Assembly (NCBI GenBank): GCA_020746835.1
Contig: JAGPNK010000006.1
Span: 744,001-808,000 of the forward strand
DNA: 64,000 bases
Reading direction: 5' to 3'
From: Stachybotrys elegans
Taxonomy: Eukaryota; Ascomycota; Sordariomycetes; Hypocreales; Stachybotryaceae
Part shown: positions 1 through 64,000 of the stretch, in pieces
Position numbering within the stretch: the stretch's first letter is position 1
Layout of the letters: each line of letters begins with the position of its first letter
The notes under the pieces: generated by a model
The model's input: only the letters and a program-made list of their open reading frames with translations
What the model was told of the DNA's origin: nothing
Databases searched by the model: none
Translations under genes and position numbers: made by a program

Positions 1-315
1 TGATCTCCGTTTATCGCGATCGTTGTGGAGGGTAGGCTGGCGCTCATACATGGCATTACCCGACGAAGCGTCGGGGCGGCCGCCTTGATTGCCATGCTCG
101 CGATCGACACGGATCGAGTCCCGACGGCCAGGAGAGAAGCTGTAGGTACGAGCGCGGCGCTGGCCGCGGGAATCGGTGCGCTGCTTCTTGATTGAAGCTT
201 CCCTGTTCAGCTCAGGCTCGGTGAGTGCTCTTGACGGTGGCTGGCCCTCGACGTCGGACAGGTTGGCGCCGCTGCGGGTGCGCTTCCGCCCACTCCTTCG
301 GCGGAAGAGCCACAT
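1..315 (-). CDS. N-terminal part of a conserved fungal protein of unknown function (runs off left edge)
   Basis: Reading the minus strand from an ATG at 315-313 gives 105 codons without a stop to the window edge, so the gene is partial. The protein starts MWLFRRRSGRKRTRSG, then has a basic Ser/Arg-rich stretch with RRARTYSFSPGRRDSI (about residues 60-75) and ERQPTLHN near the edge. I recognise this arrangement (MWxFRRxS start, RTYSFSPGR.DSI, TPTLHN) from uncharacterised proteins across Pezizomycotina, but I know no function for them. The composition suggests a disordered, positively charged N-terminus that could be phosphorylated. No signal peptide or membrane segment is visible in this part. 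The 5.2 kb upstream (316-5551) would hold its promoter. Confidence 0.75.
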   Translation of the reverse strand, partial: MWLFRRRSGRKRTRSGANLSDVEGQPPSRALTEPELNREASIKKQRTDSRGQRRARTYSFSPGRRDSIRVDREHGNQGGRPDASSGNAMYERQPTLHNDRDKRRS

Positions 316-3300
316 TGCTTCCTCCGGGGAAGGCTGCGACGCCTGGAGTGATCTAGTTCGAGGTGGATGTCGTGGTTTGTGCGTTTGCTCTGCCGTTGCG
401 TACTGCTATATGGTGCGAGTCGGGCGGATGCAACATTGTGATTTATAGCAAACGGTTCTCAGAGATCATGCAGCAGGCAGCGCAGCAGGAGGCAGGCAAC
501 GGCGGGAACATGCGGTTGCGCGAGACTCGAGTCAAGCAAGGCAATTAATTCGTCTTGTTGTCGCAGTGGAAGGCGTCTTGTCGGTGCGCGATGGCTGCTT
601 GAGCAATGTGGTGGCGCTTCGGATCGTCGAAGGGGTCGCGGGAAAACAGACTTTAGCCACGAGCGACGGGGTGGAATGAGAGGGTCGTGGCGGTTCCTGA
701 AACAATTACTCGATAGGGCCCGACAAGGAAAAGTAAGGTCGAGGTCCAACGTGCACTGGGCAGCGGAGGAAGCGAGTGAATGGAATGAAGAAGCCCGAAG
801 CGCAGCGTCCGGCGTAGGTATTGGATGCGGTGAGGTATGGAAATGGGGAGGCAAAGTAGGAGGTACGGACGGATGGTAAGGGGACTGGAAAATGCTCGAT
901 GACGGGGGAGCTGGGCGGCGCGGGAGATTTACCAGAGAGTGCTGTAGCGGCAGCGGCAGTGCTAACACGAAACAAGGTCAGAGGGGTGCGGGTGCGGAAG
1001 GGGACTGGACAGGACGTGGGTTAAAAGGAAGACGAGACAGAAGGTGGGCCTGCTGGGATATTTTAAACAGCCCGGTCAAGCGTCAAGCGTCAAGCATCCA
1101 GCATCCAGCATCCATGGAGCCCACTCGAAGCCCAGCCCAGTCAGGTCAATCCAGGCCAGTGGGAACGGCAGAGGTCAGAAGGTCACTGGTCACTGGTCAG
1201 TGACCAGTGGCCAGAGCATCACCGCCGGGAGATGATGGGCTTGATGGGGTCTCCCCCAGCCGCCAGATTTTCTTCCAACCCAACCCAATCCAGTTCAGTC
1301 CGATCCATGGGCGCGGCAGAAGGAAAAGGATGGTTCTGATGGACGGACTGGACTGAACTGAACACTGGATGGACGAGATTTGGGTGTGGGTGGGGAGAAG
1401 ACACCCCGGACGCTACCCCTCAAGCAGGTGCCTAAACCTGCCATTCTATACCCAAGAGGTACCTGACGGCCACGTACCTCGTGCTGCTCCGCTGACATGC
1501 TGTGGCGGCGTGGGCCACACAACTTGGAACGCTCTGTCTCGACTCGTGCGTCCCGCCCTGCATCGTACCTCGCATGAAGGGTATCTCTCGCCAACAGGCA
1601 CAGCGAGATATTAGATGGGCCTTGGCCAGAGATACGGGGATGGACAACAGAGCACGCGGAGCACTATCTAATCTGTCGAGAGCAGAAGAATCAAGGTCGC
1701 AGGAGTCATTCAACGATCAGATGCGGCGGCGCCAAGTACGCGAGTCGTAATCGACGAAAAGTCATTGCCTCCCCTCTTCTTCCTTTTCGCGCCAGGTCGC
1801 CAATACTACTTTCATAGCAAGCGGCAGCGTTAACGTCGCCCAAGGGTCGCAATGAATGGCAAAGGGCCTCGAGGTGGCGCATTGTGTGGCGGGCACTAAG
1901 CTGGCAGAGGTATCTTAGCGTCGGCCACCTCACGCCTTCACCTCGACTCGCACCCCCCGCATCAGGTTGCTTTTCCTCCTCCAACAGCACCAGCATCCAT
2001 CCCATCCCATCCCATCCAATCCGCCCGCGAGTCGGTGCAAGCCACTGAGACCTGTGCTCTCTGCCAGCTCAATGCACGTGCCCCTCTCCAGCCTGCGATC
2101 TGGTCTGTCGCCATCTCAATTGCCTGCTCCCTCAAATCCGATCTGCTATGATCCCCTCTTTTTCCCACACGCCTTTCTGATCATGTGTGGCGGATAATTA
2201 ATAGGTACTAATTAGTATGTATGTGCATGGCACGCGCTACTAACAGCCACCGCTCTCATACCTACCTACCAGCGGCGGACCATGGTTAAAGCCATGACTC
2301 TGGTTGTTCGCCGCTACGTACTGTATACGTCGGCATCTTGCGCTGGGCCATACCAACCAAACGGCAAAAGAAGAAGAAAAATTAGTCTCAAGAGGCCAAT
2401 GACGACGACGACAATGTGGCACCGGTCCCTGCGGGTCAGCCCGGCTTCACGTACAACTACGGAGCACTCCATATGGCTACCCGAGGCACGTTGCTCAGGG
2501 CCTGACTCCCGCCCAGCTCGTTCTCCTCCCGGTCCTCCCGTTACAGCATGTCGAGTGGGAACCAGAAGCTCGTATGCCTTTGCTGTGGTCGGGGCGTCAG
2601 TCGGCTGTCTGGTCGTGGCCTATTCTGGACTGCGCATCCTGTCGCATAAACCGCTCTTGTCCGACCAACGCAAGGGATCGTCGATTGCTTATGCGCCCGT
2701 GTGTAAGCTGGCAGGCTGATAAGCTGATGTGAAAAGCACAAAAGCAAAAATGCAAAGCCAGCAGGACGACGCTAGACCGCTTCCCTCGTCGAGCCAATTC
2801 AACTTCTCGACACATCAGATCCAGTCGCCAGAACAGCAGGTCTAAAGGTCCTCCTTGGCTTGACCCTTCGACCCCGGCCACTCATGTCGTATCCGTCTCC
2901 ACCACTTTCCCTCAGGAGCAAGGTATCCCTCGAGGGGCGGAGCCTAGTGAGCCCACGGCTCATCACCAGTTGTGACAGGATCCGATAGTTGGAAAAAAAC
3001 TAGGGACGTAGTGATCAATCCATGGATCATGATGAGCTCGTCTCGTCACTCGTTCCAAGCTTCCAGGCTTCTAGCATTCCACCACCACCAATTCCAATCA
3101 CCTGCGAATCCCCGCAATTCCCGGGACCAATTCCACCGGCTTTCGCAGCCACCACCACCTACCACCCACCACTTCCCATTCATCCCGTCGTCCGTCCTGC
3201 ATGGCTCTTGAAGCTGCTGCCCTCTCTGGCCATTACCCTACCGGGATGGGTGCTTTAGGGTCATCGAGAGGAATGGTCTAGTCTGGTGGGCCGAGTCGAG

Positions 3301-5551
3301 GCTTGATGCCATGGATCTGCACAAGACTAACCTCTCACTCTCCCCCCGGACAGAAGAGGATGAAGAATGAAGCCACCAACTCGGAGAGCGTCGGTTATGC
3401 CGCCAGAGGCCACAATCGAGGCCCTCCTCGCCTGCGGCCAATGCAAATACTGACAGGGCTATTGTCCCGTCCGTATACGCTGCCAAGACGGTTCGTCCAA
3501 GTCTCACCAATTCCAGGCTCGGGTTGCCCTCACTAGCCATGCGAGCAACTTCGTATCACCCCTGCAGCGGACCCCGAAACGTCCAGCGGTATCTAAATAT
3601 TGTTCCGCAGCCTACCCGTCTCCTCCTCGCCCATCGCCCAGGCGACGATGGAACGACCCGTCTGTCCTTACGACAGCGCAAACCGATTCCCACTGGTGTC
3701 GCCCCAGACACACTCTCTCTGAGCGGCTGTCGGCCTATTTCCTACTCTTCCGGCTATCTCCATGTCTTTGGACAAGAATATCCAACCGTTTGGTGCAAGG
3801 AATACCGAAACTAATTCCTTTGGTAATAAGATCAGCATCACAAGCAGGCACCGGGTCGCGTATAGCAGGGATCTTTCCCAAATGAGAGAGTGAGGGTCCC
3901 TGGCAATTTTTTTTTTTTCCCTCTTCATTATGAGAATGTCGTCATCGTCATCGTCGCAGCTGGGGGACGACGCATTACAGCCAACCAGCCTTTTCCTTGA
4001 GTTTGGGCAGGCCACCTTCTCCCATCCACGTCATGCTAGGAGGGGGCGAATGTCAAAGATCCGTCAACGAGCCCATTTCGCAATCGACTCCATGTCCCTT
4101 CCCCTGGTGGATCGCAGTGATACACTACAGCATGCAGGGTCAGGTCCGTGAGCCTTCTCCTCACGTCGTGGCGTGACACGTAGCGGCTCGCGGTTCCTGA
4201 GCTGCACCGTCCCAGATGCGTCACACGCAGAGGAGGGGCCAAGGCCAATTGGCAATGGACATCTTGCCGACATGCCACCGTCGCACTCTGTGGAAGACTG
4301 CTGTGCTTACTCTTGCTTCCCTCTCTGCAATGCGCAGATGCAAGCGCAGATGCAGGCGCATGTGGTGAGTGCATGATGTAATGTGCATGGCGTGCAAACG
4401 CTGTGTGATAAGCACCAACGTTGTTCCAACCTAACGATTAGGCAGCTGGTCAAGCATTCCGGTGGCAAGAGAGTGCTTGTTCGGTGGCGCTGTCTCACCC
4501 ATAATCGCAAGATTCCGACAGACGTCCCACTGAGGACTCAGAACCCAAGCCCCAGCAAGACTGGCTTGGCCTGGTGGGCGTGCGCGAAATGATTCATTTC
4601 CATCAAGAGCAAATAGGATTTCGGGTGCTACCAGTCAACCAACAGCCGTGTTCCACAGCGGCACCTTGCCATCTGTTTCAAAATGAACCAGATCTTTTCT
4701 TGGGCCACAAGTCCCTGCTATGTCTCTGGTTCGATCGCGCAACGACCGTTGCGAACTTGCTTCTGAAGTTTTAGATGCAGCCGTAGCGCCTGATCGTGAC
4801 CCATGGAGAACCAATACGTTCGCGCGATCCATGGTGGCAAGCTGGCGTGAGCTCACCTGTGATGAAATGTCTGTCCTTGTCACCACATCCCTCTCCATCC
4901 TAGACCACATATATGTGGCCAGGTTGGCCTAAAGCTGCTCGCACTGCAGCTGGTAGATGAGAAAAGCAAAGGCAGTACAGCGCAATATGTTTTACGTTGA
5001 ACAGTCGGTGCACAGGGCGCTTTGCCGCCGCCACTCCATTTATCTGAACGTGTTCACAATTGCTTCGAGCTGAAGAACTATAACTGCGATTGGAAATAGT
5101 CAGCTGAATGCGACACTCAAGAGCGCGCCTGTTGTTGTATGTGAGGTAGTAGTGAGTTAGTCGCGAGTTTATCACAGTGAGGATAATGTAGCACTTGGTC
5201 AAGAATTATATCCCTCCCTCCTCACGGAGTGCACTTCCTATTATCCCACCACGAAGACAAAATACTCTTACTACCATTATTGACACTCCTGTAATTTTTA
5301 ACGAAGCTTAATAAATATCTATCTATCTTTATCTTTTCACTTGGCAGTCAGTGTCCACCAAGTGATGGTCGTGCTCTCTGTTCACGTGATGTGATCGCTC
5401 GTTCCTACGGCAACTGAGGCTCTGGCTGGGACTGTTTATGGGTGGATTATCGATATGAGCCTGACAATCAACAACCTCCACTGCCAAACGACAGACATCA
5501 CATCGTCAAAACACCTTTCGCAGGTCCTCGCGCACAGAAACTCAGCCCAAT
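316..5551. other. Gene-free stretch of about 5.2 kb between two divergent genes
   Basis: I find no convincing coding region here. The open frames are short, overlap on both strands, lack family-like sequence and are not joined by plausible introns. Visible content: short direct repeats at about 1077-1115 (TCAAGCG, then CATCCAG), a near-perfect inverted repeat at 1184-1209, CCATCCCATC-type repeats near 1996-2020, a CCACCACCA-rich stretch near 3080-3180, a T12 run at 3907-3918, and an AT-rich part at about 5260-5340. The 5' flanks of the left-edge gene and of nuf2 lie here. A non-coding transcript cannot be excluded. Confidence 0.5.
1184..1209. repeat. Perfect 12-bp inverted repeat, 2-nt spacer
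   Basis: The arms CACTGGTCACTG and CAGTGACCAGTG are exact reverse complements separated by GT. The left arm also contains two tandem CACTGGT-like units. The spacer is too short for an RNA hairpin loop without opening the inner pairs. A symmetric protein-binding site or a chance product of simple-repeat growth are both possible. It lies about 0.9 kb upstream of the left-edge gene. Confidence 0.6.
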
Positions 5552-6996
5552 ATGGCGTACAACCCGCGGATGAGCATCATCCCCACAAACCAGCAGCAAT
5601 CCCGCTCGCGCAAGAAAGAGGAGGAGGCCGACGCGTTTATGCGCCTGCCCGACCGCGAGATCGTGGGATGCATCACAGACATCGGAATCAACTTCACCGT
5701 CGCGGACCTTCAGAAGCCCAATGCCGCACATGTTCAGCAGATCTTCGAGTGGTTCGCCGAACTGCTCCTCAATGCAACACGCGAGACTGTCGAACCTCCT
5801 ATGCGCGCCGCGGCCGAGGATGTCTGCGGCGAGTTTGCGGACGTGATCCCGTCCGACACGCGCAATCTGATGGGTTTCTACGTGTCGCTGCGCAGGCTGC
5901 TGTTCGAGTGCGGTATTACGGACTTCGGCTTCAACGACCTCTACAAACCAAGCTATGATCGCCTCGTCAAGATCTTCAGTTACCTCATCAACTTTGTACG
6001 ATTCCGCGAATCGCAGACGTCTGTCATCGACAAGTATTACAACAAGGCGGAGTCGACCAAGACGCGCATTGAGACGTTGTATGCAGAGAACCAGGACAAC
6101 GAAACGCGGCTGGAGGAGATGCAACACAACCGAAAAGTCATGGAGGTGCAGGTACGGGAGAAGACGATGAGGAACGAAGAGTTGAAGAAGCGTCTGCTCG
6201 AGCTCCGTCGGAACCAGGAGAGGGTTGCCACTCGCCTAGAAGAGTCGAAGCAAAAGAAGAACGACTTGACGACCCTGCTAGAGCAAAAGGCCCAGGAGAA
6301 GGTCACGCTGAAGCAGGAGAGCGCAAAACTCCGACCATATGTCCTCCAGAGCCCCTCGGCCCTCCAAGACAATCTGGCTGAACTGCGCGAGATCTTGAAC
6401 AACGACAAGGCCCATATCGATGCGCTCGACAGAAGGACCAGAGCGTTGCAGACCTCTACGAATTCCTTTGGCGTGGTGTCAAGCGATGTGGCGTCATGCA
6501 TCAAGATTTTCGACGAGATTGCCACAGAGCTCGGCAAAGAGGAGGAAGAAATGTCCAAGAATGCAAAGCAAAGAGACGCGCTATCGGAGCGAGGCAACAA
6601 TGTCCGCGAAGTTGAGCGCACCGAAGCCCTGCTGAAGCGACAGCTGAGCAAGTGGGCAGAACGCACAGAGAAGCTGCGCGAGCAGAGCAACCAGAAGGCC
6701 CAGGAGGCCAAGGACAAGATGCATGAGCTCCGTGCATTGCACAAGAGGCTCACTGAGGAGCACACGGAGAAGGGCAAAGAAATGGAGATTCGCCGCGTAC
6801 GGATCGAGCAGACAGAGAAGAAGGTATGTCACCAATTTCCCCCAGCTGCCACCGGCGATAGAGTCCTAACAATATACAGATGCTGGATCTCAAGGAAAAC
6901 ATTGAGAACGAGGTGCACACGGCGTACGATGAGTATCTAAAGATGGAGGCCCACATCAAGCTATACATCACGGAGATGGAGCAGGCGGTCTGCTAA
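5552..6996 (+). CDS. nuf2: Nuf2, Ndc80-complex kinetochore subunit
   Basis: Two exons, 5552-6823 and 6880-6996, encode 462 aa. The 56-bp intron has a GTATGT donor, a CCTAAC branch site and a CAG acceptor. Nuf2 pairs with Ndc80 to bind microtubules at the outer kinetochore. The N-terminal 150 residues fit the Nuf2 calponin-homology domain ([19 protein letters not shown], then [12 protein letters not shown]). From about residue 160 to the end the protein is almost continuously heptad-like coiled coil rich in Glu, Lys, Gln and Arg. Length matches fungal Nuf2 (about 450 aa). The start is chosen because the family-like sequence begins directly after it and the context (CAATATGG) is good. Without splicing, the frame runs into a false tail of similar length, so the intron decides the C-terminus. 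The next gene converges from the right, only 121 bp away. Confidence 0.95.
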
Positions 6997-7117
6997 CGAG
7001 GTTTGTCTTGATGCATATTACGGATTATGGATTATGATGGGGCATATGATTGCAGAGATACCACGGGTGGCGTTGGGGGCGTGCCTTGTAATAATAATTT
7101 TGAGTCCACGACTGCTG

Positions 7118-7804
7118 TCAACTCGTGAGCAGTGTTGTGTTTGCTTGATTGCCTTGGAATTCAAACCAGCGACCCAAGACGCTCCGGATAGGGACGGTTC
7201 GAGCGCTCCGTGTTCCTCCGCCAGGAAGCGCACCGCTCAGTATGGGAATGTCCTCGTTCAAGAGTGCGTCGAGAGCTCCAGGGTCCTGGCTAGAAGCGCA
7301 TGGCTCAGCCAACACAGCGCGGAACCCGCTTTGCGCTGCGGCATCTATGAGCGTCGCAGCAGAAGTCTGGATGCCTTGAGCAGACCACTCGCTCCCGTCA
7401 CGGTGCAGGTCAAGGAATCCGTACACAAGCAGCGTGGCAGTCTGCTGCTGCTGCTGCTCCTGTGGTCCTTGCTCCAGCGGCGGCGGCTGCTTCGCGTCGA
7501 ATGCCGAGAAGCAGGACAGGTAGGCGCGCAGATGCGTGACGGTGGGCAGGAAGACGGTTCTGATGTGGCGGGAGACGGCGATTTGCATCAAAGGGGCCCG
7601 GAGCAGATCGTGGTTGTTTACGGGCGTGTCGCCGGGGGTATCCTGGCCCTGTGTCTGCTCGTGTAGATCGTGAAGGAGGGCGCTGAGAAACTCGTGCTTG
7701 GAGGCACCGATTATGAGGGTGCTTGGGTGCCGATGATGAGACAGGATGTAGGAGATGAGCTCCGAGGGAGGGGCTGGTGGGAAGACGATTGGTTGCGAAG
7801 CCAT
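7118..7804 (-). CDS. Conserved fungal protein of unknown function, 228 aa
   Basis: A single-exon frame of 228 aa starts at an ATG at 7804-7802. It contains TLIIGASKHEFLSALLHDL (about residues 29-47), a stretch RHIRTVFLPTVTHLRAYLSCF, a poly-Gln run (EQQQQQT) and TLLVYGFLDLHRDGSEWSAQG. The alternation of hydrophobic strands and amphipathic helices, with a strand followed by DLH, resembles the core of RecA-like folds such as Rad51-paralogue or Elongator accessory proteins. No Walker A motif is present, so this is only a guess at fold. I do not recognise the family by name. It is tail-to-tail with nuf2 and head-to-head with apl6 across 523 bp. Codon use and length support a real gene despite the unknown role. 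Confidence 0.7.
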   Translation of the reverse strand: MASQPIVFPPAPPSELISYILSHHRHPSTLIIGASKHEFLSALLHDLHEQTQGQDTPGDTPVNNHDLLRAPLMQIAVSRHIRTVFLPTVTHLRAYLSCFSAFDAKQPPPLEQGPQEQQQQQTATLLVYGFLDLHRDGSEWSAQGIQTSAATLIDAAAQSGFRAVLAEPCASSQDPGALDALLNEDIPILSGALPGGGTRSARTVPIRSVLGRWFEFQGNQANTTLLTS

Positions 7805-8327
7805 GGCGGTAAAGGCATTGTGTGTTTATCGTTGCACTAGGACGACAGCGAAGTGTTTGGTTCACCGTATGTGTGATGCTCTAGCTATGATGCCAAGGCA
7901 GAGAGTTGGTGTTGAGAGGGACATGAGTGGATTGGCAAAGTCGGCCCCGTTTCTCAAGCACAATGCCTCAATGTCCGAACATAATTGTTTTGACCAGAAC
8001 AATGGTAAAATTTCAGGAAGATGTTCATTTCATATTCGACGTGTCTTGTTGACCGAGGGGTGACGACCTCAAGTAAGATATCAAGTGTGATGGAAGTCAA
8101 GTCTATGCCTGTAGGTTCCATTGGATGGATGAGTTACAGGCCTGGTGACTGCTCTGTCCCCCACTAACCCCACCACCTGGGCTCAGCACGGGAGAGCTCC
8201 AATTACGGAACAGACCTGGAACCTCGACGAGATTGGCCCGCACGTCATTGAGCCTCGCACCCATCTCGCAACTGCCAGCAACAACCTCCCGCCTTGACTT
8301 GCACGCGGCGGAGCCCCGACTCCCACC
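7805..8327. promoter_or_regulatory. Divergent intergenic region between the 228-aa gene and apl6
   Basis: This 523-bp spacer separates the starts of two genes transcribed away from each other, so it must contain both promoters. I see no tRNA, repeat or clear TATA box. A pyrimidine-rich patch (CCCCCACTAACCCCACCACC, near 8158-8177) precedes the apl6 start. Confidence 0.5.
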
Positions 8328-10783
8328 ATGGAGTCCATCGCAAAGATCTCGAGTCTCATGGAGACGGGTACGTCCAGCCAGCCCCCTTCTGTTGCCCTCG
8401 GTGTGTAGCTAACGGCCTCAGCGAGAGAGCTGACCCTCGATGCCGCCCAGGCTGCGCGCAGCGTCCGCACGAGCTCCCGCCTCATGGACCGGAACCAGAT
8501 GCGCAAGCTCCTCGATAGCCGAAACGAGAGAGAGGTCCTCGAGGGCCTGCGGCGCGTCATCGCGGTTCGTGCCTCGTCCTCTCGCAACGAATCCTCCCCC
8601 CCTCTTCAATACGACCACGTGCTGATTTACCATGGCTGTAGATGATGTACCGCAACCACAAGACGCTGCCCTTCTTCTCCTCCGTGGTCAAAAACGTCGC
8701 CTCGCCCAACCTAGAAATCAAGAAGCTCGTCTACATCTACCTCATCCATCATGCCGAGCAGGAGCCCGACCTCGCGCTCCTCTCCATCAACACCATCCAA
8801 AAGTCCCTCTCCGATACGAACCCCCAGGTCCGCGCCCTCGCCCTCAAGACCATGTCGGGTATCCGCGTCCCCGTAATAAGTCAGATCGTCTCGCTTGCCA
8901 TCAAGAAGGGAGTCGCCGATATGAGCCCCTATGTTCGACGAGCCGCCGCCCTTGCTATCCCGAAGTGCTACCGCCTGGACCCCAGCCAATCTCCCCAGCT
9001 CATCGAATATCTTTCCACTCTTCTCGGGGACAAGCAATACTTCGTCGCAGGAGCAGCTGTGTCTGCCTTCCTCGAGTTGTGTCCTGACAGGCTGGACTTG
9101 ATACACCAGCACTATCGAGGGCTGGTTAGGAAGATTGTCGACATGGACGAATGGAGTCAGCTGGCCACCTTACGACTCATGACTTATTACGCAAGAAAGT
9201 GCTTCCCTAGGCCTAAGGAGACCAAGGAGACGCGTGAGCAGACCCATGCAGCAAGTACAGACGACTTCTACGACGATGTGGGCAGCTCAGGACAGAGAGG
9301 TCGTAGCTCGCTCGATCCCGACCTCGTGCTCTTCCTGAATGGAATCAGGCCCCTTTTGCAGAGCAGGAACTCGGGTGTGGTTGTAGCTGTGACGCGATGC
9401 TACGTCGATATCGGGACGCCCGAGTACGTCAAGCAAGCCATCGGGCCCCTGATCGCGCTCCTCAGAGGTGCCCAGGACATCCAGCAGGTGGCGCTGTACA
9501 ACATTGTCTCGGTGGCATTGATGCGTCCAAAAGACTTTGTAAAGTACGCCAGCCACTTCCTCGTGCGAGCCACGGACACCGCCCCTGTCTGGGAACTCAA
9601 GCTCGAAATCTTGACCCTCATCTTTCCGCATAGCTCCATCCACATCAAGAGCTTGATCTTGAAGGAGCTGGAGCACTTCTGCCAAGGCACGAATAAGGCG
9701 CTTGTGCAGGAAGCCGTTCGGGCCATTGGGCGATGCGCACAGTCCGACGCGGGCACGGCCCCGAGATGCTTGAAGCTTCTTCTGAGCCAAATTACCAGTT
9801 TGGATGGCACGCTCGCAGCCGAGTCACTGACGGTCATCCGTCATCTCATTCAGCAAGATGCCGAAGGGCACATCGGGACCGTGGTTAGACTCGCCAAGAA
9901 TCTTGACTCAGCAACCGATCCTCAGGCAAGGGCTACCATCATCTGGTTGGTGGGCGAATTCTCGGGTCTGAATGGAGAGGACAACATTGCTCCCGACGTC
10001 CTGCGCATCCTCCTCAAGGACTTTGCCAATGAGTCGGAAGCTGCCAAGCGAGAGATTCTATTACTTGCCGCCAAAGTATATCTCCATCACATCAACCGGA
10101 AGAGCGAAGCGGAGAAGGCCAGGGACTCGGAGGAGGACCTCCCCATTGAGTCTGACACACATCCGATTGCTCGATTATGGGACTACGTTATCCTGCTGGT
10201 GAGGTATGATGTTTCGTATGACCTCCGAGATCGTGCGAGGATGTACCGTGCCCTCCTCGCTGTCCCGCAGCTCGCAACATTGATGCTTCTCGCTCCGAAA
10301 CCTGCGCCTCAGGCGCCCAGCCCCTCTGAGTCCAGAAAGGGCTTCCAGCTCGGATCATCGACGCTTGTTCTGGGTGGAGGAGGTGGCATTCATGGACTGC
10401 GGGGCTACAGTGCCCTTCCCGACTGGGTAGAGCCAGGAAAAGAGCCAGATCCCCGTCTGCGAGCATCGGAGACAGATACGAGTTCTCGTTACGATAGCAG
10501 CAGCAGGAGTGTTGTGCCAGCTAGTGAGCGACTGGATGAAGTGGCCCAGTCTGCACCGAGCAAGATGAATGGCCTTGCCGAGGGTGTCGGGGCGAAGACA
10601 CTGGATGACTGGTTGGCGGAGGAAGAAGAGGAGAGTGAAGAGAGCGAAGAGGAAGAAACTGAAGAGGAAGAGGAAGAGGAAGATGAGGAGGACGAGGAAG
10701 AGGATGAGGAGGAAGATGAAGATGAAGATGAGGACGAGGATAGCGATGATGACGGAGAAGCAGACACGCTCGTCAAAAAGTGA
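8328..10783 (+). CDS. apl6: AP-3 adaptor complex beta subunit
   Basis: Three exons, 8328-8367, 8422-8564 and 8642-10783, give 774 aa. Introns are 54 bp and 77 bp, with GTACGT and GTTCGT donors. The beta subunit of AP-3 coats Golgi/endosome vesicles that carry cargo to the vacuole. Residues from about 50 to 590 form the adaptin HEAT-repeat trunk (for example TLPFFSSVVKNVASPNLEIK, SPYVRRAAALAIPKCYRLDP, WLVGEFSG). The last 80 residues are an extreme Glu/Asp/Ser run ending in VKK, typical of AP-3 beta hinge regions. There is no folded ear domain, as is usual in filamentous fungi. The first ATG is chosen because the spliced N-terminus (MESIAKISSLMETARELTLD) fits the family, whereas the long open frame starts only in exon 3. 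Confidence 0.95.
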
Positions 10784-11024
10784 CGGCTCAGCAGCCAACA
10801 TAGAATATACACGCATCAACCAGGACAAGAGTTCCCCAGAGTGACTTCTGCAGTCCTGATATTGGCAGTAATTTCGTAATGGAATGGGTTTAACTTGCTA
10901 AATGAAGTTGCGTCTATGTATATGCCCTTTTTCTTTTTGGCTATCTTGCTCTTATTTCATCTCACTTACAGGGGGTGATTCGTACATCGCAAGCAGCCAT
11001 TTAATATCCTTCTTCGCCCCGAGA

Positions 11025-12132
11025 TCATACAGCGCTGGTCTTGACTCCCTCATTGGAGGAGTCTCCCGTTTCGTTGTTAAGGGTTGAAGCCTGCTTCTCC
11101 GAAGCCGAGACGCGTTTGCTGTTTGACATCTGAGGAAAGAAAAGTCCTGGGTGGAAGGCCGTCAGGAGGAAAGTTGCGACGAACATGAGCGTCGAGTCAA
11201 GAACCAAGAACGAGGGCTCGTCTTGCATGATATGGTTTCCCCATCCAAGGGCCATCTCTGCTATGCTGTGATTGTTGTATTAGACCATATTTCCTCTCGA
11301 CGATAGAAATAAGGGAGAGACATACCGATAGATGCAGCGGGTGAGGATGGCAAAGTAAGCACCGCCAACGGCCCACAGAAAGCGGCGGAAGGTTGGGCTG
11401 TTCCAGAGGGCGAGAGCCGTAGGATCCGCGCTGGAGGAAGTCTGGAAGTGCTTCTTGACGCGAAAGAGGTAATCGGCAGAGGTGATGCCGAAGAAGAGGA
11501 GTACGACGACCTGGAGGACGATGCCGGCGATAATGGCATTGTTGCCGCCGTTGAGGAGCGAGATATTGTCGCGGCCGGCGGCGGCAGCGAGACCGCCGCC
11601 GATGGCCTGGACGCAGAGGCAGCAAAGGTCGGCGGGGAGGAAGATGAAAGGGTACCACTTGGGACGGATGCGCGAGAGCTCGGCGCTGAGGTGCAGGGCG
11701 ACATGCTTGAGCGTCAGGTAGAGCGAGACGCAGAGGAGGGTCGGGCCGATGATGATGGCGCAAATCTGGAGCTGGAAGGCGTCGCTGTTCCAAGGGTTAT
11801 CATTAAGCAAGATACGGCCAATGTAGCCTGTCCCATGGTTAGCATGGCCTACTAATCCAACGATATCACAAGAAAGAATTGACGTGTTGTGGCGTACCCG
11901 ACATCTCAAGCACGAGGCCGGCGCAGATGAAGCCGCCAAAGGACCATGTGCGCTTCCACACGCTCAGGATGGCCGCCGCGATGAACAGCGACCCGAAGCC
12001 AATGGTGAAGAAGATGCCGGAGCCCAGATTCGGGTAGTAGCCCAGCACGGTGGCCTCGACGGGGCAGAAGGCGGAGACCTCGTGGCATTCGTCGAAGGGG
12101 CGACGGCCGCCTGTGTACTCGGAGTCGGACAT
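11025..12132 (-). CDS. RTA1-family seven-helix membrane protein
   Basis: Three exons on the minus strand, 12132-11898, 11827-11326 and 11265-11025, give 325 aa. Introns are 70 and 60 bp with GTACGC and GTATGT donors and CAG acceptors. RTA1-like proteins are fungal plasma-membrane proteins linked to resistance to 7-aminocholesterol and to lipid or sphingoid-base efflux. About seven hydrophobic segments are visible. Family hallmarks include GYYPNLGSGIFFTIGFG near residue 32, DNPWNSDAFQLQICAIIIGP after the first intron, and RPKWYPFIFLPADLCCLCVQ followed by a glycine-rich loop. The third exon, containing the last helix (DSTLMFVATFLLTAFHPG) and a Ser/Lys-rich cytoplasmic tail, is recovered only by splicing. 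The gene converges with apl6 across 241 bp. The substrate cannot be told from sequence. Confidence 0.9.
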
Positions 12133-14450
12133 GTCTGCAGACGCTATTCAGACCGCCCGTAGATTGGTACTTGCAGTCTTTTATAGGATCGTGGATGTCG
12201 TCTTCCAGATATCTTGTCCTTCTCCGAGGGATGGAGTCAACGGCACGGGAGAAGAGAAGATGGGAAAGAAGAAGAAGAAGAAGACAGTAAATAAAGGAGG
12301 ATCCAAACGGGAGAAACAATGGGGATCTCCATGATGGATGGATAAGCTTGATTATAGGGCTCCTATTGGAAAGCAATGCTCGGTTACCTGGTGTAGACGA
12401 GGGCCGAGCAGGGGAGGGGAAGGAAGCCACGCTGTAGGAGGATGATGCATCCGAATACGCGTATGTAAAAACGTTGAAGATTTGGGAATTACTCACTCGT
12501 ACATGTATGTCCTCCACACACCCTCCTTCCACCGCTTCATCAGCGTCAGCGGAGCACCAGGTTGCCAAGCAGAGCACGACGGCCGAATCATTGTCTACTA
12601 GGTCTGCAGCGTTAGTCGGGCTCGGCTATAAGGTGCAGATGGGGACCAGCGTGTGAAGAATGCCGTCGACTCAAAGATGCGAAAACGGAGGCGATAGCCA
12701 CGCACAGGCAACCAGGTGAGGCCCCGGAGGTTTCGGCCCCGCTCATGTATGCGCGTATTCAGAATCTAGGCGACCCTCCATGATTGGTACAAAAGTGCCC
12801 CTTGGAGGGTCGTCTGGATCCTGGTCGGCCGCCCGATACGATCCAGGCTTCCATTTGTTCTGGGATGGAGGCCAATTTCTGGATGGTCGGATCGGATGGT
12901 TTCGGTGAGGCCAGGGTTGGGTAGGCGTCCTTTATCGCGGCTCAAAACCTGCAAAGGTAGCATGCACCGATCTTTTTGTTGTTGAATCACATGGTGGGAA
13001 GACGAGCCTTCTTCCATTCTTGCACAGTGATTTGAAGGAGGCAAAATCCATTATTCCTCGATTCATTTCACACTGCGGTTGGTACAGGCCTCACAAAGGC
13101 ACCTACCCTGTAATAACACACCATATGGCGTCCATGTCATGGGCTTGCGCTGATCCTGCCGGACTTGCATTTCTTGATAAACTCGGCCAGATCGTCGACC
13201 TTGGTCGATGGCAATCTTTACACGTATTCCTTTGAGTGGAGAAAGAAGGTGTGGCGTTGATACTAGTCTGATTAATGCCGACAGTTTGTTGCTTGATTTA
13301 CTTGTTTTAATGAGCGTGTTCTAGCTTGTCCACAGCGTTGGATGCTCTTGAATGACAGCTGTATAGAGGTAAAAATAAAAAAGAATAAAATATACTGTGG
13401 CCTATGTATTGTCCGTCGTTTAATCCTCAAGATGATGATTGGCGAGGGCACCGCTTGGAAAGGAGACAGACTCTTGACCGATGACATTGTTCCGGGTCAG
13501 GCTGAAGAATGGCTCGGCGGGACTGGATCAGTGTAGACGGAAGCAACTGTGGAGGAGTCTGGGAGCCATCCACTCGCAATTAGAGTCTGCACAATTCGCT
13601 GCGACTCTCGGTGTCCTACAGGATAATATCCTGGGGCTTCCCGAGCCATCTTCCCACTGTCGTGTTCAAACTCTCTTGAGTGCACAAGGCATACTATCCC
13701 CGTTCACAGGAATACAGTAGATATAAGGGGTAAACCACTTGCCTGTTTCCATCAAGGATATGGTTAGTATCAAAACAGAGCATCTGGTTTTATGTGCGGA
13801 TCAGTTAATGCAGGTCATTCACGAATCACCACGCGAAATCTTGTCGCCTAAATGCAAAGACAAGGCCACGCCCAAAGATTAACTAGTCTCTCTGATATAG
13901 TTGCTTCCCAGATGGCATCGTTTGTATCACCCGTCTGTTATGCTCAAGTTTCACCCGGCATTCTGGCTAGATAAACCCCCTGAAGCGGGCGAGGCAGCAG
14001 TCAAGTCGTGGTCTCTTGACATATTCCCTGCTTCCTTCTGCATGGGTTAAAGCCTCATAGACTGGCCTTGATGTTGCCCACTTTGATACCAGCGTCGGCT
14101 CCGGCCTTGCGTGGTTTCTAGTCCTCAACGATTGGTTTTGTCTGTTTTCTCTGCCTGTGTATTTAATTACTGCTCACTGCTTCGGTAGGCTGGGCGTGCT
14201 ATCCGGAGCTTCATCCAGGGCCACTGTCCATTATTAGCATTCTTTGGCTGCCCACCGTGCCTGGGTGACATTGAGCCAGCCTTCCCTTGAAACAATGTTA
14301 CTATTTCAAGGCTAACAATCCAAGGACATTACTAAACACCACCTCCCCAAGAACTGAGCTCTGTAAAGAGGCTTCTCTCAGATTAATTATTGCGTGAGAG
14401 AGGCTATAACTGTATGATGATTTGTTACGTATCACTATTCTCAACCGTGT
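12133..14450. other. 2.3-kb stretch without recognised protein genes
   Basis: Upstream of the RTA1-like gene and downstream to tRNA-Leu I see no convincing coding sequence. There is an A-rich GAAGAAGAAGAAGAAG tract near 12266-12285 and an AT-rich patch near 13365-13400. Short open frames lack conserved features. The RTA1-like promoter must lie at the left end. Confidence 0.5.
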
Positions 14451-14561
14451 GGCAAGATGGCCGAGTGGTCTAAGGCGGCAGACTTAAGAAAATACACGTC
14501 CTGTCAGGACGTGAGATTTCTGCTGAGGAAACTCGCGCGGGTTCGAATCCCGCTCTTGTCA
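14451..14561 (+). tRNA. tRNA-Leu(UAA) with 29-nt intron
   Basis: The acceptor stem GGCAAGA pairs with TCTTGTC (one G-T wobble), followed by discriminator A at 14561. The D arm is GCCGAGTGGTCTAAGGC. The anticodon stem GCAGA (14478-14482) pairs with TCTGC (14519-14523), with anticodon TAA at 14485-14487. A long variable arm (GAG-GAAA-CTC) marks a class II tRNA. The T arm is GCGGG-TTCGAAT-CCCGC. A 29-nt intron at 14489-14517 sits at the canonical 37/38 position and contains an inverted pair (ACGTCCTG/CAGGACGT). T-rich sequence near 14580 can end Pol III transcription. Confidence 0.95.
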
Positions 14562-14975
14562 AATGATCATCGCTAGATGGTTTTGTTTTTTGCACCCCTC
14601 CACCGTCATCTTTTTGACCTGATCATTCCCCGTCAGTGTCGAAGATATCAAGGTGAGTGAAGTAAACCGCGGTCCTTATCCCGAGTGTGTCTAGTGGCCG
14701 GATCCCGTGCCGGAGGTGACAATACACCGATCAGGCGCGCGCCGCTCCATTCCCACAATGCAATTTGCGGAAGCTTTGGTATTTATTTTTCTAGCAAGAT
14801 TAGACAGGCCGCAGGAACGCAATGAATTGTGTTCCGTCAAGGCTGGAGTATGTCTGGTGCCATCTCAATAACCGCACTCGAGAAGCTATGCCGTGCAAAA
14901 CCTCATCGTGTGCTTCGCTTCAGATAACCTTGAGCTGTGTAGGTCGGCATGTCTATCCGTGGCCAGTCTAGCAGT
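14562..14975. other. 414-bp spacer between tRNA-Leu and HIBADH gene
   Basis: This holds the likely Pol III terminator (GGTTTTGTTTTTTGC near 14579-14593) and the 3' flank of the 3-hydroxyisobutyrate dehydrogenase gene. I see no other feature. Confidence 0.5.
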
Positions 14976-16278
14976 CTATGTTTCCTTGCCGCCCAGATAC
15001 CGGTACACCACGGAGAAGTCACGTCCCTTGCAGTTTTCCAGCTTTTCCGTCTCCTCATACACCTCCCACGCCTTGTCGGCTAGCTCCATTCGTGCTCCGG
15101 CCTCCTTGGCTGCCAGGATGGCTAGGCGCAGGTCCTTCTTCATGAGCCCAATGCCGAACCCTCCACGGTAATCTCGACCTGCGGGCGCCGTTTCCACGAC
15201 GCCTTTGACTGGGTTGTTCACCTCGCTAGGCCAACACTTTCCCGTGCTCACATTAAGCACACCCGCGAGCTTCTGCGGATCAAGTCCCCATTTCATTCCG
15301 AGATTCATCGCTTCAGCCGTCGCGATGTTGTTCACCGCCAGCAGGTAGTTGTTGGCCAATTTGGCTGACAGTCCTGCGCCCTGGTCGCCGCAGTGAAGGG
15401 CTTTACGCCCCATGAGCAGCAGTGTCGGCTCGATCCGGGCGGCCACATCTTCCGTGGCGCCCACCATGAAGGTCAACGTGCCCGCCGTAGCCCCCACGAC
15501 GCCCCCCGACATGGGTGCATCTATGAATGTTCCCTGCCCAGCATCCGAGACGGACTTGGCTACCTTGCGGGACGTCGATGGGTCTATTGTGGAGCAGTCG
15601 ATGAACACGCGGTTCTTCTTAGGCAGGGAGTCGGTCAGGATGGATTTGAAGACGTCTTGTACGTGCTGTGGCTCTGGCAGCACCGTGAAGACTACGTCCT
15701 GTTGAAGCAGTGTCAGTTACTTCGTGTCCAAAGAACCAAATGCATAAAAGAAGGCGTGGATGTTTGCTATTTCAGAGGATTGGCTTTATGATGTGTGAAT
15801 CATGGGAAGGCCGGCAGCTGTCTAGACTGCCGACCCCAACTTAGATCATAGATAGAACAATAGTACTCATCACGTAGCAGGGAGGAGAATGAAGAAAAAG
15901 ACGTGGCTTGACTTACAGCATCCTTGGATGCGTCGAAGACGCTCGCCGCCAATTCGACCCTTGCACCAGAGGACTGTGATTTCATTTCTGTCTCGAGTCC
16001 TGACATGGCTTGGGGATTGACGTCGAATATAGAGACTGTGTCGTTCGGCGTCAGCTTGGACTGGAGATTCCTCGCCATTTGGTAGCCCTGCGAACAGTCG
16101 GTCAGCCAGATGATACGCAGAACGAAGCTGCCGCGCGGGCCGATCGAAGACGACATACCATCTGGCCAAGTCCAATGAAGCCATAGCTCTCGAGCCGCGA
16201 GGCCGTGCTGGCAAACGACCGCCTCTGCAGAGGTAGGAGCAGCGCCCGCAGACGCGAAGCAGAAGCCAGGACTCTCAT
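14976..16278 (-). CDS. 3-hydroxyisobutyrate dehydrogenase, mitochondrial
   Basis: Three minus-strand exons, 16278-16159, 16087-15917 and 15698-14976, all joined in phase 0, give 337 aa. The enzyme oxidises 3-hydroxyisobutyrate to methylmalonate semialdehyde with NAD+ in valine breakdown. The N-terminus (MRVLASASRLRALLLPLQRR) is Arg/Ser/Leu-rich without acidic residues, as expected of a mitochondrial presequence. The spliced exon 1/exon 2 junction recreates GFIGLGQMGYQMA (about residues 33-45), the Rossmann NAD(P) fingerprint. Exon 3 supplies the substrate-binding DAPMSGGVVGATAGTLTFMV and the region GAGLSAKLANNYLL with the family's catalytic Lys. C-terminal GIGLMKKDLRLA is also conserved. A TTG codon upstream in frame is not a plausible start. 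Length is normal for the family. Confidence 0.95.
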
Positions 16279-17440
16279 CGTGTCATGAATCAAGATGCAA
16301 ATCCCCGTTCAGCTCACTCAGCCGGGAATGCCATGACGACGATGGGGAGGAGGAGCGTAGATGGCTGAGACAAGCCCGAATGCGGCATTGCGGGGGATTG
16401 GCGCCCCCCTTCAACCGAGAGGTAAGCCGACCATTGCCGGTTTGCTCGCCAACGGGCCCCCTAGGAATGCGTAACAAAAATTGGCATATTGGGGATTTTG
16501 GGCGTGTGACACCCTTTTTTTCCCTGCTGCGTGCGGAGTAAGAACCTGGAAGAACCTGAGCCTCTCTGCCGAGCTTGAAATTAGGCGCTTTATAGTGCCT
16601 TAGCGTGCTTTGGCGGTAAGCCAGGGCAGAACCAGCCTGCCAGGGTCACGATAAGTACGGAGTCTGCAAATTAATAGAACGGGTTCTCGGTCTAATGTAC
16701 GGAATAATGTTCGGAGTGAGATGATGTCCAAGACATCCAGTCGGTAGTTGCTGTGGACAATTTCCCCTCCTCTTGGGACAATGCTCTACAATGAGGAATT
16801 GATGTTGGGTATTACAACTACCTATCCCAAGACATCTTTCTGCCCGGGCTGAATCGTTGTAGATGCAACTATGTCTCAACCACGATATTGTAGATTATTG
16901 TTTATAATTATTCTTGTCATCTTTACTGCCTGGATGCTACAACCAGTCATGAGAGCCGGAAAGCCGCGAAGGAACTCCAAGCAATCTATGGACAGCATGC
17001 TAAACGTTTCTCGTAAAAAAAAGTTCAGCTTTGCTGCCAAACTGGCTACTATAAAAGTCCTGCTCTCACTGCCTACGTTCCGCAAAGGCAGAAAGAAGAC
17101 GGGCAGCGGAACAAAACAATTGCTGGGGGGTATGTCGGAAATGTTCAAAAGGTTGTTGGGTGAAGTATGTGTCAAAAAAGCGCAATGTAAAAAAAGAAAA
17201 AGGGGGCAGCAGAGCCAATGTGTGTGTAATGTGTTCCTCATCTCGCCAACTCAAGGGGTAATAAAAAGGGTTAAAAAAGCAACAGCCTGAAGTTTGTAAC
17301 ACACAAGAAAAAGGAAAAGAGTAAATAGATAAAGTCGACAGAGTGCGCCATCCAGCCCTGCCCTTCCTCCGCTGCGGTCACTCGTAAAGCCAAGGCAACT
17401 AAATCCGAGAAATCCTTTCATGCAAGCCGTAGAAACTTCA
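16279..17440. other. 1.16-kb spacer with an unsupported 139-codon frame
   Basis: This lies between the HIBADH start and the bqt4 stop. It contains one ATG frame at 16871-17290 (plus) whose translation starts with a hydrophobic stretch and is then Lys/Arg-rich. An antisense frame of similar length overlaps it, and the A-rich DNA explains the Lys content. I treat it as bqt4 3' flank rather than a gene. Nothing else is visible. Confidence 0.45.
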
Positions 17441-18855
17441 TTACAGGAAGTTGACGAGCCATGGCACGAGCGCTCTGTAAAGCATGTTAGTAATGTTCTG
17501 GTATAAGTTTGAGGAGGGGGCTGCGACGTACCCGACTGCTACCGTTGCGCCGATTCCAAAGAGGGCCCTGTTCTTCACCCTTTGTTTCCGTAGTTCCACC
17601 TCTGTCTTGACCTTCTTGGCTGCTGGGGCTTCTTGCTTCACTTCAGCGACCTCGTCGCCCTTCTTTTCGTCATCGCCCACGGAAATATCAACAGCCTTGC
17701 GCTTGCTCTTCTTAGAAGCGGCGCTGGGTTCTTCCTGGACCTCCTCGACCTCGGCCTTCTCCTCGCCTTGCTCCTGTTCTCTCTCCTTTTGGAGGATCTT
17801 CTCTTGCTTCTTCTGGCTCTCAACCATTTCCTTGGCGTCGGCCATCATCTGAACAATCTCTTCGGCGGTGGGAGGCTGGCCGGCTGTGAGAGGGAATTGC
17901 ACCTCGGTTATGGTGTGCTTGGTCTCGACGCCCTTAGAATCCTTGGTGATCTCCTCTTCAACCTGGACCTTGACCTTGGGGTCTTCCTCTCTGGGCTCGA
18001 GGACGATGGCAGGGTCGAACTCGGTCGACTTCATGACGATGTCGCCCTGCTTCTGCTCCAACACTTCGCCATTCGTGACATCGGTCCGCTCCGTCGTCTC
18101 CTCCACGACTTCCACCACCTTGGTCTTGGCAGAACGCTTGCGGGGAGAAGCCGTCGCTCGCTTTGAGCTCTTTGTGGGGCTGGCGGAGCGGCGAGAGCGC
18201 GAGGCGCGTGGGATGGCTGATGGAGTGGGAGGAGCCAGGCGACGCGCAGCCGTGCCGGTAAAATCGTACTTGGGAGGCGCCGAGATGTTCTTTGCAGGAG
18301 AATCGGCGTTGCCAGTGACGGCTATCTGCGCAGGGTCCAGCAGAGCACGGATCCAGGTAGTGATCTTGTACTCCTCGGCGAGCTCGAGAGCCTGATCCGG
18401 AGGGATCCAGATGTTTCCAGCCGTCTCCTCGGGACTCGTAGTCGGCAGAGACTTGATGTACTTGCGCTCCGTCTCTTCGTCGGATGCCTCGGCGTAGGGG
18501 AAGGTAGCCTTGAACATGCCGGTGGCGGAGACATATCCGTCGAAGCTGCGTCGCATCAGGAAGTAGCTGTTGGGGCTCGACTTGAAAATGCCCGACACGA
18601 TTCCCTTGGGGAGGGGCGCGCGCAGATGCGCGTAGTCGAACATCTCGAGAGGCAGCGGCTGAGCCTCGTCAGTGCCCACCATCTTAGGGGTAAGCTTGGT
18701 TTGGCCGAGGCGTCGGCGCGAAACGAGGTCGGTATCTGGGCAGGTTAGTGCTGTGCCTCTCGCCGTGCTGGTGACAATAGTTACGTACACTCGGGAAAAT
18801 TCTCGACCATGAGGGGGTTGTGCCTCTCGGGCAGAGCTCTGATGGGAGCGGCCAT
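17441..18855 (-). CDS. bqt4: Bqt4-type APSES/KilA-N domain protein with C-terminal membrane anchor
   Basis: Three minus-strand exons, 18855-18789, 18735-17532 and 17474-17441, give 434 aa. Fission-yeast Bqt4 sits in the inner nuclear membrane and anchors telomeres to it. Residues about 50-150 form the APSES/KilA-N-like domain ([60 protein letters not shown]). Then come a Ser/Arg/Lys-rich patch (possible nuclear localisation), a long acidic Glu-rich middle, and a final hydrophobic segment. The last intron (17475-17531) has GTACGT, TTACTAAC and TTTACAG. Removing it makes the C-terminus [20 protein letters not shown], a continuous tail anchor. That intron is 57 nt with no in-frame stop. Length and architecture match fission-yeast Bqt4. 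DNA-binding by this domain is not assured. Confidence 0.85.
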
Positions 18856-21082
18856 TGTGGTAAGAATATCAGGAAGAAAAGTTATGCGCTGGCGCGATGA
18901 TGATTGTGTCCTCAGGTGCTCGACTCAGCGATTGTTTGATGCGCAAACAACGCGATCGTTGACTGCCGATGCGCGACGGCGGATACTCCGGCTTTCTGCA
19001 GGCGAGCGGGCGAGCCTCGTTCGCGAAGAAGCGCAGGTCGGGCGCGAGCAACAGGATCGAAACACGGGGAGTATCTGACGACGAGATCGAACACGTATCA
19101 ACCAAGTCGCCAATGCATCAGCCAGATAGATAGCTACCGATGATGGCAAGGGGGCCGCAAGGACGCGGAGGTTGGGACGGAGAGAGGCGACAAAGCTGGA
19201 GGTGCAGCAATGTCTTGAGGCCAAATCACGGGGGGAGGAAAAGAAGAATGGAAGATTCGCAGATTAGATGGAGATGGTCGCGCAAATTAGGTCGTGGGAT
19301 AGCGTCGAGGATTCGGGGGGGGGCCTTCACAGCGGGTGTTTGGACTGCCCTGCAGCGGGAAGCGACCCTCCTGGTAGGGAAGGGCGTGTGGGGAGGAGGG
19401 ACGGGTCAGGTGACGGTGTAGCGAGGCACTTCTCAATTGGGCGCCGGCCCGGCACGGCGTGAGGTATCTCACTATGTCTTGGCGAATTTCCCCCTTTGAG
19501 GTCGCGCCGCCAGAACACGCGCTCTTAATGCTCGTGTCCCCACCGAATCACGAACAGAAGCCTCACGGGCCAACCAAAAGGTCGAGAATCCTACGAACCC
19601 CGGCTTGCCTTATATTGGTTCGTGCCTGGATGAGAGAACGAGCGAGGAGACAAGAAAAATCTTTGGGGCAACGCGTTGGGGGGCCCCTGTGTGAGTGCTG
19701 GCTCCAGCATTCAAGGGGGTATCCCGTGTGGCAGCGTGTCTGGACCCCGGAAAATGATGTCCTACGGGCAAGGCCGTCGCAGAGCGTCAGCAGCAGCTGA
19801 AGGGGCAGAAGCACGTCCACGGGCGGCGGCCAGGAGGGGGAGCTAATGCTGGGTGGAGATTGATCGCCTTGATGCCAGAATGGCAGAAGCACAGGCATAG
19901 GCAGGCTGATATCGCGAGCCAATGGCAGACGACCAAGTCAGCGAGGGGGAACATGTTCGCTCCATGGCCGTGCAGCAACGCGGTGCATGCTGCATAGACG
20001 GGCATGCTATTAGCCCGTGGACAGCGCATCGTTCCTCCTCCTTGTCCTCCTGCGCTGCTGCGGCCTCTACTTGCATACGCTATCTCGCGCAGCGCATGCA
20101 GCTATCGTGCGCTGATGGTTCGCATGCATCAATCGTTGCAGATTTGGGCGTCGACGGGGGTCGCTAGCTCTCTGCATCAAGTACCATACGGGCTTTGGGA
20201 CGGGTTAGTACGGAGTACGATTAAGGAGTCTCAAAAAGGGGGCTGCTGCTTCGTCTCCCTGACTCAACTTCGCCGGCATCCATCCGATCCGATCACACAG
20301 ACAGATAAGGCATGTGAGGAGCAGCAATTACACGGCGACCACGTGGGATGGAAGCAATGAAGAAAACGAGGGGAAGGTAGGATAGGAAAGCCGACGATGC
20401 CAAGCTCAAGCAAGCAGAGAATGTCTCCCTTCCAACCTACCTACTAGTATGTAGACTTCGAGTATCACGCACCCGGTACAGGGTAGGCATCCTCGAGTCG
20501 GTGAAGCAAGGTGGTCAGCCCAGCTTAGCCAAGACTTTACCAGGTGCTTCAGGAACCCGCTCAGATCGAGACCTCGAACAGCTCCGGAAGCATGCAACGG
20601 TTCATGTGTCTGCGAGACACGGCCCAAGATGTCCCAGTTTATGCCCGCCTCCCAAGCAGCTATCTTTGTCCACACAAACAACGAAGTGCTTATCCGGCAC
20701 ATGCTTACGCCCTCCAATTCCTGTGCCGCCCAACGGCAAAGTCTAAACACCCAAGAATGGATTTGATACCTATCGAATACCAGCCCGAGCCCATAATGCA
20801 TATGTATACTCTGACCGTCCGCTCAACCCCTCCTCCTCCCTTTTAGTAAGGCTCCCCTGAACCGTATCGTGTCAGGTCTGTGACCAATGGCGCACGAACC
20901 AAGGACCCCACCACCGTTGCCCCTCCATCGTCACCTCCATAAAGTATCCCAGATCTGTTGACCGACCTATCGTTTCCGAAGCTTCTTTCCTTTGAGTATA
21001 TAATAGCATACGTCTACCTCCTACCCGACTGTCTAGCACCCGATAATTACCCTTCCACTCCAGCTCCACCTCACCCTTCAAC
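18856..21082. promoter_or_regulatory. 2.2-kb divergent intergenic region, bqt4/rdi1
   Basis: The two genes are transcribed away from each other, so both promoters are inside. I see no coding sequence I can support. TACGGAGTAC-like short palindromes occur near 20210 and pyrimidine-rich sequence precedes rdi1 (about 21020-21080). No tRNA or repeat array is visible. Confidence 0.45.
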
Positions 21083-21995
21083 ATGGCTTCTCACGATGAT
21101 GACACCATGCCCGAGGAGACTCAGGGCTACAAGCTCTCCCAGCCCAAGCAGAGCTTGGCTGAGTACCAGCAGATGGGTAGGTTGCATCTTCCCTGGCCGG
21201 ATTGGAGATCGCCATTGCCGTAGGAGAAGCCCTGGAAATACCAGGCAGCCGACGTGAGAATGCACCAGCAGCTTCTTCTTCTCTGCCGGACGGCGTACCC
21301 CCTCTCCTGAAACCCGACACCGCCGCTTCCCGTGTGCGCTCCATAATCGAACCCATCTAACAGACCACCTCAGATGCCGGCGACGAGTCTCTCCAGCGTT
21401 ACAAGCAGTCCCTCGGACTCGGCGGCGGCAAGGATATCTCGGATCCCAACGACCCTCGCGTGTGCATCATTCTCTCCCTCACCATGGACAGCCCCGGCCG
21501 ACCGCCCGTCACTATCGAGCTCTCGACCCCCGGCAGCGAGAGCACTCTCAAGGACAAGCCCTTCAAGATCAAGGAGGGTGCCAAGTTTACCATGTCGGCC
21601 AAGTTCAAGGTCCAGCACGAGATTCTTAGCGGTCTGCACTACGTTCAGATTGTCAAGCGCAAGGGTATCAAGGTGTCCAAGGACTCTGAGATGATTGTGC
21701 GTCTACCCTCAACCTTTTGCCAAACGGCCACTGACAATTTTGCAGGGCAGCTATGCTCCCAACACGGAGAACCAGACTACCTACACGAAGAAGTGTAAGC
21801 TTCCCGCCCACAGTCGCTGACATACCCATTTCGGCCATGTATGACAGGTGCTGACCAACTGCAGTCCAAGAGGAGGAGGCCCCCTCAGGCATGCTCGCCC
21901 GAGGCCACTACAACGCCATCTCCAGCTTCGTTGACGACGACAAGAAAAAGCACCTCGAGTTTGAGTGGAGCTTCGACATTGCCAAGGACTGGTAG
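21083..21995 (+). CDS. rdi1: Rho GDP-dissociation inhibitor
   Basis: Four exons, 21083-21176, 21374-21696, 21746-21794 and 21865-21995, give 198 aa. Rho GDI extracts prenylated Rho/Cdc42/Rac GTPases from membranes and holds them GDP-bound in the cytosol. The N-terminal regulatory arm ends in SLAEYQQM; splicing then gives [17 protein letters not shown]. The immunoglobulin-like fold follows, with [48 protein letters not shown] and the end [14 protein letters not shown], all family signatures. For intron 1 (197 bp) two CAG acceptors 10 nt apart exist (21361-21363 and 21371-21373). Only the second keeps the frame, which decides the model. Length is normal (about 195-200 aa). Confidence 0.96.
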
Positions 21996-22338
21996 AGGAA
22001 GGAGGAGCTGTCGAGCGGGTAATGGGGCACAAGGTTTGATGAGACATACGATGAACGAACATACAGCCTGTGAGATGTTTAGCTTGGGTCAGTAGGGGCG
22101 AGTGTCGCCCAGAAAGATGCGCTCATCAGATCCGAGCAATGTCACTTGGCCGGACCACGGCGATCGACGGTTTTGGACGACAGAGGTTTTTTGTCTTTCT
22201 TTTTTTCCCCAAAAATAAAACTACCTATCTAAATGGTTGGCATACACTCGGTACATAAGCAGTCGATACAACAGTTAATGTACAGCCCTCGAGACGCCTG
22301 GACAACACACCTTGCGCCGCCTGTATGCTGATGTGATG
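21996..22338. other. 343-bp convergent spacer, rdi1/ppg1
   Basis: This holds the 3' ends of two converging genes. It is T-rich with AATAAA-like AAAATAAAAC near 22212-22221, a possible polyadenylation signal for rdi1. I see nothing else. Confidence 0.45.
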
Positions 22339-23459
22339 CTATAAGAAATAGTCGGGGAGAGCGTTCCCGTCTGCACTTTTCTCGCCGCCTGGCTGCATGT
22401 CCTTATGCTGGTCATTCTCAGGGGCCGCGGCAAAGACGTTGAAGAACCTCTCCCCGGAGTCGCTGACCTCCAAGACACTTGCCATGTTGCCGCAGCGGTA
22501 GCAGTAGTTGGGGGCGCTCCATACCGTACTCAGGCGGTCGTCATATAGGACCTGGAATCCTTCCTGGCAGAGCTGATGGGCGCGGAGAATGTGTGACATG
22601 TTGTTGACGGCCAGAAATTTCTTGACCACCTGGGCGCCAAACGTATAACCCGCGCCTCGCGGGGACAAGGAGAATTCGTCTCGGTCGGCGTCGGGATCGG
22701 ACCAGACGAGGTCGGCCATGGGCCCCTCGTGGGGGATTTCTCGAAACCGGTCGATAATTTTGATCTGGTCGATGGAATGTATGGAGGGCGACAAGCCTAT
22801 GATTTGTTAGCACCATGGCCGCCTACAGCCCAGCTCACAACGCACCTCCGTGGACGCAAAATATTTGGTTGTCAATGACCACACTCAGTGTAAGAAAGTC
22901 GAACATGTCGGTAAAGTAGTGCCAGACGTTGGCGTTGCCATATTTGCGGGAGCACTCGGTATAGAAGCCGTAAGACTGGGTCACACCTCGGGACTCATGG
23001 TTTCCACGGATCAAATGGACGCGCTCAGGGTATCGTAGTTTCAAGCAGACGAGCAGTGAAATGGTCTCGACACTGAACATTCCGCGATCGACATAATCGC
23101 CTAGGACAGATCAGCACCTCCCTAGGAAAGAGCACAAGAAGGCAGACATACCCAAGAAGAGGTAGTTTGTATCAGGACAGTAGCCGCCAATTCTGAATAT
23201 TTCGATGAGGTCGAAGAACTGGCCGTGGATGTCGCCTACGACCGTCACCGGAGCACGGACATGAACGACATTGCTCTCGCGCATCAGCAGCTCCTTGGTC
23301 TTGGCACATATCGCCTCGATGACGGATTCGGCGAGCAGTTCCTTCTTGTACAGCCGTTCGATGCATTCGTCAAGGTCGACGGAAGCTGGGCGAGGATTAT
23401 TAGCTGGCGCGGGGACGCGAGGGCAAGGTGGAGGTGTGCGGACATGGTAGACTGGGCAT
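22339..23459 (-). CDS. ppg1: PP2A-like serine/threonine phosphatase Ppg1
   Basis: Proposed minus-strand exons are 23459-23453, 23385-23152, 23100-22846 and 22796-22339, giving 317 aa. The metallophosphatase motifs are intact: GDIHG (53-57), GDYVDRG (81-87, rebuilt across intron 2) and RGNHE (112-116). [11 protein letters not shown] follows later, and the C-terminus is PDYFL, the PP2A-type tail that can be methylated. The sequence [31 protein letters not shown] and [12 protein letters not shown] fits budding-yeast Ppg1 better than Sit4, PP4 or PP2A. Ppg1 acts with the Far/STRIPAK complex. Introns 2-4 are certain. The first exon is a 7-nt inference (ATGCCCA) that gives MPTSVDLDEC. No in-frame ATG lies closer to the conserved start, and the preceding 67-bp intron has a GCTAAT branch site. 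Confidence 0.9.
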
Positions 23460-25299
23460 GGTGAGCCGCGGGGAGAGGAAAGGAGTCGCTGTCGGAACTC
23501 CTCGTGGGACGGTCGAAAGAGTGTTGGTGTAACTGGGCGGCGCGCACGCTGCACGCCGGGCTACCTCACGTAGGCGTTCCGAGACGGTCGGTGCCTACTC
23601 TACAGGATGATGACGAAGCTGTGCTGGATGCAGTTACCAACATGATCGAGAAGGGCAGCTTTTTTTTTTTACATCGGGCGCGGGGGAACGTAGGGCGACG
23701 GTCTCGGCAGAGGGAGGTCGGCTCGCGAGAGGCGCGTGGGATGAGGATTTTTTGACACAGTAGCTCCGGGAAGAAGCTGGGTAGAGACGTGCCCGGTTGT
23801 CGACGTCAAGGTACAGGTCGGTAAGGCAGCTGGCGGGCCATTTGACAGGTACGTGGGCGCATGACGACCTGGGAGGAGGACTTTTGGTGGGGAAATCGGA
23901 ACGTCTGTTACAGGTACCGAGTAGTGGGAAATCGGGGGTTACAGTGGGCGGCGAATGCTGCATGTGTGGCGCCCCGGAGTCGCCTTGTCTGTAAGATGTT
24001 GATGAGCCTTCGCTTATCAATCCACCAGTCATTCTTGTCCGAAAAGGTTTGTCTTCGAACCGGTACCGAAGTGCATCTAAGACACCTGGTGCTCGCATCC
24101 CTTCCATGTCCTACCCCAACTGCGCGAATCTTAAGGTCGCTGTCTATAGGTCCTCTTGAGTCAGTGTGCGAAAGCAGCAGGCTTGTAACTGGACTTCAAA
24201 GAGATACTCCAAGGCAGGCAGCACTTTATATGATACCTAGGTATGCAAATTTCGCATAAAACTAAGGACACTGCTCTATCGCAATAGCACCTGGCTTACC
24301 CCTGTTTGTGACGAGCTTGCTGCTTTCGCACTCAGAGGTATCGGTGTACTGGAGCTGCGTTGGGTGGTATTTTAGGTGATACTTGGCGACAGGCGCCATT
24401 TATGAGCTTTAGCAGGTAGAGAGTGGGGTGAGATGAGCATCAGCAAGCAGTGGCTGCAAGATAAGGTAAAGCATTTCGTCTAGTCGCCCGCCGACGTTGA
24501 GTACCAGAATCTTCTCATTCGATCAACTTCTTCTTGTATCACGGAATTTTACCCTCTTGCAGGCGCTACTATCGCACAACTACGGCGGTTCGTGAAACGT
24601 CACACAGGCAGCGCGCGCGCGCACACTGTGAGATCTATTTCTTCTCCATTCCCCCAGGTCGCAACCACTGGAATCGCAGCCCAGCGGGTACCTTGGCTTT
24701 CGACGTCCATACTAAAAGGGTCCTGGTCCGTGCGCACTTCGCGGCTCACGTGTGCCCGGCACCTGCGCCTTCCAACTCCCTTGAGAACTGAACCTGGGCC
24801 AGCGAGCGGCTACCTATACCTGACCATTCAAGCTCCTGGATCTATCCACAGAGAGTAGACGACTCGTCGAGCTCCGGGCCGGTCGAGCTTCTCCGTCGCG
24901 ACGACCCTTGGATGAGAGGCCCTTCGCCCGCTGTCGCCGAGGCTTGGGGAGGGGGATTGTTATGGTGAGTCGCGCGTCAACAAGAACACGCCCAAGAGCC
25001 CTGCCCAAACCGCCTGGCCCTTGAGCAGGGTTCGACATGCCGAGCTACGAGGCTGACCGGAAGCAAGACTGGGGTGTTGTGTCAGTGACCAAGAGTCGTG
25101 GCTGGCTACTGGAAAATTCTCACGTCCAGGCGCATATCAGAAGCGCTGCTGTCGTTGTCATTGCTTGACTCGCTCAGCGGAGCAAGACGTCGCCTCTATC
25201 AACTTCAACTAAGCGCTCACATTGTGTGCCTGTCTTACTACCACACCAACCCTTTACGAATCTTCACTATCCATCTGAGATAGAACAGTCCCAAATAAG
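23460..25299. promoter_or_regulatory. 1.84-kb divergent intergenic region, ppg1/CCHC gene
   Basis: No coding sequence I can support. A T11 run lies at 23660-23670 and a GCGCGCGCGC stretch near 24611-24620. The promoters of both flanking genes must lie here. Confidence 0.45.
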
Positions 25300-27270
25300 A
25301 TGGACCAAGCACCCGGTCATCACAACCGTTCAGAGGAACCGCACTGCTATAACTGCGGTGCCTCTGGACACTGGGTCATAGCCTGCCCGGAACCTACCAG
25401 AGCGACGCCCGCGTAAGCCCACGGCTCTCGTTCAGCTTTATTCGATATCATGCTAATCTCACCAGTGGTCTTACCGCATGGAGGAAGTCCTCGAAAGGAA
25501 ATGGCCATGGCCAGGGCCGAGAACACCACAACGGCCCCAAGAAGTCCAAAGGGCCCATCATCACCAAATATGCGCCTCCTCCACCACCAGTCCCGAGCCA
25601 CAGCTATTATCCGACTCCCCCGGGTCATCAGCAGCCCCCCTCTGGGTATTCGGGGCCTAACCAGCCATATCCATCACCCTATCCTTTTGCTTCCCATCCA
25701 CACCCTCCTGCACACCCCACTGTACCCTATCCTGGGGGTTACCAACCACCAGACTATACTCGACAACAGCATCATCACGCACACCAGCATTCGCATCCAC
25801 CTTTCTCAGCACCACATGCTCCTCCACCACCACCACCACCACCGCCACCACCTCCAGTTTCCTCCGGGTATCAACACCCATCTCATCGTCAGGTTGCTTC
25901 TGCACCTCCCGGACCTGGCGGATATGGCGCATTTCTACCCCCGAGGCCGGATGTCCACTCATACGGACTGCCCCATCATCCGCCGCCCTTTACACCACCA
26001 CCGCCACCTCCACCTCCTCCCTCGCACCCTCCTCCTCACCAGCGCCAACATTCCACTCACCGACCTCACCATGAGCCAGCTCCCTATAGGAAACCAGCCC
26101 CTGCTTTGCCTTTGGGACAGCCTCCCTCTATGAGCCACCCACTCCCCCCTAAGCCACCACTGCCACCTAAGCCGCCGAAGCCCAATCGTGAACCCCAAGA
26201 CCCCAGCCGAAAGCGGAAACACGATAGGAACAATAAGAATCGAGATAGCTGGGGTAAAGATCATGGTCCCAATCAGGGATCTAATCACCGTCAAGGGCAC
26301 CAGAAACCCCAAGGCGGAGAGAGGCGTTCGAACTCAACAATGGATCAAGCATCGTCAACGAAGACCTCACCCTCTCAACGAAAACACAAGAACACAAATC
26401 CCAGTCATTCGTCTCCTTCATCTGTACCCCGCCATCATGATGAAGGAAGGGAGAAGCCGTCTACATTGGAGGCAGACACGCTACCAGCAAAACCTCACGG
26501 CAAACGATCGGATGATCACCATGGCTCAGATTCAGAAGGTACCAGGCAAGCGTCACAACAAAGCCTGAGAGGAGATGCATCCGAGCCAGGTGCTATTCCT
26601 CAGAGACATACGCCAACCCCACCTGACTCACAAGCGAGCCATCACTCAGATCCCTCAGATCCTGCCAAACCAGCCCAGGAACAGAATGGGGAGGATCGGG
26701 ACCATTCCGACACCGCTTCTATTGCCAAGGCTAGCAACGGAGGTAACGATGCAGTCGTTACTACTGCCAATGATGTAGAGCAGTCGAGTGTGGAGAAGGG
26801 CAATGCTGTACCCAACGGATCAAGCCCTTCCCAGCTGCCCAGTCGCCCTCAGCTAAACGATAAAGAGAGACCAGCTTCCTCTAGATCCCGAACGGAGAGA
26901 TCTGAGGACGCTGAGGAGACCCGTGATGAGAAGACCGACGACAGATATCGTCTGCCCCAGCTACCACAGGCTCGGATACGCAAACGATCAGTGGAGCGCC
27001 ATCGGAGCCCAAACCCCCCGCGAGACTCTAGAAGAGCCTCGGTCTCGAGCCAGTCTTCCTTAAGCTCCCTGGAAGCCGAGCTCCTGGGGCGCCCGGCGAA
27101 GAGAAGGCGCTCCGGCGAAGCCAGTCGGCGGCGGCGTCGAGACATTGGCTCTCAGCAGCAAAGGCGTCGCACCAACACAACCAACAGTAATTCGGCCTAC
27201 AGGTAAGCCATGCTAGCATCGACAGCTTTCGTGACTAGGTATTAATGCTTGGTATAGTCGCCGCTGGTAA
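25300..27270 (+). CDS. CCHC zinc-knuckle, proline/histidine-rich protein
   Basis: Exons 25300-25412, 25466-27202 and 27258-27270 give 620 aa in one consistent frame. Residues 16-29 form a CCHC knuckle, CYNCGASGHWVIAC (C-X2-C-X4-H-X4-C), which usually binds single-stranded nucleic acid, often RNA. After the 53-bp intron come a Gly/Lys stretch, then about 200 residues of Pro/His/Tyr-rich low complexity with two long poly-Pro runs, a charged Ser/Arg/Asp-rich part and an RS-like basic tail (KRRRSGEASRRRRRD). This layout is typical of fungal RNA-processing accessory proteins. The open frame stops at 27206 in unspliced DNA. A 55-bp GTAAGC...TATAG intron instead adds a 13-nt last exon and ends AYSRRW, which I prefer. 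Exact function is unknown; nuclear RNA binding is inference. Confidence 0.8.
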
Positions 27271-28123
27271 AACTTTCACCATTTTTGTCCCAAAACTCCG
27301 GCGGTGTAATCTACAAGTGTGGGCTATCAAATCCCGCCGCCCGACACATCCTCTTTGCAGCATTTCCTCCGTTATCATGAGTTGCGTCTCGTTATGGCCT
27401 CATTGATGACAAAACATCTACTACCAATACCCTTTCCTTATCGACGCTGCCCATGGTGTTTGTTGCTTTCTCTTATGTTGCCGCTTAGCTATCTTGAACA
27501 AGGTTTGGGATAGTATTCGAACAATTATTCACTCTATCGCACTGCAGGGAGCTTTTGGCTGCTTCATTACCGATCTGTCGCATCCGTTCTCCAATAGGAC
27601 TCTTAAAGAAACATTCCCCATGATATAGACTCACGAGGTATGCGTGAAGCTTTTTCAATGTGTCAGTCGCGCTTCGCCCCTTCACCCCTCCCTGGTGCTG
27701 CCTACTTTGGAGGCTGCTACATTGCCCAGCGTCTTTTGCGCCGACAGCTATAAAGACTGCTCCATATGATGCCCCGACCTGCCCAACATTCCCTACACTC
27801 ACATTCTTCGCTATCATGGTTGGCTTCAAACTATCTTCACAGGCCAAGTCACGTAGCAAGCACCAATCAAGGCTCGTAAAACCGATATGTGAATTTTGTT
27901 ATGTCCTATTCTAAGATCCCGCCGTATTCATATGTACATGATGCCCTGGAAAGCCTGTTCCTCTGGCCTATCCCATACCCAACAGAAAACAGAAAACAAA
28001 GAAGAAAGAAGAGAAGAGAAAGAAGAGGGCGAGGGAGAGGAAAGGGGGAGAGAAATCTCTCCCCTCCAATGAACCTCACCGCCATGGGTTGGGTGTCTCT
28101 TGATGGCGCATTTTGCGACACAC
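27271..28123. other. 853-bp convergent spacer
   Basis: This lies between the CCHC gene and the Egh16-like gene, so both 3' flanks are here. A minus-strand open frame at 27485-27859 (124 codons) has no recognisable features and I do not call it. A purine tract (AGAAGAAAGAAGAGAAGAGA-like) is seen at about 27990-28050. Confidence 0.45.
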
Positions 28124-29146
28124 TTAGTCGTCGCGAGAGATCTGCATGCGCTTCTTGAGGCGGTAGGCAATGGCCCTCTTGCGAGCAGCAGGAGTCTGGG
28201 TGAAGGCAGCGGATCCTCCGAAGGGACCAGCACCAGCGCCGTTGCGAACGCGAACAACGCAGACGTTGTCGACGCCGGCGACAGTGGCGTCGCAGGTCAT
28301 GCCCTGAGGCATCTGGACAGTGACGGGGAACTCGGTGTTGGTGGCCAGAGAGAGACCCTGGAAGCCGAATCCGGGGACGTCCTGGGTGACTTCGGCGGAC
28401 TGGAAGGCATCGGGGTCAGTGCCACCAGAGGTGCCGTCGATGTCAGCGGTCAGAGGACCGGCGCCGTCCTGGTTGATCTGTTGCGTTGTCAGATGAGGTT
28501 CAAGAGGGAAATGAAGATTGCTGATTATTTACCTGACGGTAGACCATCTGGATCTGGCCGTTGTCAGAGGCGGTGGGAAGACCAGACTGGGCACCAGTAC
28601 CGGCCATGTCTGCAACCATGGTCTCGGCAGCAAACGAGCTCTCGGTGCCGGAGTTGCGGCCGCCACGGCTGCCGCCGAAGAGGCCGTTGAAGAGCTCACT
28701 GATCTGGCGCTTGTGCTCGTCGTTGCGGGCCTGCTTGGCATTCTTAATGCCGGAGATATCATCCTCCTCGCCGGTGGCGCCCGACGCTCCAGAGTTGGAC
28801 GGGGCAGAGCCAGTGCCCATGAAGGCGGAGATCATGTCGGCGGCGATGATGGGGCCGTTGCCCTGCGTGCGGCCCAAGGCGCTGGCCTCGCTGGTGCCGA
28901 GCTCACGGTTGCGGATGATGGCAGTGTCGGCCTGAGAGCCGCAGCGGTTGGAGGAGCAGTCACGAGGAGTGCCGTCGGCAACTGGAAAGAAAGGTGAGTA
29001 AGTGCACAAAGGTGGAGAGATGGGGAGAGGAGTGTCGTACCAGACAGGCCAGGCATGACGACACCGTTGGCACCCTCAATGGCAGTGATGAGGCCGTGAG
29101 CGGAGACGCTGGCAGCGAGAGCGGCGGAGACGAAAGCGTAACGCAT
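28124..29146 (-). CDS. Secreted Egh16-like (DUF3129/MAS-type) surface protein
   Basis: Minus-strand exons 29146-29041, 28981-28533 and 28477-28124 give 302 aa. The family includes barley powdery-mildew Egh16 and Magnaporthe MAS/GAS proteins, which are expressed in appressoria. The N-terminus is a clear signal peptide (residues 1-16) with a predicted cut SVSA|HG, leaving His17 as the mature first residue. The spliced sequence GVVMPGLSVADGTPRDCSSN carries the family's Asp-Gly-Thr-Pro-Arg-Asp-Cys signature. A Ser/Gly/Asn-rich charged insertion with RQISELFNGLFGG follows, then a C-terminal domain with TCDATVAGVDNVCVVRVRN (a likely disulphide pair) and FTQTPAARKRAIAYRL. Extracellular or wall location is expected. 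The molecular activity of the family is not established. The flanking genes are not obviously related in function. Confidence 0.88.
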
Positions 29147-31569
29147 TTTGAATGATTTGTTGTTGAGGAGAAGGGAGGAGAAAAAAGGAATTGGGTATAT
29201 TGCAGAAGGATGAAGCTGGATGCTAAGAAGGCGTCGATAAAGTGAAAGTCACCTGGACTTGAAGAAGTGAAGTTGTGAAGAAGGAAAAAGAGGAAGGAAA
29301 CTGGTGATTGTTGTTGTTGATGCTGTTGATGATGAGAATAGAAGTCAATGTTGAGAGCAACGAGGTAGGTTTATATACAAGAATCTCGCTCTGCCTCTAC
29401 CGCCCCTTTCCCTCATCATGTTGGACATCAAACAGCAACCTTTACCGCAAACGACAACTTGTGCGAAGGCTCGGAGCTGCCGTCGCTGAATGTCAGATGA
29501 ATCTGTCACAAGACGCAGGCTTCAGGTGGAAAGGGACAATACGGAGAAGAAGGAGAAGAGAGGAGGACGCCACCGCCCGATAGGCCAGACAGTGGCGCAT
29601 CCCCGGTTTGGCGAGACCAACACAAGAGCAAGCCCGGAGGCAATGGGCCTTAGCTGATACGATTGGACGTTGTGGCTGTTTGGAGCGACCAGGGTCCCCC
29701 CTTCGGCCGCTCGGCAGTGGATGTTTGTGGGGGAGAAGGAAAAATAGAAAGAAGCAAGAGTGGAAAGAAACGATTTGCCGTGCGGTGTTGCAGAGTGGTG
29801 GAGGGCGCTGAAACCTGAGCCTGGCTGGGCGGCTGGCGGTGGACAGTGGACAGTGGACAGTGGTTTTTCTGGGCCATTCCACTCCCAAGCAGAAAAAGAC
29901 GTCCTATATCACCTTTGGAATTAACTATGGGTGCTGACGCTCGGTGACGATTTGCTCTGTGCTCGGTGCAAGATTATCGTGGGTAGCATCGTGATAACCG
30001 ACTGCACAATACCGCCTGTGGTATTGCATGTTTGCCAAGGTCAAACAGCAGACAAACAACTATAGCAAATCGATGGCTACAATACAAACACACAAGGAAA
30101 AAACTAAAAATAAAATAAAAACAGAATAAAATAAAAAGCCGAAACCGTAGCTCTCCTACGGAACAAAAACATCCCGCCAGCATAGCCATGACGATCGTTT
30201 GTAAACGACAGCCCACGCCTGTCCTACTCACCTCGTATCTAGATACCTCCTATGCGTCCAAGCCAAGCCGCCCCCTCAAACGAGCAGATCGGCCGCCATT
30301 GGGCTAGGGGGGGGTCTACGCATTGAATCAGCTGCCCAGCGTACCAAACTTTGTTTTCCTCTCCCCCTGTATGTATACCTTTCTTCGTTCTGCGGTTTGG
30401 TCGTTCTCGCCGTTTCAGTTTTCCACAAAACGGACCTCTTGGTGTCCTGAAACGCATGAATGTCACCGACGCGGGCTGGTTGTTTTCGCCCCGCCCCAAA
30501 ACATTGGTGCCGGGTCGGAGAAAAGGGAAAAGAGGGGCCATACGGCTGACAAAAAAAAAAGGAAGATGGGATCGGTACTACTACATACACTCAATTCGAT
30601 ACGTTCCATGAAGCGCGCGCTCGCGGTGTCATGCACGCGGGAAGAAAATAATATGCAGACTGCCGTGGTTGATTGGAGGCGACGGCAGTTGCTGCTGTTG
30701 CGGCAACCAGACTTGTGCTGAGCAGGCCAGCTGCCGAGGGACTACTGAGTCGAGGAGATACAGGGGTCTATTTGAAATCGACTCAGCCTCCTGGCTAGTA
30801 CTAGGCAGTCTGAGGATCCCGCTCTTGGCTTGTTGTGTGAGGCTCCAAACAGAGCCCGAGGTCTGATCGCCTGCATCCCCATCTCCCATTATCAACCATT
30901 GGCTGAAGAGTTGCTATAATAAACAATTGACTATAACACCACTACCCTACATACCTTAAACTACCTACCCTAGGCATCCTTCCTTCAATGACGTAACGTC
31001 CAGTCTACCCTACCCTAGGTATGGGTTTGACTTCCACTATTACTTGCCTACCCTACGATGCCCATTTACCTGCTGCCGTATCTACCAAATGTGCATTCTC
31101 AACCATGAGTGAACCCAATAACTTGTCCGCGCCTTGTAGCTCCGTCGCTTAACATGGTGAAGAAAAATAACAACTCAAGACAGACATGAAGAAGCCCGAG
31201 GCTTGACATGCGCGTCTGCTGCCACCGCCACTCTTGGCATTATTACTCCTCGTCTCCTCGTCTCCTCCCTCTTTTCTTTTTCTTTGTTTCTTTTTCTTTT
31301 GTTTTCTTTCTTTCTTTTTCTTTCTCTGTCATTCTTTTCTCTCTTAGCTGCAATTCTTCTCTTCCTTCTCTTGGCCATGCCTTGCCAGGACATTTGGAGA
31401 TGCCTAGAATGGCATGCTGGAATACATAAAACGAAAAGGCAGGCGATGGTGTTGCGAACTTGCCTGGGTTTAACCATCGGCGCGATGATCACTTACCTTC
31501 GACCATTCTCATTCCCACTTTCTATAGCCGTCCCTCAAGCCCCCGATCGCGAATAATGACGCTGGTGAA
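29147..31569. other. 2.4-kb stretch without recognised genes
   Basis: This holds the promoter of the Egh16-like gene (left end) and the 3' flank of the Zn2Cys6 gene (right end). Visible content: CAGTGGA tandem triplet near 29840-29862, an A/T-rich patch at 30090-30140, several TACCCTA/CCTAGG motifs at about 30948-31060, and a long T/C (polypyrimidine) tract at about 31255-31370. No supported coding region. Confidence 0.45.
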
Positions 31570-33614
31570 CTAGACTATCAGATAGTCAAAGCCCAGGCGC
31601 TTCAGGTCCTGAAGCCAGTTGACCGCAGTTTCGTCCCCGCTATTTCGGCGCGCATCCTGGAGCTCCCAGGTTGCCTTCAGCATTTCGACGGCGGTGAATA
31701 TGTAGCCCCACGGACATGTTTCCCAGATTGCCAACAGACGCCGGAGAGACCATGTGCGCTTCTCGCCATCTCGTGTCTCTGCGCCAGCGATAAAAGTCGG
31801 CCAAGCTGTGGCCTTGTAGAAGGGGTCGTCCTCGGAGACGAGGGACAGGTGGGACAAAATATCGTTGACCAGGAAATCCGACTCGATAGCCCGGACGCAC
31901 CGCACCAATGGAAGTGCTTGAAGGATGTAGAGGCAAGCGGCGGAGCGGTGAGCCGAAGCTACGTGAATGCGGCTCTCCATGTCCGTCAAATCTAATTTTT
32001 GGAGGCGAGACGCCCAAAGGGGAATGTCAAAATTAAGAGCCTGGTCAAGGAGCCTCAATGCCTCGTCCGCAGCATCCAGTGTCAGATCCGTGTTGGGCGA
32101 GTCGCATGAAAGCTGAGAGGCTTCCAAGATGATCTGAAGAATCTTGGGTGGACAGGAAAGGTAGCCATTGATCTCAACACGCTCCATGACTGGTAAGAGA
32201 TCGAATGCATATCGAGCAATTTGCGCTGCTAACCCGCCGGATGTTAGAGTAGACCCAAGGATATGGTAACTCCAACCCGAGGGAAAAAGCCCAGAAGTTA
32301 GCTCTCAGACCAAATGTACCGTGTCTGTAAAGGTAAAAGGATGGGGGCGGGAACCCACATGAAGCAATCGGCCATGACGCAGTCTCTCAATAGCCGATGT
32401 GATTGATCTCCTACCGTATTGGGGGTTAGTAGTGCTAGGATGCTACATGCCCCTTCAAGATGAGTTTTCCAGCTCGGGGGCTCGCGTCTCTCCATGTCGA
32501 TGAGGTCAAACCTGATGAAGAAATGCATGGCAGCCAGAACGACCTCACTACCAGCAGGGTCCAGGGTATCAAGAACGCCGCGGAGATGACCCATAGCCCG
32601 CTGCTTGGCAGCAAGTGCGTCAACGAGTGCGCCTCGCGACACCAGGTCTCTGGAGCGGAGGAGAGCGACGTAGTCGTCAGGGTCTGACGCCGCCATGGGA
32701 ACGATTGTGGGCCGGAAGATGTTGGACCAATGCATGGCAGAAGTAGCCACAAGTATCTCTAGCAGCAACGGATGTTTGTTGGCGAGTGGAATCAGCTGCC
32801 GAAAAGGATTGTTTCCGGGTGCATCTCGAGCCACCAGATCCTGGCAGACACGATCGGCAACTGGAGAGAGATTGGGCCTGCATTAGCTTCCTGCTTGGAC
32901 TAGAAGAGGACAAGCAGCCGTGGAAACGGGACTTGGCTTACAGTGAGAAAGGTAGTAGCGGGAATTGCGGTCGAGATCTTGGAAGAGCGGATCGGTTAGG
33001 GCGGCGGCCATAGTTGCGGAGGAGGGAGGGGACCATGGAGGGGCTGCCAGTGGTTGGGACCGGGTGTCCAGGGGTGTCGGGACGCCTGAAGCCCGTGATG
33101 GTGACGGTATATCGTCATTGTGTGGCTGGGGCTCCGGCTGGGGTTCCGGATGAAGGAGCTGGCCGTGGGGTGCATACGAAGCTGCCGGATATGCACCTGC
33201 GGCTACGTCGACATCCATGCCCGAGTCCATCTCTGCATCTGGGCACAGTTCCTGTATAGCATCTGGACGAGAAATGGGGACTGTGGCTACAGCCGGTGCC
33301 GCAGTGGGGACATCGATGTAGTTGGTGATCTCATGGCTGTGGCGACGGCTGACCGATGAAGCCATGGTGGACGGCGAGACGGAGGACAAGGCGGGCGTCG
33401 ACATAGAGGATATCCTGGACAGGGAGGCCGAGGCGTGGGGAGGTGCAGTCTTGAGCTTGCCAAAGGCGTCAATCCCCTGCGTCCACACAAAGATCTGGCC
33501 GTACCCAAGGCAGTCCTGCCCTGAGATCGCGCATTTGTGGCATGATGGCCATGAGCGATCGCAGCGCAGGCGTCGGCGGCGACAGTTATGACAGGATTTG
33601 CTGTTGCTCGGCAT
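31570..33614 (-). CDS. Zn2Cys6 transcription factor with fungal-specific regulatory domain
   Basis: Minus-strand exons 33614-32942, 32860-32359 and 32269-31570 give 624 aa. The zinc cluster is complete at residues 8-35: C-X2-C-X6-C-X6-C-X2-C-X6-C, with the basic helix RRRRLRCDR. A Ser/Pro/Ala-rich linker follows to about residue 215. The middle and C-terminus fit the fungal-specific transcription-factor domain of the acr-2/UPC2-like type (LFQDLDRNSRYYLSHFADRV, VCQDLVARDAPGNNPFRQLI, ADCFIYHILGSTLTS, WGYIFTAVEML). The second intron is placed by frame and family continuity: the donor is GTGGGT and the acceptor GGAG lacks the usual pyrimidine. The obvious TTTACAG acceptor upstream would shift the frame and hit a stop. 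Target genes cannot be deduced. No clear cluster partner adjoins it. Confidence 0.85.
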
Positions 33615-36600
33615 GCGCCGGGTGTTAAAAGGCAGCTAGAGATTGTTGAATATGGTGCTTTCTGGATATAGATGGAGTGGTGGTAACGGCAGTTCCTGGA
33701 GGTGAGGACAACAGATGGGATGCTGACGACTAAATTGGGGAATTTCGGTTCGTATGACGTGGGGGGGGGGGGGGGGGGGGGGTTCGGCAAGATGCAAGCT
33801 TGGCAAGAACGACAAGGTTTGGCTGGGGTGTGGCGGAATGCGGGAGGGAAGGAACCCTGGGGAGAATCTAGGAAAGAAGGAAGGGTAGCTCCGTGTCCAG
33901 CGAGTGTCCAGTGAGAGTCCAGCAATCCCCCCTGCCAGCTGTCAGGCAAGCAGAGGAACTTCGGTAGCAGTCTTGTGTGATAGCAGAGATAGAGATGCGT
34001 AACTGGGTCTGCTCGACAACGAATGATAGACGACGAATGAAGGATCCCCTCCTTGATCTTCCTCCCTTCTCGCCCTTGAAAGATAAGGGGAGGGGGAAGC
34101 GGGAGCAGAGGACGCTCCGATGTTCGCTCTGGTCTGCCTCTGGCGCTCTGCACTGTTTTGTATGGCACAGTTTTCTATGATGGCGATGGTATTGGCGTTG
34201 ACGGGCGATGATCTGCAGGCAGTTGGAGCTCTGCAGATGCAACTGGTCTGTAATGGTAAGCCCAAGCAAGGCAGCGCAAAGGTATTGCTGGAGGCACGCG
34301 GGCGTGACTGTCGAAACCAGCGCAATCGCCTTCTCGACCGCTACCGCTGCTTGTGGAATGACAATCCTTGCAGGCTGCTCTGTGATTCTATTATTCAGGT
34401 TTGGACCGGCAATGGCTGCTTGCTGTTGGCTATGGTGGAGCTGTGCTTGGCGTGTCTGTGGCTCGATCTATCCCGCAAGTATGGAGAAAGGCATACACAG
34501 AGCTTTGCCGCGATTCTAGCTCGACTCGAGACTAGAACTTGAAGCCTCGGGGCGGAGTGATGAAAGAGGAAGGGGAGACGCAATAAATGCAGATGGAGGA
34601 GGAGCAGGAGGAGAAGAAAAAGAGGAGGAGGATGGGCACAAGAAGGGGGTTATCGCCCGGTTGCCAAGCGGGACTGGGCTTGAGTCTACGGAGTAAAAGC
34701 GACATGGACTTAGCGATGAGAACGAAGGGGGACCGACCAGGCCAACTGTGGCGCGTGGACCAATGCTGGGGCGACCCTTGACGATGGAGCTTTGAGCCGT
34801 TCGTTTATTCACTTGTAAGAAAAAAAACAAATAAAATGAAAGAAAGCCCACATCAACCACGAACCGTGGGACCACGCTTACACACGCTTAACGTTGACCT
34901 ATGAACATTACCGGCCTTCTATCACCACCGGAGGGGTACTTCCAGCCGAGCCGGCCCCCCTAGCAGAGGCGGCAGCATGTCGTGGCTAACGGGTCAGTTC
35001 GGCAGTAAAGTTTACACGTGAGGGCTTGCATGGACAAGAGGCAAACGCGGGAAGGAGAAGCAGCGGATTCGGAGGGCTCTTGGCCTACGCGTCCCATGAC
35101 TCGTTGAGCAATGGCTGGCCTGCCCTGGTACGGCGGCCCGTCCGATGGTGCTTCTGGTTGAGTAAGTGGGATCGGGATTGGGGCTGGAATGGGGTTGTTG
35201 GGCGCCCAGCCCGTCTCGGCTTCCTATCTGCCTGTCTACCTATATCTGCCACCCCAAGAGAGCAGCGAGGAGGGGCATTATCAGACAGGTCGCGTAGGCC
35301 ATCGCCTAGGGGCCCGAAGGGGTAAGGCAAAGACACGTCGTGCGTCCGATGCACGGATGGGCTGCTGGCCGTCGATGGCAACGACGAAGAAGCTGCTTTG
35401 CTCGTGGCAGAACGGATGGATGTCACGATGTGACGGGTGGATGTGGAGGGAGGATTGGAGGCCAGAATGAGGGGTGCCAGGTACCCTGTCTAATGCTCCA
35501 TCGAAGAGAACAGAAGGAGAACAAATGGGGAAGAGAAAATAGGAAAGAGAAAAAAGAAAAAAGAAAGAAAAAAAACAGGAGAAAACAGAAAGAAAGGAAA
35601 ACAAAGCAGAAGAACTGGGGTCGTGATTCGAGGAACCAACAAGAGATGGCCTGGACCCTGCAGCCAAACAGCTCCATCGTATGCTGAGAGAAATCAGCTA
35701 GCACTGCCTAGCAGACAAGAGACGACGGCATCACCCACTTCTTGAGGGTCTACACGCCAAGAGGGGTCCTGGAAGGCATGCCAGAGGGGATATGCAGAGC
35801 TAAGGACTCGGTGAGGAGGGGTCCATGCCATGGGTGGTCAGATTGTAGCTGTATTCGCCATGTAGTTGCAGCAGCCGGCCATGTGTGTGTGTCTGTGTGT
35901 GCATCTGATATCCGGTTCGTTGCTGCGACCGACTTCTTCCGATATCCTTGTCCTCCATCCAGCATATCTCTCTCTGACATTCATAATAAACTGCCGTAGT
36001 TGATACACTGAGAAAGCATCCCCACTGGCAAAGAGGGGAAGGGACCTGCGAAAAAGCTTGTCATGGGAGATGTCAGCTCCAACTGCTCTTTCCCTCCACC
36101 CACAGACTGGCCACCGTCCCAAATCGGCAATCCTGGACCCTTCCAAACGGAGCTCCTCCCCAGCGCTAACTCGATAGAGGTGCAGTCGGCGGCCTTAGAG
36201 CCAGCTTAGCCTCCTGCAGAGCCCTGCCCGCTGGTCTCTTAGCGTCGCTCTGTTTGTTCTGTCTTGATGCCGGCTGGGATGCGGCAATGCGACTCCATCA
36301 TCATGCCGTACAACGCGGTATCCATGGAGCTGAGGGCTGCGCCGCGCTTCGAGGAATGAGTAGTCACATGGCTCGGCAATCCAAGTGTGCGCTGTCTCTG
36401 TTGTTGCTGCTCAGAACCCGTTGGTGCTGATTCTAGCTGTACATACCATCTGCCGCTCGCTGTCAATGCTCAGACGTGGCATCTGCAGGGCCAGCCATCA
36501 TCACGAGGACGACTGTATCAATGCGGCTGAGACAGTAGCAGACGAGTCCATATGGTTCAATCAACTTTAGCGCCTGGCTTCGCGGTAACGGCGCGCTTTG

Positions 36601-37138
36601 ATACATTTGGTCGACTACATACTGCTGTGATGGCTATCTCAGCCAAGCCCACAAGATTTTGACTTTACCCGGCATGTTTTTTACTGGAAGCGATACCTGG
36701 GTGACTCAGAATGGATCCTATAGCGGAGAAGCAGTTTGGCTTAATGGGACGCTGTAAGCATTGAGTGCCGGGGTTCATAATACTGTTTTCTATCGTTGAG
36801 CAGAGAGGGAAGCGCTTATCTAAAGCGGAATACCCTGGAAGGGATTCAACGTGACACAAATATGCAAGAGGCAGACGACTTGGGCTGGTTGAGGGGGATC
36901 GTTCCAATGAAGTAAAAACGCGGCCATTCCTTGAGCACCTAAGGATCCTACAAGACAGCCTTAGATAGAATTCAGATATGCGTTAACCACCTACTTGTAA
37001 TTACTTGGTGCAGGTGGCACCAGTGCGGCCTGATGTAAGGTCGGTGGAGGAGTCGTCTTCTGGAAGAGATCCTCATGAAAGGATGCTGTGCTGTAGATAA
37101 TATGACAAAATAAGTCTCCCACTTGTATCGAACAACGA
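33615..37138. other. 3.5-kb stretch without recognised genes
   Basis: The Zn2Cys6 promoter lies at its left end. Content: G22 homopolymer (33761-33782), a GGAGGAGCAGGAGGAG tract near 34595-34635, a purine (GAAAAAGAAA-type) tract at about 35540-35610, and a TGTGTGTGTCTGTGTGTG tract near 35883-35901. Open frames are scattered and unsupported. Confidence 0.45.
33761..33782 (+). repeat. Poly-G tract (22 nt)
   Basis: An uninterrupted run of 22 G follows GACGT. Such tracts can form quadruplex structures, vary in length by slippage, and are also places where assembly length is unreliable. It lies about 150 bp upstream of the Zn2Cys6 start, on the strand opposite to that gene's sense. Confidence 0.9.
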
Positions 37139-37210
37139 GCCCCGTTGGCTAAGTGGTATAGCGTGTCACTAGTAATGACAAGATCACTGGTTCGATTCCA
37201 GTACGGGGCA
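37139..37210 (+). tRNA. tRNA-Thr(AGU)
   Basis: A 72-nt cloverleaf without intron. Acceptor GCCCCGT pairs fully with ACGGGGC and the discriminator A is at 37210. The anticodon stem TGTCA/TGACA encloses the loop CTAGTAA with anticodon AGT. The T arm is ACTGG-TTCGATT-CCAGT. A TTTTTTT run at about 37217-37226 is a good Pol III terminator. Confidence 0.95.
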
Positions 37211-37512
37211 GTTCGATTCTTTTTTTGCTGGTCTGATCATCTCGTATTTTTATTAATAACCCCCTTCCCTTCAGTGCTTTGCAGCCAGACGTTGGTTTCT
37301 TCGATTTCTTTTTTTGTACTATAGAGACAGTCACATTTAGAGGAGTCAAATGATTCAATGAGTGTAGAGTCAATGAGTGTATTCAGAAGGGTATCAATCC
37401 ACCTCCTAGTTGGGTGGTATCAGGAATACTGAATAAATAATGTCATTCCCATAAAACATCATCCTCTTTCCAATTCCTCGCATGGGAGTATGTATCGTCA
37501 TAACATCATAGT
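37211..37512. other. 302-bp spacer between tRNA-Thr and permease gene
   Basis: It contains the tRNA terminator and the permease 3' flank, with ATGAGTGTA repeated twice near 37357-37382. Nothing else seen. Confidence 0.45.
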
Positions 37513-39320
37513 CTAGAAGTGCTTGGGTGAATCATCAATTCCCTTGTTGTCAGGAGTGGACACCACCCGCTCTTCGTCAAAGTCCTGGCTGCCGCTGTCA
37601 TAGGCAACCCGCAAGTCATCAATCTCTTCACCGACCTCCATCCAGGTATCGCTCGTGGCAGGGATGGGGAACAGCTTGCACAGACCCCAGTACATGCTCG
37701 AGGCAACAATGAAACCGGCAAAGAAGTTGACTCGGTAGATGTACGTGGCACCCATAGGCACGTCGCGGCCAATGGCACCGGCGAAACCCACCACGTTGAT
37801 GAGGATTCCACTGACGTAGGCAGCGTAGGCTCGCCAATGGATACCGAACGTGTAGTAGTAAGGACCAGTCTTGCGTCCATCGTACAGCTCCTTGAGCTCC
37901 AGGTATCCTCGGCGCACGAAGTAGTAGTCACTGATCATGACACCAGCGATGGAGCTGAGGAACACACTGTAAGAGGACAGGTAGAGCGTGAACTGGTTGT
38001 TGGAGGAGAGCAGGTTCCAGGGGCACATGGCAAGACCAATGGCGGCGCAGATGTAACCACCTCGGCGAATGTTGATGTAGCGTGGGAGCAGCGCAGTCAT
38101 GTCAGTTCCAGCGGACACCGAGTTGGCAGCAATGTTGGTACCGAGCTGGGCAAGGGCAAAGGCAGCAGCGATAACGAAAACGCCAAAGCGCTGGCCGGAA
38201 CCACCATCGTCAATGAATCTACCCAGAAGCTCAAGGGGGTCCCAAATGGCTTCGTCGTAGATGATAGTGGAAGAAGAGGAGACGATGATGCCGATGAAGG
38301 AAGTGATGGCAAAGCCCGTGGGAATGGTGATGAGCTGAGACCAGAGGGCGTCCTTGGGCTTGCGGGCGAAACGCGAGAAGTCGGGATCGTTGACGATGAG
38401 CGTGGCGAAGTTGGCGATGGAGGACATGATGCCATTGACCATCTCCCAAGCCAGATCGCTGCCGTGAACAGTGTTGGGCTGCCTGATGATGGGACCAATG
38501 CCGCCAGCGCGGACGACGGCCCAGATGAGGAAGGCAATGCCGGCAATGGGGACGATGAAGGCCTTGACGGTGAAGAGGTGGCGGATCTGGTGGACGGGGA
38601 ACCAGATGGCGGGCAGAGAGCACAGCCAGAAGATGAAGAAGGAGACGAAGTCGGCGGTCGTGGTGGCCGAGCCGCCAAAGGTGTCGGGGATGCGATCGCG
38701 GTCCCAGTTGAGCCAGATGGAGCGGATCATGAGGTACACGCAGTGGCCACCGATGTAGGCCTGGACACCGTACCAAATACAGGCTGGGATTGATGTTAGT
38801 TCACATGATGCCGACAAGGTGGAAGGCGATGCTGCTTACCCATGGCAGCACGGTTAAAGACGGGCCACAAGCTACCCCAGATACCAAACGAGGAACGGCC
38901 AACGACGGGGAAACCGACGTGGTAGACGGCACCAATTCGTCCGGTAAGGACGATGAAGAAACCAGCGATGGCGTAGCCAATCCAGACGCACAGCCAAGCC
39001 TGCCACCAGCTCAGACCGTTGATGATCATGGACGAGGAGATCATCCAGGTATTGATGTTGAACGAGTCGGCGATCCAGAAGCCGACAAAGTTCCAAGGAC
39101 CCCATGTGCGGCGTTGCTTCTCGACGGGCTTCAGATCGTGGTTCGTGAGCTATACGGGACGGGCAGACGGTCAGCAATTGAGCGAGATTGGTCCGTCGCA
39201 ACGCGACAGAGAGAGGTAGAGGGGAGGGTGCTTTACCATGAGCTGCGTAGCCGTCAAACCAGGCTCTGATTCGACGGCCAGCTTGTCGGCCCAATAGCGG
39301 TAACGCGAAGTGCTGGCCAT
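37513..39320 (-). CDS. NCS1-family uracil/allantoin-type permease
   Basis: Minus-strand exons 39320-39237, 39149-38840 and 38783-37513 give 554 aa. It fits plasma-membrane nucleobase-proton symporters of the Fur subgroup (FUR4, FurD, DAL4, FUI1). Hallmarks: [10 protein letters not shown] then [10 protein letters not shown] across intron 1, [20 protein letters not shown] (helix 1 with the conserved Asn and Trp), [24 protein letters not shown] across intron 2, [19 protein letters not shown], and [18 protein letters not shown]. About twelve hydrophobic segments are visible, with an acidic C-tail. Several such tails carry endocytosis signals. The ATG at 39320 is preferred over an in-frame ATG 123 nt upstream because homologues begin just before this point. 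Substrate choice among uracil, allantoin and uridine cannot be fixed from sequence. Confidence 0.92.
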
Positions 39321-41524
39321 GGCGAGCTTCTGGGCTGTGTCGCACAAAGACAAGATGCCCTCGAGTCTCAGACAGACAAGACAAAGTGGTGTTGGCGGTG
39401 GTGTGGCGGTAGAGCGAATCCGGCGAAGAACGCGCAAACTCAAAACACCAAGAATTGTCTAACCAAATGCAAATGCAAATGGGTAGAAAAGAGAATGTAA
39501 AAACTCGAGCCTAGGCCCTTGCCGATCTTCTGGAACAGCTTCCGTGGGAAAAAGTCTGGTCCAGCTATGACGTGAAGATGACCAGGCGTGCGGAGCAACC
39601 AAGTGGAGGAGGAGGAGGAGGAGGAGGAGGCGGCGGCACAAGGAAGCACGCGATGCGCTGAGGGAGCGAGGATTCCAGCGACGAGGCGGAGGAGGGGGAT
39701 GGGGAGAGATTTAAAAGGTTGTGGAGGGACAGGAAGGCGAACGGGTGGCATGGGCTTCCAAGACTGATGATCAAGGGCATCCTGTCATGGCTTTCTGCAA
39801 GGCCGGTATAATAGATAAGGAAGCACACCTTATTCTGGAGCGACGTCCCGGGCAGGCAAGGCTTGGCCCTCGGAGCTTATCTGCGACCCTCCTGTACATA
39901 AGTACGGCTACACAGCGGACTATTCCTGGCAAGGGCATCCTTTGCTTCCATTTAATCTTTTCTTCTAATTGCCTGGGGTAATGGGTAACGTGGTGATAGC
40001 ATTTCAGCTAGAGGCGGATATTTTTCCCTTTATTGTTACATAGATCGATCATCCCCAGCTTGTCACGCGATAGCCGTTGGATGTTGTGCCGCCAAGGATG
40101 ACGGGCAGGGTAGCATTGGTGCTGGGGGTGTTCGGGGCTGCCGAGGAGAAGCTCGAGCTGACCCATGCTGGTGGGCAATGGATCGCGAAAGATGGTTGTG
40201 CTGCTGCGAGAGGGTCAAAAAAAAAAAAAAAAAAAAAAAAAAGAAGAGGCTGAGGGTACAAATTTTCTTTTTTGTCTCCGGTTTGGCTCCCGCTTCGCTC
40301 CTTCCCGCAGCCGGACACAGAACCCCCAACCTTATGGAGATAAGAAACAAGCAGCCAGCCAATGGCAACGCGGGCTTCAGCTGGGTGATTTGCTCGCCCT
40401 TGGCCGTAAGAGGCGTTAGTCTTATCGCGAGGGCCCTGGATGGCCCCCCGCGTTCTCAATCAGCACCCTAGCCAAGGAGGGTCGCTGATTGCGATTGCAG
40501 TATTACTCGATCTCATCGAGTCAACTCTGTCTTGCCGGCCCCACCAGACAGATAACGTGGGGCCATAGTGCGCCACACTAACTGGATGCCATCACCACGG
40601 CTGAAGCCACATGTCAGCAAGATTCAATATTCCAACAAAAGATCAATTTTCTACCTCACGATCAGGGCCTTCCAATCTACTTGATCTAGGAGGAACCGTG
40701 TTACTAATTCTGGTTATAATAGTTAATAGAGATGCCGGAGTCAATGTAATAGATCTGGGCAAGAAGGACTAGGTGAGCAGAAATCGTAGGAGATAGCGAT
40801 CATTGAAAGCAAACCGTCCAAGCACATACCTTGACGCCAATAAACGGCCCGAAAAAGCTGAGCACAAGGTATTAGCGCTCTTTCTGGCCTAGTCCTACTC
40901 TATGTAGGTTCTGGCCCTCTGTAGAAGGTCGTAGTACATCTTGGTGTTCGGAGTAGCTTGCCATCAAAGATATCTGTAACGTGGGTGCCGCTTCGCTGGA
41001 GAAGCCATCCGTGCATACACGTGCTGCGGGATCAGGGCCTGAACCGTGTTGACGGGCCATTTTATCTGCTACCCAGATAGCAGACGCTGCTTGCTGGGAA
41101 CCCCCTGCTCATTGCGGAAGTAACCGCCTTCTATTCACAATGGATAGATAAGAGTCTCGCGATAATTCACAATTTGTGGTCGGCGGAATCTGCCGCCGGT
41201 TGATTTTGGAGATTTAGGCCATGCCCAAAGCTTTGGCCCTTTCTCCAACTACATCCACAGAGATAAGATGCGCCGGGGAAAGCCCAACTCGTTAAATCAG
41301 AAATATCAGTAGAAAAGAAAAGGCATGCAATAAGTTTAGTACATAGGGGCATCTTGTCTATCTTATCACGCATTTACCGTATACTTGACTGCGGATACAT
41401 TATGGTAAAGATATACTGCATCGCTTAGACGTGACAGATCAAGCTTCCTAAATTCATACGTCCCAAGATAGCCCTTTCTATCCTCTCTAATAACGTAACA
41501 GCTTACCCATGCCGAGCCCAAAGT
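39321..41524. other. 2.2-kb stretch without recognised genes
   Basis: The permease promoter is at the left end, including a (GGA)n tract near 39605-39630. An A26 run lies at 40217-40242. The right end is the 3' flank of the membrane-protein gene. I see no supported coding sequence, tRNA or complete mobile element. Confidence 0.45.
40217..40242 (+). repeat. Poly-A tract (26 nt)
   Basis: An uninterrupted run of 26 A follows AGGGTC and precedes GAAGAGGC. It could be a simple homopolymer or the tail of an old retroposed copy. I could not identify a body or target-site duplication to support the second. Confidence 0.85.
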
Positions 41525-42862
41525 TTAATCAGCTTGCAGCGAAACTGGATGCTTCCATGCCTGGTAAGCTATCCATGTTTGGTAGCAACTCACAGCAAGT
41601 GAAAAGATACCCAGGAGCACCGCGAGAAACACTCCAACAAGTGTCGCCATCATCATATACCTAGCTCCGCTCTTCCTCTCCATCATCTTTTCCAGCCACC
41701 CACTCGGTCTTGGGCTCTGCAGCTCGTTGTATAGCTCTCCTAACCGCTCAGACAAGAATATATACGGAACCTTTTCCTCGCCTGCCCGCCTCACAGCGCT
41801 GAATTCAAAGTTGAGAATGTCCGGGTCTAATGCGCTTGTTGAGACCAACGATTGGAGAAATCTCTTGGACTTGGGATCTGCCAGCGGAAACAGTGTGCCT
41901 TGAAGGGACTCGAGAACTTCCAAAACGAGTTGTCTCGGAAGAGCTCCCCTAGTTTGTGGTCAGCCTTTGCTTACAAGTTGCGGGAAGGACACCCACCGTT
42001 TCAAGGACAGAGAGGCACTCATAGTGTCGTCTAGATCCTTGGTTACTCTCAATTGCTCTTTGAGAAACGAAGTGTAGTGGAAGATTTCGAGGACTCTGTG
42101 TCTTCTATCCAAGTGCAAATGGTTTCGAATGTCGGAGGTGCCCCTGATGGTGATGCAGAGCCGTTTGGCAAGTTTCGTTGCCTTGAGTTGCGCCCTGATA
42201 TCCTCCGATAACTCGCTGTTCGCATCGACCAAGGCGTGGTGGTTCCCCAAAGGAAAGATGTCCTGAATGTATTTGCTAAACGGCACGTCGCACTTCCAGT
42301 GAACACGAAACGTCCCCTTTTCCAGTCTATCCGATGAATGATATAGGGCTGTAGGATCAAGCATAAGAAAGATCCTAACGGCTAGGGCGAGTCCGTCTGA
42401 CTGCTCTGAGGGAGAGAATCTCGTCTTGTTTGAGGCAAAGACCTGTTGACATAACTCTGCGTGCGTAACATCGGGATTGGCCCTCAGAGTCGCCACAATC
42501 CTGAATATGTCTTCAAAGCTGTCAATTGCTGTTCCATCCCTCGGAGTTCCCTCCAAGTAGGTGGTGATGATGGCTTTGTAGTACTGCAGGTATCGCTGGA
42601 GCCCAATGAGGCGGACGTTATGACATTCTCCTCCTGCACAGGCCTTGCCATCCAAGCAATCTTTGCATAGATGCCAGGACCAGAGCGACTGTCCAACTTC
42701 GGAGAGTAGGTTTCCGTCGGATATCTGAAGGAGCTCTTTCATCAACATTTTTAGGCGCCTTTTCTTGAGTTGTCTTCGACACGAGCATTGAGCATTGGGA
42801 GAGTCGAGCTGGGCTGAGCTGAACTGAACCCTTGCTTTTTCTCCAAGCCTCCCACCCTCCAT
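41525..42862 (-). CDS. Conserved fungal protein with C-terminal membrane anchor, unknown function
   Basis: Minus-strand exons 42862-41997 and 41948-41525 give 429 aa. The 48-bp intron has a GTGGGT donor and ends ACTAG. Visible parts: a Cys-rich motif CKDCLDGKACAGGEC in the first 80 residues (possible metal site), a long helical middle, and a conserved-looking C-terminal module. That module includes GALPRQLVLEVLESLQGTLF, FPLADPKSKRFLQSLV, a hydrophobic helix (TLVGVFLAVLLGIFSLAV) and a short tail YQTWIAYQAWKHPVSLQAD. I recall this tail-anchored module in many uncharacterised Sordariomycete proteins, with no assigned function. An ATG 75 nt upstream (42937) is in frame but has a weaker context. 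The gene is head-to-head with the trypsin-like protease gene, 175 bp or less apart. Confidence 0.75.
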
Positions 42863-43037
42863 TATGGATGGCAGGGATCCGCGCCACGCGCCATACTCTG
42901 CGAAATGGCAATGCTGCCTTAGACCGAGCCTGACCATCCAGCTGTCTTGAAATGCCAGCTGGTTTTCCCATCATCATCTTTTTCTTGCCTACTGGTCGCC
43001 CCATCTATACTTGTGTGAAGCATCTCCCGAGCTCGCC
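42863..43037. promoter_or_regulatory. Compact bidirectional promoter of the membrane-protein/protease pair
   Basis: The two start codons face away from each other with only 175 bp between them (100 bp if the upstream ATG at 42937 is used). Both transcription starts must therefore lie in or very near this spacer, or the 5' leaders overlap. I see no TATA box. Co-regulation is inference. Confidence 0.5.
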
Positions 43038-45463
43038 ATGTCTTCACTCCAATCGCCACCGTCTCGGCATTTTACTGATGACAGCATACTAGACAGGTTG
43101 AAGCTGAAGCTGCTGGCGCTAGGTCACCCTTCTGGGCTGACGCCCACCACCAGCCAGCCAGCTGAACCAGCCCGCAAACAAAGACCGATCAAGACCGCCA
43201 TAGATTCTGGATACAACTCCTTCAGCAACTCTGTCGCCTCTGCTTCCGACACCAATCCGAGCGAGAATAGCGGCACGAGTTTGCCGGGAACAACAGTGAA
43301 GCATTTCAACAAGGTGATCCCCAGGCAGCTGCAGCAGCGCTTCTTCGACCTCAAAGTCCTCTACACACAGCCCCTCCTTGACACTATCTTGAAGAAGAAG
43401 AAATCCAACCACGGTGATGTCTCGATGAAATTAAGACACCTTGGCCACAGCTACGAAACGGCTACGCTCCACATCGTCATTCAATGCGAGAAGAAGATAT
43501 CCAAGACTGTGAGGCGATTTTTTGAGCAAAAGCACGTTGCCCAAGACTTGAAGCCCGACTTTTCCATATTCATCATCGAGAAGGAGATTCTACGCCTCGC
43601 TTCGGCGAGTGAGATTGATGTTCTTTCTGACACCTGGCCGACCGATACGCTGTGCGGCATGCCGATTCGGCTGAAGAGATATGACGTCTCGGCATTTGCG
43701 ACACTCGGCGGGCTGATACTCGTTGAAACGAAAGAGAAGCATCTCTACGGCCTCACAGCGGCACATCCCATCAAGAGTCTCTTATGGGCGTATAATGAAG
43801 CTTGGTCAGACGTTGAATCAGACTCAGCCTCGGAGTTGGATGAAGCGTCGGACCATAATACCCCTGGGACAGAGTTACCAGACTCGGAGTCGGATGAAGC
43901 GTCGGAGTCGGATGAATCGTCGGACCATGATACCCCTGGGACAGAGTTACCAGACTCGGAGTCGGATGAAGCGTCGGAGTCGGATGAATCGTCGGACCAT
44001 GATACCCCTGGGACAGAGTTACCAGACTCGGAGTCGGATGAAGCGTCGGAGTCGGATAAAGCGTCGGACCATGATACCCCTGGGACAGGGTTACCAGAGG
44101 CCGAGTGTAACGCTGAATCTAAGACCAGAGCGCGGTCCAACTCCCAGGGATATGCCATAGATGGGAGAGTCAATGTCTCTAATAGCGAAGTGGTCATCGG
44201 GGCCATTACTTGCCATACATCCAGAGGCACACCCATCCAAGTAAATTACGATTGGGCCCTGGTGGACCTGAAGTTACCAGATGTCATTCTGCCAGCCGCC
44301 ATTTCCATCCCTTGTCAGCCACCGGAGAACCGTCTTGGTTTCGTCACCAAAGATAATACAGACGAAACACAAAACGAACCAGCACTCATGCTACGTCCTC
44401 CAAGTAGCCGACCGGAGTTTTCGTCTCAACAAGTCTCTGTACGCACGAACCGCGGCCCCCAGACAGGATGCCTTATGTTCAATAAGTCGACCATGATGAT
44501 CGCACCAGGGTCTAGCTTCGTCGAGATCTATGACTTGGCAATCGACCAAGATTCCAGTAGGGTTCTCCAAGCTCTCTTGCTCAGATATATAGCTCACACT
44601 GCTGAAAAGTTCTGATTGCCGGCGACTCCGGCTCTTGGGTTGTCGACGATGCTACGGGGGAAGTCTTTGGCCACGTAGTGTCTGTCGATGTCTTTGGTGA
44701 AGCTCAGGTAATGCCAATTGAGGCGACATTAAGTGATATAAGAACAGAGACCGGGGCTCAGAGAGTACTCTTGCCAACCTTTGGCGACCTGGAATTGGTA
44801 ACGCCGACCGGCATTTCCCTTGAGTCACCGCTGCCTTTGATTCTCGAATGCTCTGACCGTTTTACATCGGACTTCTCTCAGACACCCCTTGTTGTTCCAC
44901 AGCAGAGCGATCTCGGTATCAGAGATATGAGACGGTCTTCGAGCGAGTCCACGGCTGTTGATCCCCGGGCGGTTGATCAGTCTAGGCCATTGGATAAATG
45001 GGCGGATCCAAGTATATCTTGTGCTGTACCCTCACTTGACCTACCGGTACTGGTGTCTGTGGACTCACTTGACGTACCGTTACTGGCACCTGTGGAAGCG
45101 CATACAGATAGAGATCTGGCTCAGCTGCCCGACCCGGGACCATCCCTTGCGTTTACTGCTTTCGACGAACAAGAGGCTGAACAAGTGCCTTCAGCAAAGG
45201 ACAGTCGCATAAGAGAATGGTTGCGGAGTCTGGGTCATCGATCTATATCATCTTTCTTCTGGCCACCAGGGAAACTATCGAGGCTGCGCGGCTCTAAAAT
45301 ATTCGGAGCAGCGTCGGCCAAAGATAAGACAGTCCTTGGATACGTGGCGGCCTCGCCAGTCAAATCGCCGCATGAACATTCTTCTCAGAGAAAGTACAGG
45401 GGCTCTGAATCGGTAGCAGACTCTGGATATGGATCACAGAACCTATTAGAACGCTTTTCTTAA
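43038..45463 (+). CDS. Intracellular trypsin-like serine protease with acidic tandem repeat and disordered tails
   Basis: Exons 43038-44556 and 44610-45463 give 790 aa. A chymotrypsin-type triad can be read: His243 in LYGLTAAHPI, Asp405 in YDWALVDLKLP, and Ser513 in AGDSGSWVVD. The last is rebuilt only by removing a 53-bp intron (donor GTAGGG, acceptor AAAAG). This GDSGSWV...GEVFGHVV layout is one I recall from poorly studied fungal proteins. There is no signal peptide, so the protein is probably cytosolic or nuclear. Between His and Asp lies an acidic tandem repeat of 24 residues. N- and C-terminal tails are Ser/Pro-rich with DSGYNS (near residue 57) and DSGYGS (near residue 785). Active protease versus pseudoprotease is untested. 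The start ATG was chosen because the longer open frame begins with a TTG. Confidence 0.82.
43821..44096 (+). repeat. 72-bp coding tandem repeat (three near-identical units plus a diverged one)
   Basis: Units run 43881-43952, 43953-44024 and 44025-44096, preceded by a shorter diverged copy from 43821. Each 72-bp unit encodes 24 residues, DSESDEASESDESSDHDTPG followed by TELP. Units 1 and 2 look identical; unit 3 differs by a few bases (GATAAAGCG for GATGAATCG, GGG for GAG). Such identity suggests recent amplification. The frame is kept, so length changes by 24 residues. Confidence 0.95.
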
Positions 45464-45852
45464 TATATAAGAAATTAGATTAGATTTAAATCTATTATAT
45501 ATAAAGTATAGTGTCGCAAGTCCAGCGCTGCAAGCTGCAGAGCCCCCTAGAGCCTGTGGGTGTCTGGGGCACACAGGGCAGAACCTGATGTCCATTCCCA
45601 ATTGGTGATAAGAGGAGGAAGCTAATAAGATCCTATCAAATTTTATTCGCGATAAACATCAGCTTCATGTAAGCCTTTATGACGAATAGAAAGTGCTGAT
45701 TACAGGATTGATATTAAAGCACTGAAACACTGGAAACACAGCCGCCCAACCCCCTACGCTCCGTCCCATTTTGGTTCCGACATAACTTTCATCGTACAGC
45801 CGCCTTCATCATGGCACGACGCCCAGCTCCAATATCTGCACTGGAGCCTTTA
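45464..45852. other. 389-bp convergent spacer
   Basis: It holds the 3' flanks of the protease gene and the F-box gene. At the left end it is strongly AT-rich with a perfect palindrome AGATTTAAATCT (45482-45493) inside TATATA-flanked sequence, a plausible 3'-end structure. Nothing else is seen. Confidence 0.45.
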
Positions 45853-46656
45853 CTATTCAAGGTGGGTGCCCAGATTTATCCAGAAGGACAGACTATAGTG
45901 GCCTTCCCATCCCGGAGTCATAGAGACAACGCACCGGGTAGAACAATCTTGACAAGTCCTAGGTCCAATATGATAGTGTCCTTGGGGGTATTTAGTCGTC
46001 AGGGACTGAAAGTATCGTAATGTCGCATGTACATCGAATCGAAAGTGTGGACAGACTGGGAATGTGGACAGCACATCATTTGGGGCTTCCACTGACACCA
46101 GCCAGACTTCGAGACGTGAAGGTTCTTGAACGCGGGTGAGCTTGTTCCGCAGTGTGCTACACCGCCAGCTAAGGCCAGTAATACCCTTAGGAATTGGGCA
46201 ACTCCTTATACTCTCCTCAGCCGCCGCCAGGTAAGGACATTGGGAGCCCCCCTCCCGTTGCCCCGGAATTTGTTGCCAAGTAGCGGAGATAAGATCCTCA
46301 AACATGCTTGAAGACGTAGAGAGTGGCACGAGGCACTCGGCTAGGTGGTGAAGCCTACCGCAATCGTAGCAGTACCAGTTATTATGCATGTGTGTTTGCA
46401 TGCCTTTCCAGAAGCCTAGCTCGGTGCCCTTGTAGACTGTCTCGGCGTACGATGTAACTTCTGTCTCCCAATTTCTCACGGTGAGAACTCTGAAGCGACG
46501 GCAGGTCTGCGAAATGGGAAACAAGTCGTGGGGTAGGAGAGAGCCGAAGATCGCCAACAGAAGCTCGTTTGGCAACCTCAGGATCCTTGTCTTGAGGGTC
46601 TCTGCTGGGGTTTTTTCTGCCATACATAGGCCCTGGTCGTCTGTGTTGTTCGTCAT
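45853..46656 (-). CDS. F-box protein with Cys/His-rich C-terminal region
   Basis: A single exon encodes 267 aa from the ATG at 46656; the longer open frame begins with a TTG and is not used. F-box proteins bind Skp1 in SCF ubiquitin ligases and choose substrates. The F-box lies at about residues 24-60 (LRLPNELLLAIFGSLLPHDL, then FPISQTCRRFRVL). After it come CYDCGRLHHLAEC, a Cys pair around CSTL, CPHFRFD, and CQDCSTRC, which could form one or two zinc sites. No WD40 or leucine-rich repeat is present, so the substrate is unknown. This Cys-containing single-domain F-box type is common in expanded fungal families. The protein ends soon after FWINLGTHLE, perhaps slightly short of relatives. Confidence 0.8.
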   Translation of the reverse strand: MTNNTDDQGLCMAEKTPAETLKTRILRLPNELLLAIFGSLLPHDLFPISQTCRRFRVLTVRNWETEVTSYAETVYKGTELGFWKGMQTHMHNNWYCYDCGRLHHLAECLVPLSTSSSMFEDLISATWQQIPGQREGGSQCPYLAAAEESIRSCPIPKGITGLSWRCSTLRNKLTRVQEPSRLEVWLVSVEAPNDVLSTFPVCPHFRFDVHATLRYFQSLTTKYPQGHYHIGPRTCQDCSTRCVVSMTPGWEGHYSLSFWINLGTHLE

Positions 46657-47137
46657 GGTAGCGATGAGGTCCGGATCGTGCAAGTTTATCGATTGGTGCG
46701 TGGATAGAAGTTGACTTCCAAGGGGAAAGAGATGAAAAGTATGTGCGGCCTCGAGGGATGGGTGGGATTATTATATACATGCATCACAAACTTAAAAGCT
46801 CTCAAAGTATGCGGCAGGTTTGCGACTGGTAACTGCCGTCTGCGGACATCCAGGCAAAGAAGCAACCTTAACCTCGCTCCGCATTACTAAGTTTCACTGA
46901 CAGTTATTCGGCACGTCCTTGAAATTGACTGTCATGGAATAAATCTGACCTTTACCACCGGCAACGAGACTGGCATCCGAGATGGCCGTAGGATGCTCAA
47001 TTATCCTTTTGTGGTCCACAGCATCTTTAACTCCAGGACCGAGGCCGCACATGATATGGCTCTCAAACACAGGAACGCCTGCCTCATGCCCAAGGTCTTA
47101 TAATCTTCCGACACCTGCCTTTGTTCCCGAACCAGTC
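46657..47137. other. 481-bp spacer
   Basis: It holds the F-box gene promoter and the 3' flank of the PTH11-like gene (transcribed in the same direction). No other feature is seen. Confidence 0.45.
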
Positions 47138-48574
47138 CTATAGCCTGCCTTCCCAGTTGTAGCCGCGAATCAGCGCCTCTAGCGGATCCATGATGGGCTG
47201 GCCCGTCTCTACGGTGACGGAAATCTCGTTGCTGACGAGGATTTGTCCAGGTCCTGCCGTGATGCCGTTTTGTGTAATCTGGACGCCACCCTCTTTGGTC
47301 GACGTACGGAGGATGTTGTCCTGGCTTTCGGGCGTTCGGAGATGCCGAACGCCCATCTCGTGGCTGTAGTCGATGTTGTTGTACGACTTATCATTGGGCC
47401 TGGTGGAGTTTCTTGTGTGGCGGAGGAAAATAATGTTGACCAACGGGGCAAGGACCGGCATCGATGCCGCAATCATCATGGTGCAGCCCTGGATACTGGG
47501 GCTGGTTAGTTCAGTGTCATATTGAGGCAGGGGATGTTACTTACGCTGTCCACAAGATGAGTTCGGCACTATCATCTATGGAGATTGTTAATCGAGGCCG
47601 TACAATAGCAACCCCCCTTACTTACATGAGTAGTCCGGGCTGCTTATGCCTTCGGGGATAACAGTCGTCTTGTAAACGGCAACAGCTCCGCCACTGGTAG
47701 CGATTAGTGACCATTCGGGCGCCTATAGACCATCCAGACACATACACAGCTCCAATGCCAAGAGCACAGGAGAGTCCAAATCTTCGTCTTGCGGACATCT
47801 GGATCTGGAATAACTTGGCGACAGGATATACAGCGAGCACTACATCGACAAACGCGGCAAATCCTGTCCAACCATCAGTACAGCCACGAGACAGATAGCC
47901 GCGTTTAACTTACCGTTTGCGTAAATGGCATATGCCACAATGGGTCGTGGGTCCAAACATGTAGGTGTCATGTCAAAGTTCCAAAGAGCCTCAGGCGGGT
48001 CGCAGCGACCGATAAAGAGGCCCATAAGAACAATGACGGAGGCCATGCTCCAGAGGGTGATGGCCCAAAGGAACCATTTGTGCAAGGGCCGCGGCTTCAT
48101 CAGTCGTGTGAGGAGCGTGATGACGGCCATCTTTGGTAGCATGAAGAAGAAGGCACCGGGCAGGAAGGCTATGGCCATCCAGAAAGTGAGAGCCTCTTGC
48201 TGTGCCGGACCGAGGGCGACCATGTGTCTTCCGACGCCATAGTGGACAGCAAGAGTGGTGAAGACTGCGGATATGTATCCAAAGACCTGAAGTTATAGTC
48301 AGCATCCATGGTGTCCTCTGCTTAGTGAAGATGCACCGTGGACTGGGAGTCGTACCGTTGCGGCAAGGATCCAGTAGTCGTCTGCCAGGAGATACTTGTA
48401 CACTCTCAGACGAAGCAACAGACGCAGCACCACGACGAGAGTTGCTAGCGCGAGAAAGACCCAGCTAGTAACAATAATCGTGAACCCTCTGTCCTCGGCA
48501 ATGTACTCGTCGTAGCCAGGCTCGCCGGGGCGTGGTCCGGTGTGGTGAAGGGAGTCGAAGTCGAGAAGCGGCAT
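47138..48574 (-). CDS. PTH11/rhodopsin-type seven-helix integral membrane protein
   Basis: Six minus-strand exons, 48574-48356, 48286-47914, 47863-47746, 47693-47626, 47575-47545 and 47495-47138, join in frame to 388 aa. All five introns are 49-69 bp with GT-AG ends. The 'fungal rhodopsin domain' family includes Magnaporthe Pth11, a surface-sensing receptor, but most members are untested. Typical motifs: RVYKYLLADDYWILAA after helix 1, VHYGVGRHM, LTRLMKP, FIGRCDPPEALWNFD then TCLDPRP (extracellular Cys), GGAVAVYKTTVIPE, and AELILWTAIQGCTMMIAASM rebuilt across two introns. Seven hydrophobic segments are counted. There is no CFEM domain. The cytoplasmic tail of about 90 residues is Ser/Thr/Asn-rich. 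A receptor role is inference. Confidence 0.88.
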
Positions 48575-51098
48575 TATCGACGGCGGGTTCCTGAGCACAA
48601 GAATCGAGAGTTGGCCTCCATCAGGCGATTCCCATCCACCAAGACACAAGACACAGCAGCGTTTGTGTCTGCCCGTGTGTGTCGAGAATGTCTCGGTAGG
48701 GGATTACCGGCAGGGCTGGGGTCGGCCCGGTATATACATGTAGGTGATGGAAAGGGCTTGTGCCTCTTCTCTCTTGCACGGCCCGTCCTCGCTAAACAGA
48801 GAGTGCATGGGACGTCCGTCCTGGGCGTCCAGGATGGCACTCCTGAATTGGCGGAAGGAATGGAATCCTTCATGAGGGTTCCACCCCCGCTTGCAATGGG
48901 AGTGACCTCAAGAGGCAGGCATCTCATGATGGTTCTGCAAGTTGCGTTACATGTTGATGTGTATGCGGGGCAACGGCACAGTTTGGCCACCACAACGTGA
49001 AGACGCAGATCTTGCCGATTTTTTATTCTATTTTTTGTGCAAAGGACGTCGTTCAGCCCAATCTGGGGAGACGCCGGCAGGGCTGGTCTGGCGCAGATAT
49101 ATTTCCATTGGGGGCTGCACCCAGTCCGTATTGATACGTCAGACAATTTTCGGCATGACAAGGCAGCTGCCCGATTCGATTCACTACAGTAGTAGAAGCG
49201 CTTGGATCTGCATTCTGCATCTGACGCTTGCCCAACCAGAGCCATAAAGCCGACCTTTTGTAGGGAGGAGGATCAAACAAATAGCACAGACTCCCGGAGT
49301 CACGATGCCGCATGCCAGGTTCGCCCGGTCAGCTTACCGGAGTCGCAAGTCGATGCAGGCTCCATTTGGATCCCAAAGGCGCCCAAGCTTTCCATGAAGT
49401 CAGCGGCTTGACGTTGGCATGTTGCCATTCCCATCGGTACTCAATGCCGGCCATACCAATGCCCACTGGCTTTGGTGCTTTCCAGGGCATGATTCCGCTG
49501 CAAAGACAAAGGACCCTGGGGCACAATCATATATGAAAAGCCCTGGTCAAGGTAGCGTTGCATTCGACGGGGTGCAGCAGGTCCGGAGGAGGGGACTTGG
49601 TCCATTGCCCAGGAACTCCTCTCCGCGAAATGCATTCCTGTTATGCCTCTACCGCCGATGAGGTGATTGGCACAGTGGCTGGCAGCAAGCGAGTTCGCCT
49701 GATGCTAAACATTGTCTTGCAAATGGAGAGGCAGCGCGTAAACAAATATTTACAGCTTCTCTACCAGCAGCCCTCGGTCATGTCGGCGAAGTCCCCATCC
49801 TTCTAGAAGGAGAGCCGTACCTACATACAAGGCGCCAGCGCAGGCACGCATCGCATGCTGCAGGTGTGCCTGGACCTCGTGGGTGGGGAGGAGGGGGGCT
49901 CATGCGTCGCTCCGTGCATCGACGGATGGCTTGACCGATGAAGATACTCGTCCGCCTTTGGATGCTGACGTTGTCCAATCACCTATCCGTCTGACAGATG
50001 GATGGTGCCCCACGACGATACCGAGGCTGACTGTCCACACGGTACCAAGCGGTGCGCCGTTGCAGACGGAAGGGCCCTACTTGGTCTTGACGTTATGTTG
50101 AGCCTCTGCTTGACCCTATTTATCTGGTGTGGTAGTATTTGCTCACCCACGTGCAGGAGGGAGGTATTTTCATACATACCCAGCCTGCCTGTGCCTGGGC
50201 TTCGGACACGTCGCGGAAGCCTCGTGCATTTACCGCTTTATTTTTGTTCTGCCGTCCCAGATGGGTGGCCCGGCAATTCGATCTGCTCTTGGTATCTGCG
50301 TCCCGCCAGCCATGTGTGTGGAGTTGTATTGTCTTTGTGGCCTTGTCCAACTTGGTGTTTCCCCCTCCCATCATTAAGCGATGCCGATTTCCTTTTGAGC
50401 TCTGTTCTCCCCCCTCCTACGCTATGACGTAGCGCCCTTGTTGGAAGGTTTTCGTTTCATGCCTCGGTCAAAGCTCGCTTTACTCGATGCTGTCGTCCTA
50501 GCATCTGCCACTGGCCGTCTTTCGCACTCTTGGGGTTTCGTCCTTCACTCTTCCGCCAATGAGTGGCATGAAGATCTAGACCGAATTGGCTCCACTCAGG
50601 CATGGGAAATGTAGCCTTGGATAGCCGCCATGTGCACTCGTTGCCGTTGCCGTGTCTCAGACGCGTCTTGGATGGCTCACGTTGCCGAGTCGAGAACGTG
50701 TTTCTGACCCACTCCTAGACACTCTCTAAACTTTTTTCTCTCTTGGGTCGCGACTTCCCCCTCCCCCACCAAACACATGAACCCCCGACCCCTCTAACCC
50801 CTCTATCGTCCCTGCCCTACCGCGCTACTCTTCAGGTGCTGGACTGGAAAGTGACGGTGTGGTGACTGGCGACTCGCTACCTGCTTTCCAACCCAGCAGT
50901 CCTGCTAACACAGCCTCGATCCACTGTTACCCTGATCTGCCCTTGTTCGTCAGGCCGCCTACCCGACCTTTTTCCACCTTCAGCAGCCAATTCTCTTCGC
51001 GACCAACTCAACCAACCCAACCTCCCTCTCCACGATACCCTCCTCTCGAGGTCGCTACCCGCCCGCCGCATACGATCTCTTTCTGCTCGTCGCCCAAC
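48575..51098. promoter_or_regulatory. 2.5-kb divergent intergenic region
   Basis: Upstream of both the PTH11-like gene and kap114. No coding sequence I can support; overlapping open frames occur on both strands at 48.6-50.4 kb without family resemblance. Pyrimidine-rich DNA (about 50690-51080) leads into kap114, as is common for fungal housekeeping promoters. Confidence 0.45.
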
Positions 51099-54000
51099 AT
51101 GGAGGACCAGCTGGTTCAGCTCCTCGCCAACACGCAGCTGACCGCTCAAGGCCCCCGCCAGCAGGCCGAGATCGAGCTCATCCGTGCTCGTTCCAATCCC
51201 GCCTTTCCCACCTCGCTGGCCAACATCGCCGCCCACAACTCCATTGATCCCGAGGTTCGCATATCCGCCCTCTCTACGCTGCGTCTATTCATCGAGGCCA
51301 ACTGGGCCTATGGCGACTCGGACGAGCCCCAAGTCCCCATAGCCGACGACGCCAGGGCACAACTGAGGCACTCGCTTCTCGACCTCGCTCTTGGTCTCGA
51401 GGAGGATCGCAGGGTGAGGCTTGGTGCCAGGTGCGAACCCCCCCACCACAACTTCGCCGTTTCTTGATTCGTCTCACCGCCAGAGGTACTAATCTGTCGC
51501 CTTTTCTCCTGTAGTTATGCCGTTGGCAAGATCGCTGTCCACGATTTTCCCGAGCAGTGGCCCGCTCTCCTCCCTACCGTTCTATCCATCATTCCTACGG
51601 GTGCCGACGCGCAGATTCATGGCGCGCTCCGAGTCCTCGGAGATCTGGTCGAGGAGAGTCTCAGCGAGGATCAGTTCTTCACCATGGCCCGCGATATCGC
51701 CAAGACGCTTACCGAGGTCGCCCTCAATGAGAACCGAAAGCACAACCTGAGAGGCTTGGCTATTTCAATCTTCCGATCTTGCTTCGACATGATGAACATG
51801 GTCAAGGACGACCACTCCAAGGAGGTCAAGGCCTTTGCCGAGGAGCTCATGACCCAGTGGAACCCCTTCTTCATCAGTGTATTGAAGCAACGCCTGCCTG
51901 AGGCTGACTTGTCCCTCGGCGAGCAGCCCAATAGCTGGCTGGGGCCCATTGTGCTCAAGTTGCAGGTTGTCAAGACCCTGCTACGTATCCGCCGCGTCTT
52001 CCCAAACCTGCTGCTCCCTCAGAGCACCACATACTTCAGCGCTGTGTGGGAGGAGCTCACGTTGCTCCAGGGACCCCACCAGGCTCTATACATCGACAAC
52101 GAGGCCCAGGGACGACTGGAGGATGCCGACAGTCTGCCTTACACCCTTGATTTCCTCATTCTGGAGGAGATTGACTTCCTCAACCAGTGCTTCCGCGCCG
52201 CTCCTGTCCAGGCTGAGCTTGACGGGCAGCTCAAGGCTCACGCTTCGGCCGCAGAGGTACCCTGGATGATGGAGATTATGAGGATGCTCGTCAGCTACTC
52301 CCGCGTCACCCGCGAGGAGGAGGAGCTGTGGGATATTGACTGCTCTCTTTATTTGGCCGAAGAGACCTCCGTGTCCGCTAATTATACGGCACGAACTGCC
52401 TCGAGCGATTTACTCATCAAGATGGGCGAATGGTTCAACATGACAACCGTTGATGGACTATTTGGATACACACAGACTTTGTTCCCCGGCGACGAGAACT
52501 CGTGGCGTAACCAGGAGGCCGCCCTCTTCCTCTTTGTTATGCTCCTGAGCGATTTCCACGACCTCCACAAGACCATTCCTGAGCCTATCGCCAACGCCTA
52601 CCTTGGACTGGTCGACTACTCCATCAATAAGACTGACCTGCCGCTTCTGTGCGCCAGGGGTTACCTGGTAGCAGGTATGCTAGGCCGTTCGTTCGAGGCT
52701 CCGCCAGCCCTGATTGATCGTATCATTCATTCCATCACCACTGCCGAGTCCGAGGTTGTCCGGGTCGCCTCTATCAAGGCTATCGAGGGCCTGATCAATG
52801 CAGGAAAGATTGCGCCTGAGCGTCAGATCTCCATCATTACCTCTATCCAAACGTACATGAACGGCAAGGATGCGTCCGACATGGAGGACGCCGACGAGCT
52901 ACTGGTGACGCTCAGCGAAGCCCTGCGTGCCGCCATTGGCCTTGATTCCAGAATCGCACTGTCCAATGACGTCTCGTCCATCGACCTCCTCTTCATGCTC
53001 GCCAAGCTGGGTGCCAGCAACTTCCAGGTCACCATGCTGGTTACTGAAGCCTTTGAGGAGATTGTTGGAAGCCTGTCTGACAGCACCATGTTCGATGCGC
53101 TCTGCTCCAAGATCCTTCCTACTCTGACCGGCGCGTTCGACGTCGAGAATCTTGCCGAGGACAATCCTCTGGTGACTGTGAGTTACTTTCCCATTGCTCT
53201 TTTTCACATAAGTTCTGACTATCGCAGGTGGCTATTGAGTTGCTCGTTGTACTTGCTGAGCATGGATCCGAACCACTGCCGAACGGCTTCGTTGCAGCCA
53301 CCATGCCTAAGCTGACTCGTCTGCTGATGGAATCCAACGAGGGAGAGGTCCTGCGACCTGGTTGCGAAACCGTCAAGTGGATTCTGACCCATGACCACCA
53401 GCAAATGTTCAACTGGCAGGACGAGAGCGGACGATCTGGTCTTGAAGTTTGCCTGCACATCGTCGACCGACTTCTGGCACCATCCGTTGAGGACAACTCT
53501 GCTTCCGAGGTTGGAGGATTGGCAGCCGAGCTCGTAGAGAAGGCTGGCCAGGAGCGTCTGGGGCCTTTCCTTCCACAGCTTCTACAGGCTGTCGCTACCA
53601 GACTGGCAACCGCCCAAGCTGCGGCCTTTATTCAGTCTCTGATTCTGGTTTTTGCACGCTTATCTCTGGGTGGTGCTCAAGATGTCGTCGAGTTCCTCAG
53701 CCAAATTCAGATCAATGACCAGACCGGCCTGCAGATCGTTCTCGCGAAGTGGCTCGAGAACTCGGTCAGCTTTGCTGGTTATGAAGAGATTCGACAAAAG
53801 TAGGTGGCATGCAAGCTGAAAAAGGCGAGACTGCTAACAACGCGCAGTGTCATTGCTCTGGCCAAGATCTATTCCCTCAACGACTCCCGAGTCGCTCAAA
53901 CCATCGTCAAGGGAGATCTAATCATCAACAATAACGATAATATCATCAAGACGCGATCACGCGCCAAGCAGAGTATGTGATGCCAATTTGGCCTCATAGG

Positions 54001-54412
54001 ATGCAGCCTTTTCTGACTTGGACCAGACCCTGACCAATATACTCTTATCTCTGCATCTCTCAAGATCGTCAAGGTCTTGATCGAGGAGCTTCTGTCTGCT
54101 TCGGGCGCTCGTGCTGCAGCCAACACAGCGGCGGCAATCGCGTCAACTGAACTCGACGAAGATGACGGTGACGACGACGGTTGGGAGGACGATGAGGATA
54201 CGCTCGACCTTGCTCTGGGATCAGGTAGGGGGGTGGATCTAATGTCCTACGTCGACGGTACCCACCGTCAGCGCGATGATGAGACACAAGCATACCTCAC
54301 CGAGTTCTTCATTCGATGTGGGCAGGAGAACGTAGCCAATTTCGAGGACTGGTTCAACATGCTGAATGAGGAGGAGAAGGCCAAACTTCGCGAGCTTGCT
54401 GCCGGGCAGTAG
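51099..54412 (+). CDS. kap114: Karyopherin beta, Kap114/importin-9 type
   Basis: Five exons, 51099-51430, 51515-53177, 53228-53799, 53848-53972 and 54027-54412, give 1025 aa. Kap114/importin-9 carries TBP and histones H2A-H2B into the nucleus. The N-terminal Ran-binding HEAT repeats start at once (MEDQLVQLLANTQLTAQGPR, then ISALSTLRLFIEANW), and SYAVGKIAVHDFPEQWPALL follows intron 1. The HEAT solenoid continues to the end. The acidic loop typical of the family is near the C-terminus (STELDEDDGDDDGWEDDEDT), followed by FEDWFNMLNEEEKAKLREL. All four introns restore the frame with good donors. Intron 4 gives RSRAKQNPDQYTLI. Length agrees with yeast Kap114 (about 1000 aa). It is convergent with the PI31-type gene. 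Confidence 0.95.
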
Positions 54413-54791
54413 GACCTGCCGGAAATCTCAGAACTCGAGCGGTCGATGCTCTTGGGACCCGAGACTTTCAGGTGCTTCAGACCTCGTCGTATGGTTCGAC
54501 TCGGCTTCCACTCGTGACGAGAGGCAGACTCCAGTGCATGAGATTGGGGAGACGTATTAGACGTGCCTGGAGGTGCCATTTCATGTTGATCACGGGAGTG
54601 GGAGTTTTATTAGTTGATACGATGGATTTGGGTAGAGACGCCATGGGATTATACCAAACGTCCGCCTCCAAAGGATGACTACTTGTGGCATAGTTTACCG
54701 CGAAAGGCGGGTGTTGATAGGACAAATGCGTCACATCATGAGATAGCACAAAATGGCAATGCGAATAGACTGTATTCGAATCACAAAAGAT

Positions 54792-54828
<37 letters not shown>

Positions 54829-54927
54829 GGTGAAGCTTGGAAGTGATGCTCATGAATCGTGATCAATTTTTGAGCTGGCGTCAAGGAAGCGCCATGCGGC
54901 ATGACGTACGTACTAGCACGAGCATTC
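54413..54927. other. 515-bp convergent spacer with (GA)n microsatellite
   Basis: It holds the 3' flanks of kap114 and the PI31-type gene. An uninterrupted (AG)16 tract lies at 54795-54826. No other feature. Confidence 0.6.
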
Positions 54928-56206
54928 TTAAATGATACCTCCTCCGCCTCCAAATGAATTTCCTCCAAATGGGCTCCCTCCTCGGCCGCCGCCGGGACCT
55001 GGGAATCTGGGGCCGCCTCCGGGGCCGAGCGGGTCCCATCGTGCTCCCGGAGGTGCTTGGGGATTATAGCCGAACCCACCTTGATCGCCGCCGTTGCCCG
55101 GGCCACCGAACAAGGGATCATCAAAGGTCGGATGCATGCCCGACGAACCGCCAGGCCGGGGCAAGCCACCCCCGGTAAAGGAACCGCGGAAGGGGTCATG
55201 CGGGCCAAGCCCCGGGGGGTGCAGATCGTCGTGGCCAATGTTGTACGGTGAGCGGCCGGGCATCATGAGGCCTCCGCGCGGCGGGCGGTTCAGGTCATAC
55301 TCGTCGTCAAAGCCGGGTGGCGGGAAGTCACCCGTTGGTCGGGGCTGAGCGCGCGCAGCTTCAGGCAAAGGGCCGGGTCGCGGGTAGGGAGCGTCGGGCT
55401 GTGCGCCGCCGGTGGGAAAGGGCCGGTCTGGATTCCTCTGCTCCTCCCGACGGCGGGTGTTGAACAGGTCGTCTTGTGCTTCTTGAATCTCCTCGTAGTC
55501 CTCGCTCTGAAGCTTGGGGATGAGTTTCTGAATGATGCTGACCTGGGTGTCGCGAATGATACCTATGAAGGGGGTTAGATGAGTTGAGCATAAGAGAGAC
55601 AGATGGGAGAAAGGATGAGGGAACGAGAGGACTCACCAGCCACGGCGTCGTCTGAGACAAAGGTGCGGCGGAGCTGCTGGACGAGGTTACTCCTGTCCTC
55701 TGTGCCGTCATCCTTGATGGCGATCTTGACGGGCAGGCCGGAGGGCGAAATGATGTCGCGGACGACGCGCTCGAAGCGGTGGATGTTGTCGTCGCCCTCG
55801 GCGAGGCCGCGGATCTCTACTTTGGTGCCCATGCGGTCGACGCGGAAGACGAAGCGCATGGAGGACTGCTTGTGGCGGTAGACGAAACTGAAGGAGCCGA
55901 AGCCTCTGTTCCACTGGGGCGGGAGGCGCGGCGCGAGGGATTCACATTCCGCTGGGAGAGGGAGCGGTTAGCTGAGAGGGGAGGATGAATAGGATGGGAT
56001 GGGGTGGAGGGGGGGGCTGCTTTACGAAGAGTCTTGTCTTCACTGAAGCCTTGGAGCTTGAAGCCCAGCGCGGCGAGGTAGGCGTGGAGAAGCAGGGCGA
56101 TGGCTTCGTAGGAGCTGGCGAGGTCGGAGCTGTCGTCGTTGGGCGGGTGCGTGGGGAGGGCGTCGGCCATGCCCTGGAGGATGGCGTCGACGCCGAGACG
56201 AGACAT
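54928..56206 (-). CDS. PI31/Fub1-type proteasome regulator
   Basis: Minus-strand exons 56206-56026, 55951-55637 and 55562-54928 give 376 aa. PI31 binds the 20S proteasome and modulates its activity or transport. Residues 1-160 match the PI31/Fbxo7-type FP domain (SSYEAIALLLHAYLAALGF, ESLAPRLPPQWNRGFGSFSF, YRHKQSSMRFVFRVDRMG, KVEIRGLAEGDDNIHRFE). The second half is the Pro/Gly/Arg-rich disordered C-region with PPPGFDDEYDLNRPPRGG, a hallmark found again in yeast and animal relatives. The C-terminus is FGGNSFGGGGGII. It lacks a clear hydrophobic-Tyr-any (HbYX) tail as found in many proteasome activators. Both introns restore the frame, the first after DKTL and the second within AVAG/IIRDTQ. Confidence 0.92.
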
Positions 56207-56940
56207 GATGAGGGCGGGGGGGCGTGTATGTGTGTGTATGAGCAGGAGTATTATGTGTGTCTTTTATTTCCGAGGGTGGTGGTGGTTTTGTGTACAGTTT
56301 CCGCTGGTATGTCGGTGAATGAGATGGGGATGATGTCGTTGACAGAGGCGACTGAAGGAGAAGGAGGAGAGAGAGAGAGAGAGAGAGAGAATGTACGTCA
56401 GGCTCGTTCGGGGTGGCGTTGCTGGCTGATGCCTGTATCTTCAGCCCTATATGTGGAGTAAGTAGGCTGCGCCAAACCCCGCGCTGCTTCCTCGGGTTAG
56501 AGAGTTGGATGTTTCGTTGCGACAGATGTAGATGGGTTTGCTCCTGGGATGACTACGACTACCTCTTACCTATCTCTTTACTACCTAGAGGGTTTGTACA
56601 ATAAGGATGTGTGTGCAGTGTAAGGTCGTCGGGTGAGAATGACGTCTTGGTGTAAGTAAGTACCAAGCTTGCCATGGCCAAGGCAAGCATTCTGTGTAGG
56701 AACCAGCCTTATATATGTCTGGTATTGGTATGCGATTTCGATTTCAGAGGTGGTGCATATTTATCATGCACACTTGATTCTCATTCATTTTATTATTGCA
56801 TCTCTGCCGGTTAACAGCATCCCGCACGTTTGTCCTTCTTCCACTCCCACTTTAAGACCATCACGTGAGACCGCGTCCCTCCATCTCCTCCTTTACGTGT
56901 CAACCGCCACGACTCTCTCAACCCACCACCCCAGTCCATC
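56207..56940. promoter_or_regulatory. 734-bp divergent region with (GA)n tract, PI31-type gene/rev7
   Basis: The promoters of both genes lie here. A (GA)12 tract at 56367-56390 lies about 160 bp upstream of the PI31-type start. GA tracts in fungal promoters are often nucleosome-poor, but a role here is inference. No coding sequence is seen. Confidence 0.55.
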
Positions 56941-57807
56941 ATGGCTACCAACTCCCAAGATCCCAACGACGGCCCCTCGCTCCACGCCCTCGCCGGCGCA
57001 ACCCTCCTCTCCTCCTTCACCGACTTCCTCACCGTCGCCATCCACTCCCTCCTCTACCACCGCGCCCTCTACCCGCAGCGCACGTTCCTCGCCGCCCGCG
57101 CCTACAACCTCCCCGTCCACCAGTCGCGCTTCCCCAAGCTGTGCGCCTGGATCAACGACGCCGTCGCCGCCGTCGCCGACCAGCTGCGCTCCGGCTGCGT
57201 GCGCCGAATCGCCGTCGTTCTCCACGCCCCTGCTACGCTCAGCGTCCTCGAGCGCTGGGTCTTTGACGTCTCAACGTTTCCTGATTGGGAGCCCGCGCTG
57301 CAGAGCTTGGATGAGCTCGACGAGGATGAGCTCCCCGAGGAATTTTCGTCTGAGCTGGTGGATGGTTTGGTGAATTGGGCTAATGTGAATGAGGCGCTAA
57401 GGGGCGCCTTGCGGAGGATCGCGTATGCCGCCGAGGGTTTACCTACTCCCCCCGAGGGCAGCACATTTACGCTCGCCGTCGAGCTGCGTGACGAAGCCGA
57501 GCCGCCAATTGGAGTAAGTTCATCCTTGCACAGCAAGCAACAAGATACAAGGCACCCCCCGCATTGCCCGGCTGACACGTGCTAGCACCCACAACCCTGG
57601 ATCCCCTCACACTCCAACCTCCAACCTCCCACCCGCAGCTCACCAAACCAGGGCTCCGCGCTGGGAGGTGCCACTACAATACCGGTGCGATCAGTACGCG
57701 CCGACCCCCTCTTTTTCGAGTGCTGGGTCGAGCAAGCCGCGCCCGAAAGCGTCCCTGCTGGGACAAGGTCAAAGAACAGTCAAAGGACACATCATCTTAA
57801 AACGTAA
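56941..57807 (+). CDS. rev7: Rev7/Mad2B, HORMA-domain subunit of DNA polymerase zeta
   Basis: Exons 56941-57513 and 57586-57807 give 264 aa. Rev7 bridges Rev3 and Rev1 in translesion synthesis. The HORMA domain is easily read: SSFTDFLTVAIHSLLYHRAL, YPQRTFLAARAYNLPVHQSR, FPKLCAWINDAV, RRIAVVLHAPATLSVLERWV, FDVSTFP. The 72-bp intron has GTAAGT, a GCTGAC branch and a TAG acceptor. It joins EPPIG to HPQPWIPSHSNLQ, followed by TTIPVRSVRADPLFFECWVE, the family's C-terminal 'seatbelt' strands. The unspliced frame runs into the intron and stops. The tail after WVEQAAP is probably disordered. Length is close to Rev7 of other filamentous fungi. It converges with bud3, which ends 247 bp away. Confidence 0.92.
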
Positions 57808-58053
57808 TCTATCGTCTCGCGTAAAAAGCGTTGGCAGTACTCGGCTACCCGCTTCTTCCCTGTCTGCATTCCATATCCTTTGCCATGACCAGTTATACCC
57901 TTTGTCCGTTGACTCCAAGCAACCTTGGACCTCATACCAGGCCAGGAGCATAATATACACGCTTCGTGTCCAAATATAAAACGTGGCGTCGTAAAATCCT
58001 CGTGACTCAGCATGCGCTGTAGATGGACCGCCCGCACCAAATAGTTGACACAT

Positions 58054-61000
58054 CTATTCTCCCGCCTTCAGCGCCGCCTTGAGGCTAATCATCTCTCGCT
58101 TGAGGCGCGCATTCTCCTTCTTCATCCGCGCCAGCTCCTCGCCCTGCTCCTTCATCTTGACAATGAGCTCCTCCTTATCCTCTTTGCCCTTGCCCTTCAG
58201 AGCCTTGACCAGGCGGCCAAGTTCACTGTTGTACTTTTCGTACAGGAGCTCGTTCTCGGCCATCGTCTCCTTGTAGAGCTGATCGATGGACCGTACCTTT
58301 CCTTCCGAGGCTTTGACCGAATGATCCATGTCTCGCTGGATGGCGTCGTGTTTCTCGTGCATCTCTCGAAGCACAGCGGGAACCATTTCCTCAAGTGCGC
58401 GGACGGAGCTGGCCAGCTGTACAAGGTCGATGGAACGGGACCCGGCCGAGCCGGCCGCATTCACACGCGCCATCTCTTGACCGATTTTGGACAACTCGGA
58501 TTGTAGGGATGCGTCTACGCCCTCGACAGCCTTCTTCTCGGTCTGCAATCGCTCCCGAAGCTTCTGCGGCGACTGTAGCCGAAGCCTCTGGGTGCCGGTT
58601 CGCGTCGGGCTGCTGCCAGGGCGAATCATGTCTGATCCAGGCGGTGCTGATCGAGCTGGCCTCAACGTTGGAATGCTACTAGTTGACAGCGTTTTCGAGT
58701 GCCTATGGGACTTGTTTGGCGATTCCAGCTTCAGGGGCTCTATATGAGCAGAGTTGCTGCTGCTCCTGAAAGGATCTGCTTGGTTCTCTTTTTGCCTTGG
58801 TGAACGTGGGCCTTGGCCGAAACTGCCAGAGCCAACGGGTATCCTTGATGGTGTCGCCTCTTTCGGTGTCGTCGAGTTGAACTTTTCTGAAGTCTGTTTT
58901 GTCGTCGAGAGGGGCTGCAGTGGTTCATCGTCGTCTAGTGAAGCGGCCGCCATAAGGCTCTTGAGGTCAGACAGTGAGCTGCGTCGCTTCTTTCGCAGTG
59001 ACTTGATTGGTGCATCTTCATGGGCAGGCTCCCCGATGGTCTCTAGGGGGAACTCCATTCTGTGAGAGCTTGTCGGCCGTGGGCTCTCGTCAAAAGCACC
59101 ATGAATAGGGGGTCTATCGCGGGAGCCAGGGCGGCGTTGGAGCTTCCTCGGCAGGCTATTGTCATCGATAGACCGCGGACGACCTTGGGAGCCTTTGGAT
59201 AAACTCGACGTCTCGCCTGTAGCAGGGTTCCGGTGCTTGCTAAGGGTACGCCACACCGATGCCCGCTCGTCCTTGCTGTTCTGTCGTAGCAAGGTGTCAA
59301 AGCCGAATTTGCGGCGGAGTGAGGACGTGTTGGACGTGAGAGATCCCGTGTGCGATTTTCCAGTGCGTAGTGTTGAGTTGATAGTATCGTATGCAGAGGC
59401 GCTGAGGTTGAAACTGTGATTGAGGCCAGGCTCTTCAAAGATCCTGTCGCAGTCTTCCACCATGCGGTCCAGCAGATTGATGTAGCTCGGTGCTGTTCCA
59501 TCGGTGACAAGGAGCTCGGCAAATGCCAGCGTGAGGGCCCCCCTGTCGCTGTCGCTTCCGCACCCATCCAGCAGGTCCGCAAGCAATTTGATAAGCGCAG
59601 TAAAGGCGCGACGGTTCTGGGGTGCCATATCGCCAAACAGGTAGTTGACGAAGTCGGCAAACTCACCGGGGACCCTCTTGTTGGCACGCTCCTGTAGAGT
59701 GTCCAGCGATTGCATCGTCATGATGGGGCCCATTTGTTCGGTCCATGCGATGCGGAGGAACTTCTCAAAGGCCATGAATATGACCTCCACGCCCAAATCG
59801 TTGGCTACCTCGTAGTCGTATGGACTCTCGATGAGGCGGTTGTATAGATCATTGACAGAGAGCTCGTCAGCAAGACCCCTGTTCAATAACGTGCGGCCGA
59901 TGATAGAACCCTTTCGGCACTGGATGGCTGCAACATATCCCGTAAACGTCCGTTCCAGCCTCACCAGAGGATTCTCCGGCCGAGGCTCCTCCACCATAAA
60001 ATGTTCACTCTCCTTGCTACGGAACGAGTTGAAGATGGAATGAGTGCTGTTGTTCCTCTGTAGCATCAGTTGCCGCTGAGGTTGCTTTGGCGCTGACGAA
60101 TCGGGCGTGTTGACACTTGAGCTTCCGCTCCAGAAGCTGGAGAGCAGCTTCACGGGCGAGCTGGCAAGGAACGACCTGGTCTTTTCTGCGCGGTGGTTCA
60201 GGCTCAAGCGTCGCAGTACCCTGGTGTAGTATGCCACGAGAGGCGCCGTCAGATTCCGATTTGAGACGTTAAATTGGCTACTAAGGAGTTGAATCACTGC
60301 GGAGTTGTTAGCTTCTTTATCACCACGACGTCCAGATGAACTTGCCTCGGCGAGAAAGGGTTGGTAAAAAGTCCTCCAACGCAATGTCGTCCTGATACTG
60401 CTTGCCATTCAAGCCAGCAGTAAGCATAGACACTCGCTTCAGGTCATTGCTCTTAACGTTGACCACGATTTCCACGCCATAATGCCCTACCGGCGCTCCC
60501 TTTGTTCCCTTGTCATGATCAACGACAATGCGAATAGGAGCCGGCTCTCGTCGACCGTCGATTAGCTGGTCGGCGCCCTCTTGAAACACCGCAGCATGCA
60601 ATCCCAGGTTACTATCAGGCATTCGAACGGAGCGGAGAGTCCAGCACGGGTCTTCGCGTTCAGTCTCGGAGAAGCGAGCCTCGACCCTGGCCCTTACTAG
60701 CTCCTCGTCCAACTTGGCTCCCTTCCCCTCGTACGACTCCTGGAGTAGGAAGCAGCGAGAAGTGGGTGATTTGCTGATCTTGTGCTCGCCAGTGTGGAAA
60801 TCTTTCATGTCTTGCGTCGAAGTCATCCAAACAAGTGTTCCATCCACTGACTGCGTAAACCGGACGTCGGCAAGCTGGTGCCATCCCGTGAAGACGAAGT
60901 CATATGTCGGAGGTCCTCCTGCAGCATTGGTCATGGAAATCAGTAAACCGGCTGCAGAGGGCTTGTCGATTTCGCGAATCAGATCGCGGCCAGTCATCGA

Positions 61001-62593
61001 ACCACCGACACGCTTGAGTATGATCAAGCAGTCTGAGAACATCAGGAAAACACCGGGATAGTCCGACTCGTTCAACTCTCGGAAAGGGGGCGAGAGCTCT
61101 ACGAAGTCAGCGGCAAAAATCAGTCGGCCCTGTGGCTGGAGATCTACCGGCCACGACTCAACCATATTGCGTAGTCGGTTGGCTATATGCGGTTTATCTG
61201 GCAGCGGGTCGTCCATGGAGCAGATGTTTGTGATAATATCTCGAGCCTTGAGCATAGGCTGCAAAGCAGGATGCGTCATGGGCAATGAGCCCACAATCTG
61301 GTCAATCAGCAGACTGTACCGGGGCAGGCGCTGAACGGGCTCGATGAGAATCGATCGAACAGTCTGCTCTCCGGTCTGATTGACACGCTGTCTGAAGCTC
61401 GATTGCTGATCTAAGAAGGAGCTGAGCAGCATTGGAAAGTGTTGGCTTGCTTTGATGTAGTCTTGGTAGCAGTCGGTGAATTTGGGAAACCATTCGAGAA
61501 AAAGCCTGGCTATCGAGAGTGCTCCGCTGGGATCTTTCATACGCGCTGTGGCTCCCAGTTTGGAGCCTGTGAGGTTGACTGTGGTCGTCTCCATGTCCTT
61601 GGAAGCTTCGTCCTCTGTCTCGTCCATAATCTTGCGCAGCTCTCCCATAAATGACGAGTTCAGCTTGAGGATCTGATCCGCAGACTGGGGAAACAGCCTC
61701 TCCAGCTCCTCCTCAGACGGACTCAAGCTGCCTGGCGGCCGAGCCCTGGCGCTTTCTCGAAAATCGTGCGCCACATGCTTGACAAGCTCGGCAAGTTTCA
61801 TGACGTAGCGCTCTTCGGTATCGACGAGTTCCGTCAGCTTCATCCGTAGTTCGTATTTTTGATCCTTGCTGAATGACTTGCTGCGGTTCAGAGACGTTGG
61901 CTTGGACGGCGCACGCCGTAGTCGGCTCGTGGGTAGGAAGACGGGTTCGCCGAAAAGTTTTACGAGGGGTGTGTATCCTGCGTACTGGCGCAAGGTCGGG
62001 TCTAGGATGTCGTCCTCGTCATCAGGAACTTCCTCCAGGTCCGCAGCCTGGAGAGGCACGATGGCACCAGGAGGCAGGATGAAGTCCATATCGACATTGT
62101 TTATATGCTGAGTCTGCAGGGCGGCTTGCAGAGATGCGATAACTTCGGCCGTATTTTCGCTCTTGGTCATGGTCGAGACCAGATCTGCGGTATGCTGCTC
62201 GCCGAAGAGGGCAGGGCCGCTGCCGGGCCGCCTGCCTCGTATCGGGTGTAGGTTTCGTAGGTAGCTCTTGACGCCATCGGGAAGCTCGGTGAAGTACTTG
62301 AACAGACCAAAGGCGAGAGCGCGGAAGACCTCATCGCCCTGGTCCTCACGGGGGAGGTGGTTGACGACGCTGTAGAAGGGGGAGTTTGGCGAGATGGTTA
62401 TGCGCGGGAAGCACTGGAATCCGGCAGGAGAGAAGATGTGAATCTGGACGCGGGAGCTGTTGAGGGTGTAATTTGCCGTGGTAGAAGGGCCGTGGAAGAT
62501 GAGAATAGGCAAGTGACCGAGGAAAGGATCGGAGGCATGATAGAGGGTGACATGCTCAGGCGACAGGGCCAACTCGTCGGTGACACGAACCAT
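58054..62593 (-). CDS. bud3: Bud3-type Rho guanine-nucleotide exchange factor
   Basis: Exons 62593-60346 and 60296-58054 give 1496 aa. In filamentous ascomycetes Bud3 activates Rho4 at septation sites. The N-terminal 240 residues match the Bud3 N-terminal domain (SPEHVTLYHASDPFLGHLPI, then CFPRITISPNSPFYSVVNHL). A DH-type domain follows at about residues 245-470 (LVDTEERYVMKLAELVKHVA, RLFPQSADQILKLNSSFMGE, SILIEPVQRLPRYSLLIDQI). A PH-like part then begins at SWPVDLQPQGRLIFAADFVE. After the intron come a conserved helical region (NRNLTAPLVAYYTRVLRRLS), a Ser/Pro-rich disordered stretch and a C-terminal coiled coil. The single 49-bp intron uses a GC donor (AG|GCAAGT) with a GCTAAC branch and CAG acceptor. 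Only this choice joins the two frames. The ATG in CACCATGG is used; the preceding TTG is not. Confidence 0.93.
60297..60345 (-). other. bud3: GC-AG intron of bud3
   Basis: On the minus strand this 49-nt interval begins GCAAGT after exon end CGAG, contains AAGCTAAC and ends CCGCAG. Splicing joins LSRR to VIQLLSSQFNV in frame. The nearest GT dinucleotide (in AAGTTC) would shift the frame. Confidence 0.85.
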
Positions 62594-63483
62594 GGTGATG
62601 GTTGCCAACGGGCCGCAGCCGCGGGTCGCAGACGGTGGATCGAGGGTCGATGGACGGCGGTCGCCTCTTCAGGCCTCAGAGGGGGAAGCGAAGCGAATCG
62701 AGTATCGTTGTCGGCTTAACGGCGTGGGGAGGGAGGGGAAGATCCTCGATGGCGTCAGGTAGCTGCTCCAACATGCATGCGTTCGTTGGAAGACATACAC
62801 CAAAACAAGGTCGACGGCTGGTCGGACAGGTGACAGGGTGAGCCGCTCGTTACACCAAATCAATATCCATCAGAAGGGAAGGGATTTTCTGTTTTCTGTG
62901 ACGCGTGGCCTGGGTTTTCGGTTCCCACGACGCCACCACTCCCAGCTTGGTGTTTTGATGTTTTGTTGTTTTGCTATCGGGCAGCGCCGCTTCCTTGACT
63001 GCGGGGAGGAGAGACAGACGGTCGGAGTTCGGACGATGGAGATTGGGGAGACAAGCCAGCTTCATGCATTCGTCCGGTGCCACTAGTGAATGCAATCGTG
63101 GGCTCTCTGACTATCAATGCTGAGTTGTGCTCGCATGACGGGCCGTAGTGGCGGATGGTTTGGTGGTGGATGGTTGGCGGTCAACAAGGATGAGGAGGGG
63201 CGTGCGGGACGTGGCACATCGTAATTATTTTGAACCCACGCCCACGCCCTGGCATCTTCTTCACCTGCCGTCCACTATCCACCATCCACATCCACCATCC
63301 ACCAACTCCCGCCGCCCACCAACCATCCACCACCATCCTCCCATCCCCCCTCCAACGGCTTAACGCGCGTTTGACGCGTCTGGCTTGGGCTAGCTCTCGT
63401 TTGGCCAGCTTCCATGTGATTGAAGTTCAGCCATACAATTTATCCCCGTTACAACCCGCCTACATCATCAACCTCACCAACCC
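62594..63483. promoter_or_regulatory. 890-bp divergent intergenic region, bud3/dcc1
   Basis: It holds both promoters. A CCATCCACCA/CATCCACC repeat-rich patch lies at about 63278-63345 and CAACACC/pyrimidine-rich DNA precedes dcc1. No supported coding sequence is seen. Confidence 0.45.
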
Positions 63484-63919
63484 ATGTCCACTCAAACCGA
63501 AGGTCTGGTGCTTCGGCATACACCAGACAACATTGGCTACCGCCTTATCGAGCTTTCTGCCGAGTTGCAGGCCCTTCTGGAATCGTCAGATGCCCCCACG
63601 TAAGTTCTACATGCCGCCCTTGTCGTAATCACCACGGCTTACTCCGGGAAGCCTCACCATTGAGTCCTCGGACAAGACAGTATCAGCTATCTTGAAAACC
63701 CCCCAAAAGTCCTATGCGTTGCGCCAAAAGAACACCTCTAATGCACTCATTCTTCTGGCTCCGCACGACTCGCCTGCTTCTGGAGAACCCGGTGTAGGTG
63801 CCATCTCAACCATCCACGAGACTGTTGAGCTGGAAGAGTATCGTGAGAGCGACACCAAAGAGCCTCCCAAAAGCAAGCTGTCCGGCAAATGGCACGAGAA
63901 GTTTGGCAGGGCAAGATGA
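63484..63919 (+). CDS. dcc1: Sister-chromatid cohesion protein Dcc1 (short form, possibly incomplete)
   Basis: Exons 63484-63599 and 63652-63919 give 127 aa. Dcc1 works with Ctf8 and Ctf18 in the alternative clamp loader that supports cohesion. Recognisable parts: MSTQTEGLVLRHTPDN, YRLIELSAELQALLESSDAP, then TIESSDKTVSAILKTPQKSY and ALRQKNTSNALILLAP, the strongest Dcc1 signature. The intron (52 bp) has a GTAAGT donor and an unusual GAAG acceptor, fixed by frame. The frame stops at 63917-63919 after KWHEKFGRAR. Yeast and human Dcc1 are near 380-400 aa. So either fungi of this group have a short form, as I vaguely recall, or a further intron and exon continue beyond the edge. A CTTTCAG acceptor-like sequence lies at 63984-63990. 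Confidence 0.8.
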
Positions 63920-64000
63920 ACTGATCGTGATAATCTTCACTGCATCCACAAGTCATCTACTGCACGACGAATGATTCTCGATCTTTCAGTTTGGTTCTGC
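63920..64000. other. Right-edge sequence after the dcc1 stop
   Basis: Either dcc1 3' flank or an intron plus the start of a further exon. GCAAG just after GGCAGG (63910-63914) and CTTTCAG (63984-63990) would make a GC-AG pair, but this cannot be decided without sequence to the right. Confidence 0.3.

Follow-up and report, generated by a model that had tools for sequence, protein, structure and literature searches.

The window analysed here, a stretch of 64,000 nucleotides from the genome of Stachybotrys elegans, contains two divergent genes, A and B, which are a conserved neighbour pair and are present in this genome as two diverged copies. Gene A encodes a protein with a C-terminal membrane helix, which from its sequence looks like a tail-anchored membrane protein, and gene B encodes a trypsin-fold protease with a His-Asp-Ser triad (Table 1). 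Since the two genes are neighbours in several fungi and two diverged copies exist here, their products probably work together, and it is very likely that they share a pathway, perhaps one of controlled cell death or of membrane signalling by a protease. Microbial immunity has a growing branch in fungal two-gene clusters that combine a protease with a membrane effector. With another protease fold and a membrane partner of unmatched structure, the present pair is a candidate, open to testing, for a new system of regulated proteolysis or cell death. No description of the pair was found among the listings and abstracts of the open-licence PMC literature; the publications compared were PMC12881547, PMC10197012, PMC9815663, PMC12258605 and PMC12915138.

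Table 1. Features of the A/B pair (window coordinates) and of the related locus on contig C1
Feature	Position	Strand	Remarks
Gene A, 391-aa tail-anchored membrane protein (putative)	41525–42748	−	exons 42748–41997 and 41948–41525
Gene A intron	41949–41996	−	48 bp
A transmembrane helix core, residues 348–372	41585–41659	−	conserved columns
A N-terminal CxxC...C....C motif, residues 28–42	42623–42667	−	each Cys in 45–50 of 57 sequences
Region between A and B start codons	42749–43037		289 bp
Gene B, 790-aa trypsin-fold protease	43038–45463	+	exons 43038–44556 and 44610–45463
Gene B intron, phase 1	44557–44609	+	53 bp, just upstream of the catalytic Ser
DSGYNS motif, B N-terminal	43203–43220	+	motif scan
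B α/β domain before the protease, residues 88–181	43299–43580	+	well predicted in model m7d7b4143ae64; conserved columns
Catalytic His243 (GLTAAH)	43764–43766	+	H in 35/36 aligned; motif in 53/54 homologues
72-bp in-frame tandem repeat	43826–44098	+	3.8 copies, 96%; most of the acidic His-Asp linker
Catalytic Asp405 (YDWALV)	44250–44252	+	D in 36/36 aligned; motif in 53/54 homologues
Catalytic Ser513 (GDSGSW)	44627–44629	+	S in 28/36 aligned; motif in 42/54 homologues
DSGYGS motif, B C-terminal	45419–45436	+	motif scan
C1 locus: HeLo, kinase-like stretch (by eye), B-type α/β and trypsin-like domain	L034:2202–5787 (~5504.2–5507.8 kb)		all on one strand

The membrane protein and the protease

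The product of gene A is a 100% match to B0I35DRAFT_478152 (P0001) of S. elegans. The first-pass annotation had described it as a partner protein with a single C-terminal hydrophobic helix, on which hydropathy and the structural model agree: hydropathy reveals one C-terminal membrane helix, no second hydrophobic segment and a short C-tail (19 residues after the helix core), and in the predicted structure (pLDDT 90) the C-terminal helix spans residues 335–383. The model is mostly helical, with 20 helices and three strands of 3–5 residues, and no PDB structure matched it at E ≤ 0.001. The most conserved 44-residue stretch of the protein, residues 342–385, contains the membrane helix. Four small residues spaced by four (A352, G356, A360 and G364) are invariant in the 57 aligned A sequences, as are Q374 and W382 after the helix core, and the pattern AT..G...A...G is found in 96 of 120 A homologues among the matches listed, the others being 23 models without the membrane tail and one exception, P0108. 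Judged from the alignment, the conservation of this segment appears to exceed what a plain anchor would need. The N-terminal cysteine motif is possibly a metal site.

The product of gene B, a 100% match to B0I35DRAFT_460190 (P0121) of S. elegans, lacks a hydrophobic N-terminus and carries H243, D405 and S513 in the order of the catalytic triad, which bears out the earlier description of a protease with a full triad and no secretion signal. In the predicted structure, residues 194–262 and 385–560 form a double β-barrel of the chymotrypsin fold (PA clan, S1/trypsin type), and structure comparison of the model relates this core to S1 proteases (SGPB and DegS) and to rice NAL1. Sequence searches did not register this relationship: neither Pfam Trypsin/Trypsin_2 nor any PDB sequence matched window B at E ≤ 1, and in the B relatives P0126 and P0170 the Pfam trypsin domain stays below the curated cut-off. 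At the column of the catalytic serine, the aligned homologues without Ser comprise four gaps and four other residues (n = 36). The 12 homologues that lack the serine motif are 11 models of 395–521 aa, which may have been truncated or wrongly spliced where the intron precedes the serine, and one of 1185 aa (P0136).

The linker between the catalytic His and Asp measures 161 aa in window B, as against 66–96 aa in 51 other homologues with both motifs, a length that is due to the 72-bp repeat. Acidic residues (D/E) make up 26% of the linker in window B and 6–26% across homologues. The linker has mostly a pLDDT below 50, and most of it, together with the last 210 residues of the protein, is predicted to be disordered. 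DSGYxS-type motifs lie near both ends of six full-length clade-I B proteins outside Fusarium, namely P0121 (window B), P0137, P0162, P0163, P0168 and P0170. A known phosphodegron has the consensus DSGxxS, and control of B turnover through these motifs would be a guess.

The C-terminal part of B varies by lineage. In window B Pfam recognised no domain in it, in two Xylariaceae proteins it contains DUF7896, and among the matches listed 25 of 45 B rows, all from Fusarium, bear a precomputed DUF8035 label, one that a Pfam rescan of P0126 and P0145 did not reproduce. Several Fusarium homologues (P0122, P0126, P0134 and others) have a similar C-terminal hydrophobic motif of the AAVSLLSVLSEAASAI type with a helical region before it. 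A HeLo-like nature of this helical region was considered and dropped, Pfam at E ≤ 10 returning only sub-threshold unrelated matches; a gene-model error in the Fusarium proteins is possible, given the existence of shorter models.

A conserved pair with a second copy in the same genome

The back-to-back, divergent arrangement noticed at first was found in both pairs of this genome. The distance had been put at 175 bp or less between start codons, a figure that counts from an upstream ATG outside the annotated model; the actual interval is that of Table 1, possibly a bidirectional promoter. A search of the 43.4 Mb genome with A (E ≤ 0.01) gave two loci, A itself and one on contig C60 (31–48% identity by exon), and the same search with B gave B itself and the same place on C60 (27–50% identity), plus one short opposite-strand match over the repeat of B. 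On C60, A' (plus strand) and B' (minus strand) stand head-to-head with 549 bp from start to start. According to the gene models built in this analysis, the introns of A' and B' have the same phases as those of A and B, at the same position in B and within about a codon in A. B' carries the N-terminal DSGYxS motif only and, by eye, a zinc-finger-like C-terminal region. Searches of the genome with A' and B' (E ≤ 0.1) yielded no further gene of the full A or B kind; seven places, on C45 (three), C23, C3, C1 and C30, matched only the zinc-finger-like tail of B'.

Relatives of A number at least 125 at E ≤ 0.01 (120 listed), all fungal where named, and those of B at least 45 in the first search and at least 47 in the profile search. 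Fourteen annotations appear among both the A and the B matches with locus tags numbered in series under a shared prefix, and in all 14 the A and B tags are consecutive: 13 are from Fusarium, with F. proliferatum and F. nematophilum each represented twice, and one is from Monosporascus (DL766_000467/000466). The comparison was scripted over 31 A and 42 B rows and completed by eye; consecutive tags give adjacency and not orientation, which is known only for the window pair and the C60 pair. Looser linkage comes from five further pairs on contigs of equal size: two from Xylariaceae, one from F. venenatum (a 12 Mb contig, weak), one from F. graminearum (974 kb) and one on a metagenome contig. Hence the check proposed with the first reading, that homologues should rarely be neighbours if the pairing were accidental, came out in favour of the pair. 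The 13 Fusarium tag pairs are probably one orthologous locus. Two A genes have no B match on their own contig in species having a B match (Monosporascus DL766_001420 and P0086 of Xylariaceae AK1471), and many A-bearing genera, including Trichoderma, Podospora and Colletotrichum, have no B among the matches listed.

In a midpoint-rooted tree of 81 full-length A homologues and A', the latter falls in a clade of 19 members (support 0.996), among them Trichoderma, Clonostachys, Ophiocordyceps, Cosmosporella and two Monosporascus sequences, separate from window A, which groups with Fusarium and a Hypoxylon. In a midpoint-rooted tree of 17 hand-picked B sequences, window B shares a clade with sequences of Fusarium, Monosporascus and Xylariaceae (support 0.866), and B' lies outside this clade with one metagenomic sequence (support 0.863). 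The simplest reading of these trees would be that the pair duplicated as a unit before these lineages split, with both copies staying linked, an age that depends on the midpoint rooting of both trees; transfer between fungi is a possible alternative.

Accessory surroundings, which had been taken as fitting a defence-type module, were not borne out. Among 10 long ORFs of the window (of 55 listed), Pfam gave six matches above the cut-off (Nuf2, adaptin, a purine/cytosine permease, importin-9, BUD3/RhoGEF and F-box), one below it (KilA-N) and none for the other three. The recognisable neighbours are thus mostly housekeeping genes, and the C60 pair adjoins a putative sugar transporter and a glycosyltransferase (by eye); the neighbourhoods of both pairs argue against an accessory defence island. 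Repeat amplification is likewise not supported as evidence that the module evolves fast: the pair has few copies and lies among housekeeping genes. The repeat lengthens the linker of B. The F-box gene (PF12937; window 45853–46683, minus strand) is convergent with B.

A B-like domain beside HeLo

A remote protease match to B' (E 8e-4) lies on contig C1, with no A adjacent. The B profile aligns to this domain over 384 columns, including the α/β domain (hhalign probability 98.4%), and the triad motifs are present; by profile and motifs it is a true relative of B, more remote than B' in the B tree. Upstream, on the same strand, there is a HeLo domain (PF14479, above the Pfam cut-off), so that at this locus a protease of the B type and a cell-death domain would be linked. 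The last two reading frames can be joined by a 47-bp GT-AG intron. One intact gene across the locus is not supported: within the kinase-like part a frame change separates the first frame from the second, and no splice pair there is convincing.

The search for A relatives also gave a match to an A-like tail on contig C4 (E 0.038), in a protein at L033:4810–7665. Its profile comparison with the A alignment (A1) was weak (probability 10%, P 0.003), and as a relative of A it was set aside as a weak lead, which may mark a wider fungal superfamily with A. A stretch of this protein, TEYMEEHLKFD, resembles TSDIRNHLHLD in A.

Possible roles of the pair

There is about an even chance that A and B form one old two-gene unit in which A is a membrane platform for B, its substrate, or both. 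Anchored by its C-terminal helix, A would sit on the cytosolic side of an intracellular membrane and self-associate there through the small-xxx-small (glycine-zipper) face. B would be cytosolic and restrained by its acidic linker, which we infer to be inhibitory, and by its disordered tails. A would recruit B to the membrane, be cut by it, or both, implying a physical contact between the two that we infer, and the output would come from regulated proteolysis at the membrane. The outputs weighed below overlap with this explanation, so that their likelihoods do not add up to a whole.

A signalling output is possible, though short of an even chance: A would be a scaffold placing B at the membrane, and B would process transcription or signalling regulators in the manner of NAL1. 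The predicted fold of B is shared with the NAL1 trypsin-like proteases, which degrade TOPLESS-type corepressors in plants, according to the part of that literature considered here. NAL1 differs from B in sequence (17% identity), and B is further set apart by its long acidic linker and by an additional domain at the N-terminus; the same part of the literature mentions no membrane partner for NAL1. In bacterial proteases of the HtrA/DegS and Rv3671c types the membrane part belongs to the same chain, unlike in the present pair, where it is encoded by a separate gene, and Pfam finds no PDZ domain in B.

A cell-death output is rather unlikely. Here a triggered B would cut A, and the released part would oligomerise through the glycine zipper and break the membrane, making the pair a non-gasdermin analogue, to the same degree doubtful, of the protease–gasdermin clusters in regulated cell death or allorecognition. 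The gasdermin pore-forming domain is rich in β structure, unlike the mostly helical model of A with its C-terminal membrane helix. As in clusters of the HET-Q1/HET-Q2 type, the gene of an intracellular serine protease adjoins that of a membrane-acting partner, a layout which the accessible parts of PMC12881547 and PMC10197012 describe for fungal gasdermin clusters and which favours this output. All partner proteases named there are either subtilisin-type (S8) serine proteases or CHAT proteases, about 63% S8 and 19% CHAT in PMC10197012, and the word "trypsin" is absent from the main text of both papers; B, in contrast, has the S1 fold, and Pfam detects neither S8 nor CHAT in it. The invariant zipper residues of A, the lineage-specific C-terminal parts of B and the B-homologous domain encoded downstream of HeLo also speak for an executioner. 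Against it stand the low copy number and housekeeping surroundings, the absence by Pfam of sensor repeats (NLR, WD40, ANK, TPR) from the B proteins scanned, a membrane segment that is strictly conserved rather than polymorphic, the frame change at the HeLo-linked locus, and the lack of a known pore-former fold for A, in a search that is not decisive. With the HET-S/NWD2 HeLo clusters the pair shares the two-gene organisation, which there serves cell death, and HeLo upstream of a B-like domain on C1; unlike in those clusters, Pfam detects HeLo in neither of the two window proteins, and HeLo occurs at the separate C1 locus only. The cell-death parallel first proposed has gained one hint, the HeLo-linked domain, and the low copy number and surroundings count against it; as a hypothesis, the defence reading is reasonable. 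We regard as unlikely the further proposal that filamentous ascomycetes have a new class of membrane executioners, gated by a protease and distinct from gasdermins, made of glycine-zipper A and trypsin-fold B, with the B module also beside HeLo, and paired probably before the Hypocreales–Xylariales split.

A guard pair is improbable; in it, A at the membrane would inhibit B, or B would inhibit A, and loss of A would release the protease. The divergent arrangement would permit balanced expression, and both partners are retained in each of the two diverged pairs; however, no inhibitor domain was recognised in A, and there are A genes for which no B was found. Finally, A and B could stay adjacent, without contact, through stable synteny or a common promoter, and the tag numbers near 200 in several Fusarium copies (FMAN_00192, FPRO_00205, FPRN_00186 and ACJZ2D_000240) are as expected of one orthologous place, but accidental neighbours whose products do not cooperate are quite improbable in view of two deeply diverged head-to-head pairs in one genome, the Monosporascus pair and the two Xylariaceae pairs (the latter on equal-sized contigs only). 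Homologues of A occur in the laboratory-tractable genera Fusarium, Podospora and Trichoderma.
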